From NCBI RefSeq assembly GCF_003634635.1, contig NZ_RBJB01000008.1, forward strand, positions 1-64,000: DNA of 64,000 nt, in the 5' to 3' direction. Every line of letters starts with the position of its first letter. The first letter of the stretch is position 1. This document shows, piece by piece, positions 1 to 64,000 of the stretch. The DNA comes from Marinobacter nauticus. GTDB taxonomy: Bacteria > Pseudomonadota > Gammaproteobacteria > Pseudomonadales > Oleiphilaceae. The notes beneath the pieces were generated by a model. That model did not search any database and was not told the origin of the DNA. It worked only from the letters and a program-made list of their open reading frames with translations. The position numbers and the translations under genes were made by a program.

Positions 1-1
1 A

Positions 2-58
2 AGGGCCGAGCGCGCCAGCGCGAGCAATGTAGGTCATCGTCAGGCGCCTAATGCCTAA
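2..58 (+). other. possible 3' tail of an upstream plus-strand gene
   Basis: An open frame enters from the left window edge and stops with TAA at 56-58, immediately before a strong hairpin terminator. Eighteen codons are visible and carry no recognisable motif, so the product cannot be named. In related genomes acetate-metabolism genes often lie beside this kind of kinase cluster, but nothing here shows that. A second frame closes at 49-51, so the reading frame itself is uncertain. Confidence 0.25.
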
Positions 59-92
59 AAACCCCCGACAGCTTCGCTGTCGGGGGTTTTTT
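58..92. terminator. bidirectional Rho-independent terminator
   Basis: A stem of about 11 base pairs (CCCCCGACAGC at 62-72 with its complement ending at 86) closes a very short loop. It is flanked by A-rich sequence on the left and TTTTTT on the right, so it can end transcripts from either side. It serves the minus-strand operon whose last gene stops at 112 and probably a plus-strand gene beyond the left edge. Confidence 0.85.
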
Positions 93-111
93 ATTTCTGC
101 CTTTATGGTCA

Positions 112-864
112 CTAGCGACCGATTAATTCAATAACGCCGCCAACAATGCTGTGCAGCAAACTGAATTGTTCATCGGTGCGCGCAATATACTCGTCCAGAA
201 CCCCTCCCTGCCATGTGACAAGCCAAACCAGTGCCACCAAACCCGCAATGGATAAGCCGCCGAGCCAGCGCATTTGCCGTTGTTGCTGGTCTAACTTCTG
301 AACCTGTTGTAGCTGACATTCGGTAAAGGCAGCGCGCAACTCACGGATTTCTTCCTCCAGCTCTTCATAGGCAATTTCCAGCGTGGACAGGCGCCCGGTC
401 ATGCCCCGGGAGTTCTGTTCCGTTGCTTCCAACCCGTGATGTCCTCCTTCCTCAACGGCCAGGCGGATGGCTTCACTTTGTTCCTGATCAGGCACGTTAG
501 ACAGAATGATATCCAGAGTTCGCATCAGCTGGTCCCGGTCAACCTGCTTGCGAATGACGCCGGCAGCACCGAGGGCTCTGGCTTCCTGTAGGTAACGCTC
601 TGCGTTCTGGGAGGTATACATGAATACCGGGATGTCCCGCGTCTCCGGCTGCTGCTTGAGTCTCTCCAGTGCCTGAAAGCCATTCATACCCGGGAGGAGA
701 TGATCAAGGAAGATAAGGTCGAAATGTTCCTGCTGAAGCAGGGGAAAGGCCTGCTCTGCAGTGGCAACCCCTTTGGTAGAGATATCCGCCCGTTCAAGCA
801 GCCGGGACAACAGAATACGGGCCGTTGACGAGTCTTCGATGATCAGTGCGTGCCCTCGCGGCAT
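112..864 (-). CDS. response-regulator receiver protein with C-terminal membrane anchor
   Basis: This 250-residue protein begins with a CheY-like receiver domain (about 5-122). The acidic pocket is E10/D11, the phospho-acceptor D54 lies in IFLDHLLPGMNG, and T84 and K106 complete the conserved set. There is no DNA-binding or enzymatic output domain. The domain is followed by a Glu/Leu/Gln-rich probable coiled coil (about 155-195), one membrane helix (about 199-219, WLGGLSIAGLVALVWLVTW) and a tail of about 30 residues. It is the last gene of the minus-strand signalling operon, 148 bases after the soluble kinase, with a good GGAGGAG ribosome site before its ATG. The likely role is a phosphorylation-controlled membrane scaffold or adaptor; this is inference. 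The domain call is firm, the function unknown. Confidence 0.8.
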   Translation of the reverse strand: MPRGHALIIEDSSTARILLSRLLERADISTKGVATAEQAFPLLQQEHFDLIFLDHLLPGMNGFQALERLKQQPETRDIPVFMYTSQNAERYLQEARALGAAGVIRKQVDRDQLMRTLDIILSNVPDQEQSEAIRLAVEEGGHHGLEATEQNSRGMTGRLSTLEIAYEELEEEIRELRAAFTECQLQQVQKLDQQQRQMRWLGGLSIAGLVALVWLVTWQGGVLDEYIARTDEQFSLLHSIVGGVIELIGR

Positions 865-1012
865 GAGAGAGCTCCTCCCTGGAAGTGACAGACGTTGTTA
901 CGCCGTGATGAATCAGTCCGAAAGACTCGGGCACTATAAGTGCAGCTCAGAAAATATGCAGTGGGTTGGCGGGCCCGGGTTCCGTTTTTGAGACTCCCAT
1001 TTCATTTTTGCG

Positions 1013-1693
1013 TCAGGGCAGCCAGATTTCGAATACACCCCCACCCAGGCTGCCGCCGTTGTGCAGTTTGATGGAGCCGGTTCGCTCGCCTTCGCTATGC
1101 AGTGCGGCCACAGACGAGGCGAAGAACAGCCCCAGGCTGGTACTGCCGGTATTGAAGTCCAGCGACTTGAAACTCAGGGTACCAGTATGTTGCATGCTTT
1201 CCGGGTAGCCCTGGCCATCATCTTCAACCCCCAGCACCAGATAACCGTCTTCTTCGCGCGCAATAAGCCGTATCTGGCTTTTGGTATAACGGATGGCGTT
1301 GTTGATGGTGTTGTTGAGTACACCGGTCAACAGGTCCTCGTCGAAAAAACCATTGATGTCATCTGCGGCAATTGAATATTTGAGGCCGAGTCCCTGCAAC
1401 AAAGGGATGTGCCTGGCGAGGTGCTCCTCCAGGAAATCTGGCACAAAATGCTCGTCAATGTGCGCAGAGAGATTGTTTTCTCCCAGGCGATAGATACCGA
1501 GTAACTGAACCAGATCGTTATGCATACGCTCGGCTTCGTACTGGAGCATGTTGAATTTGTCGGAGCCAGCAAGGGATTGCTCATGTTCACCACGAAGTTC
1601 GTCGAGGCTGTTCAGTAACATGCCGAGAGAATTTTTCATGTCGTGCACGGCAGAGGCCAGCACCATCGAAAAGTCGATGTTTGGGTCGGTCAT
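1013..1693 (-). CDS. soluble histidine kinase without sensor domain
   Basis: This is a 226-residue kinase core lacking both membrane segments and an input domain. H17 in SAVHDMKNSLG is the probable phospho-acceptor. The ATPase domain shows an N box (NNTINNAIRYT, about 127-137), a G1 box DDGQG at 158-162 and a G2-like GLFFASS stretch near 188-194. The ATG overlaps the stop of the upstream receiver-TPR gene by four bases (ATGA), implying translational coupling. With no sensor of its own, it probably reads the state of the neighbouring receiver proteins, or phosphorylates them. It could equally act as a phosphatase. Family assignment is firm; the partner is inferred from adjacency. Confidence 0.8.
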   Translation of the reverse strand: MTDPNIDFSMVLASAVHDMKNSLGMLLNSLDELRGEHEQSLAGSDKFNMLQYEAERMHNDLVQLLGIYRLGENNLSAHIDEHFVPDFLEEHLARHIPLLQGLGLKYSIAADDINGFFDEDLLTGVLNNTINNAIRYTKSQIRLIAREEDGYLVLGVEDDGQGYPESMQHTGTLSFKSLDFNTGSTSLGLFFASSVAALHSEGERTGSIKLHNGGSLGGGVFEIWLP

Positions 1694-3330
1694 GCGGTCA
1701 GTCCTTTCAGTTTTCGGGTGAGGGCCAGGTATCGACGGTGTTGACGATGCTGCTCTGGCAGCTTGCTCAGACGGTCCAGGCGCTGTTGGCAGGCAGCCAG
1801 TAACGCAGGCTCCGGGTTCTGGTCATATTGCTTCATCAACACCTGAACCAGGTTCAGGTTCAGGGCAGCATGGTCCGGAACGATCGCCAGGGCTTTGTTG
1901 AAGGCTTCCACTGCAGCGTGGAGGTCGCCTGCCTCAAACGCTTTGATGCCATCCCGGTTCATGCTGCGTGCTTCCAGTTTCTGACGGAAGCCAACGGGCT
2001 CGTCCAGGAGGTTTTCAATTTTCTGCAAGGTGTCGGGGTCGTTATCAAATCGTGAGGCCAGATCGCCGAGGATTCTCTTGGCCTGATCTTCCCGGCCCAT
2101 CCGGAACAGGGTTTTTGCGAAATCCAGCCCCATATCGGCCGGGAGTTCCTCCAGGCTCTCGAGCTCCGAGCTGACCGCGGTAAGAATCTTTTCGGCCTCC
2201 CGGTGGCGGCCTTGTCCGGCATGGAGACGGCACTGCACGATCCGGCTTTTGAGCCCGATGGTTTCATCGTTGTCGAAGCGTTTCTCCATTTTCGTAAGCA
2301 CAGAGAGGGCTTCTGACGAGCGCGCCGCGCCTTCTTCGTCCAGATCGCCCTCGCTCAGATCGGACAGGCTCTGGGCGAGCGACAGGTAATGCTCTGCATT
2401 GTCGTGTATGGAATAGGTGCCCAGAGACACCGTCTGTCGCCACGCCTGGGAGGCGGTGTCAATATCCTGGTTTGCGCCGGCCAGTTCAGCGAGATGCTTC
2501 TGGCGGAGCAGAGCGTTGGGGGAATGTTCAGCCGCTTTCTCAAGAACCTGTTGGGCCTGGGCCGATCGTCCCTGTTTCTGAAGGCCTTCGGCCAGCAGGT
2601 CGTAGGCTTCCATATAGTCCGGGTGTTTTTCAATCAGAGCTTTGAGGCCGTCGACAGCCTGATCAAAGTTCCGGTTGGCCAGCAACACCTTGCACCGGCC
2701 TAGCCGGGCCCAGGACAGCTCCCGCTGATTCAGAACATCATCGTAGACTTTCTGGGCGTGGGCCAGGTCGCCGACCATGAAGTAGAGTTCTCCGAGTGTC
2801 TTCATCAGCCAGGTTTTGTAGCGCGGCTGTTTGGGCAGGGTTTGCAGGCAAAGACTGATGGCTTCCGGGTAGTTTTCCCGATCGATCTCCCGGGTGATGG
2901 GGAGCAGGGCATTGCGCTGTTTGATCAGGCTGCCCAGACGTTGCTCCAGCATGGCACGGTTAATGGGCTTTGTCAGATAGCCGTCAGGCTGATATTCCCG
3001 TGCCCCCATGACCATTTCCTTGGAGGTTTCCGCGGTTACCATCAGGAACAGCGATGAGCGTTTGAGGAGTTTCTTGTGCCTCAGCTCTTCCAGTACGTGC
3101 TGGCCGTTTTTGCCTTCCCCCAGGTTGTAATCGCACAGCACGACATCGACGTGATTGTAGGTACAGTACTGGATGGCGGGCGTGGCGTGAGCAACCAGTT
3201 CAATCTTGTCGGCACCACAACTGCGGAGCATCTGCCGCATGGATAGCCGAAAGTTCTCGAAATCGTCGACAACAAGAAAAGTAAGCTTGCCAAACGGATT
3301 TACTGCGTCTTTCCGGTCGGATGGATTCAT
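1690..3330 (-). CDS. receiver-TPR response regulator
   Basis: The 546-residue protein has an N-terminal receiver domain (about 14-135) with acidic residues D22/D23, phospho-acceptor D67 (VVLCDYNLGEG), T99 and K121 (YLTKPIN). The rest is a series of tetratricopeptide-like helical repeats (about 150-540), for example around LGRCKVLLANRNFDQAVDGL and AVEAFNKALAIVPDHAALNL. There is no DNA-binding domain, so output is probably through protein-protein contact. The gene overlaps its neighbours by four bases at both ends: the hybrid kinase stop upstream and the soluble kinase start downstream. It is therefore the middle member of a tightly coupled phosphorelay module. The target of the TPR region cannot be told from sequence. 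Confidence 0.85.
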   Translation of the reverse strand: MNPSDRKDAVNPFGKLTFLVVDDFENFRLSMRQMLRSCGADKIELVAHATPAIQYCTYNHVDVVLCDYNLGEGKNGQHVLEELRHKKLLKRSSLFLMVTAETSKEMVMGAREYQPDGYLTKPINRAMLEQRLGSLIKQRNALLPITREIDRENYPEAISLCLQTLPKQPRYKTWLMKTLGELYFMVGDLAHAQKVYDDVLNQRELSWARLGRCKVLLANRNFDQAVDGLKALIEKHPDYMEAYDLLAEGLQKQGRSAQAQQVLEKAAEHSPNALLRQKHLAELAGANQDIDTASQAWRQTVSLGTYSIHDNAEHYLSLAQSLSDLSEGDLDEEGAARSSEALSVLTKMEKRFDNDETIGLKSRIVQCRLHAGQGRHREAEKILTAVSSELESLEELPADMGLDFAKTLFRMGREDQAKRILGDLASRFDNDPDTLQKIENLLDEPVGFRQKLEARSMNRDGIKAFEAGDLHAAVEAFNKALAIVPDHAALNLNLVQVLMKQYDQNPEPALLAACQQRLDRLSKLPEQHRQHRRYLALTRKLKGLTA

Positions 3331-6300
3331 GGCCGCTTTTGTTTAAGTAGTTTGTTTACGAGCGCTCGCAGGGCTGCAGGCTTCACTGGCTTGTACAGTA
3401 CCTGGTAGCCCCGGTTGCCTGCGTCGTCACGTACCTCCGGCGCCATATAGCCGGTAATGAGGATGCCGGGAATATCGCTTCCCAGATGTTCCCTTATGCT
3501 GTCCATGGCATCCAGTCCATTGCGGTTATCATCCAGCTGATAATCAGCAAGTATAATATCGGGCCTGCGTCCGTCCAGTTTGTCCAGGGCATCGTCCAGG
3601 CTTTCGGCGGCAGTGACATCACACTGCCAGTTGCCCAGCAACGCGACCATGCCTTGCAGAATGGCTGCATCATTGTCGATGCACAGAACGTGCAGGCCCC
3701 CGAGATTGGAGACCCGTCTTGAACTGCTGCCACTTTTCTGGGAATCCAGCCGGCTTTGATCGGCCGGGGCGACCGGAACCGTGATCCCGAATACGCTGCC
3801 TTTGCCCTGGATGGAGTGCACGGTGACCGGGTGGTTAAGCATGCCGCTGATACGATCAACAATGGCCAGGCCAAGCCCCAGCCCCTTCTTGTCGCGACCA
3901 TGCTGGAATCGGCGAAACTCCTCAAAGATGTGATTAAGCTGGTCATCTGACATACCCGGTCCGGTGTCCCAGACTTCAATGCGCAGATAGCCTTTCAGGC
4001 GTCGGCAGCCCATCAGAATCTTGCCGCTTGCGGTGTAGCGGATGGCATTGGAAAGGAAGTTCTGTACCACACGACGCAGAAGTTTCGCATCGGAACGGAC
4101 CCAGGCGGTACTGGGGACCACATGCAGTTCCAGCCCCTGATCCTTGGCGATGGCTGAAAATTCGGTGGCCAGATGCCGAAGCAGCTCGTTGACCGGAAAC
4201 ACGCCAATATCCGGCTCAAGTGCCCCGGCATCAAGCTTTGAAATGTCCAGCAGTGTACTGATGATCTCCTCAGCCGCGCCCAGCGAGCTGTCGATGTGGT
4301 CTACCAGATCCCGGGTTTCGCCCTCGTTCACTTTGCCGGACAACGCGGAGGTAAAGAGTCTTGCTGCGTTCAGGGGTTGCAGCAGGTCGTGGCTTGCAGA
4401 GGCAAGGAAGCGGGTTTTACTCTGGTTCGCCTGCTCGGCTACCGACTTGGCCTTGAGCATCTGCTCATTGATTACCTGCAGTTCCTGGGTACGCTCCCGG
4501 ACCCTTTGCTCCAGATAGATGTTGGTTTCCTTCAGGGCCTGCTCGGTCCTGCGCATGGCGGTAATGTCCTGGAATGTGGTGACATAGCCACCGCCTGGAA
4601 TCGGACTGCCATCCACCCGGACGACCGTGCCATCGGGCCGCTGACGCTCGTAAGACATGGGTTTGCCTTCGCGCATGCTGTTACAGCGGTTCTCGACGAT
4701 GTCGTCAATTCGACGGGCAGACAGGTTGGCGTTGGTGAGGTTATAGCGCATCAGGTCTTCAACCGGCCGGCCAACCCGGACAAAGCCCTTGGGATAGTTG
4801 AACAGCTCGAGATAGCGATGGTTCCAGACGACAAGTTGCTGCTGATGGTTGACCACGGACACGCCCAGGCTGATGTTCTCGATGGCAGACTGCAGTAATT
4901 CCCGGCTGAAGGTCATGGCCTGGGAGGCTTCATCGACAATGCTGACCACGTCCTCAATCTGCATATCGCGGCCAGTCAGGGTTGACTCCAGAACCACGCG
5001 GGCGGTGGAGGCTCCAATCACCGATGCCAGCTGGCGCTCTATGTACTTCATCAGGTGGGTGGAAGCTGGCCGCTGAGGATAGAGCCGGATGGCATTACGT
5101 CGTTCGTAGTTCCTGAAAATGCTTTCGGAACGTTCTTCCCCCATGAACCGGTCGGTCAGGGCCTGCAGGTCGGAAGTAAGAATCTCACCCTGCCAGCTCT
5201 GGTGCTGGGCATTCTCGGCTTTGGGCTGCGCATCGTGGAAGAACGCGGCAATCTGAATCTTCTCCCGAATACGTTGCCGGGTAATCAGGGAGAGCAGAAT
5301 ATAGGCCCCGGTGTTTACCCCCAGACTCCAAAGAATGCCATGGCTAATCTGATCCAGGTCGGAACCGAACAGGGCTGTTGGTCGGGTCCAGTTCCAGCCA
5401 AACAGGCCGTGCTCAATCAGGGTATCCGCAACCCACCCGGTGGACACCAGCGCGGGCAACAGCAAGGTGTAACACCACATCAGGAAGCCCAGCCCAAGGC
5501 CCCAGGCAGCTCCGGTGAAGTTACCCTGGCGCCAGAGAATACCGCCTACGAGCGCGGGACCAAACTGGGCCGCTGCGGCAAAGGACAGTAAGCCAAACGC
5601 CGTCAGGCTGTAGTCTTCGCCAGCCATGCGGTAGAAGCCGTAGGCGGTCAGCAGTACTACAAAGATGGCAACCCGCCGGATCGTCAGCAGCAGGAAGCTG
5701 AGATCAGTTCGTCGGTTCATGCCTGGTCGGAAGAACTTGAGCAGGCCTGGCATGATGATTTCATTACTCACCATGGTGGCTATGGCGACGGAACAGACAA
5801 TCACCATGGCGGCCGCCGCTGATCCACCGCCCAGAAACGCCAGTACGGCAAGCCAGTGTTCCCCTGCCATGATCGGCAGTTGCAGGATGACGATGTCCGG
5901 ATCGCTGCCCGCCAGGTGAGTGCTCAACAGTCCGGCTGCGGCAATGGGAATGACGAATGCGCTGGCGATGATCAGATAGATCGGCATCGCCCAGCGAGCG
6001 ACCTCAAAATCCCGGTGATCGGTGTTCTCCACCACCATCACGTGAAATTGCCGTGGCAGGCAGATGATGGCCAGCATGGCAACCAGCGTCTGTGTGAGGA
6101 ACGCAGGGGCTTCCAGCGACTCTGTGGTAAGCGTGCCCATCAGGTCAGCTTCGCGGACTCGGGTAAACAGGTCCCCGAAGCCATCGTACAGCCCGTAGCC
6201 AACAAACAGCCCCACCGCCACAAAGGCGATGAGCTTGATCAGTGATTCAAAGGCAACGGCCTGGATCATGCCCCGATGATGTTCTGTGGACTCCAGGTGC

Positions 6301-6845
6301 CGGGTTCCGAACAGCACGGTAAAGACCGCCAGAGCCAGGGTGATGTACCAGGCAGAGTCGTTCCAGGCCGCTGTACTCAATTCCTGATAACTGTCACCGG
6401 TGCCCGAGAGGACATTAAACCCCAGGGCAATGGCTTTGAGCTGAAGGGCAATGTAGGGAACGCTGCCGATCAGGGCAAAGATGGCCACCATGGCCGCCAG
6501 CACCTGGGATTTGCCGTAACGCGAGGCAATAAAGTCGGCAATGGAGGTGCTGTTGTTGCGTTTACTGATGTAGATGATGCGCCGGAGCAGCGGCGCAAAG
6601 AAAATGAATACCAGTAACGGGCCCAGGTAGATGGGGAGAAATGCCAGACCTTCCTGGGTGGCCCGACCAACTGCGCCATAGAAGGTCCATGACGTGAAAT
6701 AGACGGCCAGGGACAAACCGTAAATATGGGTTCTGGCCAGACGGCGCTTGTAGAGCCCCGGGTGCCGGTCACCTGCCCAGGCGATCAGGAACAGCAGTGA
6801 AATGTAAGTGATCGATATAAGGACAAGCAGCCAGGCGCTAATCAT
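3327..6845 (-). CDS. SLC5-linked hybrid sensor histidine kinase (CrbS-like)
   Basis: This 1172-residue membrane protein fuses a sodium:solute symporter domain (roughly 1-530, 12-13 hydrophobic helices) to a PAS domain (about 650-760), a coiled coil, a histidine kinase core with H819 in FLASASHDLLQPLN, an ATPase domain (GLGLAIVDR G2 box) and a C-terminal receiver with D1101 (ILADYQLDDN) and a K in LYKPVKP. The arrangement is that of CrbS-type kinases, which control acetate use in Vibrio and Pseudomonas. That family knowledge suggests sensing of a small carboxylate or its transport. No LuxR-type CrbR regulator is present; the partners here are a receiver-TPR protein, a soluble kinase and a membrane-tethered receiver. 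It starts 27 bases after the 168-residue membrane protein gene. Confidence 0.9.
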   Translation of the reverse strand: MISAWLLVLISITYISLLFLIAWAGDRHPGLYKRRLARTHIYGLSLAVYFTSWTFYGAVGRATQEGLAFLPIYLGPLLVFIFFAPLLRRIIYISKRNNSTSIADFIASRYGKSQVLAAMVAIFALIGSVPYIALQLKAIALGFNVLSGTGDSYQELSTAAWNDSAWYITLALAVFTVLFGTRHLESTEHHRGMIQAVAFESLIKLIAFVAVGLFVGYGLYDGFGDLFTRVREADLMGTLTTESLEAPAFLTQTLVAMLAIICLPRQFHVMVVENTDHRDFEVARWAMPIYLIIASAFVIPIAAAGLLSTHLAGSDPDIVILQLPIMAGEHWLAVLAFLGGGSAAAAMVIVCSVAIATMVSNEIIMPGLLKFFRPGMNRRTDLSFLLLTIRRVAIFVVLLTAYGFYRMAGEDYSLTAFGLLSFAAAAQFGPALVGGILWRQGNFTGAAWGLGLGFLMWCYTLLLPALVSTGWVADTLIEHGLFGWNWTRPTALFGSDLDQISHGILWSLGVNTGAYILLSLITRQRIREKIQIAAFFHDAQPKAENAQHQSWQGEILTSDLQALTDRFMGEERSESIFRNYERRNAIRLYPQRPASTHLMKYIERQLASVIGASTARVVLESTLTGRDMQIEDVVSIVDEASQAMTFSRELLQSAIENISLGVSVVNHQQQLVVWNHRYLELFNYPKGFVRVGRPVEDLMRYNLTNANLSARRIDDIVENRCNSMREGKPMSYERQRPDGTVVRVDGSPIPGGGYVTTFQDITAMRRTEQALKETNIYLEQRVRERTQELQVINEQMLKAKSVAEQANQSKTRFLASASHDLLQPLNAARLFTSALSGKVNEGETRDLVDHIDSSLGAAEEIISTLLDISKLDAGALEPDIGVFPVNELLRHLATEFSAIAKDQGLELHVVPSTAWVRSDAKLLRRVVQNFLSNAIRYTASGKILMGCRRLKGYLRIEVWDTGPGMSDDQLNHIFEEFRRFQHGRDKKGLGLGLAIVDRISGMLNHPVTVHSIQGKGSVFGITVPVAPADQSRLDSQKSGSSSRRVSNLGGLHVLCIDNDAAILQGMVALLGNWQCDVTAAESLDDALDKLDGRRPDIILADYQLDDNRNGLDAMDSIREHLGSDIPGILITGYMAPEVRDDAGNRGYQVLYKPVKPAALRALVNKLLKQKRP

Positions 6846-6872
6846 GGGGTCTTGTTATCCGCTCCTGTGGTC

Positions 6873-7379
6873 TCAGCTTCTGCAAATGATGGTATAGAGT
6901 GGATCGTCGCTCTCCAGCAACTTCATGTTATCTACTCTCGGCGCCCCGTCGGAACCCAGTGGTACCAGCTCCCGGCTGCCACAGTTAATGAGATGAATCC
7001 GGTGCGAAACCGCATCGGTGACCGTCTGCTCGAAACGATAAAGGGTGAAGCGAACAATGTTCTGATCACCGGTATCACGGCTGATACTTTCCTTGTCGAC
7101 CGCAGAGAATGAGGTCACGTAGGGAAACACAAAGGTCCAGGGGCGAAAGAAAATTCTCTCCTGTTCGGTGGCCACAACCACAGCTTCTTCCGGCAGCATG
7201 GCTCGTTTGTGGTCATACCAGGTGTATTCTCCATAGATCAGATAACCCAGCATGCCCGCACCGGCAAAGACCGGAATCAGCCACTTCGGGGCTTTTTTGG
7301 CGGTGGACGCGCGAATACCCATGGCAATGCCAGCGGCACCAAGACCGCAAAAAACGGTGGCTACAAAAGTCCAGAACAT
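6873..7379 (-). CDS. uncharacterised two-helix membrane protein
   Basis: I do not recognise a named family. The 168-residue product has a hydrophobic N-terminal segment (about 1-22), a second one (about 33-50, LIPVFAGAGMLGYLIYG), and then a soluble domain of about 115 residues with two cysteines (CGSRELVPLG and the terminal IICRS). A GAGGA ribosome site precedes the ATG. It lies between the symporter terminator and the hybrid kinase, with only about 15 bases to the terminator, so it may depend on read-through from the symporter transcript. Its place at the head of the kinase operon suggests an accessory role in that signalling pathway, by inference only. Confidence 0.75.
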   Translation of the reverse strand: MFWTFVATVFCGLGAAGIAMGIRASTAKKAPKWLIPVFAGAGMLGYLIYGEYTWYDHKRAMLPEEAVVVATEQERIFFRPWTFVFPYVTSFSAVDKESISRDTGDQNIVRFTLYRFEQTVTDAVSHRIHLINCGSRELVPLGSDGAPRVDNMKLLESDDPLYTIICRS

Positions 7380-7393
7380 ACAACGGTTTCCTC

Positions 7394-7431
7394 AAAAAAG
7401 AACGGGCTCCCTCACTGAGGAAGCCCGTTCG
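7394..7431 (-). terminator. terminator after the symporter operon
   Basis: Read on the minus strand, a GAACGGGCTTCC arm pairs with GGGAGCCCGTTC around a short CTCAGT-like loop and is followed by TTTTTTG. It lies about 45 bases past the symporter stop and right before the 168-residue membrane protein gene. Transcription of the kinase operon therefore needs either leakage through this hairpin or a promoter in the few bases around it. Confidence 0.85.
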
Positions 7432-7476
7432 GTTTCAACCTGTCATCAGGTGCGATGAATCAGATTGTCTTTCGCT

Positions 7477-9246
7477 TCAGTGATCCTGGGCAGTACCGGC
7501 ACCACGCGGGTAGCGGACGCTTTCAACCAGTTCCTGAATTTCAACGGGCGGCTCTGCAGTCACCTTGGATACTGCGAAGGCTACCGCAAAGTTGACGATC
7601 GCACCAATGGCACCGATAGACAGCGGGGAAATACCCAGCACCCAGTTCTCGGGAGTGTCTGCCAGATTGTTGGTGCCTGGGATGAAGAACCAGCCTTTGT
7701 ACACGAAGATGTACACCAGAGTGAAGATCAGGCCGGACAGCATGCCCAGGGTCGCGCCCACGTTGTTTACGCGTTTGGAGAAGATACCCATCATCAGTGC
7801 CGGGAACAGCGAGGCAGCCGCAATACCGAAGGCAAGAGCAACCACCTGAGCCGCGAACCCTGGCGGGTTTGCACCGAGATAGGTGGCGACAACAATGGCA
7901 ACGGCCATGGATATCCGGGCAGCCATCAGTTCGCCCTTATCACTGATACTGGGGTTGAATCGTCCCTTGATAAGGTCGTGACTCACCGCCGAGGAAATCG
8001 CCAGCAGCAGGCCGGCGGCTGTCGATAGCGCGGCTGCAAGACCACCGGCTGCGATCAGGCCAATGACCCAGCCCTGGCGCAGGTTGGCGATTTCGGGGTT
8101 GGCCAGTACCAGGATGTCACGGTTAACCACCAGTTCGTTGCCGTTCCAGCCGCGGGCCTGGGCTTCAGCTTCAAACGCAGGTACGTCGTTGTAAAGCTGG
8201 ATACGGCCGTCTTCGTTTTTGTCAGTAAACTGAATCAGACCCGTTACTTCCCATTCCTTGACCCAGTTCGGGCGCTCATCATATTCGATGGGAGCGGCCT
8301 GGGTTCCGTCCGGGTAGATAGTGGTCATCAGGTTCAGGCGAGCCATGGAAGCGACAGCAGGAGCCGTCAGGTACAGCAGGGCAATGAAGACCAGAGCCCA
8401 GCCGCCAGACCAGCGCGCGTCAGCCACCTTGGGCACAGTGAAGAAACGAATGATAACGTGTGGCAGACCGGCAGTACCGATCATCAGGGACAGTGTGAAC
8501 AGAACCATGTTCAGTTTGTTGTCCACATCAGCGGTATACTCGTTGAAACCGAGATCAGTGATGACCTGGTTCAGCTTCTCAAGCAGCGGCAAGCCAGAGT
8601 CGGTATGGGTAGAGAACATGCCCAGGCCCGGAATCGGGTTGCCTGTCAGTTGAATGGAAATGAATACTGCGGGAATCGTGTAAGCGACAATCAGTACACA
8701 GTACTGTGCTACCTGGGTGTAGGTAATGCCTTTCATGCCACCGAGTACCGCATAGACGAATACAACAACCGCTGCGATGATCAGACCGGTGGTGGCATCC
8801 ACTTCCAGGAAGCGGGAGAAGGCCACACCAGCGCCAGCCATCTGGCCGATAACGTAGGTTACCGAGGCAACGATCAGACAGATAACGGCTACCAGTCGCG
8901 CGTTTGCGCTGTAGTATCGATCCCCGATGAACTCCGGAACCGTAAACTTACCGAACTTCCTCAGGTAAGGAGCCAGCAGCATGGCCAACAGGACGTAGCC
9001 ACCGGTCCAGCCCATAAGGAACGTGGAGTTGGCATAGCCACCGGCCGCGATCAGACCAGCCATGGAGATAAACGAAGCGGCAGACATCCAGTCAGCACCG
9101 ATTGCGGCGCCGTTGGTGATAGGATGCACACCACCGCCCGCAACGTAGAAATCGCTGGTACTGCCGGCCTTGGCCCAGACAGCGATGGCGATGTAGAGGA
9201 GGAACGAGCCCCCTACGAACATAATGTTGATTGCAAATTGGCTCAT
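7477..9246 (-). CDS. sodium:solute symporter large subunit (VC_2705 subfamily)
   Basis: This 589-residue polytopic transporter of the SLC5/SSS family is relative to acetate permease ActP. Typical features are the N-terminal SDFYVAGGGVHPITNGAAIG region (about 31-50), GADWMSAASFIS, and a later core helix with ALSTAAGLLLAISSAVSHDL. A hydrophilic loop of about 90 residues (roughly 302-390) interrupts the membrane core and contains an EF-hand-like stretch, DKNEDGRIQ at 342-350. The gene follows the DUF4212 small subunit after six bases, the usual two-gene layout of this subfamily. The substrate is probably a monocarboxylate such as acetate; that is family inference. A terminator follows the stop. 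Confidence 0.88.
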   Translation of the reverse strand: MSQFAINIMFVGGSFLLYIAIAVWAKAGSTSDFYVAGGGVHPITNGAAIGADWMSAASFISMAGLIAAGGYANSTFLMGWTGGYVLLAMLLAPYLRKFGKFTVPEFIGDRYYSANARLVAVICLIVASVTYVIGQMAGAGVAFSRFLEVDATTGLIIAAVVVFVYAVLGGMKGITYTQVAQYCVLIVAYTIPAVFISIQLTGNPIPGLGMFSTHTDSGLPLLEKLNQVITDLGFNEYTADVDNKLNMVLFTLSLMIGTAGLPHVIIRFFTVPKVADARWSGGWALVFIALLYLTAPAVASMARLNLMTTIYPDGTQAAPIEYDERPNWVKEWEVTGLIQFTDKNEDGRIQLYNDVPAFEAEAQARGWNGNELVVNRDILVLANPEIANLRQGWVIGLIAAGGLAAALSTAAGLLLAISSAVSHDLIKGRFNPSISDKGELMAARISMAVAIVVATYLGANPPGFAAQVVALAFGIAAASLFPALMMGIFSKRVNNVGATLGMLSGLIFTLVYIFVYKGWFFIPGTNNLADTPENWVLGISPLSIGAIGAIVNFAVAFAVSKVTAEPPVEIQELVESVRYPRGAGTAQDH

Positions 9247-9252
9247 TTGTCC

Positions 9253-9516
9253 TTACTCCTCATGCACGCCGAATTTTTCGTCGATCTTGTTCATGCGCCA
9301 TGCATAGTGAAAGATCAGAACAATGAAGGTAAGGATGGAGCCTTGCTGGGCAAACCAGAAGCCCAGATCGGTGCCGCCTACGGGGATTCCCGCCAGCATC
9401 GGGCGTAACAGAATAGCGAAGCCGTAAGATACCAGGGCCCAGATAATCAGGCTCCCGAATATCAGGCGTAGATTCGCCTTCCAGTAGTTTTCAGCGTCGT
9501 AGCTATGACCTGACAT
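9253..9516 (-). CDS. DUF4212 symporter small subunit
   Basis: This is an 87-residue protein with two hydrophobic helices (about 15-35 and 48-68). It matches the DUF4212 or solute:sodium symporter small-subunit family in length, in the start YWKANLRLIFGSLIIWALVS, and in lying just upstream of a VC_2705-type symporter. An AGGAGTG ribosome site stands seven bases before the ATG. It probably forms a complex with, or stabilises, the large subunit in the inner membrane. A 210-base spacer upstream must contain the promoter of this pair. Confidence 0.9.
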   Translation of the reverse strand: MSGHSYDAENYWKANLRLIFGSLIIWALVSYGFAILLRPMLAGIPVGGTDLGFWFAQQGSILTFIVLIFHYAWRMNKIDEKFGVHEE

Positions 9517-9726
9517 ACAATCACTCCTGTATTGTTGTTGTGGAGATTGGGTGTTTTTTTGGTGAGGTGTTGCGGATAGAGAATTTATTATTCATGTAGT
9601 ACTTCTCCGACTTGTTGTCTCCTCCGACTTTACCGGTCAATGGATTTATGGATATTGGCAAATGGTCTAACTCTCAGTAACTTGCCTTGTATTTGGTCAA
9701 GGACATCGCCAGTAGATCCTGTTCCG
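9517..9726. promoter_or_regulatory. intergenic region driving the symporter pair
   Basis: This 210-base gap lies between the exonuclease stop and the DUF4212 start. It is AT-rich compared with its surroundings, especially 9545-9600, and has a ribosome site at its DUF4212 end. On the minus strand an AT-rich stretch near 9580-9592 could serve as a -10 region, but I see no convincing -35 box or clear sigma-54 element. The promoter is inferred from position. Confidence 0.4.
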
Positions 9727-10434
9727 CTAATAGCGGTGCATATGCTGTAAACGGCGTTGATAATGCAGCTTTTCACTGAGTTCTTTGAGAGTTTTGACGT
9801 CGTTTTTCCGGGCTTTATTGAGGGCTATCAGCGCGAGTTCTGCGGTAACCAGCGCGTCGGCTGCGGCGTGATGGCGTTCACTGATTTCCAGGCCAAATAC
9901 ATCCGCCCAGTCGTCCAGGCCGCGCCCTTTGATCGTTGCTTTCGGGAAGAACGCCGGCATCAGCTCGGCAACATCCATCCAGACGTGGGGCAGGGTGTAG
10001 CCCAACTGGCTTTTCAGTGTCTTTTCGAGGAACTTCTGGTCGAAGGCGGAGTGGTAGGCAAGAATCGGGTCCCCGTTCATCCATTCCAGAAGGTAGAGCA
10101 GTGCATCCTGGGTTTCGTAGCCCTGAGTCAGGGCTTCTGGGCCGATGCCATGGATCAGCACGGTTTCCCGAATGTCCAGTTCAGGGCGGCGCAGTATCAG
10201 GTCAAACTGGTCATTCAGGTGGATGACACCACCTTCGATGGCAACCGCTCCGATGGCAATCACTTCATCTTTGGACGCGTTCAGGCCGGTGGTCTCAAGG
10301 TCAAGGACAATCAGCCGGCTCCGGGACAAGGGCTGGTCGCCAACCGTTTTCGGGCTGGGCAGATTGGCGGCATCGTGTTCGCCGACCGTTCCACCGCGCC
10401 TTCTGGCCAGCCACTGTTTGATGTATTCCAGCAT
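9727..10434 (-). CDS. DnaQ-like 3'-5' exonuclease
   Basis: The 235-residue protein is a DEDDh-type exonuclease related to the epsilon subunit of DNA polymerase III. Exo I is LDLETTGL (Asp and Glu metal ligands), Exo II is AYHSAFDQKFLE, and Exo III is HHAAADALVTAELALIAL with the catalytic His and Asp. It lacks the C-terminal polymerase-binding tail of true epsilon. The DUF294 gene ends 15 bases upstream, so the two are probably co-transcribed. This pair with a neighbouring sodium symporter is a recurring arrangement in gammaproteobacteria, but the biological link is unclear. The enzyme class is firm; the substrate in vivo is unknown. Confidence 0.88.
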   Translation of the reverse strand: MLEYIKQWLARRRGGTVGEHDAANLPSPKTVGDQPLSRSRLIVLDLETTGLNASKDEVIAIGAVAIEGGVIHLNDQFDLILRRPELDIRETVLIHGIGPEALTQGYETQDALLYLLEWMNGDPILAYHSAFDQKFLEKTLKSQLGYTLPHVWMDVAELMPAFFPKATIKGRGLDDWADVFGLEISERHHAAADALVTAELALIALNKARKNDVKTLKELSEKLHYQRRLQHMHRY

Positions 10435-10449
10435 GTTCTGTGCGCAGAC

Positions 10450-12366
10450 CTATAGTTGATACGTAACTTCGAGTTTCTGCTGGAGCCGCTGGGCCTGGCG
10501 GAAAGACTCGCGAAGTATGCGCCGGTCCAGAGGATTCAGGTCGTCCGGATCGATGTAATTGGTCAGCTTCTCGCCCCGGTCGAGCATTTCCTGATGAGCA
10601 CGCATACGGATGGCCTGAATCAGGCTGTAGGCTTCCTTCCAGGCGTTGGCGTCCTTGGCGTCAAAGATGTCTTTTCTGGCCAGGGCGTCAATGCGCTCCA
10701 GGGTATTGGCGGCTTCCACCCCATGGGCCAGTGCGAACACCCTTACGGATTCCACAAATGGCGCCAGGCCCTGACGTTTCAGATCCAGCGAGTGTTTCTT
10801 CTCGTCGTTCAGATAGCGGAAGTTCCGGAACATGGTCAGGGGCGGTTTTCGCTGCAGCGCGTTGCCAGCGAGCATTTTCTGGAACAGGGCGTTCTTGCGG
10901 ATGCGTTGGAGCACCTTCTCCAGCAGACGATGGAGTGGCTCAGTGGGGCCGAAAACCGCTCTCATATCCAGGAATATCGACGAGTAGACCAGGTTCTGGG
11001 GGGTTGAGGCATCAATAAAGCGGATAAACCAGTCGTCCCATTCCCGGTCACTCAGGCAGAGTTTGGGGTTGCTGGCCATAATGTTGCCTTTGCACAGGGT
11101 GAACCCGCACTCTGCCAGTTCGTCGTTGACCTTGCGGGCAAAGGGCAGCAGTTTCTCACGCACCTGGTCTTCGGTCATGCCCTCCGGTGTCTCGAACAGA
11201 ATACCGTTATCCTGGTCGGTCAGCAGGGTTTGCTCCTGGCGGCCCTCACTGCCAAAGGTAAGCCAGGTAAACGGAATGCCAGGGTCGTTCTTCTTGAGGT
11301 TAAGTTCGAGTACCCTGCGCACGGTGACATCGTTCAGGGTGGTAATGATCTTCACCACCTGGCCCGAATCCGCGCCGTGGGCCAGCATGGCGTCGACCAG
11401 CCTTGAGACATCGGAGCGAAGGCTGACCAGGGTACGCAAGTGGGTGGCAGTGCCGATGGTTCGCGCCAGGTTGACCAGGTCTACCCGCTGAAGAGAAAAC
11501 AGATCCCGCTCGGATACCACGCCAATCAGGCGGTCCTCTTCGTCGACCACACACAGATGGGCAAAATGGTGTTCCGCCATCAGCATTGCCGCCTCAAAGG
11601 CGTCCGCTGTGGCGGGCAGGCGACAGGGATTGCCTGTCATCACCTGACGAATGGGCGTGTCGAGGGGGCCCTTTTCCTCAGCGATCATGGTGCGCAGGTC
11701 GCGCAGCGTGAAAATGCCGGTGGGATGACGATTGTCATCGGTGATAATGATGCTGCCCACATTGTTCTCGTGCATCCGGGCTACGGCCTTGCGAACCGGC
11801 AGATCCGGTGAGCAGACAATCGGGTTGCGCAGCGCGTAGCGCTCCAGGGGAGTGTCCAGGCTGTTGCTGGAGCCAATGGAAGCCATGGCCTTGGACTGGA
11901 TGCGCTGATTGACCTGATCCAGCAGGCTGCTCACGCCCCGCAGGCAGAAATCGCGAAAGGATTCGCTTTCGGAAAACAGGGTGATGAAGGCGTTCTGTTC
12001 AATACTGAGGCAGAAGGTATCGCCGGAAGCCCTGTGTAGCGTTCGGGTCGGGCGCTCGCCAATCAGTGCCGCAAGCGGAAAGCACTCACCCTGGCTGATT
12101 TCAAAGGTGGTTTCTGCCCGGTCTTCTTTTTCATTGTGGCGCTCACCCCGGATACGTCCCTGCTTGACCACATAAAACCGCTTGACCACTCCATCGTCGG
12201 GCGAGAGCACTTCGTCGCCATCGGCGTAAAACCTCAGGGTCGCATGCTCGGCAAAATGGGCCAGATGGGTGTCGTCCATGCTGGAGAACGGGGCATGTTC
12301 CCTCAGGAATGACATAATCGCTCGGGTGTTCTGAGGGCGGGTAGTGTCCTGATTTGCTGCGGCCAT
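10450..12366 (-). CDS. cNMP-binding / CBS / DUF294 nucleotidyltransferase-like protein
   Basis: This 638-residue soluble protein has a cyclic-nucleotide-binding-like domain (about 20-140), a CBS pair (about 170-295, with SVIITDDN-like repeats around GSIIITDDNRHPTG and LCVVDEEDRLIG), and a DUF294 nucleotidyltransferase-like domain. The latter carries FGSEGRQEQTLLTDQDNG near residue 370, the GS...D-x-D pattern of the polymerase-beta fold, and then a DUF294 C-terminal helical domain. By analogy with GlnD-like proteins it may modify a partner in response to nucleotides. It sits upstream of the exonuclease and symporter genes and is transcribed away from the Smr gene. The domain calls are firm; no reaction is known. 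Confidence 0.88.
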   Translation of the reverse strand: MAAANQDTTRPQNTRAIMSFLREHAPFSSMDDTHLAHFAEHATLRFYADGDEVLSPDDGVVKRFYVVKQGRIRGERHNEKEDRAETTFEISQGECFPLAALIGERPTRTLHRASGDTFCLSIEQNAFITLFSESESFRDFCLRGVSSLLDQVNQRIQSKAMASIGSSNSLDTPLERYALRNPIVCSPDLPVRKAVARMHENNVGSIIITDDNRHPTGIFTLRDLRTMIAEEKGPLDTPIRQVMTGNPCRLPATADAFEAAMLMAEHHFAHLCVVDEEDRLIGVVSERDLFSLQRVDLVNLARTIGTATHLRTLVSLRSDVSRLVDAMLAHGADSGQVVKIITTLNDVTVRRVLELNLKKNDPGIPFTWLTFGSEGRQEQTLLTDQDNGILFETPEGMTEDQVREKLLPFARKVNDELAECGFTLCKGNIMASNPKLCLSDREWDDWFIRFIDASTPQNLVYSSIFLDMRAVFGPTEPLHRLLEKVLQRIRKNALFQKMLAGNALQRKPPLTMFRNFRYLNDEKKHSLDLKRQGLAPFVESVRVFALAHGVEAANTLERIDALARKDIFDAKDANAWKEAYSLIQAIRMRAHQEMLDRGEKLTNYIDPDDLNPLDRRILRESFRQAQRLQQKLEVTYQL

Positions 12367-12548
12367 ATCGCGATCCGTAAGCTTGGGAGCCAGGTTCAGG
12401 GGAGCTCCATCGTTATTATTCTCCGCTTGCAGTGTAGTTCAGCGGAACCCGGAGGGGCTCTACGATTTTCGTCGCAGAGCTTTTCTTTATGGTAGACCGG
12501 TGCGGTGATAGAGTTCTGATACTCGTCAAACCGGAATCAGTTAGTGTC

Positions 12549-13130
12549 ATGACCAGTAAAGATGAACGCCTTGCCTTCCTCGAAGAAATGAAGGATGTGC
12601 AGCGGATACGCAAACCCAATCGGGCCGAAGTATCGGTGCCCAAGGAGCTGACGCCCGGGCACCTTGAACGCCAGAGGGCGGCGGTTGAAAAACCGGTGCG
12701 AGACCTGAACCCGCTGACATCCGATATGGTAGAGCCGCTAACGGCACACGACATTCTCAGCTGGCAACGCCCAGGCGTTCAGCACGGGGTTTTCCGCAAG
12801 CTGCGTCTTGGTCAGTACCCGATCGAGGCCCGGCTGGATCTGCATCGCATGACGGTGGAAGAAGCCCGCCGGGAAGTGTTCGGTTTTATCAACGACTGCG
12901 TACATTACGGTTTACGCTCGGTGATCATCCTGCACGGCAAGGGCGAACGCAATCCCGATGGCATCGCCCAGCTCAAGAGCTACCTGGCGAAGTGGTTGCC
13001 GGAGCTGGACAACGTTCTCGCTTTCCATTCGGCAAAGAAACACCACGGTGGCACCGGCGCGGTTTACGTAATGGTCAGGAAAAACGATCGGGAAAAACAG
13101 CATAATCGGGAGATCCATGGTTCCAGATAA
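12549..13130 (+). CDS. Smr-domain protein (SmrA-like)
   Basis: A C-terminal Smr domain is shown by LDLHRMTVEEAR and the loop LHGKGERN, followed by HHGGTGAVYVMVRK. These match the MutS2-type small MutS-related nuclease fold of the SmrA/YdaL group (about 193 residues). I chose the ATG at 12549, giving MTSKDERLAFLEEM, over the upstream ATG at 12489. The 20 residues added upstream look unlike the family and start in the intergenic region. Related Smr proteins nick or cleave nucleic acid, some acting on RNA at stalled ribosomes. The substrate here is not determined. It is divergent from the DUF294 gene. Confidence 0.85.
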   Translation: MTSKDERLAFLEEMKDVQRIRKPNRAEVSVPKELTPGHLERQRAAVEKPVRDLNPLTSDMVEPLTAHDILSWQRPGVQHGVFRKLRLGQYPIEARLDLHRMTVEEARREVFGFINDCVHYGLRSVIILHGKGERNPDGIAQLKSYLAKWLPELDNVLAFHSAKKHHGGTGAVYVMVRKNDREKQHNREIHGSR

Positions 13131-13183
13131 GGAATCGTCTGGATCATTCGCTACGACGGAAACACCGAATCGGGAGAATTAAG

Positions 13184-13375
13184 ATGCGTTTGATTTTTGT
13201 GGCTTTGATTTCTGTACTGACATTGGCCGGCTGTAAAGACCGGGTAATCTGGAACGATAACGGCAAAGTGGAAAGTGCCACCCAGAACCGTGAAGTGTGG
13301 GATTCCAACGGCAAGCTGGAAACCGGTGAGCGCAAAATCTGGGTAAACAAGGATGGTGAAGACGTCGTCAAGTAA
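13184..13375 (+). CDS. small lipoprotein with three short W-x-x-N-G-K-like repeats
   Basis: This 63-residue protein has a lipoprotein signal: MRLIFVALISVLTLAGC, a lipobox LAGC and lipidation at C17. The mature 47 residues hold three imperfect repeats around W23 (VIWNDNGKVE), W39 (EVWDSNGKLE) and W53 (KIWVNKDGED). I do not recognise a family. Aspartate at +2 is absent (K follows C), so outer-membrane sorting is likely. It stands alone between the Smr gene and the molybdenum hydroxylase. The composition suggests a small periplasm-facing beta structure, but no function can be assigned. Confidence 0.75.
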   Translation: MRLIFVALISVLTLAGCKDRVIWNDNGKVESATQNREVWDSNGKLETGERKIWVNKDGEDVVK

Positions 13376-13434
13376 AGGCGTGGCGGTAAAACGCGCCGAA
13401 CCTGCCAAAACAATAACATGATGAGGAGCACGGA

Positions 13435-13923
13435 ATGGCTTTCACGCTGACTGTGAACGGTCGCCAGCATTCGCTGGATGTCGAACCCGATACCCCGTTG
13501 TTATGGGTGCTGCGGGATGAACTTGGGCTCAAAGGGACCAAGTTTGGCTGCGGTGCAGGCCTCTGTGGCGCCTGCACTGTGCACCTGAACGGTCAGCCCG
13601 CCCGTTCCTGCTCTACGCCGGTGGAGATGGCTGAAGGTGCCGAAATCACCACCATCGAAGGCCTGTCCGCTGATGGCGAGTTGCATCCGTTACAGAAAGC
13701 CTGGGTGGAACAGGGGGTGCCCCAGTGTGGTTATTGCCAGTCTGGCCAGATCATGACGGCCGCGCACCTGCTGGCCAACAACCCCTCTCCGGATCGCGAA
13801 CAGATCGTCACCGCCATGACCGGCAACCTGTGTCGCTGCGGCACCTATCCTCGCATTGTGGCTGCGGTTGAGTCCGTCGCCGGTGGTGTGGGTCAGTACC
13901 AGCCGGCCGGGGAGGATGCGTAA
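13435..13923 (+). CDS. 2Fe-2S subunit of a molybdenum hydroxylase (IorA-like)
   Basis: The 162-residue protein has the two-cluster architecture of the xanthine dehydrogenase family small subunit. A plant-type ferredoxin domain contains [17 protein letters not shown], and an all-helical domain contains [10 protein letters not shown] and [11 protein letters not shown]. It carries electrons away from the molybdenum centre of its partner encoded immediately downstream; the two reading frames are one base apart. There is no signal peptide, so it probably crosses the membrane by riding on the Tat-exported large subunit. An AGGAG site precedes the ATG. The substrate is unknown: isoquinoline, aldehydes or another heterocycle are family possibilities. 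Confidence 0.92.
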
Positions 13924-13924
13924 T

Positions 13925-16123
13925 ATGGCGATGAATCGACGGGATTTCCTGAAGGTCAGCACCTCGGCTTCCGGTGGACTGCTATTGGCGCTGAATCTGC
14001 CTGGTTGTGCCTCCGTGCAAACCGGCTATGAGCCTGAAACCGGTGAATGGAAACCGAACGCCTGGCTGGAACTCACCCGGGACAACGACATTATTTTCAC
14101 CCTCGATCGGGTAGAGATGGGCCAGGGCACCTACACCGGTCTTACCACTTTGATAGCGGAGGAGCTGGATGTAGCGCCGGAGGCCATTCGCGTGGAATTT
14201 GCCCCGGTTGCTCCGGAGTACCGTAACCCGTTGTTCGGGCTTCAGCTTACCGGTGGCAGCACCAGTGTCGCCTCCAGTTGGCAGCCCCTGCGGGAGGCCG
14301 GAGCTTCGGCGCGACTGATGCTGGTGATGGCCGCCGCCCGGGTTTGGCGGGTCGAGCCGGGACAATGCAAAACGGAGGGCGGGTACGTACGCCACCCCAA
14401 CGGCCTGGATTCCATGCCCTATGGCAAACTGGTGGAGTTGGCGGACAAAGAGGTGATTCGTGGTGATGTGCCACTGAAACCCCGTTCCCAGTGGAAATAC
14501 ATCGGCCGACAGGCCGGAAGGCTGGATGCCGAGGCCAAGTCCACCGGCCAGGCGATGTACGGGATAGACGTAGAGCTACCGGATATGGTCTATGCCGTTA
14601 TGACCCGGAGCCCCCGCTATGGCGGACTGGCGGTCAGTTTCAACCGCGATCAGGTTCGGGCCATGCCGGGCGTGCTTGATGCCTTCATCACCGAGCGCGG
14701 TGTGGCCGTAGTGGCAGATCGCTACTGGCGAGCCCGCAAGGCTCAGGAAGCGCTGGCGGTTGAGTGGGATTTTTCCGAGGCCGTCGGGTTATCCAATCCG
14801 GACGTGTTCAAACACTATCGTCAGGCCGCCGGTGACGATCCCGGCGAGGACGAACGGGTGGACGGTGACCCCGAGGCTGTTCTGGAGAAAGCGGGTACCC
14901 TGGTGGAGGCTGAATATGAGCAGCCGTACCTGGCCCACGCCACCATGGAACCAATGAATGCGACCGCCTGGTATCGGGACGGTGGCATGGAAGTCTGGGC
15001 GCCGACCCAGGCGCCGGATCTGGGCCGCATAGCCGCCGCGCGACACACCGATCTCTCTCCGGATGACGTGACTATCCACACGACCTTTCTTGGCGGTGGC
15101 TTCGGCCGCAGGTTGACTCAGGACTACATTGAGGAAGCGGCCCTGGTCGCCTACCGGGTGAAAGTGCCGGTCAAACTGATTTGGTCCCGGGAAGAAGACA
15201 CCCGCCATGGCTTTTTCCGCCCGGCCATGTTGCATCGTATGGCGGCCAGTCTGGAGGATGGGCAGTTGACGGGCTGGGATCATCAGATTGTTGGCCCGCA
15301 GATACTTGACTGGTACGTCCGGAACGCTGCACCAGCCCAGTACCCCTGGGCACCAAAATTACTGTACGGAACATTGGGCAGGGTTGGCCTGATGGTTGAA
15401 GGTATCGCAACCCCGAAAGACATTTCGGCCATTGAGGGGGCTATTGGCTATCCCTACGCGGTACCCAATGTCCGGGTTCGGCATACCCATACTGACCCGG
15501 GCGTGCCAATTACCTGGTGGCGATCCGTGGGCTATTCCCACAATGGTTTCGCGGTCGAGACCTTTATGGATGAACTCGCCAGCCAGGCCAACGAAGATCC
15601 GGTCAGTTTCCGGCTGAAACTGCTGGAGAGTGAGCCCCGTCATCGGCGGGTTCTGGAGCGGGCTGCCGAGCTGGCGGGCTGGAACCAGCCGGTGCCAGAG
15701 GGCAGGGCGCGCGGAGTGGCTTTGTTCAAGAGCTTTGGTACCTATGTTGCCCAGGTGGTGGAAGCCAGTATTGAGCAGGGCGGAATTCGCGTTCACAAGG
15801 TCACCTGCAGCGTGGACTGTGGTCAGGTGGTGAACCCGCGAATTGTCGAGGATCAGATGACCGGCGGCATTGTCTTTGGCCTGACGGCGGCGCTGAACGG
15901 GGAAATTACCCTGGACGGCGGCGAGGTGCAGCAAAGTAACTTCCACGATTATCGTCTGCTGCACATGCATCAGGTACCGGAGATGGTGGTGGATATTGTC
16001 GACAGCGAAGAGCCGCCCACCGGCGTTGGGGAACCTGGCGTCCCGCCGGTGATTCCGGCCCTGGGCAACGCCTTGTTTGCGCTGACCGGCAAGCGCCAGC
16101 GCCGTCTGCCCCTTAAAGCCTGA
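13925..16123 (+). CDS. molybdopterin-binding subunit of a molybdenum hydroxylase (IorB-like)
   Basis: This is a 732-residue catalytic subunit. I chose the ATG at 13925 because it yields a Tat signal (MNRRDFLK, twin arginine followed by a hydrophobic stretch) right after the small-subunit stop; an in-frame ATG at 13856 lies inside that gene. Family features are EMGQGTYTGL, the FLGGGFGRRLTQDY glycine loop for cofactor binding, WWRSVGYSHN and the C-terminal GVGEPGVPPVIPALGNA with the catalytic Glu. The Tat signal ends with LPGC, which resembles a lipobox, so the enzyme may be anchored as a lipoprotein. No cytochrome subunit or XdhC-type maturation factor is nearby. Confidence 0.92.
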   Translation: MAMNRRDFLKVSTSASGGLLLALNLPGCASVQTGYEPETGEWKPNAWLELTRDNDIIFTLDRVEMGQGTYTGLTTLIAEELDVAPEAIRVEFAPVAPEYRNPLFGLQLTGGSTSVASSWQPLREAGASARLMLVMAAARVWRVEPGQCKTEGGYVRHPNGLDSMPYGKLVELADKEVIRGDVPLKPRSQWKYIGRQAGRLDAEAKSTGQAMYGIDVELPDMVYAVMTRSPRYGGLAVSFNRDQVRAMPGVLDAFITERGVAVVADRYWRARKAQEALAVEWDFSEAVGLSNPDVFKHYRQAAGDDPGEDERVDGDPEAVLEKAGTLVEAEYEQPYLAHATMEPMNATAWYRDGGMEVWAPTQAPDLGRIAAARHTDLSPDDVTIHTTFLGGGFGRRLTQDYIEEAALVAYRVKVPVKLIWSREEDTRHGFFRPAMLHRMAASLEDGQLTGWDHQIVGPQILDWYVRNAAPAQYPWAPKLLYGTLGRVGLMVEGIATPKDISAIEGAIGYPYAVPNVRVRHTHTDPGVPITWWRSVGYSHNGFAVETFMDELASQANEDPVSFRLKLLESEPRHRRVLERAAELAGWNQPVPEGRARGVALFKSFGTYVAQVVEASIEQGGIRVHKVTCSVDCGQVVNPRIVEDQMTGGIVFGLTAALNGEITLDGGEVQQSNFHDYRLLHMHQVPEMVVDIVDSEEPPTGVGEPGVPPVIPALGNALFALTGKRQRRLPLKA

Positions 16124-16134
16124 GCGGAATCGGT

Positions 16135-16162
16135 TTTACCCGGGCTGGGGTGGTTCTATAAT
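16135..16162 (+). promoter_or_regulatory. sigma-70 promoter for mtnBDC
   Basis: A perfect TATAAT at 16157-16162 is preceded 16 bases earlier by TTTACC (16135-16140), which matches TTGACA in four positions. The predicted start is near 16169, about 38 bases before the mtnB ATG. The site lies just after the molybdenum hydroxylase stop at 16123, so the salvage genes have their own promoter. Confidence 0.6.
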
Positions 16163-16206
16163 GGCGCCAGATTCGCGCCCGGGCAGGGCTCGTACCAACC
16201 CGGAGG

Positions 16207-16839
16207 ATGCCTGTGTTTGATGTAACCCGCTACGCCACCGCCGCCCAATCCATCGTCGAGGCCGGCCGCTTTCTCTACGACCGCGGCTGGTCGCCCGCCA
16301 CCAGCAGTAATTATTCGGCCCGTATCGATGGCGACCATGTGGCGATTACGGTATCTGGCCGGCACAAGGGCCAGTTGGGCGCAGGCGACGTCATGGTGGT
16401 GGATCTTCATGGCCAGGCGGTGCAAAGCGATTGCCGCTCGTCGGCAGAAACCCTTCTGCACACGGTGATCTATCAGCTTTATTCCGAGGTTGGCGCCGTT
16501 CTGCATACCCACTCGGTCAAGGCTACCGTGCTTAGCCGCCTGATCCCGGCGGGGCAGGCACTGGAGCTTGAAGGCTATGAATTACAGAAAGCCTTCAATG
16601 GCGTGCAAACCCATGAGGGTAAGCTGATTGTTCCCGTGTTCGACAACACCCAGGATATTCCGGCACTGGCGGAGGAAACCCGGGACTGGTTTGCGCGGCA
16701 CCCGGAACAGCCTGGATACCTTATCCGCGGCCATGGTCTTTACACCTGGGGCCGCACCATGGCCGATTGCCTGCGCCATATTGAAGCGTTTGAATTTCTC
16801 TTTGAATGTGAACTCGAAACCATGAGGGTACGCCGATGA
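16207..16839 (+). CDS. mtnB: methylthioribulose-1-phosphate dehydratase
   Basis: The 210-residue protein of the class II aldolase fold dehydrates 5-methylthioribulose-1-phosphate in methionine salvage. Visible family marks are the N-terminal GWSPATSSNYSAR, the zinc-binding histidine pair in HTHSVKATVLSR and a third His in RGHGLYTWGRTMADCLRHIE. The length is typical. Its stop overlaps the mtnD start by four bases (ATGA). A clear promoter lies upstream. The next two genes encode the following salvage steps, but mtnA and mtnP are not within the window. Confidence 0.95.
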   Translation: MPVFDVTRYATAAQSIVEAGRFLYDRGWSPATSSNYSARIDGDHVAITVSGRHKGQLGAGDVMVVDLHGQAVQSDCRSSAETLLHTVIYQLYSEVGAVLHTHSVKATVLSRLIPAGQALELEGYELQKAFNGVQTHEGKLIVPVFDNTQDIPALAEETRDWFARHPEQPGYLIRGHGLYTWGRTMADCLRHIEAFEFLFECELETMRVRR

Positions 16840-17393
16840 CCACCCTGAGCATTTTTCATCAGAACCAGCCCGAGCAGGCCCTGACGGTCGTAACAGACCC
16901 GGACGCCATCCGGAATAAACTGAGTGCCCACGGTGTGCATTTCGATCGTTGGGCAACCCGTGATCTGCCGGCCGACGCCACCGAGGAGGAGATTCTTGAG
17001 GCCTATGCCGACGAAGTGGCACGGCTCAAGCAGGATTGGGGATTTCAGACCGCAGACGTGGTCAGCCTGACCGCGGATCATCCCCAGAAAGATGCGTTCC
17101 GGCAGAAGTTTCTGGATGAGCACACCCACAGCGAGGACGAAGTGCGCTTCTTCGTTCGTGGTCAGGGGTTGTTTTACCTGCACTTCGGTGACCAGGTATA
17201 CGCGCTGCTGTGCGAGAAGAATGACCTGATCAGTGTGCCGGACGGTACCCGGCACTGGTTTGATATGGGGCCGGAGCCTGAGTTCACCTGTATCCGGTTA
17301 TTCAGCAACCCGGAAGGCTGGGTTGCGAGCTTTACCGGTGAGGATATCGCTTCCCGGCTGCCACGTTATGAGAGCCTGGCGGGAGGGGCCTGA
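16836..17393 (+). CDS. mtnD: acireductone dioxygenase
   Basis: This 185-residue cupin oxidises acireductone to 2-keto-4-methylthiobutyrate and formate with iron; with nickel the family gives an off-pathway product. The metal site is visible as HTHSEDEVRFFVRG (His, His, Glu) with the fourth ligand in GTRHWFDMG. The length is typical of the bacterial enzyme. The gene overlaps mtnB by four bases and its stop codon shares one base with the mtnC ATG, so translation of all three is coupled. Confidence 0.96.
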   Translation: MTTLSIFHQNQPEQALTVVTDPDAIRNKLSAHGVHFDRWATRDLPADATEEEILEAYADEVARLKQDWGFQTADVVSLTADHPQKDAFRQKFLDEHTHSEDEVRFFVRGQGLFYLHFGDQVYALLCEKNDLISVPDGTRHWFDMGPEPEFTCIRLFSNPEGWVASFTGEDIASRLPRYESLAGGA

Positions 17394-18085
17394 TGATTCG
17401 AGTGATCCTGACGGACATCGAGGGCACCACCAGTTCGATCTCCTTTGTACACGATGTCCTGTTTCCCTACGCCAGCGAGCACTTGCCGGAGTTTATCCGG
17501 GCCAACCATCACACCTTGCCGGCGGTGGCGGAACAGCTGGCTCGGGTGGCAGAGATCAGCGGTACCGACCGGGAAGACATCGATGGCCTCATCGATGTAC
17601 TGCAAGGGTGGATTGCCGAAGACCGCAAGGAGGGTTCACTAAAGGCGCTGCAGGGCATGGTCTGGGAGCAGGGGTATCACAGCGGTGAACTGAAAGGCCA
17701 TATCTATCCGGATGCCGCGGATTATCTCCAGCGCTGGCATGATCGGGGCCTGAGACTGTTCGTATATTCTTCCGGTTCCGTCAAGGCCCAGAAGCTGATC
17801 TTCGGTCATAGCAATGAAGGCGACTTCACGGTTTTCTTCTCTGGTTATTTCGACACGGCCGTCGGGGGCAAAAAGGAGTCCCAGTCCTATCGCAACATTC
17901 TTGCGGAGCTGGGGGTAGACGCGGGCACAGTGCTGTTTCTGTCCGATGTTGAGGAAGAGCTGCGTGCAGCCGAGGAAGCGGGCCTGAAAACCGCCTGGCT
18001 GGTACGAGAGGGCGAACTGCCGGATACCGCTCGGGTCGTGGCCAGGGATTTTTCGGAGGTTGATGCGCTGTTGCGCAAACGATAG
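17393..18085 (+). CDS. mtnC: enolase-phosphatase E1
   Basis: The 230-residue HAD-family enzyme converts 2,3-diketo-5-methylthiopentyl-1-phosphate to acireductone through enolisation and dephosphorylation. The nucleophile region reads LTDIEGTTSSISFVHDVLFP, with the E1-specific TDIEGTT replacing the usual DxDxT. Later motifs are VYSSGSVKAQKL and FLSDVEEELRAAEEAGL. The gene is the third of the coupled mtnBDC unit. The ATG used here starts directly at the conserved MIRVILTDIEG. Confidence 0.96.
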   Translation: MIRVILTDIEGTTSSISFVHDVLFPYASEHLPEFIRANHHTLPAVAEQLARVAEISGTDREDIDGLIDVLQGWIAEDRKEGSLKALQGMVWEQGYHSGELKGHIYPDAADYLQRWHDRGLRLFVYSSGSVKAQKLIFGHSNEGDFTVFFSGYFDTAVGGKKESQSYRNILAELGVDAGTVLFLSDVEEELRAAEEAGLKTAWLVREGELPDTARVVARDFSEVDALLRKR

Positions 18086-18095
18086 GAGGTGATTC

Positions 18096-19157
18096 ATGCC
18101 CGGGCGCCGCTGGTATTCATGGCTGTTACCGGCTGTGTGTACACTCAGCCTGCTCGGGTGCAATCCCTTTTCAGACGCTGAATCCCTCACCGATGAGTAC
18201 CTGGAACGTTTGGCCCGGGTACTCGATACCGCGGCCGTTCCCAGGGCCGAGCTGCCCGCCGGCTCCATTCCCCCCAGGCGGCGAGAGCGGATACTTGCCC
18301 TGCCGGAGCTGGATCTGGGCATGCTGGATTTTCTGTCGCTTTACGGCTGCGAGCTTCAGTATGTGGTGGGCGAACGCAATTCCGTGATGGGCAAGGTGAT
18401 GCAGCCCATCAATCAGTTACGCTACGAGATTCGTTTTATCCGAGCTGCGGAGGCCTGTCTGCCTGAGGTGGATGACGAGGAGCTCACAGACGCTCTGGAA
18501 TCCGCCATTGAAAGCAAACGGGGCAGTCTGCCGCTGGCGGTCTGGAATGCCACCTGGGGGACCGAAGAGGTGGAGCGCCAGTTCACACTGTCCAAAGGCT
18601 ATTATCCGGTGGCGGAAACGGGCAATCCCGCGTCGGATCTGGTCCGGGATCTGCAGCAGTTGAACCGCCAGGTGGAAGCCTTACTGGCTCAGAAGCTCGA
18701 GATCTCCCTGGAGAATCTCGGCCAGATCCATCAGCGCTGGCAGGCGGATGTGCTGGCGGGCCAGACTATTAACAGCGCCCGCTTGCTGATCAGCACCCTG
18801 AATGCCGGCACCGAGCTGCTCGGCACTCGATTGGAGGGCATGCCGCTGTGTCTCAACGGCCAGCCCAATAACCAGTCGGAAATTGTTCAGAACTTCTTCT
18901 TCAGTATCTATATCGGAAAAATCCAGCCGTACATGAGTGACGTCAGCCGGGCACGGGATTCGCTGATTGCGGGCTTTGAGGAACTCGCCAGACAGCAGCA
19001 AGCCGTGATGCCAGAGAGTTTTACGCCCTGGTACCAGCGTCATCTGGCGGCTGATACCCAGAATAGCCTCTGGCAGGAACTGGATCAGGCCATGATGCGG
19101 CATACCCGGCACTGGCAGGATCTGTTGGGGCAGTGCGGGCTTCGTCCGGGCGCCTGA
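18096..19157 (+). CDS. DUF3080-family lipoprotein
   Basis: This 353-residue protein has a lipoprotein signal (positively charged start, LLPAVCTLSLLGC, lipobox LLGC) and a long helical mature region. The pattern, including LDLGMLDFLSLYGCELQYVVGERNS and ETGNPASDLVRDLQQLNRQV, fits DUF3080, a family without known function in gammaproteobacteria. It begins ten bases after mtnC behind an AGGAGG site and is probably read with the mtn genes, although no metabolic link is known. It converges on the GspE-type ATPase gene 13 bases downstream. Confidence 0.8.
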   Translation: MPGRRWYSWLLPAVCTLSLLGCNPFSDAESLTDEYLERLARVLDTAAVPRAELPAGSIPPRRRERILALPELDLGMLDFLSLYGCELQYVVGERNSVMGKVMQPINQLRYEIRFIRAAEACLPEVDDEELTDALESAIESKRGSLPLAVWNATWGTEEVERQFTLSKGYYPVAETGNPASDLVRDLQQLNRQVEALLAQKLEISLENLGQIHQRWQADVLAGQTINSARLLISTLNAGTELLGTRLEGMPLCLNGQPNNQSEIVQNFFFSIYIGKIQPYMSDVSRARDSLIAGFEELARQQQAVMPESFTPWYQRHLAADTQNSLWQELDQAMMRHTRHWQDLLGQCGLRPGA

Positions 19158-19170
19158 TGGTCCGTTTTAC

Positions 19171-20976
19171 TCAACGTTGGCTTTCCGGCGTTACCCTCAG
19201 AATTTCCTCCACCGTGGTCAGTCCCGCGGCCACTTTCTGGGCGCCATTGAGCCGCAGTGACTTCATGCCTTCTTTGTAGGCATCCAGCCGAAGCTGTTCC
19301 AGCTCGCAGTGATCGGTGATCTGGCGGGTGAGTTTGTCTGACAGTGCCATAATCTCGTATACCCCGGCTCGGCCCATGTAACCGGTGTTCCGGCATTCCA
19401 GGCAGCCGACCGGCTGGTAGAACTGCCGGGGCAGCAGTGCCTTCCACGGCCGGGTCAGCGTCTGCCAGGCGTGAGCATCCGACTCCCCGGGCTGCTTGCA
19501 GTGCGGGCAGAGCGTACGCGCCAGTCGCTGGGCCATCACGCCGAGTACCGTGGCCCGGATCAGATAGGGCGGAATGCCCAGCTCCATCAGGCGGGTGATG
19601 GCGCTGGGGGCATCGTTGGTATGCAGTGTTGAGAGAACCAGATGCCCGGTTAGCGCTGCCTGCACTGCCATTTCAGCCGTTTCCAGATCCCGGATCTCAC
19701 CGATCATGATGATGTCCGGGTCCTGCCGCAGCAGGGCACGCACACCGTGGGCAAAGGTCAGGTCGATATTGGTTTGCACCTGCATCTGGTTGAATGCGGG
19801 CTCCACCATCTCGATCGGATCCTCAATGGTGCAGATGTTGAGCTCCGGAGATGCCAGTTGTTTGAGCGTGGAATACAGCGTGGTGGTTTTACCGGAACCG
19901 GTGGGCCCGGTTACCAGCACGATACCGTGGGGCCGCGAGGTCATGGTTTGCCAGCGTTCCCGGTCTTCCTTGCTGAAGCCCAGTTGCTCGAAGGATTTGA
20001 GCAGTACCTCCGGGTCAAAAATCCGCATCACCATTTTTTCGCCGAACGCCGTTGGCATGGTGGCCAGGCGCAGCTCCACTTCGCTGTTATCGGGTTTGCG
20101 GGTCTTGATGCGGCCGTCCTGGGGCCGTCGTTTCTCGGCTACGTTCAGGCGCCCGAGGATTTTCAGGCGGCTGGTCACGGCCACGCCAACGTGTTCCGGG
20201 AATTCGTAGACATTGTGCAGCACCCCGTCGATCCGGAACCGCACCTGGGTAACCGTGCGCCGGGGCTCTATATGAATGTCGGAGGCTCGCTGCTCGAAGG
20301 CATATTGCAGCAGCCAGTCAACGATTTTGACCACATGCTGGTCGTTGGCGTCCGGATTTTCGCTGGCGCCCAGGTCCAGTAACTGTTCAAAATTCTGATT
20401 GCCGGCACTGCCTGACGACTGGCCGCCACTGGCCTTGCTGACCGAGCTTGCCAGTTGATAGAACTCCACCGTGTAACGGCGGATATCCTCCGGATTGGCG
20501 ACCACCCGGCGAATGTCCTTGCGCACGGCCTGGCGGAGGTTGCTTTCCCATTCCCGCTTGAAAGGTTCGGTGCTTGCAATCACTACTTCATCCGGGGTGA
20601 TCTCCACCGCGAGAATGCCATGGCGCTGGGCGAAGGCGTAGGACATCACCCGCGCGATGGCCGGCGTGTCGATCTTGAGCGGATCGATATGGTAGTAGTC
20701 TTGTCCACCCCAACGGGCAAGCCAATGGGTCAGCCGCTCCAGATCAAGAGTTCGGCCGTCCCGCTGGCTGGTCAGTGCGGCAATTGCCACCAGCTCGAGA
20801 GGATGTCGTTGTGGCGTATGGCCGGCACCGGAGGCGGCACCGAGATTGGCCGTCAGTACTTTTTCAGCATCTCGCTGGGCGATCTCGCCGCTTTCCACCA
20901 GCGCTGAACAGATGTCCCTCAGGGTCAGGGTCTGGCGATGCGGCGGTGCCGGCATGGTCACGATGTCATTCGCCAT
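19171..20976 (-). CDS. GspE/PilB-family secretion ATPase, unaccompanied
   Basis: The 601-residue protein belongs to the type II secretion / type IV pilus assembly ATPases. An N-terminal GspE-II-like domain (about 15-170) is followed by the motor: Walker A GPTGSGKT (357-364), Asp box, Walker B IIMIGEIRD (about 422-430), His box LSTLHTNDA, and a zinc-binding four-cysteine motif (C490, C493, C525, C528). No pilin, inner-membrane or secretin gene is nearby, so the machine it powers must be encoded elsewhere, or it has another role. It could be a second PilB or a competence-type ATPase. The downstream gene converges from the other strand. Confidence 0.88.
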   Translation of the reverse strand: MANDIVTMPAPPHRQTLTLRDICSALVESGEIAQRDAEKVLTANLGAASGAGHTPQRHPLELVAIAALTSQRDGRTLDLERLTHWLARWGGQDYYHIDPLKIDTPAIARVMSYAFAQRHGILAVEITPDEVVIASTEPFKREWESNLRQAVRKDIRRVVANPEDIRRYTVEFYQLASSVSKASGGQSSGSAGNQNFEQLLDLGASENPDANDQHVVKIVDWLLQYAFEQRASDIHIEPRRTVTQVRFRIDGVLHNVYEFPEHVGVAVTSRLKILGRLNVAEKRRPQDGRIKTRKPDNSEVELRLATMPTAFGEKMVMRIFDPEVLLKSFEQLGFSKEDRERWQTMTSRPHGIVLVTGPTGSGKTTTLYSTLKQLASPELNICTIEDPIEMVEPAFNQMQVQTNIDLTFAHGVRALLRQDPDIIMIGEIRDLETAEMAVQAALTGHLVLSTLHTNDAPSAITRLMELGIPPYLIRATVLGVMAQRLARTLCPHCKQPGESDAHAWQTLTRPWKALLPRQFYQPVGCLECRNTGYMGRAGVYEIMALSDKLTRQITDHCELEQLRLDAYKEGMKSLRLNGAQKVAAGLTTVEEILRVTPESQR

Positions 20977-21002
20977 CTATGTGCCTCCGGGAGCCAGCAA
21001 CA

Positions 21003-21362
21003 TCAGTTTGCAACCGGTCGATTGACCTTGAGATGCACCATGGCAACGGTAAACAACAGGAACGTCAGGATAGTCAGTGTCACAGGACCGGCGGCGCCCT
21101 CCGACAGCCAGGCTGAAACCACGGCCTGAGTGAAGTAGAAAATCACCACAAACGCCAGCCAGATATAACCCCGATTGTGACCCCGGAAAACCGGTACCGC
21201 GAACGCTAGCAGCGGCAGGAGTTTGACGGTCAGCATCAGGGGTATGGAAACACCCTCCACCGGTGCGGGCCAGAACGTAGTGACCAGCAGGGTGGCGAGC
21301 ACGGCGAGGTAAAGGGCGATGGTCAGGCGTGCGGTATTTCTGGCTTTGTCGTTGTGGAGCAT
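21003..21362 (-). CDS. DUF2069 membrane protein
   Basis: This is a 119-residue protein with four hydrophobic helices, ending VHLKVNRPVAN. Length, topology and position after wrbA and arsC match the DUF2069 family, often found in this same gene trio in Pseudomonas-type genomes. The gene lies 42 bases after the wrbA stop on the same strand and 26 bases before the ATPase start, so it is the last gene of the arsC-wrbA-DUF2069 unit. Function is unknown. Confidence 0.82.
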   Translation of the reverse strand: MLHNDKARNTARLTIALYLAVLATLLVTTFWPAPVEGVSIPLMLTVKLLPLLAFAVPVFRGHNRGYIWLAFVVIFYFTQAVVSAWLSEGAAGPVTLTILTFLLFTVAMVHLKVNRPVAN

Positions 21363-21404
21363 GGAGCAGTCCGCATTAAGGGTTGTTTGAAAGTTTGGTC
21401 CAGT

Positions 21405-22025
<621 letters not shown>

Positions 22026-22379
22026 TCAGAGAATGTCCAGTACGTTTTCTGGAGGCCGGCCGACGGCAGCCTTGCCATTGGCCAGTACAATCGGGCGCTC
22101 AATCAGCTTCGGTGTGTTTGCCATGGCACGTATCAGGGCTTCTCGGCTGAGATCCGGGTTGTCCAGCCCTTGTTCCCGGTATTCGGCTTCCTTGGTTCGC
22201 ATGAGTTCCCTGGGTTCGCAACCAAGCAGATCCAGAATGTGTAGAAGTTCCTGCTCTGTCGGTGGCGTCTCAAGGTAGCGTATAATCACCGGTTCGATGC
22301 CCTTTTGCTGCAACAGTTCCAGGGTCTGGCGTGATTTTGAGCACCTGGGGTTATGGAAAATACGGGTAGCTTCTGTCAT
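22026..22379 (-). CDS. arsC: arsenate reductase, glutaredoxin-dependent family
   Basis: The 117-residue thioredoxin-fold protein begins MTEATRIFHNPRCSKS, with the catalytic C13 and the CSKSRQTLELL loop. It ends with ERPIVLANGKAAVGRPPENVLDIL, typical of the ArsC/YffB family. The true substrate may not be arsenate: there is no arsB, arsH or arsR here, and the position beside wrbA and DUF2069 is that of a housekeeping paralogue. It is the first gene of the trio, divergent from the TlpA-like gene 67 bases away. Confidence 0.88.
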   Translation of the reverse strand: MTEATRIFHNPRCSKSRQTLELLQQKGIEPVIIRYLETPPTEQELLHILDLLGCEPRELMRTKEAEYREQGLDNPDLSREALIRAMANTPKLIERPIVLANGKAAVGRPPENVLDIL

Positions 22380-22446
22380 GGTCGTGGCCGTTTAACCTAT
22401 TGATTGCAGACTTTTCCGGGGCGTTAGTCTAACAGGAGGATAACCC

Positions 22447-22923
22447 TTGCAGTACCCTCAGTCCGGGCTCTTTTGTAGTGGCGCACGTTGGCTGGCATGG
22501 CCGGTACTCATGCTGATGCTGTTGTTGGTCTCAGGTTGTGAAAAGATCGAGCTGGAACGGGCCGACGGCACCCTGGCCAACTGGAACAAGTACCGCGGCC
22601 AATGGGTACTGGTGAATTACTGGGCGGAGTGGTGCAAACCCTGCCTTGAGGAAATCCCCGAGCTGAACGAGTTGGACAAGGCTCCGGATATTGCGGTGCT
22701 TGGGGTTAATTTTGATGGCGTTACGGGTGTGCCGCTGGTTGAACTCGGCGAACGTATGGGGATTGAGTTTACCATGCTGGCCTCTGATCCGGGGCCCGGG
22801 TTCGGTTGGCAGGTGCCGATGGCGCTGCCTGCCACTTTCGTTGTGGATCCTGAAGGCACCCTGATTGAGGCCCGATTCGGGCCCCAGACCGAAGAAGACA
22901 TCCGAGCACTGATTGGCGAATGA
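22447..22923 (+). CDS. TlpA-like thioredoxin lipoprotein
   Basis: This 158-residue protein has a hydrophobic start and lipobox (LLLVSGC, lipidation near residue 31), then a TlpA/ResA-type thioredoxin domain with the redox pair CKPC in [16 protein letters not shown] and the cis-proline region [12 protein letters not shown]. It probably reduces disulfides in the periplasm from a membrane-anchored position. The start is TTG at 22447, supported by an AGGAGG site at 22435-22440 six bases before it. The stop overlaps the dnaE ATG by four bases, an unusual coupling between a periplasmic redox protein and the replicase. Confidence 0.85.
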
Positions 22924-25900
22924 CCATGGCAAACACCTTTGTACACCTGCGCGTTCACTCCGAATACTCCATGGTGGATGGCCTGGTTCGGGTCAAACCG
23001 TTGATCGGCCGGGTCGCGGAACTGGGCATGCCGGCGGTTGGCCTGACCGAACAGTCCAACATGTGCTCACTGGTACGTTTCTACAAGGCCGCCATGGGCG
23101 CGGGCGTCAAGCCCATTATCGGTGCCGATATCTGGCTGGAGAATCCGGATGAGCCCGAAACCCCGTTCCGGCTGACCTTGCTGGCCCGAGACAACGATGG
23201 TTACCTGAACCTGACGGAGATCATTTCCCAGGGCTATACCGAAGGCCAGCGCTACGGCAAGCCGATTGTCCAGAAAAGCTGGCTGGAATCCCGTGCCAAG
23301 GGCCTGATTGTGCTGTCCGGCGCCAAGATGGGGGACGTCGGCAAGGCCTTGCTGGCCGGGAAGCCGGAACTGGCCAGGGAGCGTGCAGACTATTGGCGAA
23401 ACCTCTATCCCGACAGTTATTACCTGGAGTTGCAGCGCACAGGGCGGGCCGGTGATGAGGATTGTCTGCACATGAGTGTGGAGTTGGCAGCTGAGCTCGG
23501 TTTGCCGGTGGTGGCGACCAATGACGTTCACTTCCTTGAGGCGGATGATTTTGAAGCCCACGAAGCCCGGGTCTGCATCGGCGAAAGCCGGACTCTGGAC
23601 GATCCCAGGCGGGATCGTCGGTTCAGCGATCAGCAATATCTGCGCAGCGCCGAGGAAATGATCGAGCTGTTCTCGGACATTCCGGAAGCTGTGGAAAACA
23701 CCGTGGAAATCGCCAGGCGCTGCTCGGTGAAGGTTCGGATGGGTGAATACTTCCTGCCTAATTATCCGATCCCGGACGGCATGACCATGGACGAATATTT
23801 TCGCCATGTGTCGGAAGAAGGACTGGAAGCCCGACTGGCGAAGACCCTGAGCAAGGACGATCCGGAGTATGATCAAAAGCGTGAAGAGTACTACAAGCGC
23901 CTGAAGTTCGAGCTGGACATCATTATCCAGATGGGGTTCCCAGGCTACTTCCTGATCGTAATGGACTTCATCAAGTGGGCCAAGAACAACGGCGTGCCAG
24001 TAGGGCCAGGCCGGGGTTCCGGTGCCGGCTCGCTGGTGGCGTATGCGCTGCTGATCACGGACCTGGATCCGTTGGAATACGATCTGCTGTTCGAGCGGTT
24101 CCTGAACCCGGAGCGGGTCTCCATGCCTGACTTCGACGTCGACTTCTGCATGGAAGGCCGGGACCGCGTCATCGACTACACCGCCCAGAAATACGGCCGG
24201 GAAGCGGTTTCCCAGATTATTACCTTCGGTACCATGGCCGCCAAGGCGGTGGTCCGCGATGTGGCCCGGGTGCAGGGAAAATCCTATGGCCTGGCAGACA
24301 AACTCTCCAAACTGATCCCCTTTGAAGTGGGCATGACCCTGAACAAGGCGATCGAGCAGGAGCCCCAGCTCAAAGAATTCCTGGAGCAGGATGAAGAAGC
24401 CCAGGAAATCTGGGAGATGGCTCTGAAGCTGGAAGGCGTGTGCCGTAACGCCGGCAAGCACGCCGGGGGCGTGGTGATCGCACCCACCAAGATCACCGAT
24501 TTTTCGCCGCTTTACTGTGATGACGAAGGCGGCAGTCTGGTGACCCAGTTTGACAAGGGCGATGTGGAAGACGCCGGCCTGGTGAAATTTGACTTTCTGG
24601 GCCTGCGAACCCTGACCATCATCAAATGGGCACTGAACATGATCAACCCGCGCCGGCAGCAGCGTGGGGAAGGCGAGCTCGACATCAGCGCGATTCCGCT
24701 GGACGACAAGCCCTCTTTTGACATGCTCAAGAAGGCAGAGACCACGGCGGTATTCCAGTTGGAATCCCGGGGTATGAAAGATCTTATCCGCCGCCTGCAA
24801 CCGGACTCCCTGGAAGACATGATCGCCCTGGTAGCCCTGTTCCGTCCCGGTCCGCTGCAGTCCGGCATGGTGGATGACTTTATCGACCGGAAGCACGGTC
24901 GGCAGCCGTTGTCTTATCCGCATCCGGATTACCAGTATCAGGGCCTGAAGCCGGTTCTGGAGCCCACCTACGGGGTTATCCTGTACCAGGAGCAGGTCAT
25001 GCAGATCGCTCAGGTGATGGCGGGCTATACCCTTGGCGGCGCCGACATGCTGCGCCGGGCCATGGGTAAGAAAAAGCCGGAAGAAATGGCCAAGCAGAAA
25101 GCCATCTTCCTGGACGGTTGTGAAAACAACGGCATCGACAAGACCCTGGCGGAAAACATCTTTGACCTGGTGGAGAAATTCGCCGGTTACGGCTTCAACA
25201 AATCCCACTCTGCCGCTTACGCGTTGGTGTCGTACCAGACCCTGTGGCTGAAAGCACACTATCCGGCCGAATTCATGGCTGCGGTTCTCACCGCCGATAT
25301 GCAGAACACCGACAAGGTGGTGACGCTGGTGGAAGAGTGCCGCAATATGAAGCTGGACTTGCTGGTGCCGGACGTCAGCCGATCCGCTTATACCTTTACC
25401 GTTAATGATCAGGGCCAGATTGTCTACGGCCTGGGCGCAATCAAGGGCCTGGGTGAAGGTCCCATCGAGAGCATTGTAGAAGCGGCCAAAGAAGGCCCTT
25501 TCCAGGATATCTTTGATTTCTGCCGCCGGGTGGATCTGAAAAAGGTCAACAAGCGGGCCATGGAAGCCCTGATTCGCTCTGGCGCCATGGATAAACTGGG
25601 TGCCGATCGCGCCAAGCTGATGGCCAGTATCGACAAGGCCATCCAGCAGGCAGACCAGCAGTCCCGCAACGATGCCGCCGGCATGGTGGACATGTTCGGA
25701 GAAATGCTTGAGGGCGGTGGCGACGATGAAGACACCTATGCGGACGTTGCCCACGTTCGGGAGTGGCCAGAGAAAGAACGCCTGAAAGGCGAAAAGGACA
25801 CTCTGGGCCTGTACCTTACCGGCCACCCCTTTGATGAATACGAACGGGAAGTACGTCGGTTTGTCCGTTGCTCCATCGCCGATCTGAAGCCCAATAAATC

Positions 25901-26408
25901 GCCACAGCGGGTAGCCGGGCTGGTGGTGGCCCAGCGCACCATGAAGACCAAGACCGGCTCTACCATGTGCTTCATTACTCTGGATGATCGCAGCGCCCGG
26001 ATCGAGGCTACCCTGTTTTCCGAGGCCTTCTTCGAGAACCGGGAGTTGCTGCAGTCGGACCAGGTAATTGTGGTGGAAGGACAGGTCAGCCACGATGATT
26101 ATTCCGGCCAGATGAAAATGCGGGTCAGCAGCGTGATGGATGTGGCGACCGCCCGTCAGCAATTCAGCCGGGGTATCAAACTGGCGTTGCGTTCAGAGCA
26201 GTTGCAGAATGGACTTCTGGAGAAGCTGGACGATACCCTCAGGCCGTTTCGCAGTGAAGGCAGTCCGGTCTGGATTGAGTACCGCAGTGCCGAGGCCAGC
26301 ACCCGTATTGAACTGGGTGAAAGCTGGCGGGTACAGCCAGACGACACACTGTTGTTCGAGCTGAAGCACTTGGTGGGCGACCAGTCTGTGGAACTGGTCT
26401 ATGATTAA
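22920..26408 (+). CDS. dnaE: DNA polymerase III alpha subunit
   Basis: The 1162-residue replicative polymerase has an N-terminal PHP domain ([13 protein letters not shown]), a C-family palm with catalytic aspartates D404 and D406 in PDFDVDF, the [16 protein letters not shown] finger/palm segment, a helix-hairpin-helix region ([20 protein letters not shown]) and an OB fold near residue 1000 ([20 protein letters not shown]). The ATGA overlap with the upstream TlpA-like gene sets the start at 22920. The length matches the E. coli protein (1160). The accA gene follows after about 100 bases, the usual order in gammaproteobacteria. Confidence 0.98.
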
Positions 26409-26510
26409 GACCAATGTCCGCTTTAGCCTTGCCGGCAGCGCTGCTATCTTTGTCCCAAATTCTGGTTTTGGCGGGTTTCGGCCCGCCTGGCAATAAAATG
26501 ATGGAACATC

Positions 26511-27464
26511 ATGAACCCTAACTACCTGGATTTCGAACAGCCGATCGCCGACCTGGAAGCCAAGATTGAAGAGCTTCGCATGGTGGGTAACGACACCGAT
26601 ATCAATATCACCGACGAAATCAGCCGCCTGAAAAAGAAGAGCATCAGTCTGACCGAGTCGATCTTTTCCGACCTTAAGTCCTGGGACATTGCCCGTCTGG
26701 CCCGGCACCCGCGCCGGCCCTATACCCAGGATTATATTGACCTGATCTTCGAGGATTTTGACGAACTGCATGGTGACCGACGCTACGCCGATGATCTGTC
26801 GATCATTGGCGGCACCGCTCGCCTCGATAACACGCCGGTCATGATTATCGGCCACCAGAAGGGTCGTGAAGTGCGGGACAAGGTCAAGCGCAACTTCGGG
26901 ATGCCTCGTCCGGAAGGTTATCGCAAGGCTCTGCGCCTGATGGAAATGGCTGAACGTTTCAAAATGCCGATTCTGACCTTTATCGATACCCCGGGCGCTT
27001 ATCCCGGTATCGGTGCCGAAGAGCGCGGACAGAGTGAAGCCATCGCATTCAACCTCGCGGTGATGTCGAGACTGAAAACTCCGATTATCTCTACCGTGAT
27101 CGGCGAGGGTGGTTCCGGTGGCGCACTGGCGATCGGTGTCTGCGACCAGCTCAACATGTTGCAGTACTCCACCTACGCCGTTATTTCTCCGGAAGGTTGC
27201 GCCTCCATCCTCTGGAAGAGCGCCGAGTACGCTGCTCAGGCGGCTGAGGCCATGGGTGTTACCGCCGATCGCCTGAAAGAGCTGGGTGTGGCGGATCACG
27301 TGATCGATGAGCCGCTGGGCGGCGCTCACCGTAATCCGGAAAAAATGGCGGAAACCCTGAAGACGTCGCTGGCCCAGGGCGTGGCTGAGCTGAGCCGATT
27401 GCCGCTGGATGAACTGGTTTCCCGCCGGTACGAGCGTCTTACCCGCTATGACGGCGGGCGGTAA
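26511..27464 (+). CDS. accA: acetyl-CoA carboxylase carboxyltransferase alpha subunit
   Basis: The 317-residue subunit transfers the carboxyl group from biotin to acetyl-CoA in fatty-acid synthesis. Characteristic segments are the N-terminal [47 protein letters not shown] and [16 protein letters not shown]. The start is the family-typical MNPNYLDFE. The length is usual. A GC-rich hairpin near 26470-26488 lies in the 102-base gap after dnaE without a T-tract. The 3' end overlaps the likely tilS start by 17 bases. Confidence 0.98.
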
Positions 27465-28785
27465 CACCGCTCGCCGGGATACCTGGCCCGAAGACCTGAT
27501 CGGGCCGGTTCAGAAACTTCCCGCCTGTGATGAACTCTGGGTCGCTCTGAGCGGCGGCCTGGACTCATCCCTGCTTTTGCATGTCGTTGCGGCCGCCTAT
27601 CCGCGCGTCAGAGCGTTGCATATCAATCATCAGTTACAGTCCAATCACGATCAGACGGAGCGCGCCTGTATCGATCTCTGTGCTGGACTGGGCGTCGAAC
27701 TCCAGGTGCGTCGAGTGAATGTAGCTGCGGGCGCGGGGAGCCTCGAAGAGTCAGCAAGAGCGGCGCGCTACGAGGTCTTCAAGGAGGTTCTGGGAGACAA
27801 CGACCTTCTCCTGATGGCGCACCATGCAGACGACCAGGCAGAAACGGTTCTGTTCCGGCTGCTGCGTGGTACTGGCGTAAACGGTCTGGCCGGAATGCCC
27901 GCCGCCCGGTCGCTCGGGCTGGGGCATCTCTACCGGCCCTGGCTTGGCGTATCCCGCAGTCGATTGGAGCAGGTGGCGCGTGAGCAGGGGGTAAGCTGGG
28001 TAGAAGATCCCAGCAACCAGAGTGAAGTACACGACCGCAATTATCTGCGGCACTCGGTAATGCCGGGCCTTAAACAGCGTTGGCCGGGTTTGTTGAAGCG
28101 CGTTGCTCACAGTGCCCGGGCCTGCGCCGAGAGTGAAACCCTGAGTCAGAGGCTGGCGGAGTTGCAATGGCAGAGTTGCGGCGACGATAAAGGTCGAATC
28201 CGCCTGACCCCGTTTTCGGCACTTGGGCAGATCGAGCGCCGGAACCTGGTGCGTTGGTGGATTCATGGCCGGGGATTGCCGGTTCCGGCGCTGTCAGATT
28301 GGTGCTCAGCACTCGACCAGTTGCTTCATGCAGGTTTGGATCGAACTCCGGAAATTCGTGGAGACGGATTCTGTATCCGCCGTTATCGGGATCATCTTTA
28401 CCTGGTGCCCCAGGTCGGAATCCCTGCGGGTCCCAGGCCCTTGTTGCCGGGCCAGGTCATGGAGTGGGGGTGGTGGACCCTTCGGCTTGAGCCTGCATCG
28501 CAGAGCGCTACAACGGAAGCCTCCTGTCCGGAAATAAGGGTATCTACGAGGCAGGGCGGCGAGCGAATCCGGTTCGGCAGCAATTTACCCTCCCGATCGC
28601 TGAAAACCTGGATGCAGGAGCAGGGCGTGCCACCTTGGGAGAGAGCGGCTCTGCCGCTGGTTTACGAGGTCTCGGCGGCTGGAGAGGCATGGATTGCCAT
28701 TGGCGATTTGTGGTGTTCTGAACAATACTCCGGAGGCGCCCATGCCGCCGGCTGGCGGCTGATTGTGGAGCGGGATTGTGATTGA
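27448..28785 (+). CDS. tilS: tRNA(Ile)-lysidine synthase
   Basis: The 445-residue N-type ATP pyrophosphatase places lysine on C34 of tRNA-Ile(CAU). The PP-loop [13 protein letters not shown] lies near the N terminus, and [18 protein letters not shown] is the second conserved segment. A C-terminal TilS domain follows ([21 protein letters not shown]). I prefer the ATG at 27448, which overlaps the accA 3' end by 17 bases, to the one at 27409 that overlaps by 56. The N terminus is not conserved enough to be sure. The downstream gene pyrG is 88 bases away. Confidence 0.93.
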
Positions 28786-28834
28786 GTAGAGAGAGGCTTT
28801 CTGGTAGTCTGGCGTCCCATCTTGAGATGAATAA

Positions 28835-31369
<2,535 letters not shown>

Positions 31370-31371
31370 GA

Positions 31372-31420
31372 CAGGTCGCATGCCTCATTGTTTTTGGAAT
31401 GACGGCATACCGTGAACCTT
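31372..31420. other. imperfect hairpin between kdsA and element A
   Basis: ATGCC-TCATT and AATGA-C-GGCAT pair across the loop GTTTTTGG, and the stem continues outward with AGGT/ACCT-like pairing and small bulges. It stands directly before the palindromic element at 31423. It is not followed by a T-tract, so I do not call it a terminator. It could be a degraded copy of another repeat. Confidence 0.45.
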
Positions 31421-31422
31421 GA

Positions 31423-31616
31423 GAGCGAGCGACTGGAAGGGCCTGGCGAAAATTTCGGAGGCCAGGGATGGCCGGAGAGAAGCGCACATGGGTGAGGCAA
31501 GCGTGTATGAAGCGGAGCTTCATGCGCAGCCGAACGACAGCAATCTGTGATTGCTGGCTGGACCCACTGGTGGGTGCTTGTAGCGGTTTTCGCCAGGCCC
31601 TTCCAGTTGATCGCTC
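31423..31616 (+). repeat. palindromic element, copy A (with internal insert)
   Basis: The outer arms are 31423-31452 and 31587-31616. The inner 20 bases pair perfectly, and the outer 10 pair with a mismatch and G-U-type positions. The core starts ATTTCGGAGGCCAGGGATGG, containing hairpin GGCCA-GGGA-TGGCC, and ends with the GTAGCGG foot as in copies B and C. The second small hairpin is opened by an insert of roughly 80 bases, which itself holds stems ATGAAGC-GGA-GCTTCAT (31507-31523), CAGCAATC-TGT-GATTGCTG and ACCCA-CTGG-TGGGT. It fills most of the 326-base kdsA-eno gap and has no open reading frame I would support. Confidence 0.85.
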
Positions 31617-31638
31617 CGGCACCATCATTCAAAGCTTG

Positions 31639-31644
31639 TATAGT
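31639..31644 (+). promoter_or_regulatory. possible -10 box of an eno promoter
   Basis: TATAGT stands 33 bases before the eno ATG in an AT-rich stretch. The best -35 candidate at 17-base spacing is CCGGCA (31616-31621), a weak match that begins at the last base of the right arm of element A. A GGAG ribosome site follows at about 31662. Confidence 0.4.
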
Positions 31645-31646
31645 GA

Positions 31647-32972
<1,326 letters not shown>

Positions 32973-33026
32973 GGATTAGCGACGTTTTCTGACCTGCCGG
33001 TCCATTCCTGCAGGTAACAAAATGTT

Positions 33027-33073
33027 AAGGCCATCGCGTTCTGAATGAAAATCCAGACACGATGGCCTTTTTG
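33027..33073 (+). terminator. terminator after eno
   Basis: AAGGCCATCG (33027-33036) pairs with CGATGGCCTT (33060-33069), and an inner TCTG/CAGA pair lengthens the stem. A short T-run (TTTTT) follows. It closes the eno transcript about 55 bases past its stop. Confidence 0.8.
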
Positions 33074-33092
33074 TACAGTGACTTACAGAAAA

Positions 33093-33122
33093 TTGTTGCT
33101 AATCTACTATAAGGTCTATACT
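33093..33122 (+). promoter_or_regulatory. sigma-70 promoter for the ftsB operon
   Basis: TTGTTG (33093-33098) and TATACT (33117-33122) are separated by 18 bases. The site follows the eno terminator directly and precedes the ftsB ATG by about 50 bases. No other comparable pair is visible in this gap. Confidence 0.55.
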
Positions 33123-33171
33123 TGACCCTCGACTCGTTTATTTTGTTGTTCATTTTCTGTACGGATTCGGC

Positions 33172-33444
33172 ATGAAATCGCTTTGGGCCATTCTGGTAGT
33201 GCTGATACTCCTGCTGCAGGTTCGCCTGTGGATCGGGGAGGGCAGTTTTGCGCAGGTGTGGGCCCTGGAGCAGTCGATTGCCGAGCAGCGGGAAGAGAAT
33301 GCCGAGTTGGCGGCCCGGAATGACCGGCTTTATGCGGAGGTGCGGAATCTTCGCAATGAGCAGGGCGCCGTTGAGGAGCGGGCCCGGATGAATCTTGGCC
33401 TGATTCGTGAGGATGAGACGTTCTTTCTCGTTGTTGAAAATTGA
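33172..33444 (+). CDS. ftsB: cell division protein FtsB
   Basis: The 90-residue bitopic protein has a short cytoplasmic start, one membrane helix (about 3-20, LWAILVVLILLLQVRLWIG) and a periplasmic coiled coil (QSIAEQREENAELAARNDRLYAEV) that pairs with FtsL and binds FtsQ in the divisome. Length and the terminal MNLGLIREDETFFLVVE segment are typical. It is first in the ftsB-ispD-ispF-truD-surE-pcm series, the normal order in gammaproteobacteria, but here an inverted palindromic element separates it from ispD. Confidence 0.95.
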   Translation: MKSLWAILVVLILLLQVRLWIGEGSFAQVWALEQSIAEQREENAELAARNDRLYAEVRNLRNEQGAVEERARMNLGLIREDETFFLVVEN

Positions 33445-33463
33445 TTTCAGACCCGGGTGGTGC

Positions 33464-33571
33464 GAGCGCCGGGGAGTGTCTCTCCGGGAACCGCTACAAG
33501 CACATCCATGTGCGCTTCTCTCAGGCCATCCCTGGCCTTCGAAATTCCCGGAGAGACACTCCCCGACGCTC
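33464..33571 (-). repeat. palindromic element, copy B (inverted)
   Basis: The arms 33464-33490 and 33545-33571 are complementary over 27 bases with one mismatch. Their sequence (GAGCGCCGGGGAGTG...) is unrelated to the arms of copies A and C. The 54-55-base core between them reads in the opposite direction to copies A and C. On the minus strand it contains GGCCA-GGGA-TGGCC, then GAGAGAAGC, then GCACA-TGGA-TGTGC and the GTAGCGG foot. It is about 50/55 identical to the core of copy C. It lies in the ftsB-ispD gap, ending 24 bases before the ispD ATG. Confidence 0.88.
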
Positions 33572-33595
33572 ACCTGACCTTTGAAGTGCCGTCCC

Positions 33596-34297
33596 ATGAA
33601 AAATGCAGATCTTTGGCTTATTGTCCCCGCCGCCGGTATCGGCCAGCGCATGAACGCCGAATGCCCCAAGCAATACCTCAAAATCAATAACCGTTTCATC
33701 CTGGATATCACCCTGTCCCGTTTGTTGGACAACGCCCCGTTTAAAGGTTGTATGGTGCCGCTGAATCCGAAGGACCACTGGTGGCCGGAGAGTGAGTCGG
33801 CGAGGGATGATCGGGTGCAGACCTGTACTGGGGGCAAAGAACGGGCGGATTCGGTGTTGTCGGCTCTGGTAGCCCTGGAGGGGCAGGCGGCGGATAATGA
33901 CTGGGTGCTGGTACATGATGCGGCGCGGCCCTGTGTTCATTCTGAAGATCTGTCCCGTCTGATTGAGACGTTGTCTGAGCATCCGGTGGGTGGTTTGCTG
34001 GCTGCGCCGGTGGCGGACACGTTGAAGCTTGCCGAGGCCGGATCATTGCCGGAGGTGAGTGAGACCATTGACCGGAGCCGGTTGTGGCGGGCGTTGACGC
34101 CGCAGATGTTCCGGTTCGGAGCGTTAAAACAGGCGTTGTCATTGTGTCTGGAACGTGGCCAGGCGATTACGGATGAGTCCTCTGCCATGGAGTTTTCCGG
34201 TAACATGCCGGTTCTGGTGGAAGGGCGCCCGGATAATCTGAAGATTACGGTCCCCTCGGATCTGGCGCTGGCGGAGTTTATCCTCGGACGTCAGTGA
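33596..34297 (+). CDS. ispD: 2-C-methyl-D-erythritol 4-phosphate cytidylyltransferase
   Basis: The 233-residue enzyme transfers CMP to MEP in isoprenoid synthesis. The nucleotide-binding start [20 protein letters not shown] is complete; [10 protein letters not shown] and [10 protein letters not shown] are further signatures. The ATG at 33596 (MKNADLWL) is chosen over 33581 because the family begins a few residues before the glycine-rich loop. The ribosome site is weak. The gene starts just past palindromic element B, and ispF follows 28 bases later. Confidence 0.96.
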
Positions 34298-34331
34298 TTC
34301 CCTGCATTCTGTTCTGTTTTCGGAGATGATC

Positions 34332-34811
34332 ATGCGCATTGGTCAGGGCTTTGATGTCCATGCCTTCTGTGAGGGCGATTCTGTCATTCTTGGGGGTGTG
34401 ACAATTCCCCATAGCCACGGTCTGAAGGCGCACTCGGACGGGGATGTTCTGTTGCATGCGCTTGCGGATGCGCTGTTGGGCGCGGTGGCGCTGGGTGATA
34501 TTGGCCATTTCTTTCCGGATTCCAGCGAGGAGTGGGCCGGCGCAGACAGCCGGGATTTGTTGCGGCGGGTGATGCAGCGGGTGCTGGATGAGGGCTACGC
34601 GGTTAACAATATTGATTCCACAATCATTGCCCAGGCGCCGAAAATGGCGCCCCATATAGAGGCGATGCGGATGAACATTGCCGAGGATCTGGGCGTGCCT
34701 GCTAATCGGGTGAGCGTGAAAGCCACCACCACAGAAAAGCTGGGTTTTACCGGGCGAGGGGAAGGCATTGCCTGTCAGGCGGTGTGTCTGCTTGAGGCGG
34801 TTTCCCAGTGA
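34332..34811 (+). CDS. ispF: 2-C-methyl-D-erythritol 2,4-cyclodiphosphate synthase
   Basis: The 159-residue enzyme cyclises CDP-ME-2-phosphate. The metal ligands are in GFDVHAF near the N terminus; [18 protein letters not shown] and the C-terminal [19 protein letters not shown] are typical. Two adjacent starts are possible; the ATG at 34332 ([10 protein letters not shown]) fits the family best, with another ATG two codons earlier at 34326. The stop overlaps the GTG start of truD by four bases. Confidence 0.97.
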
Positions 34812-35863
34812 GTGAGGATTCTCAGTGGCTGTTGGACTGGCCGGTGTCTGGCGGAGCCCGGGTTGGTCGTGCTGACCTGAAAACGTCGCCAAAGGATTTT
34901 CGGGTTGCGGAGTTGCTCTGGCCGGAGCGGGAGGACGATGCCGCGGCGCCAGGTCCGATTGAGGTATCCGGCGACGGTGAGCACCTTTGCCTGCGGCTGG
35001 AGAAAACCGGTGACAATACCGAGTACGTCGCCCGGGAGCTGGCGGCATTGGCGGGCTGTCGTTCTTTCGATGTTGGTTTCTGTGGCCTGAAAGATCGGCA
35101 TGCGGTGACGGTTCAGTGGTTCAGTCTTTATCGGCCTGGCCAGGAAGCGGACGATCAGGCGTTGATGGCAGAGGTTGGCCAGCGTTGGTCGGTTCGGGCC
35201 GCGGTTCGCCATTCCCGCAAACTGAGGCGCGGCGATCATCAGGCCAATGGTTTTGAGATTGTGCTGCGCAATGTGACGGGCCAGCGTGAGCTTGTGGAAG
35301 CCGGGCTTGCGCGGTTGGCGAGTCAGGGCGCCCCCAATTATTTTGGCCCCCAGCGGTTCGGTTTTCAGGGAGCGAATCTCGACCGTGCTGTACAGATTGA
35401 TCCCTCACGGCTCAATCGCAAGCGCGGACGCGCTGGCAGAAGCGCGTCGAAAAACGTATTGTACTTTTCGGCGGCACGTTCCTGGCTGTTCAATCAGGTA
35501 CTTGCGGAGCGGGTCAGCAATCGAACCTGGACTGAGGTGTTGGCGGGAGAGCCGGAACCCTCAGGTGCCGGGCCAACCGGACCACTGTGGGGCGATGGCG
35601 GTACGCTGGCCTCGGGCGAGCAGGAATCCCTTGAGCGTGGCGTGGTGGATGCCTGCCCGGCGTTGACCAGGTTGTTCCAGTCCACCCGCATGAAACCGGA
35701 GCGTCGCCCCCTGGTAGCCCGCCCGGGAGAGTTCAAATGGCAGTGGCTGGATACCACCACCCTGCGAATTCAGTTTGTGTTGTCGCCCGGGCAATATGCC
35801 ACAACGGTATTGGGTGACCTTTTCGAGCTTGAGGACCTGAGCCTCAGCCGTGATAACAAGTAG
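34808..35863 (+). CDS. truD: tRNA pseudouridine(13) synthase
   Basis: The 351-residue pseudouridine synthase modifies U13 of tRNA-Glu. The catalytic aspartate lies in [14 protein letters not shown], and the TRUD insertion domain follows, with [14 protein letters not shown] as a strong family mark. Translation begins at GTG (34808) in an overlap with the ispF stop, giving coupled translation. The length is typical. surE follows after 20 bases. Confidence 0.95.
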
Positions 35864-35883
35864 TATGGCTAGCGGAGATAATT

Positions 35884-36654
35884 GTGCGAATTCTGTTGTC
35901 CAACGACGATGGCGTTCATTCGCCGGGTCTGGTGGCGCTGTATGAGGGTCTGAAGGGCCTCGGGGAGCTGGAAGTTGTTGCCCCGGACCGGGATCACAGC
36001 GGTGCCAGTAATGCCCTGACACTGAACCGACCTCTTACGGTAGAGCAGCACCCCAATGGTTTCCGGTCTGTCGACGGAACGCCGACAGATTGCGTACACC
36101 TGGCCGTTAACGGTTTGTTCGACACGGCGTTTGATCGGGTGGTGTCGGGCATCAATACCCACGCCAATCTTGGTGATGACATCATCTACTCGGGCACAGT
36201 GGCTGCTGCTACAGAAGGGCGCCATCTGGGGCTGCCTGCCATTGCTGTATCGCTGGTCAACAATGGCCACTTCCATTACGACACGGCTGCCCGGGTAGTG
36301 CGGCTGTTGCTGGAGTACAAGCAGGCCCTGAAACTGGGCCCCCGTTCCATTCTCAATGTAAATGTGCCGGATCTGCCCTGGGAACAGCTTAGCGGGTTCC
36401 GCGTGACCCGTCTGGGACACCGTGAACGGGCCGAAGGTGCGGTGCCGATGACCTGCCCGAGAGGCAAGCAGAGATACTGGATAGGGGCAGCGGGGCAGGG
36501 CGGAGATGCAGGCCCGGGTACGGATTTTCATGCGGTGCGTGAGGGCTATGTGTCCATCACCCCGGTGCACATCGATATGACCCGGCACGAAGCCTTGTCC
36601 GGCCTCAGGGAATGGGTTGACGGTCTGGATATGACTACCGGAGGTCAGTCATGA
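35884..36654 (+). CDS. surE: 5'/3'-nucleotidase SurE
   Basis: The 256-residue metal-dependent survival protein hydrolyses nucleoside monophosphates. The metal-site loop [12 protein letters not shown] at the N terminus, the segment [24 protein letters not shown] and a conserved VNVPDLP are seen. Start is GTG at 35884, which puts the conserved RILLSNDD immediately after it. The stop overlaps the pcm ATG by four bases. surE-pcm-nlpD-rpoS is the classical stationary-phase gene order, here with DUF368 between pcm and nlpD. Confidence 0.97.
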
Positions 36655-37307
36655 CGGCCCAGCTCGAAGGCATTGGTATGACCTCACGGCGCACGCGCAT
36701 GCGTCTGGTGCAGCGTCTGCGTGAGGGGGGAATAGAGTCTGACCGGGTGCTTGAGGTGATTGGCCAGGTGCCCCGGCATATCTTTCTGGATGAAGCGTTG
36801 TCACATCGGGCCTACGAGGATACCTCGCTGCCCATCGGGCATGGCCAGACTCTTTCCCAACCCTACATCGTCGCCCGGATGACTGAGCTGTTGCTGGCCC
36901 ATGCGCCGCAACGGGTGCTGGAACTGGGGACCGGCTCCGGCTACCAGACGGCCGTGCTTTCGCAACTGTTCCCCGAGATCTACAGTGTTGAGCGTATCCG
37001 CCCGCTCCAGGATCGCGCCCGGGACCGGCTGCGCCAGTTAAGCGTGCGCAATGTCCTGTTCAAACATGCGGATGGTGGTATGGGCTGGCCAGAACGAGGG
37101 CCCTTCGATGGCATCATCGTAACGGCAGCCCCGGTGGAGGTTCCCAGAGAACTGCTGGATCAGCTGGCCGATGGTGGCGTGCTGATAGCCCCGGTGGGGG
37201 AAGAGAATCAGGTGTTGGTTGAGATTATCCGCAAAGGCAATCGCTTTGAGCGCCACAACCTTGAACCGGTGCATTTTGTGCCTTTGTTGGGTGGAGTTAT
37301 CCGTTAA
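36651..37307 (+). CDS. pcm: protein-L-isoaspartate O-methyltransferase
   Basis: The 218-residue SAM-dependent enzyme starts repair of isoaspartyl residues in aged proteins. The methyltransferase loop reads [18 protein letters not shown]; the family signature [18 protein letters not shown] and ITAAP-like [11 protein letters not shown] are present. It overlaps surE by four bases and its last base is shared with the start of the DUF368 gene. The length is typical. Confidence 0.97.
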
Positions 37308-38296
37308 TGTCAGAACCGTCGGTGTCGGAAACAGACCAGAACCAGACTGAGTATCATCATCGCCTGCCTGCGATATTTCTGAGGGGCATGGCGATGGGTG
37401 CCGCGGATATTGTGCCAGGTGTTTCCGGTGGCACCATTGCCTTCATCACCGGTATCTACTTCCGCTTGCTGGAGGCCATCAGTGCCGCGCCCGTAGCCTT
37501 TGTGCGCCAACTGGTGCGGGGTAATGTGGCCGGCTTCTGGCGAGCCATCGACGGAACATTTCTGGTGTGCCTGCTGGCGGGGATTGTCTCGAGTGTTGCC
37601 AGTCTGGCCTCTGTTATTACCTGGTTGCTCGAAACCCAGCCGGTTCTGATATGGAGCTTCTTTTTCGGTTTGATCGTGGCCTCGGTCTGGCATGTTGGTC
37701 AGCAGATCCAGCGCCCTCGGGCCGGTTTGCTCGTGCCGTTTGTGGCGGGGGCTGTCTTTGCCTGGTGGGTGACGACCTTGCCGGCCAGTGAACTTGCGCC
37801 CACGGGTATTGCCTTCCTTGGAGCTGGCGCGCTGGCCATCTGCGCCATGATTCTGCCCGGAATCTCTGGCAGCTTCCTGCTGTTGATTATCGGCATGTAC
37901 GCCCCCGTTCTTGCCGCGATCAAAAATCTTGAACTGATCCATCTGGGGCTGTTTGTGCTGGGTTGCCTGATTGGGTTGTTGTCGGTTGCGCGCCTGATTA
38001 CGCTGGCCTTTCGGCATTTTCACGACACAGTGTTAGCGCTGCTCACCGGCTTTATGGTGGGCGCCTTGAGTAAGGTTTGGCCCTGGCAGGAAACCCTCAG
38101 TTGGCGTACCAACAGTGCCGGGCATCAGGTACCGTTGAGCCAGACCCCGGTGACACCGGAAACCTGGACAACGCTTTACGGGCAGGATCCCCAGATTCTG
38201 CTGGCGTCGTTAATGGCGGCGCTCGGGCTGGCCTTGGTATTAGTGATTGAATTGGCCGGCAAAAAGGCAACGCCTGCGGAGAGTGGTTCTGCCTGA
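37307..38296 (+). CDS. DUF368 polyprenyl-phosphate transporter-like membrane protein
   Basis: The 329-residue polytopic protein has about eight hydrophobic helices, with the DUF368 hallmark GMAMGAADIVPGVSGGTIAFITGIYFRL near the N terminus (shown in part) and a second glycine-rich repeat, MILPGISGSFLLLIIGMY. Members of this family (PopT) have been implicated in recycling undecaprenyl phosphate across the membrane; I infer that role. It directly follows pcm. A 275-base gap then precedes nlpD. Confidence 0.9.
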   Translation: MSEPSVSETDQNQTEYHHRLPAIFLRGMAMGAADIVPGVSGGTIAFITGIYFRLLEAISAAPVAFVRQLVRGNVAGFWRAIDGTFLVCLLAGIVSSVASLASVITWLLETQPVLIWSFFFGLIVASVWHVGQQIQRPRAGLLVPFVAGAVFAWWVTTLPASELAPTGIAFLGAGALAICAMILPGISGSFLLLIIGMYAPVLAAIKNLELIHLGLFVLGCLIGLLSVARLITLAFRHFHDTVLALLTGFMVGALSKVWPWQETLSWRTNSAGHQVPLSQTPVTPETWTTLYGQDPQILLASLMAALGLALVLVIELAGKKATPAESGSA

Positions 38297-38571
38297 GCAA
38301 GATAAAACGTTACCTGGCGCACAAAAGGACTGTTCCCGAGGGTAACAATCCTGTGCACAGGGTAACTTGGAATTGCCCGATAATCGTGCAATATATTAGT
38401 AAGTTAGTCCTGAATGATAAGAAACTGGATAAAACCAGGGCTATTCTTAAGACGGATTTTTCATAACCGGGCAGCTTTTAATACGTGACTCTTTTTAACG
38501 GGCGCATTCAATTTGAGCATTTCCCCGTTTGGTGGTCTGAAGTCCCGGCTTCTGAGCGCCGGAGCCCTCCA

Positions 38572-39357
38572 TTGTTCCGGGTCCTCATGACGGCGCTTCT
38601 GGTCCTCGCCGTGCTTGTGCTCTCTGGCTGCAATACCAGTGCAATCTATCAGGACGATCTGTATAACCCCCCGGTTTACTGGGGCTCCCATGTGGTCAAA
38701 AAGGGTGAAACCCTGTATAGGATCGCCTGGCAGTACGGCCGGGACTACCGGGAGCTGGGTAATGCCAATGGCATCGGGCCGCCCTGGAATATTCGTCCGG
38801 GGCAGGTGCTTCGACTCGATCGCAAGGGCACGATCCCCCGGACCGCGCGGACGACCGCGCCCTCCAGGCCCGCGGCATCACCACCCCCTTCCCGTTCAGG
38901 TGCAGGCGCGACGGTGTCGAAACCGGCTGCCAAACCCGCGACCTCCGCTCCGACGGCCAGGTCATCCGGTAGTCAGGTGGTGGCCAATGTGCGGTGGCAC
39001 TGGCCGCATTCTGGCACTGTAATTGCACACTTTTCTTCGTCTGGCAAAGTCAATAAAGGCATTGATATCGCCGGCAATCCCGGTGATGCTGTCAAGGCGG
39101 CGGCTGATGGAAGCGTGGTGTACGCAGGAAACGGGTTGCTAGGTTATGGCAATCTGATTATCGTGAACCATAACGAACATTATTTGAGCGCCTACGCACA
39201 CAATCGGAAAATTCTCGTTAAGGAAGGGGAGGGTGTGAAAGCTGGACAGGTAATCGCCGAACTGGGCAATACCGGAACCGACAAACCGAAGTTGCATTTC
39301 GAGATACGCAAGAATGGCAACCCGGTAGATCCATCCAGGTATTTGCCAAGGCGCTGA
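38572..39357 (+). CDS. nlpD: murein hydrolase activator NlpD
   Basis: This is a lipoprotein with a lipobox (VLSGC), a LysM domain (VVKKGETLYRIAWQYGRDYREL...), a Pro/Ser/Ala linker and a C-terminal LytM/M23 domain. Metal ligands are partly replaced (NKGID where a hydrolase has HxGxD), as expected for an amidase activator rather than an enzyme. I prefer a TTG start at 38572: GGAG stands seven bases before it and it gives a short charged signal (MFRVLMTALLVLAVLVLSGC). The frame is open back to a GTG at 38485, and an ATG exists at 38587. rpoS follows; in relatives an rpoS promoter lies in this gene. Confidence 0.88.
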   Translation: MFRVLMTALLVLAVLVLSGCNTSAIYQDDLYNPPVYWGSHVVKKGETLYRIAWQYGRDYRELGNANGIGPPWNIRPGQVLRLDRKGTIPRTARTTAPSRPAASPPPSRSGAGATVSKPAAKPATSAPTARSSGSQVVANVRWHWPHSGTVIAHFSSSGKVNKGIDIAGNPGDAVKAAADGSVVYAGNGLLGYGNLIIVNHNEHYLSAYAHNRKILVKEGEGVKAGQVIAELGNTGTDKPKLHFEIRKNGNPVDPSRYLPRR

Positions 39358-39551
39358 AAAACGCGCACGGGCCCGAGGCCCGGAGGGTATTACCCAACAG
39401 CCTGACTGAAACCGCGAAACAGAAGAACAAAAACGGCAACGGTAATTGCCAGCCAACAAGTAAATGTCCTGAAGAAAACCAAAACTGAAACACTCCCGGA
39501 ATAAAAAGAAGTAGCGGGTGACAACAGGATTATTGAGAGGCGGGGTAAACA
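39358..39551 (+). promoter_or_regulatory. rpoS leader region
   Basis: The 194 bases between nlpD and rpoS contain a compact hairpin CGGGCC-CGA-GGCCCG (39368-39382) without a T-tract, then an A-rich stretch. A GAGGCGGGG-type ribosome site precedes the rpoS ATG. I see no clear sigma-70 promoter. By comparison with relatives the leader may be a target for translational control by small RNAs, which the sequence alone does not show. Confidence 0.35.
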
Positions 39552-40550
39552 ATGTCAGTAGAACAGGAAGATATCATCATTGATCGCGTAGCAGATCTGG
39601 AAGACGCCGACGATCAACTGTTAGCCGAAGACAAGCCTGAAAAAGCTTCTGCTGAAGACGAAACTGCAGAAGTCGAAGACGGATTTCCCGCACAGGGAAA
39701 GTACTACTCCAACCAGAAGCAGCTGGATGCCACTCAGCTGTACCTCAACGAAATTGGTTTTTCTCCCCTGCTTACTCCGGAAGAAGAGGTGTACTTCGCG
39801 CGGCTTGCCCGTAAAGGGGAAGAGAGCGGCCGTAAGCGCATGATCGAGAGTAATCTCCGGTTGGTGGTCAAGATTGCGCGCCGCTACGTCAACCGTGGGC
39901 TGACACTGCTTGATCTGATCGAGGAAGGCAACCTGGGGCTGATTCGGGCGGTTGAGAAGTTCGATCCCGAGCGTGGATTCCGTTTCTCCACCTACGCTAC
40001 CTGGTGGATTCGCCAGACCATCGAGCGAGCCATCATGAACCAGACCCGCACCATCCGTCTGCCGATTCATGTGGTCAAGGAATTGAACCTGTACCTGCGG
40101 GCCGCCCGTGAGCTGACCCAGAAACTGGACCATGAACCGACCGCGGAAGAAATTGCCCGCATGGTCGACAAGCCGGTTGACGACGTAAAACGCATGCTCG
40201 GCCTCAACGAGCGCGTTGCCTCCATGGACACTCCGATCGGGGCTGGCAGTGACAAGTCCCTGATGGATACCGTGGCCGATGAGGGCGCGTCGGATCCTGC
40301 GGATCTGCTGCAGGACAACAACATGTGTTCATGCCTGGAGAAGTGGATTGATCAGCTCAGCGACAAACAGCAGGAAGTGCTTTCCCGCCGTTTCGGGCTG
40401 AGGGGCTATCCCATCAGTACCCTGGAAGAGGTTGGCCAGGAGATTGGCCTGACCCGGGAAAGGGTGCGGCAGATTCAGGTGGAAGCCTTGCGTCGCCTGC
40501 GGGAGATCCTTGAGAAAGAGGGATTGTCCGGAAGTCTGCTGTTCAAATAG
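39552..40550 (+). CDS. rpoS: RNA polymerase sigma factor RpoS
   Basis: The 332-residue group 2 sigma factor directs general stress and stationary-phase transcription. Region 1.2 ([21 protein letters not shown]), region 2 ([40 protein letters not shown]), region 3 and region 4 with a helix-turn-helix ([20 protein letters not shown]) are complete. The acidic N-terminal extension is longer than in most sigma factors, as usual for RpoS. It lies after nlpD, and a strong terminator follows. Confidence 0.98.
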
Positions 40551-40571
40551 ACTGGATTGACGAGATCAGTG

Positions 40572-40608
40572 AAAAAGCCGGCCATGGAAACATGGTCGGC
40601 TTTTTTGT
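40572..40608 (+). terminator. terminator after rpoS
   Basis: AAAAAGCCGGCCATG pairs with CATGGTCGGCTTTTTT around GAAA, with one G-U-type position, about 20 bases past the rpoS stop. It is a textbook intrinsic terminator. Confidence 0.92.
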
Positions 40609-40745
40609 TAAATGTGGCGGCAAATGAGAACCAGGTGGCGATCAGGCCGCAAAGTTCGTTGTTAGAATGGGCCACCGGGCAGATCTAGGGAGTCGCCCTG
40701 GTGTCGAATGAAACACTCAATAATAACGATCGAAAGGAAAGGACT

Positions 40746-41321
40746 ATGAAGAAGGCTCTTACTGCAGGATTTGCATCCCTTTTGCTAACCGGTGTTCTGT
40801 CAGCCCCGGCTTCCGCCCTGACCGTAGGGGATGTCGATGTGCCCGATACCTATTCTGCCATGGGGCAGGAACTCAAGCTCAATGGCGCCGGCACCCGTTC
40901 CAAGTGGTTTATGGATCTTTATGTGGGTGGTCTCTATGTACCTGAACAGGTGAGCGATGGCGAAGCGGTTATCAACGCTGATGAGCCCCAGGCCATCACG
41001 CTGCACATTACCTCGGGGATGATCACCAGCGAGCGCATGACCGAGGCGACCATGGACGGCTTCAAGGCATCCACCGATGGTGACCTGTCTGCTATCCAGT
41101 CGGATGTGGACCAGTTCATGGCGGTATTCCAGGAAGAGATCACCGAAGGTGATGTGTTTGATCTGGTTTACCTGCCCGGCGAAGGCGTTCGCGTACTCAA
41201 GAACGGCGAGCAGAAAGATACCGTTGGCGGCCTGGAGTTCAAGAAGGCGCTGTTTGGTATCTGGCTGTCAGACAAGCCCGCCCAGGAAGACCTGAAAGAG
41301 AAAATGCTGGGCCAGCGTTGA
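40746..41321 (+). CDS. chalcone-isomerase-like secreted protein
   Basis: The 191-residue protein has a Sec signal peptide (MKKALTAGFASLLLTGVLSAPASA, cleavage after ASA near residue 24) and a domain with the chalcone-isomerase-like fold: LKLNGAGTRSKWFMDLYVGGLYVP, followed by FDLVYLPGEGVRVLKNGE and a GIWLSDKPAQEDLKEKMLG ending. Bacterial members have no known flavonoid role; some bind lipids. The ATG at 40746 is preceded by AAAGGA; an upstream in-frame ATG-like start adds 15 unlikely residues. It stands alone between the rpoS terminator and a shared terminator with nth. Confidence 0.86.
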   Translation: MKKALTAGFASLLLTGVLSAPASALTVGDVDVPDTYSAMGQELKLNGAGTRSKWFMDLYVGGLYVPEQVSDGEAVINADEPQAITLHITSGMITSERMTEATMDGFKASTDGDLSAIQSDVDQFMAVFQEEITEGDVFDLVYLPGEGVRVLKNGEQKDTVGGLEFKKALFGIWLSDKPAQEDLKEKMLGQR

Positions 41322-41337
41322 TCGCAACCCAGATCTG

Positions 41338-41364
41338 AAAAAGCCGGCATTCGCCGGCTTTTTT
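41338..41364. terminator. bidirectional terminator between CHI-like gene and nth
   Basis: AAAAAGCCGGC and GCCGGCTTTTT form an 11-base-pair stem around ATTC, with A-tract on one side and T-tract on the other. It can end the plus-strand gene and the minus-strand Rnf-nth operon that converge here. Confidence 0.9.
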
Positions 41365-41392
41365 GTTCCTGTCAGTTCGCTTTCAAGACAGT

Positions 41393-42031
41393 CTACTGGT
41401 AGTCCCGCTTCTGCTTGAATTCGCACAGATCCTCAATAATGCAGGCGCCACATTTTGGCTTTCGGGCTGTGCAGGTATACCGGCCGTGAAGGATCAGCCA
41501 GTGGTGAGCGTCCATCAGGAACTCTTTCGGCACCAGCCTGAGCAAGCGTTTCTCGACTTCCAGTACATTCTTGCCCGGCGCGATACCGGTACGGTTGGAG
41601 ACCCGGAAAATGTGGGTGTCCACGGCCATGGCTGGCTGCCGGAACGCTGTGTTCAGCACCACATTAGCCGTTTTACGGCCGACGCCGGGCAAAGCTTCCA
41701 GGTCTTCCCGCCGGGCCGGGACTTCACTGCCGTGTTTCTCGATCAGAATGCGGCAGGTCTTGATCACATTCTCGGCCTTGCTGTTAAACAGCCCGATGGT
41801 CTTGATGTATTCCTTCAGGCCGTCAACGCCCAGGGCAAGAATTGCCTCGGGCGTGTTCGCTACCGGGAACAGCTTGTCGGTGGCCTTGTTCACGCCTACG
41901 TCTGTGGCCTGAGCGGAGAGAATGACCGCAATCAGTAGCTCAAATGGCGTGCTGTAATTGAGCTCCGTGGTCGGATTGGGGTTAGCGTCCCGCAACCGGG
42001 AGAAAATCTCGGTACGTTTTTCTTTGTTCAT
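41393..42031 (-). CDS. nth: endonuclease III
   Basis: The 212-residue DNA glycosylase/AP lyase removes oxidised pyrimidines. The helix-hairpin-helix LPGVGRKTANVVLNTAF contains the catalytic Lys; the Asp follows in VDTHIFRVSNR. The C-terminal 4Fe-4S cluster cysteines are CTARKPKCGACIIEDLC. It is the last gene of the Rnf operon, as in E. coli where nth follows rsxE. It starts 16 bases after rnfE. Confidence 0.98.
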   Translation of the reverse strand: MNKEKRTEIFSRLRDANPNPTTELNYSTPFELLIAVILSAQATDVGVNKATDKLFPVANTPEAILALGVDGLKEYIKTIGLFNSKAENVIKTCRILIEKHGSEVPARREDLEALPGVGRKTANVVLNTAFRQPAMAVDTHIFRVSNRTGIAPGKNVLEVEKRLLRLVPKEFLMDAHHWLILHGRYTCTARKPKCGACIIEDLCEFKQKRDYQ

Positions 42032-42047
42032 GCTGGCCCGATCTGGT

Positions 42048-42764
42048 TCAGGAAATAGTGCCGGTTACGCGCACCCGTTTGCTACCTGTGCTGGCCGGAG
42101 CGGGTTCGGCGGCTTTTCTGCGTTCTTTGAGGTGATTGTCGATGCCGTTCTTCAGGGCAATCAACAACCCGAGGCCCACAAAGGCGCCCGGTGGAAGCAC
42201 CATGAACAGCATGTCGGGGTACTGTTCGAACGGCCGGATGACCCAATCCGCCGCCATGGGGCCGAGGAGCAGGTGCATGTCGGCGAACAATGTGCCCTGG
42301 CCGATCAGTTCCCTCATAGCGCCCAGCGTCATCAATACCGCAAGGAAGCCGATCCCCATCATGGCGCCGTCCAGAATGGCCGGTAACGGTGGATTCTTGG
42401 AAGCAAAGGCATCGGCACGGCCAAGAATGGCGCAATTGGTAACGATCAGCGGGATGAAGATGCCGAGAATCTGGTACAGCTCATAGGTGAACGCTTGCAT
42501 CAGCAGTTCAGCGCAGGTTACGAACGAGGCAATGATCATGACGAACGCCGGCAGTCGAACGGATTCGCTGACGAAGTTCCGGATAAGGGAGACCGACAGG
42601 TTTGAGCCCATTAACACCAATAGTGTGGCCAGGCCCAGGCCGATGGCGTTGACGACCGTGCTGGTGACGGCAAGCAGCGGACACAACCCGAGAACCTGCA
42701 CCAGGGCAGGGTTGTTGTGCCAGAGGCCATCCTTGATGATTTCGCTGGACGTTTTCGTGCTCAT
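42048..42764 (-). CDS. rnfE: Rnf electron transport complex subunit E
   Basis: This 238-residue polytopic subunit has about six helices and begins with the family pattern [20 protein letters not shown]. It pairs with RnfA in the core of the complex, where conserved cysteines (LGLCPLL and the later TNCAILGRA) hold an iron-sulfur centre. Its basic C-terminal tail is rich in Lys/Arg and Pro. It lies two bases after rnfG. Length and position are standard. Confidence 0.96.
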
Positions 42765-42766
42765 GA

Positions 42767-43468
42767 TCAGGAGTGCTCCGCTGGTTGAGTATCGGCGGCA
42801 ATGGCTTCCGGAGACAGGCGGCGCTTACCGGGCTCCGGGGGCGCGTTCACCCGTTCGCGGATGATCTCACGGTTCTGGCGAAAATAGACCAGGGTTTTCT
42901 GTACCGCTTTCACCACCGCTCTCGGAGTGATGGTGGCTCCGGTGAACTGGTCGAAGATGCCACCGTTCTTCTTCACGTTCCAGGCGTTGGGGGCAGGGTT
43001 ACCGAGAGACTTCCCGTCAAACGCATAGATCCAGTCAGACTTGCGGGTTTCGATACGATCGCCAAGCCCCGGTGTTTCCTTATGGCTGGTGACCCGAACG
43101 CCCAATACCCGGCCTTGAAGATCCAGGCCAACCAACAGGCGGATATTACCGGAGTAGCCGTCTGGTGCCACGGTGGGCAGTATCATGCCGATAGGCCGGC
43201 CGTCTTTTCTGGCAACCCAGGCCCGCACGGGGCCTTCAACGGGTAGCCGCTCGCTGGCAGGCAGGGTGACCATATCTCTCAGCAGGTCATTATCATGCTG
43301 GCTTTCCGGAATAATCTCGAACAGTGCCCTGGCCTCGGCGCGGGCCGCCTGCTCCTGAATCCGGTCTTTGGTCAGCCCCTGAGTCAGGGCAATGGTGCCG
43401 CCGGTAATAATGGCAAACAGGCCCAGGCCGATTGCGCTTCGACGGATGGCGGTGGTTACTGCACTCAT
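42767..43468 (-). CDS. rnfG: Rnf electron transport complex subunit G
   Basis: The 233-residue subunit has an N-terminal membrane helix ([20 protein letters not shown]) and a periplasmic FMN-binding domain with the flavinylation motif [11 protein letters not shown], where the last Thr carries covalent FMN. I chose the ATG at 43468, three bases from the rnfD stop, which has a GGAGG site and gives the standard [11 protein letters not shown] start. The open frame extends back to 43612 inside rnfD, and those extra 48 residues look like shadow sequence. Confidence 0.95.
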
Positions 43469-43470
43469 GG

Positions 43471-44523
43471 TCAACCTCCACTCCGGCCCGGGACGCCCCG
43501 GCGGGCCTTGTGATGGCCGTAGGTGCGGGGTGGTGTGTAATGGTCGATAAACGGAACCGCGAAGTTCATCAGTAGCACGCTGAACGCGACCGCATCGGGA
43601 TAGTTGCCCCAACTGCGAATCAGGTACACCAGGACACCGATGCCGGCACCGTATATCAGCTTGCCCTGATGGCTGGTGGCTGCCGAAACCGGGTCGGTGG
43701 CAATAAAGAACGCGCCAAGCATGGTACCACCGGCCAGCAGGTGCAGTTGCAAAGGCGCGTACTGGTCGGCGTTGCTGCCAAAGGCCAGGCTCATGGCGGC
43801 AATACCGGCCAGGAAGGCAACCGGAATATGCCAGGTTATGATTCTAAGGGCGATCAGCAGGACGCCGCCGGCCAGGAAGGCCAGATTGACCCACTCCCAG
43901 CCCCGGGCAATCAAGTTGCCAAAGGTGGGGTGGCCGAGCACTTCCACTGACGTGTGACTGGCAATCTTGTGTTTGTATTCGTCCAGCGGTGTTGCCATGG
44001 TCCAGCCGTCGACGGCGGTCTGGCCCCCGGTGAAAATCTTCGCGAGGGTCTCACCAAAGCCGGGCGCGCCGCCCCAGAGCGTGGCTGCTTCGGCCCAGTT
44101 GGTGGTCATGGCGACCGGAAACGAGATCAATGCCAGGGCATAGCCCACCATGGCCGGGTTAAAGGGATTGGAGCCCAGACCACCGTAAAGCTGCTTGGCC
44201 ACTACGATTGCTGAGACCACGGCAATACCGGAGACCCACCAGGGCGTGAACTGGGGCAGGGATAGCCCGAGCAGCAGGCCGGTGACCGCCGCGGTGTTGT
44301 CACGCAGGAAAAAGGCGACGGGTTTGCCGCGCAGCTTCAGGAAGGCGGCTTCAGAGCCCAGCGCCAGGGCAATGCACCAGACGACATTGATCAGGTTGCC
44401 CCAGCCAAAGAACAGAGTCTGGGCCAGCAGGCCGGGCAGAGCGGCCAGAATGACCCAGAGCATGACCCGTGACGTGGGCCGCGCGCGACGAGCATGGGGT
44501 GAGGACTGTTGAGCAAGAGCCAT
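43471..44523 (-). CDS. rnfD: Rnf electron transport complex subunit D
   Basis: The 350-residue polytopic membrane subunit has ten or so helices and carries a covalently bound FMN in this family, at the Thr of the [16 protein letters not shown] motif. Other marks are [19 protein letters not shown] and MGCC-like loops near the C terminus. With RnfG and RnfE it forms the ion-translocating part of the complex. It starts 20 bases after rnfC and is followed two bases on by rnfG. Confidence 0.96.
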
Positions 44524-44543
44524 GAAGTTCCAGCCTGATTGAA

Positions 44544-46373
44544 TTATTGAGACGACGCGGGTTCTTCCGCCACTTGCTTGCGAGCCTGATCAAGCGCCTG
44601 CTGAGCCCGTTGCACCCGATCATGGTTCTTGGCGACAGCACGTTCCAGTTTCTCAACATTATCCGCCTGCTGAGACCGGGCCTCATCGAGCATGCCCTGC
44701 ATGGTGTTGAGCTTGGCTTCTGCCTGGGTGAGTTGCTTCTCCAGCGCCTCTATGTCGGGTTTGTCATCGGCCACTTCAGTGCTGCTCGGTACCGGTTGCT
44801 CTTTGGTGTCGGCGGCTGTTTTGGCCTTCTTGCGTTCCAGGGCCTGCTGTACCAGGGCGGCTTTGGCTGCCCGGTCGTCGCTTGCCTGGCCATCGGCGGC
44901 GGCCATTTCGGCTTCCGCCTGCTTTTTGGCCTGAGCTTCGGCAGCAGCCTTGGCCCGCTCCTTGCGCCGTAATTCCTTTTCCTGTTGCTCCCTTTCCAGG
45001 CGGGCCTGACGTGCCTCGAAGCGCTCGCGAGCGCGATCCGCTTTCAGCTGTTCCGCGCGCTGGGTGCGAATCTCGCCTTTGGCAAACCGATAGTACTGGA
45101 CCAAAGGAATGGAGCTGGGGCAGACGTAGGAACAGGCTCCGCATTCGATGCAGTCGAACAGGTTCAGGTGTTCTGCTTTCTCGAATTCACCCGCCTTGGA
45201 ATACCAGAACAATTGCTGCGGCAACAGTTCCATGGGGCACGCCTCGGCGCACTGTCCACAGCGGATGCACGGTTGCTCTGGCGGCGGAGCCGGCAGTTCT
45301 GCCGCGGTTGCCGCGATCACGCAGTTGGTGGTTTTTACCACAGGCACGGAATCGGTGGTCAGGGTATACCCCATCATGGGGCCGCCAAGAATCAGCCGGT
45401 CAAGACGTTCCTGCGCCATCCCTGCCGTTTCGAGCAGGTGATGGATCGGCGTGCCGATCAGGACTTCAAAATTGCCGGGTTCCCGCACCGCCTCGCCAGT
45501 AACGGTTACCACACGGGATATCAGCGGCTTGCCCTCAAAGACAGCACGGCCCACGGCGACTGCAGTTCCGATGTTCTGGCACATCACCCCGATATCGGCA
45601 GGAATACCGCCACTGGGGACTTCCTGGCCGGTCAGAATCTGTATCAACTGTTTTTCACCACCAGACGGGTACTTGGTGGGCACCACCGCAATTTCAATCT
45701 GAGTGCCCGCCACCGCCTTGCGCATGGCGGCAATGGCCTCGGGCTTGTTGTCTTCAATGCCGACAACGCACCGGGAGGGCCGGAGAATCCACGCCATCAC
45801 TTTCAGGCCTGCAACCACCTCGGCGGCCTGCTCGCGCATGGTCATGTCGTCGGCGGTGATGTAGGGCTCGCATTCCGCGCCGTTGAGAATCAGGGTATCG
45901 ACCTTGCGATCCCTTGGAGGCCTCAGCTTGATATCGGTAGGAAAACCGGCGCCACCCATGCCGGAAATGCCGGCTTCGCGAATTCGCTGCAGCACCGCTT
46001 CCCGGTCAAGTTGTTTGTAATCGTCAATCGGTGACAGGGCGCACCACTGGTCTTCGCCATCCGGTTTCAGTACCACGCACCAGTCCGCCATACCGGACGG
46101 GTGGGGAACCGGACGTTGTTCAATGGCCTCGATCACCCCCGAAGTGGGAGCATGCACCGGCACGCCCATGCCATTGGTAACGTCTGCGATTTTCTGACCC
46201 TTCAGTACCCGGTCGCCCACCGCAACCACCAACTCTGCCGGTTCGCCGATGTGTTGTTGCAATGGCAATACCAGGCGATCGGGCATGGCGGCCTTGCGGA
46301 TCGGGCGGGCCGTGGACTGATGCTTGTTCTCGGGCGGATGAATGCCGCCGGTGAAATCCCACAGCTGAGTCAT
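44544..46373 (-). CDS. rnfC: Rnf electron transport complex subunit C
   Basis: The 609-residue peripheral subunit accepts electrons from NADH (or donates to NAD+). It has an N-terminal barrel-sandwich domain, an NADH/FMN-binding domain ([16 protein letters not shown]), a SLBB domain and two 4Fe-4S motifs [12 protein letters not shown] and [12 protein letters not shown]. After residue about 460 there is a long Ala/Lys/Glu/Gln coiled-coil tail, seen in gammaproteobacterial RnfC. The ATG at 46373 ([17 protein letters not shown]) shares one base with the rnfB stop region; the longer open frame up to 46499 overlaps rnfB and is rejected. Confidence 0.96.
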
Positions 46374-46951
46374 CAGGCGCTGGCTCCCTGGCGATCGGTG
46401 GCGATGATTTGGGGCACTGGAGGTGTCCAGGTCCAGGTACGGATATCCGGCTCGATGGTGATCATGTCGATGCAATCCACCGGGCAGGGTTCCACGCACA
46501 AGTCACAGCCGGTGCACTCGCTCTCGATAACGGTGTGCATGTGCTTGGCGGCGCCCAGGATGGCGTCTACCGGGCAGGCCTGAATGCATTTGGTGCAGCC
46601 AATGCATTCGTCCTCGCGAATAACTGCCACCCGCTTGGCCTGCTCAACACCGTGTTCTGCGTCCAGCGGTTGTGGCTCTACATCCAGCAGGTCGGCCAGC
46701 GCCTTGATGGTGCTTTCACCACCGGGCGGACATTTGTTGATGGCGTCGCCGTTGGCAATGGATTCGGCATAGGGCCGGCAGCCGGGGAAGCCACACTGGC
46801 CGCACTGTGTCTGCGGCAGCAGCGAATCAATCTGGTCAACCAGTGGGTTACCTTCAACCTTGAACCGTTCAGAGGCAAATCCCAGTAGCCCGCCAAAGAC
46901 CAGGGCAAGCGCCAGCAGGACCACAACGGCAATCAGGAAACTCGTCCACAT
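46373..46951 (-). CDS. rnfB: Rnf electron transport complex subunit B
   Basis: The 192-residue subunit has one N-terminal membrane helix ([19 protein letters not shown]), a four-cysteine 4Fe-4S domain ([13 protein letters not shown]) and two ferredoxin-type motifs ([12 protein letters not shown] and [12 protein letters not shown]). It carries electrons from RnfC to the membrane core. It follows rnfA after 13 bases. The length is the usual gammaproteobacterial size. Confidence 0.97.
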
Positions 46952-46964
46952 AACAACCGCTCCG

Positions 46965-47546
46965 TCAGACCGCGACCAGGCCGGTGAAGCCCAGGAAAGC
47001 CAGCGACATGAGCCCTGCGGTAATCATCCCGATAGCTGCGCCCCGGAAGGCCACCGGCACATCGGATACGGCAATGCGCTCGCGCATGGCGGCAAACAGC
47101 ACCAGCACCAGGGAGAACCCGACGGCCGCGCCAAAGCCGTAAAGCACAGATTCCACAAAGTTGTTGTTTTTGTTGAGGTTCAGGAGGGCTACACCCAATA
47201 CCGCGCAGTTAGTGGTGATCAGGGGCAGGAAAATCCCGAGAACCCGATACAGCAGCGGACTGGTCTTGCGTACCACCATTTCGGTGAACTGTACCACCAC
47301 CGCAATCACAAGGATGAAGGTGATGGTTTTCAGGAAAGCGAGATCCAGCGGGGCCAGCAGGTAGGTGTAGGCCAGATAACTGCACACCGACGACAGGGTC
47401 AGTACGAACGTGGTTGCCAGCGACATGCCCATGGCGGTTTCCAGTTTCCCAGAAACGCCCATGAAAGGGCATAGCCCCAGGAACTGCACCAGCACAAAGT
47501 TGTTCACCAGAATGGTGCTGACCAGAATCAGTAAATACTCTGTCAT
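46965..47546 (-). CDS. rnfA: Rnf electron transport complex subunit A
   Basis: The 193-residue polytopic subunit, six helices, starts [20 protein letters not shown] and has the conserved cysteines in LGLCPFMGV and [10 protein letters not shown] that pair with RnfE around an iron-sulfur centre. It is the first rnf gene of the operon and starts 21 bases after the metG stop, so the Rnf genes are probably co-transcribed with metG or initiated within it. In the RsxA nomenclature of E. coli the same complex keeps SoxR reduced. Confidence 0.97.
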
Positions 47547-47567
47547 CGGAGCGTCTCAGTCTCTGCT

Positions 47568-49604
47568 TTACATCACCCGCATGCCCGGCACAGCGCCGGA
47601 ATCCGGAGACAGAATGAAGATATCCTTACCACCGGGGCCGGCCGCCAGTACCATGCCTTCGGACATACCGAACTTCATCTTTCTGGGTTTGAGGTTGGCG
47701 ACCATCACGGTCATACGACCTTCCAGATCTTCCGGTTTGTAGGCGGACTTAATACCAGCAAACACGTTGCGTTCGCCATGCCCCACGTCAAGAGTCAGTC
47801 GAAGAAGTTTGTCAGCGCCTTCCACATGCTCTGCTTTGACAATCTTGACGACTCGCAGATCCACCTTGGCAAAATCCGGGAACTCGATTTCCTCGGCGAT
47901 CGGTTCGAGATCCTTTGCCGCCTCTTTCTTGCTGTCGCCCTGGGCTGCCGGCAGTTCCTCTTTGGAGGCCTCCAGCATCTTTTCGATCTGATCCATATCC
48001 ACCCGGTTCATCAGCGGCTTGAACTTGTCGATGCCGTGGTTTTCGAGCAGGGCGGCACGGTTGTTCCAGTCCAGGCGTGAATTCAGGAACGACTGGGCTG
48101 CATCGGCGGTCTTCGGCAGTACCGGTGCCAGATAGGTCATCAGCAGGCGGAACATGTTGATGGCGTTGGTACAGATGGCCTGCAGCTGGTCATCCTGGCC
48201 GTCCTGTTTGGCAATCACCCAGGGCTGCTCATCATTCACGTACTGGTTGGCAATGTCTGCCAGCTCCATAATCCGACGCATAGCGCGGCCGAACTCACGG
48301 GCTTCGTAGAACTCTGCAATCTGTTCACCGGCATCAATAAACTCTTTCAGCTTGTCCTGCTCGGTAACCTTGCCCAGCTTGCCGTCAAAGCGCTTGGTGA
48401 TAAAACCGGCACTGCGGCTGGCAATGTTCACCACCTTGCCCACCAGATCGGAATTCACCCGGGCGGCAAAGTCTTCCAGGTTCAGGTCCATGTCATCCAC
48501 GCCGCCGGTCAGCTTCGCGGCGAAGTAGTAGCGCAGGTACTCCGGGTTCAGGTGGTCCAGGTAGGTCCGCGCCATGATGAAGGTGCCGCGGGACTTGGAC
48601 ATTTTCTTGCCGTTCACCGTCACGAAGCCATGAGCCCAAACCGCGGTTGGCGTGCGGAAGCCCGCATCGTGCAGCATCGAAGGCCAGAACAGGGCATGGA
48701 AATTGATAATGTCCTTACCGATGAAATGGTACACCTCGGCACTAGAATCCTTCTTCCAGAAATGCTCGAAATCGATGCCCTCGCGGTTGCACAGGTTCTT
48801 GAAGCTGGCCAGGTAGCCGATAGGTGCATCCAGCCAAACGTAGAAGTACTTACCTGGTGCATCCGGGATCTCAAACCCGAAATAGGGCGCATCCCGACTG
48901 ATGTCCCACTCCTGCAGGCCCGCATCCAGCCACTCGGCCAGCTTGTTGGCCACCTGGGGTTGCAGAGCACCGCTGCGCGTCCACTTGCTCAGAAAATCGT
49001 GGAACTCCGGCAGTTTGAAGAAGTAATGCTCGGATTCCTTTTCCACAGGGGTAGCGCCAGACACCGCAGAGCGGGGATTGATCAACTCGGCGGGTGTGTA
49101 GGTGGCGCCGCAGGCCTCACAGTTATCACCGTACTGGTCTTCGGTTTTGCACTTGGGGCAGGTGCCTTTGATGAAACGATCCGCCAGAAACATCTCTTTT
49201 TCCGGATCAAAGAACTGCGTGATCTTGCGCGTGGCAATGTGATCATTGTCCTTGAGCTGGCGGTAGATGTACTCCGAGAAGTACTGATTCTCCTCCGAGT
49301 GCGTGGAGTAATAATTGTCGAAACGGATGTGAAAGCCCGCGAAATCTTCCTGATGCTCCTGACGAATCCGGTCGATCAGCTGCTCCGGGGTAATCCCCTC
49401 ACGCTCGGCCCGCAGCATAATGGCAGTGCCGTGAGCATCGTCTGCACAAACGTAGTAGCAGTTGTGGCCGCGCATGTTCTGGAAGCGCACCCAGATATCG
49501 GTCTGAATGTATTCCAGCAGGTGCCCCAGATGAATGGGCCCGTTGGCGTAGGGCAGGGCGCTGGTAACCAGAATATCGCGCTGTTGCTTGCTCGCTTGCG
49601 TCAT
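47568..49604 (-). CDS. metG: methionyl-tRNA synthetase
   Basis: The 678-residue class I synthetase charges tRNA-Met. The HIGH-equivalent HLGHL lies near residue 22, the KMSKS motif is KKMSKSRG, and the zinc domain has [20 protein letters not shown]-terminal tRNA-binding domain (after about 575, [20 protein letters not shown]) makes the enzyme a dimer, as in E. coli. A linker rich in Ala, Lys and Glu joins the parts. It is divergent from apbC, with a 180-base intergenic region between them. Confidence 0.98.
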
Positions 49605-49784
49605 GGTGATGTCCGAACCTTATGTTGAGTCGGGTTGGAAAGACAAAAACGGGGTTCCGGCGCCAATCGCAATTGATTGTTCCAGGTAAAGACCCCATAT
49701 GGTCAGAAACGGGCACAGATGATACCTTCCGAGCCATCATTTTTCACCTGCATTCAAGCTTATGAGCTTATTCCGGAGACCCCG

Positions 49785-50885
49785 ATGACCCAGATTTCCC
49801 AACAGGCCCTCGAAGCCGCCGTTCGCGAATACCGGGACCCCTACCTGAACAAAGACCTGTACGAACTGGGAGCCGTCAAAAACCTGAGCGCAGACGACAG
49901 CGGCAACGTGACCCTGATGGTCGAACTGCCATACCCTTCAAAAGGCATCGCTGGTGGTCTGAAACAGATCGTCGCCAACGCTCTGGAGTTTGTCGATGGC
50001 GTTGAAAGTGCCGAAGTACACGTAGCCCAGAAAATCCACAGCTACAAAACCAACAAAGACCTGCCGGCCGTCCCCGGTGTGAAAAACATCATCGCAGTCG
50101 CCTCCGGCAAAGGCGGCGTGGGCAAATCCACCACCGCCGTCAACCTCGCTCTCGCCCTGCACGCCGAAGGTGCCCGGGTTGGCATCCTCGACGCCGATAT
50201 CTACGGGCCCAGCATCGGCATGATGCTCGGCGTACCCGAAGGCAAACGCCCGGACGTACGCGAAAACAAATACTTCGTCCCCATGCTGGCCCACGGCCTG
50301 CAAGCCAACTCCATGGCCTTCGTCACCACCGACAAAACCCCCATGGTCTGGCGCGGCCCGATGGTCAGCGGTGCGGTGATGCAGTTGCTCCAGCAAACCC
50401 TGTGGGATGAACTCGACTACCTCATCATCGACATGCCTCCCGGCACTGGCGATATCCAGCTCACCCTGGCCCAGAAAGTCCCGGTCACCGGCGCCGTCAT
50501 CGTCACCACTCCCCAGGACATCGCCCTGCTGGACGGCAAAAAAGGCATCGAAATGTTCCGCAAAGTCGACATCCCGGTGCTGGGCGTAGTCGAAAACATG
50601 AGCGTCCACATCTGCTCCAACTGCGGCCATGAAGAACCCCTCTTCGGCCACGGCGGTGGCGAACGCATCGCGGAAGAATACGAAACCACCCTCCTGGGCC
50701 AGCTACCCTTGCACATGACCATCCGCGAACAGACCGACAGCGGCGCCCCGACTGTGGTTGCCGAGCCGGATTCGGAAGTGGCAAGACGCTACCGCGACAT
50801 CGCCAGAAGGGTGGGGGCGGAGCTGTCCACCCGCGAGCGGAATCTTGGTGGGACGATTTCCAGTGTTTCCGTAACTGAGCATTAA
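49785..50885 (+). CDS. apbC: iron-sulfur cluster carrier ApbC/Mrp
   Basis: The 366-residue MinD-type ATPase delivers 4Fe-4S clusters to apo-proteins. It has an N-terminal MIP18/DUF59 domain (about 1-80), the deviant Walker A GKGGVGKSTTAVNLA and a CSNCG cluster-binding motif near residue 285. The ATG at 49785 (MTQISQQALEAAVREY) is chosen; the frame stays open to an unlikely ATG at 49677 in the divergent promoter region. It faces away from metG, a common pairing in gammaproteobacteria. Palindromic element C lies 40 bases past its stop. Confidence 0.95.
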   Translation: MTQISQQALEAAVREYRDPYLNKDLYELGAVKNLSADDSGNVTLMVELPYPSKGIAGGLKQIVANALEFVDGVESAEVHVAQKIHSYKTNKDLPAVPGVKNIIAVASGKGGVGKSTTAVNLALALHAEGARVGILDADIYGPSIGMMLGVPEGKRPDVRENKYFVPMLAHGLQANSMAFVTTDKTPMVWRGPMVSGAVMQLLQQTLWDELDYLIIDMPPGTGDIQLTLAQKVPVTGAVIVTTPQDIALLDGKKGIEMFRKVDIPVLGVVENMSVHICSNCGHEEPLFGHGGGERIAEEYETTLLGQLPLHMTIREQTDSGAPTVVAEPDSEVARRYRDIARRVGAELSTRERNLGGTISSVSVTEH

Positions 50886-50928
50886 TAAGTCAGGAAAATG
50901 TAGAGGAATTCCACTCGAAGGCTGAATC

Positions 50929-51036
50929 GCGGCATCAGGGTGCCCTGTCCAAAAATTTCGGAGGCCATGGATGGCCGGAGAGAAGCGCACAAGGATGTGC
51001 TAGTAGCGGTTTTTGGACAGGGCACCCTGATGCCGC
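50929..51036 (+). repeat. palindromic element, copy C (cleanest copy)
   Basis: The arms 50929-50955 and 51010-51036 are perfectly complementary over 27 bases. The core between them (ATTTCGGAGG..., about 55 bases) holds hairpin GGCCA-TGGA-TGGCC, the linker GGAGAGAAGC, hairpin GCACA-AGGA-TGTGC and the foot GTAGCGG. The core is about 90 percent identical to copy B, but the arms share nothing with copies A or B apart from A/T next to the core. It occupies the apbC-dcd gap. No T-tract follows the stem, so it is not a standard terminator. Confidence 0.9.
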
Positions 51037-51040
51037 AGCC

Positions 51041-51070
51041 CCCGCCGTAGCGTTTTTGGAAGCCTTCGAC
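51041..51070 (+). repeat. second partial right half next to element C
   Basis: GTAGCGTTTTTGGAAGCCTTC here repeats the pattern of the element C foot and right arm start (GTAGCGGTTTTTGGA...). AGCCTTCGA at 51061-51069 is complementary to TCGAAGGCT at 50915-50923, just outside the left arm. This looks like the right half of a second, outer element surrounding copy C, or a remnant of one. Confidence 0.55.
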
Positions 51071-51131
51071 AGACCCTAAGGGAACAGGTAAACTACGCCC
51101 CAATTTTCCCAGCTGGAAACGAGAATTCACC

Positions 51132-51698
51132 ATGAGCATCAAATCCGACAAGTGGATCCGCCGGATGTCCGAACAGCACGGCATGATCGAACCCTTCGAA
51201 GCCGGACAAGTTCGGGAAAGCGAAAAAGGCCGCGTCATCTCCTACGGCACCTCAAGCTACGGCTACGACGTACGTTGCAGCAACGAATTCAAAATCTTCA
51301 CCAACGTCCACAGCGCCACCGTAGACCCGAAGAACTTCGACGAGAACAGCTTCGTCAACTACACCGGCGACGTTTGCATCATCCCGCCGAACAGCTTCGC
51401 TCTGGCGCGCACCGTTGAATACTTCCGCATACCCAGAAGCGTACTCACTATCTGCCTGGGCAAAAGCACCTATGCACGCTGCGGCATCATTGTGAATGTC
51501 ACGCCGCTGGAACCGGAGTGGGAAGGTCAGGTAACCCTGGAATTCTCCAACACCACCAACCTGCCAGCGAAAATCTACGCCAACGAAGGCGTCGCCCAGA
51601 TGCTGTTCTTCGAATCCGACGAAATCTGTGAAACCAGCTACAAAGACCGCGGCGGCAAGTACCTTGGCCAGACCGGCGTGACCCTGCCCAGGACATGA
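51132..51698 (+). CDS. dcd: dCTP deaminase
   Basis: The 188-residue trimeric enzyme deaminates dCTP to dUTP for thymidylate synthesis. The start [19 protein letters not shown], the middle [17 protein letters not shown], and the active-site segment [23 protein letters not shown] with the catalytic Glu are characteristic. Length is usual. Its stop overlaps the start of the DUF416 gene by four bases (ATGA). Confidence 0.97.
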
Positions 51699-52294
51699 AC
51701 GCCAACCAGTTTCTCAAAGCCGTCTCACAACTGCAGGGCTGGCGCGAATGCGCCTTCCTGCTGGCCCTGGCCGAACGTTCATTTCCCAACTACGCCCTGT
51801 TCGCCGACGCCGTTGGCCTGAAAACCGGCGGCAAGATGCGCCAGTTGCTCGATCTGGCCTGGGACATGCTCCAGAAAGACGTGGCCGATGCCGCCATCCC
51901 GCAGCTGCTCAGCAAACTCGAAGCCCTGTGCCCCAATGTCGACGAGTACGATGCCTACGGTGTCTACCCGGCCTTCGATTTCTGCCAGCTGCTTGAGCAG
52001 GCGCTGCTGAACCGTCTGAACCCGAACAAGCATCGCGCCACCGAAGCCTCCCAGCTGGCGACCCGCACCGTGATGGATTTTGTTGAAATGTCCGAAGGTG
52101 AGGGGCTGGATGAAAACGAACTGGTGCGCGTGTTTGAGCACCATCCACTGCTCAAGGACGACAAACTGTTTCAGCGCGACACCGTCATGGCGCTGAAAAA
52201 GCAGCGAACACCCAAAGAAGCCTTCCTGGCTGAACTGCGAGCCGGTGCCGCCAACGACGGTGTCAGTAACCTGGGTATCTCCCTGGAAGGCTGA
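51695..52294 (+). CDS. DUF416 (YjaG-like) protein
   Basis: The 199-residue soluble helical protein matches the DUF416/YjaG family: [21 protein letters not shown] near the N terminus and [22 protein letters not shown] in the middle. Function is unknown. It is translationally coupled to dcd by a four-base overlap, so the two are probably co-expressed. The C terminus ([18 protein letters not shown]) is typical for length. Confidence 0.85.
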
Positions 52295-52356
52295 CTAAGG
52301 CAACCGAGCTACACTGGCTGTAACCTCCCTCAGTACTTTATTGAACGGAATGAATC

Positions 52357-53634
52357 ATGAAACTCTCTGCTTTCGGTCGTAAATTCACCGCTGATGCCGG
52401 CATTACTTCCCTGATGGACGATCTCGGGAATGCCATGGCCTCGGGTGAAGACATGATCATGATGGGCGGTGGTAACCCCGGCCACATTCCGGAGATCCAG
52501 CAGAGAGTTCAGAGTATTCTGGCGGAGATGGCATCCAATGAAGCTGACGTGCGTCGGCTGGTGGGTATTTACGACCCCCCTCAGGGGGAAAAGCAGTTTA
52601 TCGCCGCCCTGGCCGGGCTGTTGAACGAAGAATATGGTTGGGGCCTGAAACCTGAAAACATCGCGCTGACCAACGGCAGTCAGGCCGCCTTCTTCATGCT
52701 GTTCAACATGTTTGGCGGCGATTACGGTGATGGCCATCACAAGCATATCCTGCTGCCTCTGGCGCCCGAATACATTGGCTACGCCGATGCGGGTATTGAG
52801 CAAGGGCTGTTCCACGCGGTACAGCCGGACATCTCCTTCACCGATGCCCATGAATTCAAATATCGGGTGGATTTTGACGCCTTGGAGGTGACCGGAGAAA
52901 CCGGCGCTATCTGTGTATCCCGGCCCACAAACCCCACGGGAAACGTCATCACCGATGAGGAGTTGGCCCGGCTGGAAGAACTGGCCCGGCAAAACGATAT
53001 TCCGCTGATTGTCGACGGAGCCTATGGAACGCCATTTCCGAGCCTGCTGTTTGTCGACGCGCAGCCGACCTGGAATGAGCAGGTCATCCTGTGCCTGAGC
53101 CTGTCAAAGCTGGGCCTGCCGGCGGCGCGAACCGGGATTGTTATTGCCGAAGAGTCCATCATCAAGGCACTGTCGGGCATTAACGCCATCATGAACTTGG
53201 CCACCGGAAGCTTTGGTGCGATGCTGGCAGAACCGCTGGTGCGCTCCGGAGAGATTTTGTCCCTGAGCCGGGATGTGGTTTGCCCGTTCTATAAAGCAAA
53301 AATGGAGCGGGCGGTATCGGTGTTCCGGGACGCCATGGGCGAGGATAGTTGTCGCTGGTACATCCACAAACCGGAAGGCGCCATGTTCCTGTGGCTCTGG
53401 TTCCCGGATTTGCCAGTCTCCAGTCTGGAGCTTTACCAGCGCCTCAAGGCTCGGGGTGTGCTGGTGGTCTCCGGGCATTATTTCTTCCCGGGCTTGCCCG
53501 AGGACGGCTGGCGTCATCGCCATGAGTGCCTCAGGGTCACCTATTCGCAGGACGATGCCCGGGTGGCTGAGGGGCTGAGAATCATCGCTGAAGAAGTAAA
53601 AGCGGTGTGGGCCGAGCAGGGACTGGCCGATTAA
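52357..53634 (+). CDS. avtA: valine--pyruvate aminotransferase
   Basis: The 425-residue PLP enzyme of aminotransferase fold type I matches the AvtA group: start MKLSAFGRKFTADAGITSLM, MMGGGNPGHIPEIQ, the PLP region LTNGSQAAFFMLFNMFGG, VSRPTNPTGNVITDEEL, and SLSKLGLPAARTG with the Schiff-base Lys. It exchanges the amino groups of valine and alanine. Its stop overlaps that of the convergent DUF3108 gene. It starts 62 bases after the DUF416 gene, with a TACACT-like box in that gap but no convincing -35. Confidence 0.94.
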   Translation: MKLSAFGRKFTADAGITSLMDDLGNAMASGEDMIMMGGGNPGHIPEIQQRVQSILAEMASNEADVRRLVGIYDPPQGEKQFIAALAGLLNEEYGWGLKPENIALTNGSQAAFFMLFNMFGGDYGDGHHKHILLPLAPEYIGYADAGIEQGLFHAVQPDISFTDAHEFKYRVDFDALEVTGETGAICVSRPTNPTGNVITDEELARLEELARQNDIPLIVDGAYGTPFPSLLFVDAQPTWNEQVILCLSLSKLGLPAARTGIVIAEESIIKALSGINAIMNLATGSFGAMLAEPLVRSGEILSLSRDVVCPFYKAKMERAVSVFRDAMGEDSCRWYIHKPEGAMFLWLWFPDLPVSSLELYQRLKARGVLVVSGHYFFPGLPEDGWRHRHECLRVTYSQDDARVAEGLRIIAEEVKAVWAEQGLAD

Positions 53635-54371
53635 TCGGCCAGTGTCGCGTCTTTGAGTTTCAGCTCGTACTCGCTGCCGTCCGGCTCTACCTGGAGCAGG
53701 CGAACCAGCAGGTAATCCCGGGCCGGATCAAACCACATCAGGGTCTGGCGTTTGGAGTCTTCGTCCCGGACTTTTTCCGCCTTCAGGGTGTTCATGGTGC
53801 GGCCATTGTCGCTCAGGCTATCTTCGTCGATGACAGCAAAGCGGTCGTCGTCGTAATCCCCCTTGTCCAGCACCTGGTAGGTGACATCGCGTTTGCCTGC
53901 CTTGAGGTCCTGATGGAGTTGCAGTTGGTAGCCCAAGGGGTCCAGGGTGTTGTCTCGTAACTCCACTTCAAACTTATCGCCACGATAGCTGCCGGTGGCA
54001 ATGCCTGCCTGCCAGTCAAAATCAATGGACTGTTTGCGATCTTTGATCAGGAAACCGGAGAGGTGATAGCGGTAGCGCAGGGGAATCACCTGGCCATCTT
54101 CCCAGCGAAAAATCAGTGATTCGTTGATATCGGCGATGAAAGAGTCGACATCCGTACGGTACAGCCAGACGTTATTGCCCTGGTCTGTCAGTTCCCGAAC
54201 ACCCTCGCCGTTGAGGCTGACGCCTTTGGACATGGAGGCGGTGTAGCGGGCCTCATAGGGCACCAGAGGGGCGTAATCTACATCGGCGGCGGACGCCGGC
54301 AGCGCAATCATGCCGGCAATTAGGGCTGCCCAGAGCTGAAAACGTGGTTTGTGGGGGTTGTCTGTGTGCAT
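53631..54371 (-). CDS. DUF3108 periplasmic protein
   Basis: The 246-residue protein has a Sec signal peptide (WAALIAGMIALPASA, cleavage after ASA near residue 28) and a beta-rich DUF3108 domain, with YEARYTASMSKGVSLNGEGVREL and FEVELRDNTLDPLGYQLQLH. The ATG at 54371 is chosen because it gives the signal peptide; the frame remains open upstream to 54491 inside purN. In Pseudomonas-type genomes this family also follows purMN. Function is unknown; the shape suggests an envelope or lipid-binding role by family. Confidence 0.85.
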   Translation of the reverse strand: MHTDNPHKPRFQLWAALIAGMIALPASAADVDYAPLVPYEARYTASMSKGVSLNGEGVRELTDQGNNVWLYRTDVDSFIADINESLIFRWEDGQVIPLRYRYHLSGFLIKDRKQSIDFDWQAGIATGSYRGDKFEVELRDNTLDPLGYQLQLHQDLKAGKRDVTYQVLDKGDYDDDRFAVIDEDSLSDNGRTMNTLKAEKVRDEDSKRQTLMWFDPARDYLLVRLLQVEPDGSEYELKLKDATLAD

Positions 54372-54444
54372 CAAAAAGCCTCTTTGACCGTCTACGCTAG
54401 CGACAGTGTAGTTGGTTCGGCGAGGCCTTGTGATGACAATCTGT

Positions 54445-55107
54445 TCAGTTCGCCGGCAGTCGCATGGGACGCTCGATGGGCGCGCCGTCAAACAGAACGC
54501 CCTCAGCGCCTAGCTGAATGCGACCCTCGCAGAACCAGCGCACGACGATGGGGTAGAGCACGTGCTCCTGTTGCTGAACTTTTTCCGCCAGGGACTCCGG
54601 AGTGTCATCCTCTGCCACGGCAACTTCCGCCTGGGCGATGACCGGCCCGCCGTCCAGTTCCTCGGTAACAAAGTGAATGGACACGCCGTGGGTACGGTCA
54701 CCGGCTTCCAGGACCCTTTGGTGGGTGTTCAGGCCGGTGTAGGCCGGCAATAGGGAAGGGTGAATGTTAAGCATCCGGCCACGGAATGCGCGGACAAAGT
54801 CGCTGGTCAGAATCCGCATGAAGCCGGCCAGCACCACCAGATCCGGATTGTGGCGAAGGATTTCGGCCAGCAGGGCGGCGTCGAATTCTTCTCGGGAGCC
54901 ATATTTTGTATGGTCGACCACAAAGGTGGTGAGATTGGCCTGGGCGGCGCGCTCCAGGGCAAACGCGCCCGGTTTGTTGCAGCCAACGGCAATGATCTCA
55001 CCCGGAAAGTCGCGTTCCCGGGTGGCGTCGATCAAAGCCTGCAGGTTGGTGCCGCTGCCAGAGGCGAGCACCAGGATCTTCGGAACGGGGGCCGGATCTG
55101 CCTTCAT
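54445..55107 (-). CDS. purN: phosphoribosylglycinamide formyltransferase
   Basis: The 220-residue enzyme transfers a formyl group from 10-formyl-THF to GAR in purine synthesis. The N-terminal [16 protein letters not shown] loop, the active-site Asn-His-Asp region ([23 protein letters not shown]) and [18 protein letters not shown] are all present. It overlaps purM by four bases. Length is usual. The DUF3108 gene follows 73 bases further on the same strand. Confidence 0.97.
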
Positions 55108-56168
55108 GCCGTCAAAAGCCCCGGTGCGTAGCGAACAACGGGCTCAGCATCGCTGGATTCGGCTGCTTCCATTACGCCGATCTGCCATACCTTTTCACCC
55201 ATGGCATTCAGGGTGTCCATGGCCAGTGCCTTCTGGTCTTCCGGTACACAGATGACCATGCCGATACCGCAGTTAAAGGTGCGATACATTTCCTCCTGGG
55301 CTACGCCGCCGGCATTCTGAAGCCACTGGAATACCGGGGGCAGCTCCCAGCTCTGGGTGTCGAGTGCGGCTATGGTGCCCTTGGGCAGTACCCGGGGGAT
55401 GTTCTCGGGCAGGCCGCCGCCGGTAATGTGCGACAGGGCCCGAACATCGACTTCGCGAATCAGTTGAAGCAGATTCTTCACATAGATGCGTGTGGGCGCC
55501 ATCAGGGCGTCGGCCAGTGTGGTGTCGCCCATCGACTGGCTCAGGTCTGCGCCACTGACTTCGATAATCTTGCGAATCAGCGAGTAGCCGTTGGAGTGGG
55601 GGCCGGAGGAGCCCAGCGCCAGCAGGGCGTCACCCGGCTGCGCGCGGCTACCGTCAATGATCTTGTCACGCTCCACAATGCCTACACAGAAGCCGGCCAG
55701 ATCGTAATCGTCGCCTTCATACATGCCCGGCATCTCGGCGGTCTCGCCACCAACCAGAGCGCATCCGGCCTGCTCACAACCCTGGCCAATGCCTTCAACT
55801 ACCTGAGCGGCAACGTCGACATTCAGCTTGCCGGTTGCGTAGTAGTCCAGAAAGAACAGAGGCTCGGCGCCGCCGACCACCAGGTCATTCACGCACATGG
55901 CCACCAGGTCGATGCCGATGCTGTCATGCTTCTGCAGTTGCATGGCAAGCCGAAGCTTGGTGCCTACGCCGTCCGTGCCAGAAACCAGTACGGGCTCTTT
56001 GTAGCCTGCCGGAATCGATACCATGGCGCCAAAGCCGCCGAGGCCGCCGAGTACTTCCGGGCGACGGGTGCGCGCTGCAGTACTCTTGATTCGGTTGACA
56101 AGATCGTTACCTGCGTCGATGTCCACGCCGGCATCGCGGTAGGTCAGGGAGGGCTTCTGTTCGCTCAT
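55104..56168 (-). CDS. purM: phosphoribosylaminoimidazole synthetase
   Basis: The 354-residue enzyme cyclises FGAM to AIR with ATP. Signatures are [20 protein letters not shown] at the N terminus, [15 protein letters not shown], the [11 protein letters not shown] loop and [16 protein letters not shown]. The gene starts a purM-purN-DUF3108 unit on the minus strand and is divergent from the DUF2066 gene across a 188-base region. I see no clear PurR box. Confidence 0.97.
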
Positions 56169-56356
56169 GGAAAATAACCGTAGGCCTGTGAGTCAAGGCG
56201 CGGATTTTAACAGGTGCGCACGGGGGCTCCAAATGGAATTGGGAGCACAGGCAATATTGCCGGTTTCAGATTGCCTGACTGCAACCTGTGCTTGCTACTC
56301 TCGGCTCTGGTGATGGTGTATCCTGTGCGCCAACCATGGGAATGGCAAGGTGTTTC

Positions 56357-57676
56357 ATGACCGAATCAGTGAAAACAGCCAGGAACGGGCGAGTTGCTGC
56401 GTTTCTGTTGGCGGCAGTCTGTTGGGTACTCTCGGCCGGCCCGGCATCGGCGGTCAGCGTGTCGGGACTCTACGCGGCCGATGTTCCGGTTGCAGGCACC
56501 TCGGCGGATGCGTTGAAGGCCGGATACGCTGAAGGGCTGCGTCAGGTAATGGTGAGGGTGTCCGGAACCCGTGAGGTGCTGGAACTCGAAGGGATAGACG
56601 AGGTATTGGCAGACGCCGAGTCCATGTTGCTGTCTTATCAGGTGAACCGTACCGCGGGGCAGTCACGTTTGCAGATGAGTTTCGGAGCCGTCGGGGTCAA
56701 CCGCGCGCTGGCGTCTGTGCAGGCGCCGGTATGGGGCGCCAACCGCCCCCTGACGCTGGCCTGGATTGCCGTGGAAGACCGGGGAGACCGGCAATTACTT
56801 ACCCGTGCAGCGGATTCAGCGCCGGGAAGTAATGAGGGGCTCTGGGCACAACATCTCTTATCAGCAGCGGCCGATCGCGGTCTACCCATCGCCTTCCCGC
56901 CGGAGACCTATGCCGGTGACCGGGCCTTGCTGTCGGATTTGTGGGGCCAGTTTGTCGGCCGCATCCAGCAAGCTTCAGACGATCTGTCCCACGACGCCCT
57001 GGCTCTGGTTCGTATCAGTCGTTCCGGCGGCCAATGGCGCGCAGGCTGGGTGGTTGAAGGCATGGGGCTCGATGCAGGTGAGCAGTCGGTCAATGCCGAT
57101 ACGCCGGAACAGTTGGCGCAAGCTTTAATCGATCGCTGGACAGAGCAATACGCCAGCCGATATGCGGTCACAGCCGGCGAGGCGGGTGAGGCTCCGAAAG
57201 TTGATATGGTGCTTGAGGGTGTAACGACGCTGGCAGATTACGGCCAGGTGACCCGGGCACTGCAGGACATGACTCCGGTAGTGTCTGTTGGTGCGTCACG
57301 GGTTCGTGGCAACCGGCTGACCGTGGAGGTGGCATTCTCCGGAGAACTTGACCAGTTGAAGGAGCATATCGCGCTGGACGCACGATTTGTGCCGGCGGAG
57401 CAGCCTGCAGAGCCGATAACGGCCAGCAAGAACAGCCAGGCTACTGGCTCGGAAGGGGATGGTACGGCGCAAACAGGCGAGGCCGGTTCCCGGAACGATA
57501 CCGAAGCATCGGCCGGAACGGATGCGCAGGATAGTGCTGAGACGGCTGGGTTCAGCTATCAGCCCCTGGCTCCGGGCGATGAGCAGGATGCCGAACAGGC
57601 TTTTGAGTCTTTGTACCAGGTACTTTATTACCGCTGGCAACCCGCTCCCGGCGCCACTGGCGGCGACCGAAGCTGA
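56357..57676 (+). CDS. DUF2066 secreted protein
   Basis: The 439-residue protein has a Sec signal peptide ending ASA (AVCWVLSAGPASA, about residue 36) and a DUF2066 domain. It begins VSGLYAADVPVAGTSADALKAGYAEGLRQ (shown in part) with a conserved VMVRVSGTREVLE. The C-terminal third is rich in Glu, Ala, Thr and Gly and looks unstructured. The ATG at 56357 is chosen over 56288 because of the signal peptide. The purM-divergent position followed by a CDP-alcohol transferase and hda is the same in Pseudomonas relatives. Function unknown. Confidence 0.85.
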   Translation: MTESVKTARNGRVAAFLLAAVCWVLSAGPASAVSVSGLYAADVPVAGTSADALKAGYAEGLRQVMVRVSGTREVLELEGIDEVLADAESMLLSYQVNRTAGQSRLQMSFGAVGVNRALASVQAPVWGANRPLTLAWIAVEDRGDRQLLTRAADSAPGSNEGLWAQHLLSAAADRGLPIAFPPETYAGDRALLSDLWGQFVGRIQQASDDLSHDALALVRISRSGGQWRAGWVVEGMGLDAGEQSVNADTPEQLAQALIDRWTEQYASRYAVTAGEAGEAPKVDMVLEGVTTLADYGQVTRALQDMTPVVSVGASRVRGNRLTVEVAFSGELDQLKEHIALDARFVPAEQPAEPITASKNSQATGSEGDGTAQTGEAGSRNDTEASAGTDAQDSAETAGFSYQPLAPGDEQDAEQAFESLYQVLYYRWQPAPGATGGDRS

Positions 57677-57697
57677 TGGCTTGATGGAGGCGGCCCG

Positions 57698-58258
57698 GTG
57701 AGTTCTAGGCAGTGGCGCTGGATCCCGAATGCACTGACATTCCTGCGAATGGTGCTGATCGTGCCGTTCGCCGGCGCACTGCTGGAAGGTAACTACCGGC
57801 TGGCTCTGGTGATATTCTTCGTTGCCGCACTGACCGATGCCTTTGACGGGTTTCTGGCCCGTCATTTCAACTGGCGCTCCCGGCTTGGCGCTGTGGCCGA
57901 CCCTCTCGCGGACAAGGCGCTGTTGATTTCGGCCTATCTCATGCTCACCATTACCGGTGTACTTCCGTTGTGGCTGTTTGCCCTGGTGCTGGGTCGGGAT
58001 CTTGTCATTGTCTGCGGCGGCCTGGCTTTTCATTACGGCATCGGCCGCTTCGATATGGAACCCAGTATTCCGGGCAAGATCAACACGTTTATCCAGATAC
58101 TGGTGGCGCTCGCCATTATCATCCTGCTGGCGGGTTTGCCCATGCAGCCCTGGGTAATCGACACCGGGATCTGGCTGGTTGCCGTCAGCGCGCTGGTGAG
58201 CGGGGGCCACTATGTTGCCGTGTGGAGTTTGCGGGCCTGGAGGGCGAAACGGTCATGA
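57698..58258 (+). CDS. CDP-alcohol phosphatidyltransferase family protein
   Basis: The 186-residue polytopic membrane enzyme carries the family signature DGFLARHFNWRSRLGAVADP followed by LAD, i.e. DG-x2-AR-x8-G-x3-D-x3-D, which binds the metals and CDP-diacylglycerol. It starts with GTG at 57698. The family includes phosphatidylglycerophosphate synthase, but the sequence does not tell which alcohol is used; it may be a PgsA-like paralogue. The stop overlaps the hda ATG by four bases, linking a lipid enzyme with a replication regulator. Confidence 0.88.
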   Translation: MSSRQWRWIPNALTFLRMVLIVPFAGALLEGNYRLALVIFFVAALTDAFDGFLARHFNWRSRLGAVADPLADKALLISAYLMLTITGVLPLWLFALVLGRDLVIVCGGLAFHYGIGRFDMEPSIPGKINTFIQILVALAIIILLAGLPMQPWVIDTGIWLVAVSALVSGGHYVAVWSLRAWRAKRS

Positions 58259-58953
58259 AAGCCTCACAAATGGTATTGGGGGTCAAGCTCCGGGACGATG
58301 CCCGCTTCGACAACTTTCACGGTGACCGTAACCGTTCGGCCGCACAGCGGCTGGAGTTGGTGTGCCGGGAGCCGTCGGGGCTTCCGGTGGTTGTGATCTG
58401 TGGCGATTCCGATACCGGCAAAAGCCATCTGTTGCAGGCGATCTGCCATGAGTCCGAGCAGATGGGGAAGACCGCCGTCTGCATCAGCATTGTCGAGCTG
58501 CTGCCGTTCGGCCCGGACGCCCTGGCGGGCCTGGACAGTCATGATGTGATCTGTCTTGACGATCTGGAGCATGCCGCGGCTGATCCCGGCTGGGAGGAGG
58601 CGGTTTTCCACCTGTACAACCGGGTGCTGGATCGCAATGGCCTGCTGGTGGTCAGTCTGTCCGAGGTGCCCGCTTCGCTGCCGTTCGGACTGGCAGACCT
58701 GGGATCCCGTCTGGCGCATGGCTTGCTCATTCAGCTGGGCGTGTACCGGGATGAGGACCGGCAGCGAATCCTGATGGCCCGGGCAGAGCAGCGCGGGCTG
58801 GTGATGAGCGAGGATGTTGCCGGCTTCATCATGCGCAGGGCCCCGAGAAAGCTGGGTGATCTGCTGGGGCTGCTGGATACCTTGGATGAGAATTCGCTGC
58901 AGGCCCAGCGACGTTTAACCATTCCGTTTGTGAAAGCCGTGATGGGATGGTAG
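58255..58953 (+). CDS. hda: DnaA regulatory inactivator Hda
   Basis: The 232-residue AAA+ protein resembles the ATPase domain of DnaA and, with the sliding clamp, stimulates hydrolysis of DnaA-bound ATP. Walker A is GDSDTGKSHLLQ, complete with Lys and Ser, unlike the degenerate E. coli form; Walker B is VICLDDLE. The N-terminal clamp-binding motif is only partly recognisable as QMVLGV. The ATG at 58255 is preferred; an ATG at 57970 is inside the preceding gene. It overlaps the lipid enzyme gene by four bases. Confidence 0.93.
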   Translation: MKASQMVLGVKLRDDARFDNFHGDRNRSAAQRLELVCREPSGLPVVVICGDSDTGKSHLLQAICHESEQMGKTAVCISIVELLPFGPDALAGLDSHDVICLDDLEHAAADPGWEEAVFHLYNRVLDRNGLLVVSLSEVPASLPFGLADLGSRLAHGLLIQLGVYRDEDRQRILMARAEQRGLVMSEDVAGFIMRRAPRKLGDLLGLLDTLDENSLQAQRRLTIPFVKAVMGW

Positions 58954-58996
58954 CGGTAAAGGGATTAATAACGATAAAGGCCATTGGAGAGACGAC

Positions 58997-59794
58997 ATGA
59001 GACGGGTTGTATTCAATCAGAAAGGTGGCGTTGGCAAGTCCAGTATCACCTGTAATCTGGCGGCCATCAGCGCCGCAAGAGGAAAGCGTACCCTGGTGGT
59101 GGATCTGGACCCGCAGGGCAACTCCACCCACTACCTGCTGGGCAAACCGGCGGCTGAACTGAAAGATACCGTTGCCGATCTGCTGGAGCAGACGGTCGCC
59201 TTCAGTGTCTTCAATCGTCGACCTGACGAGTTTGTACACGCCTCGTCATTCGACAACCTGTACGTGTTGCCATCCAGCCCTGAGCTGGATTTTCTGGAAC
59301 GCAAACTCGAAGCCAAGCACAAGATCTACAAGCTCAGGGAGTTTCTGAAAAAGCTCAGCGACAGTTTCGATGAGATCTATATCGATACCGCCCCGGCCCT
59401 GAATTTCTACACCCGTTCTGCCCTGATTGCTGCCCAGCGCTGCCTGATCCCGTTCGACTGCGATGATTTCTCCCGCCAGGCGCTCTACAACATCCTCCAT
59501 GAAATCCGCGAATTGCAGGAGGATCATAATGAGGAGCTGGTTGTTGAGGGCATCATTGCAAACCAGTTCCAGCCAAGGGCGAGCCTGCCCAGGCAGTTGG
59601 TCCGGGAGCTGACGGAGGAGGGGTTGCCGGTGCTGCCGGTACGCCTGTCCAGTTCCGTCAAGATGAAAGAATCGCACCAGAGTCGCCAACCGCTGATTCA
59701 CATGGCTCCGAAACACACGCTCACACGCCAGTATGAGGATCTATACCGTGTGCTGCATGGGGAGTCTGTTGAGCTGGAGCCATTGGCAGACTGA
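58997..59794 (+). CDS. ParA-family ATPase (unpaired)
   Basis: The 265-residue protein has the deviant Walker A KGGVGKSS in FNQKGGVGKSSITCNL, the A' motif VVDLDPQGNSTHYLLG and a later IDTAPALNFYTR Walker B region. No parB, parS-type repeat or minD-like partner is next to it, so it is probably not the chromosome partition protein. Similar single ParA proteins position membrane or surface complexes. The start is ATG at 58997 with a GGAGAG site. It is followed 10 bases later by a YqcC-like gene, which may be its partner. Confidence 0.85.
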   Translation: MRRVVFNQKGGVGKSSITCNLAAISAARGKRTLVVDLDPQGNSTHYLLGKPAAELKDTVADLLEQTVAFSVFNRRPDEFVHASSFDNLYVLPSSPELDFLERKLEAKHKIYKLREFLKKLSDSFDEIYIDTAPALNFYTRSALIAAQRCLIPFDCDDFSRQALYNILHEIRELQEDHNEELVVEGIIANQFQPRASLPRQLVRELTEEGLPVLPVRLSSSVKMKESHQSRQPLIHMAPKHTLTRQYEDLYRVLHGESVELEPLAD

Positions 59795-59804
59795 GAGGAA
59801 TCCC

Positions 59805-60146
59805 ATGAGTGAAAAAGCACGCCACCTGGATCAGGTGACCGACGGTTTGCTGCAGATTGAAATTGAACTTCGGCAACTGGGTGTCTGGCAGACAGAAGGC
59901 CTGCCACCGGAGGCGTTCCAGAGTACACAGCCGTTCTGCCTGGATACCATGGACTTTACCCAGTGGCTGCAGTTCGTGTTTCTTGAAAAAATGAAGGCGC
60001 TGGTGGAAGCCGGTCACGCGCTGCCAGAGGTATCTGGTATTGCGCCCATGGCAGAAGAGCATTTCCGTGGGCGTGAGCAGTCCGGCCGTGAGCTGATCTC
60101 AGCGCTTGAGGAGATGGATCGGCTGTTGTCCTCTGGCGGCCGCTGA
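59805..60146 (+). CDS. YqcC-family protein
   Basis: The 113-residue soluble protein matches the YqcC/DUF446 family, with FCLDTMDFTQWLQFVFLEKM and the terminal LISALEEMDRLL. These proteins are small helical bundles with no known function; one E. coli homologue lies beside truC. The ATG at 59805 with GAGAGGAA before it is preferred over 59733 inside parA. It converges on nadC 16 bases further. Confidence 0.85.
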   Translation: MSEKARHLDQVTDGLLQIEIELRQLGVWQTEGLPPEAFQSTQPFCLDTMDFTQWLQFVFLEKMKALVEAGHALPEVSGIAPMAEEHFRGREQSGRELISALEEMDRLLSSGGR

Positions 60147-60162
60147 TTATTCCGGGACTGGA

Positions 60163-61002
60163 TTACTCCAGGCGCATGGACAAATCGATGGCTCGTACGT
60201 CTTTGGTCAGTGCGCCAATAGAGATGTAATCCACGCCGGTTTCGGCAACGGGCACCAGCGTGTGCGCGTTGATGCCACCGGAAGCTTCAAGGCGGGCTTT
60301 TCCGGCATTCCGCTTTACCGCTTCAGCCATGTCGGCAAGCGAGAACTCGTCCAGCATGATGATGTCGGCCCCGGCCTCAAGAGCCTGGTCCAGCTCGGCG
60401 AGCGATTCGGTTTCCACTTCCACGGGTTTGCCTGGTGCAATGCGGTGCGCTTCGGCGACCGCATTGGCAATGGAGCCGCAGGCGGCAATGTGGTTTTCCT
60501 TGATCAGAAATGCGTCCCAGAGTCCCAGCCGGTGATTATCGCAGTCACCGCAAGTCACCGCGTATTTCTGGGCCAGTCGCAGCCCTGGCAGGGTTTTCCT
60601 GGTGTCCAGAAGGCGTACGTTGGTATGGGACACCCGGCGAGCGTAATGGGCACAGGCTGTTGCCACGCCAGACAGGGTCTGCAACCAGTTAAGAGCAGCG
60701 CGTTCGGCGGTCAGAAGCGAGCGGGCCGGGCCTTGCATGCGGAAGATCACGGCGTTGGCGGGTACGTCGTCGCCATCGTGAAACTGCCACTGGAGTGTCA
60801 CTGACGGATCCACCTGGTGAAAAACCTCCTCCACCCAGGCGCTTCCAGCCAGGCGGGCGTCTTCCCGGGTGATTACCCTTGCTGTTGCCAGTTTTTCGGC
60901 AGGGATCAGCTGGGCGGTGATGTCGCCATCGCCAATATCTTCCCGCAGACTCTGGGCAACGGATTCGATACGGGCCTGGCGCAGCAGTTCGGCAGAAATC
61001 AT
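60163..61002 (-). CDS. nadC: nicotinate-nucleotide pyrophosphorylase (quinolinate phosphoribosyltransferase)
   Basis: The 279-residue enzyme converts quinolinate and PRPP to nicotinate mononucleotide in NAD synthesis. Family marks are [16 protein letters not shown] N terminus ([15 protein letters not shown]), [15 protein letters not shown] with the phosphoribosyl-binding residues, [15 protein letters not shown] and EVEVE-like [14 protein letters not shown]. The ATG at 61002 is chosen; the open frame up to 61146 adds 48 residues from the intergenic region. It is divergent from the DUF1631 gene, with a repeat-containing region in between. Confidence 0.96.
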
Positions 61003-61117
61003 TGGGACGTCCGGAGGTTGATGGTGGCTTGGAAAATTGTGGAGGGCAATTCTACTGCCAGCGCTATCGATTCGCCAAATGGAGGTGTGAGTGGTCTGAA
61101 GTGTGATGCAGTTCCTG

Positions 61118-61154
61118 CTGACACAAAAGGTGACAAATTCTGACACAAGGTGAC
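61118..61154. promoter_or_regulatory. directly repeated 15-17-base box between nadC and DUF1631
   Basis: CTGACACAAAAGGTGAC (61118-61134) is repeated as CTGACACAAGGTGAC (61140-61154), with 22 bases, about two helical turns, between the starts. The pair lies between two divergent genes, upstream of an AT-rich stretch with TATGAT (61167-61172) and TATAAA (61180-61185) that could be -10 boxes for DUF1631. This is the shape of an operator for a dimeric or tandem-binding regulator, but the regulator is unknown. Confidence 0.5.
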
Positions 61155-61225
61155 GACACTCGCCCGTATGATGTAATCCTATAAAGGTTTAAGTACCATC
61201 AGCTGATCGATTCCGGAGCATCCAC

Positions 61226-63526
61226 ATGGCGCACGATAACAAGGTAGTCCGCTTGGCCGGTCAGAAGCCGGTGAGCCGGTTCTCGTTACCGGTAGAGCTG
61301 GTGCGACTGCGTGACACATCGGGTCAGTCACTCAAGGCGGTACTTGCCAGTTTTTTCGAACAGGCTGACGACAGTTTGTTTGCCCTCGCAGACCGGGCCG
61401 GCTCCAACCAGGACCAGACTGCCTACTTCGACGCCATGCGGGAGCTGCGACTGCGCCGGAAGGCAATGACAGTGTCAGTCCTGCAATACGTCAGCCAGGC
61501 CTTCAATGAGCTGGGTAAGTTCAAACCTGCCCGCTCCGGTGGTTCACTGGAAGAAGTGGACCAGGACTCCCTCAGCCTGGTGGATCACTCTGACCTTGAA
61601 CAGCAGGTAGCGATAGATAACCTGACCAATCGCCTGCGGAATCGATACCAGGAGCCGGTAAGGATGTTGGCGGCCCGGATTCGCCATCTTGTTCCACAGT
61701 TGGATCTCTCTGACGATCAAATGCCTCTCAGCCCGGAAGTCATTTGTGGCGCTATTTCGGATGCTTGCACCGATCTGGATATTGATATCCGTGCCAAGCT
61801 TGTGGTTTTGAAGCTGTTTGAGCGCCTGCTGGTGGACAAGCTCAGCGATTTCTACCAGGAATGCAACAAAACCCTGATCGCCGCCGGCGTGCTGCCTGAC
61901 ATGAAGCGGGCTCCGGTGGGTGGTGCTCAGGTAGCGCCGGGTCGCAGTGCGCCAAAGGCAGGCGGTTCGCCAGCGCCGGCAGAGGAAGCCCCGGCTGCCG
62001 AAGGTACTGCCCATAGCCATGGACCGTCGCCTACTTTCAGTGAGCTGAGTGCGCTGTTGCACCAGGGAGAGACCAGTAGTGCCGGTATGGCACAAACCGG
62101 CGCTGTTCTGGATACCGATCGTCTGATGGCGCGCCTGAACGAACTGCAGGGCGCAGCGCCGCAGGGTGAAGGCGACAATGTGGTGCCTTTGCGCCAGCAG
62201 TTACAGCCGCTGTTGCAGGGTCCGGAAGGGAAGCGATTCTCAGTAGGGCAGGTCGACAGTGACGTGATCAACCTGGTCTCAATGCTGTTTGATTTCATTC
62301 TCGAAGATCGGCAGTTGCATCCGGTTATGAAGGCGCTGATCGGGCGGCTACAGATTCCGGTGCTCAAGGTCGCACTCAGCGACAAGAACTTTTTCAATCG
62401 TGGTGGCCATCCGGTTCGCAAGCTCCTCAACGAACTTGCCCTGGCCGCCATTGGCTGGAGCGAGAAACGTGCCGGAATGCGTGATCCGCTTCGGGAAAAA
62501 ATTGAGGAAGTGGTGGGTCGGGTGCTCACCGAATACACCGATCAGGTAGGGCTGTTCGAGGAATTGCTGAAGGACTTTGGTCACTTCATGGATCTGGATC
62601 GCCGCCGTCGCGAGCTGGTTGAGCAGCGCCTTCGGGATGCCGAAGAAGGACGCGCCCGGCAGGAACGTGCCAGTCAGGCTGCTACCGATGTTATCCGTGA
62701 GCACACTGCAGGCCGGGACATTCCCGAGCCGGTTTTACAGGTGCTGAACGAGCCCTGGACCCGTTACCTGCAGTGGGTGGTGTTGCGTGAGGGTGAAGAA
62801 AGCGAGCAATGGCTGCAGGCAAAGGCCATCAGCGAGCGGCTGGTGTGGAGTGTTGACCCGCGACCGGTGTCTTCTGATACCCGGGCGGAACTGTTGCGAA
62901 TGATTCCAGAGGTGGTGGAAGAGCTCCGCAAGGCGCTTCAGGAGATCTCCTGGGATCCGTTTGCAACCGATGCGGCCATCCGGGACCTGGAGCTTGCCCA
63001 TGTCGATGTTTTCCAGAAACTGGTGACCGCGCCGGTTGTTGAAGACAAGGCACCCACGATTGAGAATTTTGAGGTACCTGAAGCTCCGGCAGAGCCGGCG
63101 GAAACTCCCGAGCAATCGGAACCTGCGCCGGAGGTGGTTGACGAGGTGACTGAACCTGCGTCAGTCAAGCCTGCTGAGATCTCAGCCGGCGTTGAGACGG
63201 CAGCCGTCGCCGAGGAATCCGCGGAGATCCAATCACCAGTAGCGTCGGCGGAATGGCTGGCGAAGGCGGACGGCCTGAGAGTTGGATCCTGGGTTGAGAT
63301 GGCCAGAGACGAGACCAGGGTCCGTTGCAAGCTGGCGGCCTTCATCAAGGCCACCGGCAAGTACATCTTTGTTAACCGCAGTGGTGCGAAGGTGGCGGAA
63401 TATCATCGGGATGACCTGGCGATTGCTCTGCAGGAGCAGGCGATCACCATGCTGGATGACGGCCTGATCTTTGATCGGGCGCTGGAGTCCATCATCGACA
63501 ACCTGCGTCATAACCGAAAAGACTGA
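61226..63526 (+). CDS. DUF1631 protein
   Basis: The 766-residue protein fits the DUF1631 family, large cytoplasmic proteins of proteobacteria. A helical N-terminal part (about 1-230) is joined by a Pro/Ala-rich linker (about 232-275) to a helical central region with VINLVSMLFDFILEDRQLHP and LPVLKVALSDKNFF-like residues (here IPVLKVALSDKNFF). After an acidic Pro/Glu/Ala-rich segment (about 610-670) comes a PilZ-like C-terminal part, WVEMARDETRVRCKLAAFIK and YIFVNRSGAKVAEY. The latter suggests cyclic di-GMP linkage, by inference. The frame begins with a GGAG site before ATG 61226. Confidence 0.82.
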   Translation: MAHDNKVVRLAGQKPVSRFSLPVELVRLRDTSGQSLKAVLASFFEQADDSLFALADRAGSNQDQTAYFDAMRELRLRRKAMTVSVLQYVSQAFNELGKFKPARSGGSLEEVDQDSLSLVDHSDLEQQVAIDNLTNRLRNRYQEPVRMLAARIRHLVPQLDLSDDQMPLSPEVICGAISDACTDLDIDIRAKLVVLKLFERLLVDKLSDFYQECNKTLIAAGVLPDMKRAPVGGAQVAPGRSAPKAGGSPAPAEEAPAAEGTAHSHGPSPTFSELSALLHQGETSSAGMAQTGAVLDTDRLMARLNELQGAAPQGEGDNVVPLRQQLQPLLQGPEGKRFSVGQVDSDVINLVSMLFDFILEDRQLHPVMKALIGRLQIPVLKVALSDKNFFNRGGHPVRKLLNELALAAIGWSEKRAGMRDPLREKIEEVVGRVLTEYTDQVGLFEELLKDFGHFMDLDRRRRELVEQRLRDAEEGRARQERASQAATDVIREHTAGRDIPEPVLQVLNEPWTRYLQWVVLREGEESEQWLQAKAISERLVWSVDPRPVSSDTRAELLRMIPEVVEELRKALQEISWDPFATDAAIRDLELAHVDVFQKLVTAPVVEDKAPTIENFEVPEAPAEPAETPEQSEPAPEVVDEVTEPASVKPAEISAGVETAAVAEESAEIQSPVASAEWLAKADGLRVGSWVEMARDETRVRCKLAAFIKATGKYIFVNRSGAKVAEYHRDDLAIALQEQAITMLDDGLIFDRALESIIDNLRHNRKD

Positions 63527-63631
63527 TCTCCGGTACTGAGTGCCCGCGCAGGGCGCCGGCGACGTCGTGGCATCCATGGGCGCTTTGTGATTCAATCATC
63601 TGCATGAGTCCCCTGCGCCGATGGAAACACG
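63527..63631 (+). promoter_or_regulatory. DUF1631-ampD gap
   Basis: This short spacer of about 105 bases has no convincing terminator hairpin and no clear promoter. A GGAAA stretch just before 63632 can serve as the ribosome site of ampD. Confidence 0.3.
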
Positions 63632-64000
63632 TTGTCTAGTATCCAGAACGATCATCACCCACACTCCCTGAAAGATGCGGCAGCACTTTTGCGTTCCAGT
63701 GGCCGGTTCCCCGGCGTGCGCTGGTGTCCGTCGCCCAATTTTGGTCCCCGCCCGGACGGTTCCTCTATCTCACTGCTGGTGGTTCACAACATCAGCCTGC
63801 CGCCGGAACAGTTTGGCGGCCCGCACATCGAGAATTTTTTCTGTAACTGTCTGGATACTGCTGCCCACCCCTATTTTGAAACGATCGCAGAGCTGAAGGT
63901 GTCTGCACACGCGTTGATTCGCCGGGATGGTTCCGTTATTCAGTTTGTCAGCTGTCTGGACAGGGCATGGCATGCTGGCCGTTCCAGTTTTCAGGGTAAG
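63632..64000 (+). CDS. ampD: 1,6-anhydro-N-acetylmuramyl-L-alanine amidase (5' part)
   Basis: A frame that runs off the right edge encodes the first 123 residues of AmpD, the cytoplasmic zinc amidase that cleaves anhydromuropeptides in peptidoglycan recycling. It contains RWCPSPNFGPRPDGSSISLL, the zinc ligand His in LLVVHNISLPPEQFGGP, VSAHALIRRDGSVIQFV and RAWHAGRSSFQG. The likely start is TTG at 63632: GGAAA lies a few bases before it, an upstream stop closes the frame at 63605-63607, and there is no ATG between. The 3' end is outside the window. Confidence 0.9.
   Translation, partial: MSSIQNDHHPHSLKDAAALLRSSGRFPGVRWCPSPNFGPRPDGSSISLLVVHNISLPPEQFGGPHIENFFCNCLDTAAHPYFETIAELKVSAHALIRRDGSVIQFVSCLDRAWHAGRSSFQGK

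Follow-up and report, generated by a model that had tools for sequence, protein, structure and literature searches.

A Marinobacter family of TwoAYGGAY-like hairpins with free stems and CsrA/RsmA-type loops, probably a structured RNA

Described families closest to the element

The TwoAYGGAY RNA (Rfam RF01731, clan CL00106) is the closest known family to a hairpin element that recurs in Marinobacter genomes, and in both an outer stem encloses two terminal hairpins with GGA loops. The available part of the report by Weinberg and colleagues describes the TwoAYGGAY motif as probably an RNA and not cis-regulatory (PMC2864571), and CsrA binding has been predicted for it, according to the accessible portion of Gardner and Eldai (PMC4333381). 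In the available portions of the TwoAYGGAY literature (PMC4333381, PMC2864571, PMC11701678, PMC11661157), neither a tested function nor high copy number in Marinobacter, dispersed repeats or free stems were found, and the open-access literature, judged by titles and abstract openings, yielded no description of this Marinobacter hairpin family. The published CsrA/RsmE site, in the accessible part of its source, is (A/U)CANGGANG(U/A), and the corresponding SELEX sequence is RUACARGGAUGU (PMC6692469).

Leaving microRNA families aside, RF01731 was the one bacterial family with a match to the element itself; several microRNA families, returned by cmscan below their cut-off, were rejected as chance matches to the long stem. 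Against the RF01731 cut-off of 43 bits, the element studied most closely here (copy C) scored 25.5 bits and another locus, L047, 41.5 bits (end-to-end model match). No match at the gathering threshold was found in the window, that is, the whole stretch of 64,000 nucleotides of Marinobacter nauticus DNA that was analysed, and copy A gave no match at E ≤ 10. Because copy C lies below the cut-off, it is classed as TwoAYGGAY-like and not as a formal member. RF01731 matched at E ≤ 0.001 in 46 of 61 Marinobacter genomes and in none of 14 controls, and 8 of the 61 exceeded the cut-off. The loci found with RF01731 (L223-L226) are also matched by R1, the covariance model of the present family, so that both models describe one continuum. 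The family differs from TwoAYGGAY in several respects. First, its loops are better written ANGGAN or ANGGAY: in the hairpin 1 loop, 50 of 141 elements have A or G at the second position (N2) and 91 have T or C, and all but one of the 141 have T or C at the sixth (N6). Second, the linker is often GGA/GGA instead of pairs. Third, it occurs in 60 to 121 copies per Marinobacter genome.

Two other kinds of system invite comparison. The sponge RNAs CsrB, RsmX, RsmY and RsmZ share ANGGA hairpins of the CsrA/RsmA pattern with this family, but the units here carry two hairpins and lie at many dispersed loci; RsmZ (RF00166) stayed below its cut-off in all 24 relatives searched. MITEs and REP/BIME sequences are likewise short, palindromic, intergenic and multi-copy. 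In the present family, however, the loop is conserved and the stem free, selection acts on one strand, and the Marinobacter copies have no recognised terminal repeats. REP/BIME membership was rejected since the palindromic stem, which is conserved in those families, varies between copies here. A RAYT/REP relationship, suspected from GTAG and GGAG tetranucleotides, was also dropped because these linker letters differ between subfamilies.

Window copies and extent of the family

A whole-window inverted-repeat search (seed 11, minimum 18 nt, at most 200 nt apart) returned exactly three pairs, of 30 nt with 93% complementarity (copy A), 27 nt with 96% (copy B) and 27 nt with 100% (copy C). These are the same three sites, with the same positions and arm complementarity, that had been reported in an earlier note on this DNA. 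Copy C (50929..51036, core on the + strand) is flanked by an Mrp/ApbC-type P-loop ATPase gene and dcd. On that strand, its 27-nt left arm (50929..50955) is 100% complementary to, and pairs with, the right arm (51010..51036), and between them lie the hairpin 1 region (50961..50978; GGCC-AUGGAU-GGCC) and the hairpin 2 region (50984..51001; GCGCAC-AAGGAU-GUGC), both with ANGGAN loops. Copy B (33464..33571) has its core on the - strand in the spacer between ftsB (DivIC family) and ispD and is antisense to both genes. Copy A (31423..31616, + strand), flanked by a kdsA-like DAHP synthase I family gene and eno, is of the long-loop form; its loop measures 134 nt because a larger multi-hairpin module (31477..31580, limits approximate, + strand) takes the place of hairpin 2. 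The neighbouring genes were assigned by Pfam to the DAHP synthase I family, enolase, DivIC (ftsB), IspD, Mrp/ApbC-type ATPase and dCTP deaminase, and the first of these is read as kdsA from its position.

R1 scored 117.2 bits for copy C, 125.1 bits for copy B and 70.4 bits for copy A. The core pattern, with up to three mismatches, matched three times in the window and not once in 100 dinucleotide shuffles. RNA folding z against shuffles was -8.1 for copy C (plus strand), -11.7 for copy B (minus strand) and -8.0 for copy A (plus strand). The predicted folding energies of the two strands of copy C are nearly equal (-74.3 kcal/mol for the plus and -72.2 for the minus strand), and the assignment of a strand therefore depends on the mispair counts given below.

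The architecture, a stem of about 25-30 bp capped by two hairpins with A-N-GGA-N loops, is repeated throughout this genome and its relatives. The earlier note had counted a family of three and proposed a search for further copies; these exist, and three was an undercount. The core pattern matched 23 times genome-wide, against 0 for a reversed control, and R1 gave 60 matches in 59 places, with 121 and 107 matches in two relatives (G096 and G066). The element is an uncommon structural one, a possibility that the note had raised, and its family comprises dozens to more than 100 RNA-like hairpins per Marinobacter genome. Arms of 22-30 nt were present in 22 of the 23 own-genome pattern copies, the exception (L020) having 13 nt. 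Of 38 relatives, 25 belong to the same genus, and 21 of these have the core pattern, against none of the 13 others. A scan of named species returned at least 111 stretches, and among the 80 listed, 78 are from Marinobacter, one from Idiomarina aquatica and one from a Muribaculaceae genome; the last (L171) carries no arms and was discarded as a chance match. The Idiomarina aquatica locus (L136; NZ_PIPS01000003.1, 2468-2749) is a head-to-head pair with a Marinobacter-like core, scoring 112 and 106 bits, and horizontal transfer is possible in this case. Within Gammaproteobacteria, R1 matched 36 of 274 genomes including the source genome (35 of 273 others) with a patchy distribution beyond the genus, and in a phylum sample it matched at least 17 of 299 genomes, all 17 within Gammaproteobacteria; as 12-13 candidates were scored per genome in both samples, these counts are lower bounds and absence carries little weight. 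Plasmids held no match for copy C, and viral contigs a single R1 match of 16.3 bits.

For the tallies below, 222 loci gave 202 elements parsed with arms, which were reduced to 141 non-redundant elements by dropping any with an outer-arm identity of 0.8 or more to an element already kept. The arm, mispair and hairpin tallies use gapless-arm elements and exclude cores without arms. Alignment A1, the source of R1, is gapless and holds 69 of 70 chosen elements, the Idiomarina one being omitted; neither the selection for the alignment nor the promoter-motif tests included elements that contain N or lie at a locus end. The loop is 54 nt long in 175 of the 202 parsed elements and 133-136 nt in 14, so that copy A belongs to a minority form. 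In this long form (copy A and 13 others), an approximately 80-nt multi-hairpin module, GTGAGGCAAGCG...GGACCC, occupies the place of hairpin 2 and is conserved across species; it has no Rfam match. A second hairpin repeat (TAATCCGACCTACG / CGTAGGTCGGATTA) is frequently found next to elements or in the gap separating two of them, as in the spacers of L049, L150, L161, L212 and L220.

Selection on pairing and on the core strand

The letters of the outer arms are private to each copy, with a mean identity of 0.41 and a maximum of 0.68 among 26 own-genome elements, while the inner approximately 10 bp show a loose TTCC-R-R-AAA pattern. The earlier statement that the arms are unrelated between copies, for which arms conserved between copies had been named as a refutation, can thus be answered in two parts: it holds for the outer part, where no such conservation was found, and not wholly for the inner part. 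Pairing, on the other hand, is kept. Across the 69 elements of A1, pairing in the outer helix reaches 97.8% and 27 of 28 pairs have changed on both sides, and the covariation score of 0.733 compares with 0.179 for shuffled and 0.113-0.172 for slid alignments, which is the covariation between arms for which a check had been suggested. The same is seen at a single locus. At the copy C site, flanked by the ATPase gene and dcd, loci were retained from 30 species (out of 100 genomes with a match), and the element stands in the same orientation in 30 of 30, two of them with quite different arms. Alignment A3 comprises 26 of these orthologues (two duplicates and two with odd loop length omitted); there, 96.0% of the outer helix is paired, and 22 of 27 pairs have changed on both sides. 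Selection therefore operates at the level of structure, pairing being maintained by two-sided changes, and each copy has arms of its own since conservation extends to pairing alone. The description of a conserved loop on freely changing complementary stems, unlike ordinary MITE or REP families, is borne out by both the 69 elements and the copy C orthologues.

Two mechanisms had been offered earlier for such arms. In one, the insertion route copies local flanking sequence into both arms, as the private outer arms of the 26 own-genome elements, none sharing above 0.68, would permit. This is very improbable, since old orthologous sites such as that of copy C carry drifting arms, and arms are shared at unrelated sites of another genome, G331, as well as in the repeats of G361 and G179. 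In G331, three copies at unrelated sites (L313-L315) have shared arms, one with a compensated change, which indicates that arms travel with the copy. As arms drift at a fixed locus with pairing kept, no rewriting of them at insertion is needed.

The second mechanism, arm-to-arm correction, is best judged from the mispairs. Template switching at quasi-palindromes is a known route of such correction, and the near-perfect arms would agree with it. It would act on both strands alike and should clear G-U and A-C mispairs equally. In the 25 inner pairs of the 141 non-redundant elements, read on the core(+) strand, the arms contain 97 G-U and 5 A-C mispairs, and 31 purine-purine against 2 pyrimidine-pyrimidine mispairs; at site C alone the counts are 27 G-U and 1 A-C. 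Correction between arms would also leave the conserved AYGGA-type loops unexplained, and there is hardly any room for it as the cause of the pairing.

The G-U excess was not created by the arm parser, which weighted G-U and A-C equally. It is present in every gene context, including that in which both flanking genes are antisense (24 versus 1), and outside Marinobacter, where 41 elements (41 of 84 matches, after removal of Marinobacter copies and of near-identical repeats belonging to one arm family) hold 26 G-U and 2 A-C mispairs. A close pair of loci (L326/L328) displays an A-to-G step that creates a U-G. These tallies come from related, non-independent sequences, so that p-values overstate, and they point in the same direction in every subset examined. 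The constraint thus acts on the core(+) strand. One-sided mispairs across contexts argue for selection on one folded, transcribed strand and against both a cruciform and arm-to-arm repair; most likely, the single strand folds as RNA. A DNA cruciform predicts no strand asymmetry, which the G-U and A-C counts contradict. Folding of single-stranded DNA on the lagging strand was rejected as well, as the replication strand of the elements is even (74 versus 76, among the 150 matches listed of 228). C-to-T deamination as the source of G-U would leave the 31 purine-purine and 2 pyrimidine-pyrimidine mispairs unexplained.

Loops, transcription and spread

Outside their N positions the loops are essentially fixed. 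In hairpin 1, the A, the GGA and the closing C and G are invariant in 140-141 of 141 elements, whereas N2 is T in 89, A in 33, G in 17 and C in 2, and N6 is T in 115, C in 25 and A in 1. Hairpin 2 has a complete GG-A in 132 of 136 elements, and the spacing from hairpin to hairpin is 24 nt in 163 of 164. By inspection, copies far outside the genus have different stems and retain GGA in both loops. The GGA and its surroundings match the published CsrA/RsmA site, and the loop varies at the same two N positions as the consensus in the accessible part of its source (PMC6692469). A csrA match was found in 34 of 36 R1-positive genomes; the two assemblies with no csrA match are incomplete (G181, 88% complete, and G212, 67%). 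Among good-quality assemblies, csrA is present in 28 of 28 R1-positive and 184 of 208 R1-negative genomes (Fisher one-sided p 0.041), a weak test, as small genomes may lack both.

The family is therefore read, with a probability of about two in three, as a TwoAYGGAY-like structured RNA gene or segment with CsrA/RsmA-type hairpins. The long stem presents two short hairpins, 24 nt apart, whose A-N-GGA-N loops are closed by C-G, and both loops agree with the site recognised by CsrA/RsmA, a dimeric RNA-binding regulator. The loop letters would be fixed because they are read by the protein, and the stem letters free as pairing alone matters, each copy drifting to its own arms through compensatory G-U steps. 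Transcription of the core strand may start from the upstream gene in many copies and perhaps from own promoters in head-to-head pairs. Binding of CsrA/RsmA, which the loop pattern suggests, might titrate the protein or capture it locally.

Gene context bears on how the RNA may arise and on a different role for it. With a home-made ORF caller and 14 edge cases omitted, the upstream gene is on the same strand for 89 of 127 elements and on the opposite strand for 38, and the contexts are convergent (+-) in 46, ++ in 43, -- in 24 and divergent (-+) in 14. Such figures would suit a cis-acting mRNA hairpin, mostly 3′ of genes, that protects, processes or terminates the upstream transcript and whose GGA loops serve another protein or CsrA in cis; the excess of same-strand upstream genes, of ++ over -- and of convergent over divergent contexts all favor it, as does the lack of an own promoter match at copy C. 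Orientation at the other two window sites speaks against it. At site A in 30 species (loci L083-L111), the core is sense in 12, antisense in 12 and missing in 6, as if flipped, which recombination between the inverted-repeat arms would bring about. At site B the core is present in 24 of 30 species and antisense to ftsB-ispD in all 24 (in 3, the loose pattern had a match somewhere on the opposite strand as well). Moreover, the G-U bias persists in antisense contexts. The cis-acting hairpin is thus an unlikely reading, although it takes most of the probability that remains beside the CsrA/RsmA-type RNA.

Near copy C, the sole sigma-70-like promoter match (51066..51094, + strand) lies downstream of the element and is probably the dcd promoter; no match lies upstream of the element, and copy C would probably be transcribed by read-through. 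The surroundings of copies A and B hold no promoter or terminator matches above chance. An intrinsic terminator was rejected, as the U-run is absent and there are 0 terminator matches at copy C; a CsrB/Rsm-type sponge would be expected to have its own promoter and a Rho-independent terminator. Close pairs of elements are head-to-head in 13 of 13 and 19 of 19 cases in two sets, 43-115 bp apart in the first, and visual inspection shows -10-like boxes such as GACTATTAC at either end. In 35 paired copies, a motif found by EM scored 34.5 against a maximum of 26.6 over 10 shuffles, a modest difference, and other groups of elements yielded other motifs. Own promoters are thus possible for the head-to-head pairs. 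Scores for a -10 box of the E. coli consensus were not raised upstream of elements, and a general sigma-70 promoter there is unsupported by motif scoring.

Signs of how the copies may have spread come from outside Marinobacter. In G361, ten copies (L296-L301, L304-L307) lie inside an approximately 187-bp repeat with imperfect terminal inverted repeats of about 30 bp, and copies in L302/L303 and G179 are flanked by other terminal repeats. Together with the patchy distribution and the high copy number, these repeats would be expected of a MITE- or REP-like DNA repeat spread by transposition and devoid of RNA function, whose palindromy serves a transposase or DNA folding. Such a repeat would not be expected to have one-sided mispairs, two-sided change at a fixed locus or loop variation of the CsrA pattern; lagging-strand folding would tend to give the replication-strand bias that the matches listed above lack; and no terminal repeats were recognised in Marinobacter elements, nor was any recent copy or clean recent insertion found among them. 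This reading is accordingly improbable, and mobile elements may rather have helped to spread copies of the structured RNA. On the right flank, which is often conserved, many Marinobacter copies have CTCCAAA..CAGGCTAGGG about 13-17 nt past the arm, with 34 instances of CAGGCTAGG (up to one mismatch) among 141 flanks and no left counterpart. Core-less alleles at sites A and B (L110, L096, L101), which bear on the empty sites with core-independent arms that the earlier note had named as a refutation, resemble deletions and not empty targets; at site A (kdsA-eno) of L110, the core is gone, the arms are retained and the breakpoints lie at AGGGCC repeats.

Two GGA hairpins per RNA are few for a sponge, which weighs against a sponge role for the single element. 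A tandem array in G563 (locus L392, C1:94410-95646) is nearer to a multi-site sponge of the CsrB/Rsm type: five full R1 matches and a partial one follow each other on one strand at a period of about 227 bp, and its 2.7-kb locus holds 24 ANGGA on the array strand versus 8 on the other. It is conceivable, at rather less than even odds, that the dispersed family, which numbers about 60 to 120 copies in each genome, is a regulatory RNA that moves or once moved and whose maintained cargo is a CsrA/RsmA-binding hairpin pair. It would then form a distributed sponge, with a capacity set by active host transcripts or divergent promoters, and tandem arrays would be intermediates towards CsrB-like multi-site sponges.

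In Marinobacter and some other Gammaproteobacteria, each genome thus contains dozens to more than 100 natural variants whose stems are free and whose loops are fixed, and with these the suspected CsrA role of the motif can be tested directly. If that role is true, a repeat family, and not a single sRNA gene or a small number of them, would provide the CsrA capacity of these bacteria, and intergenic palindromes of a class usually dismissed as junk repeats would be regulatory RNA.
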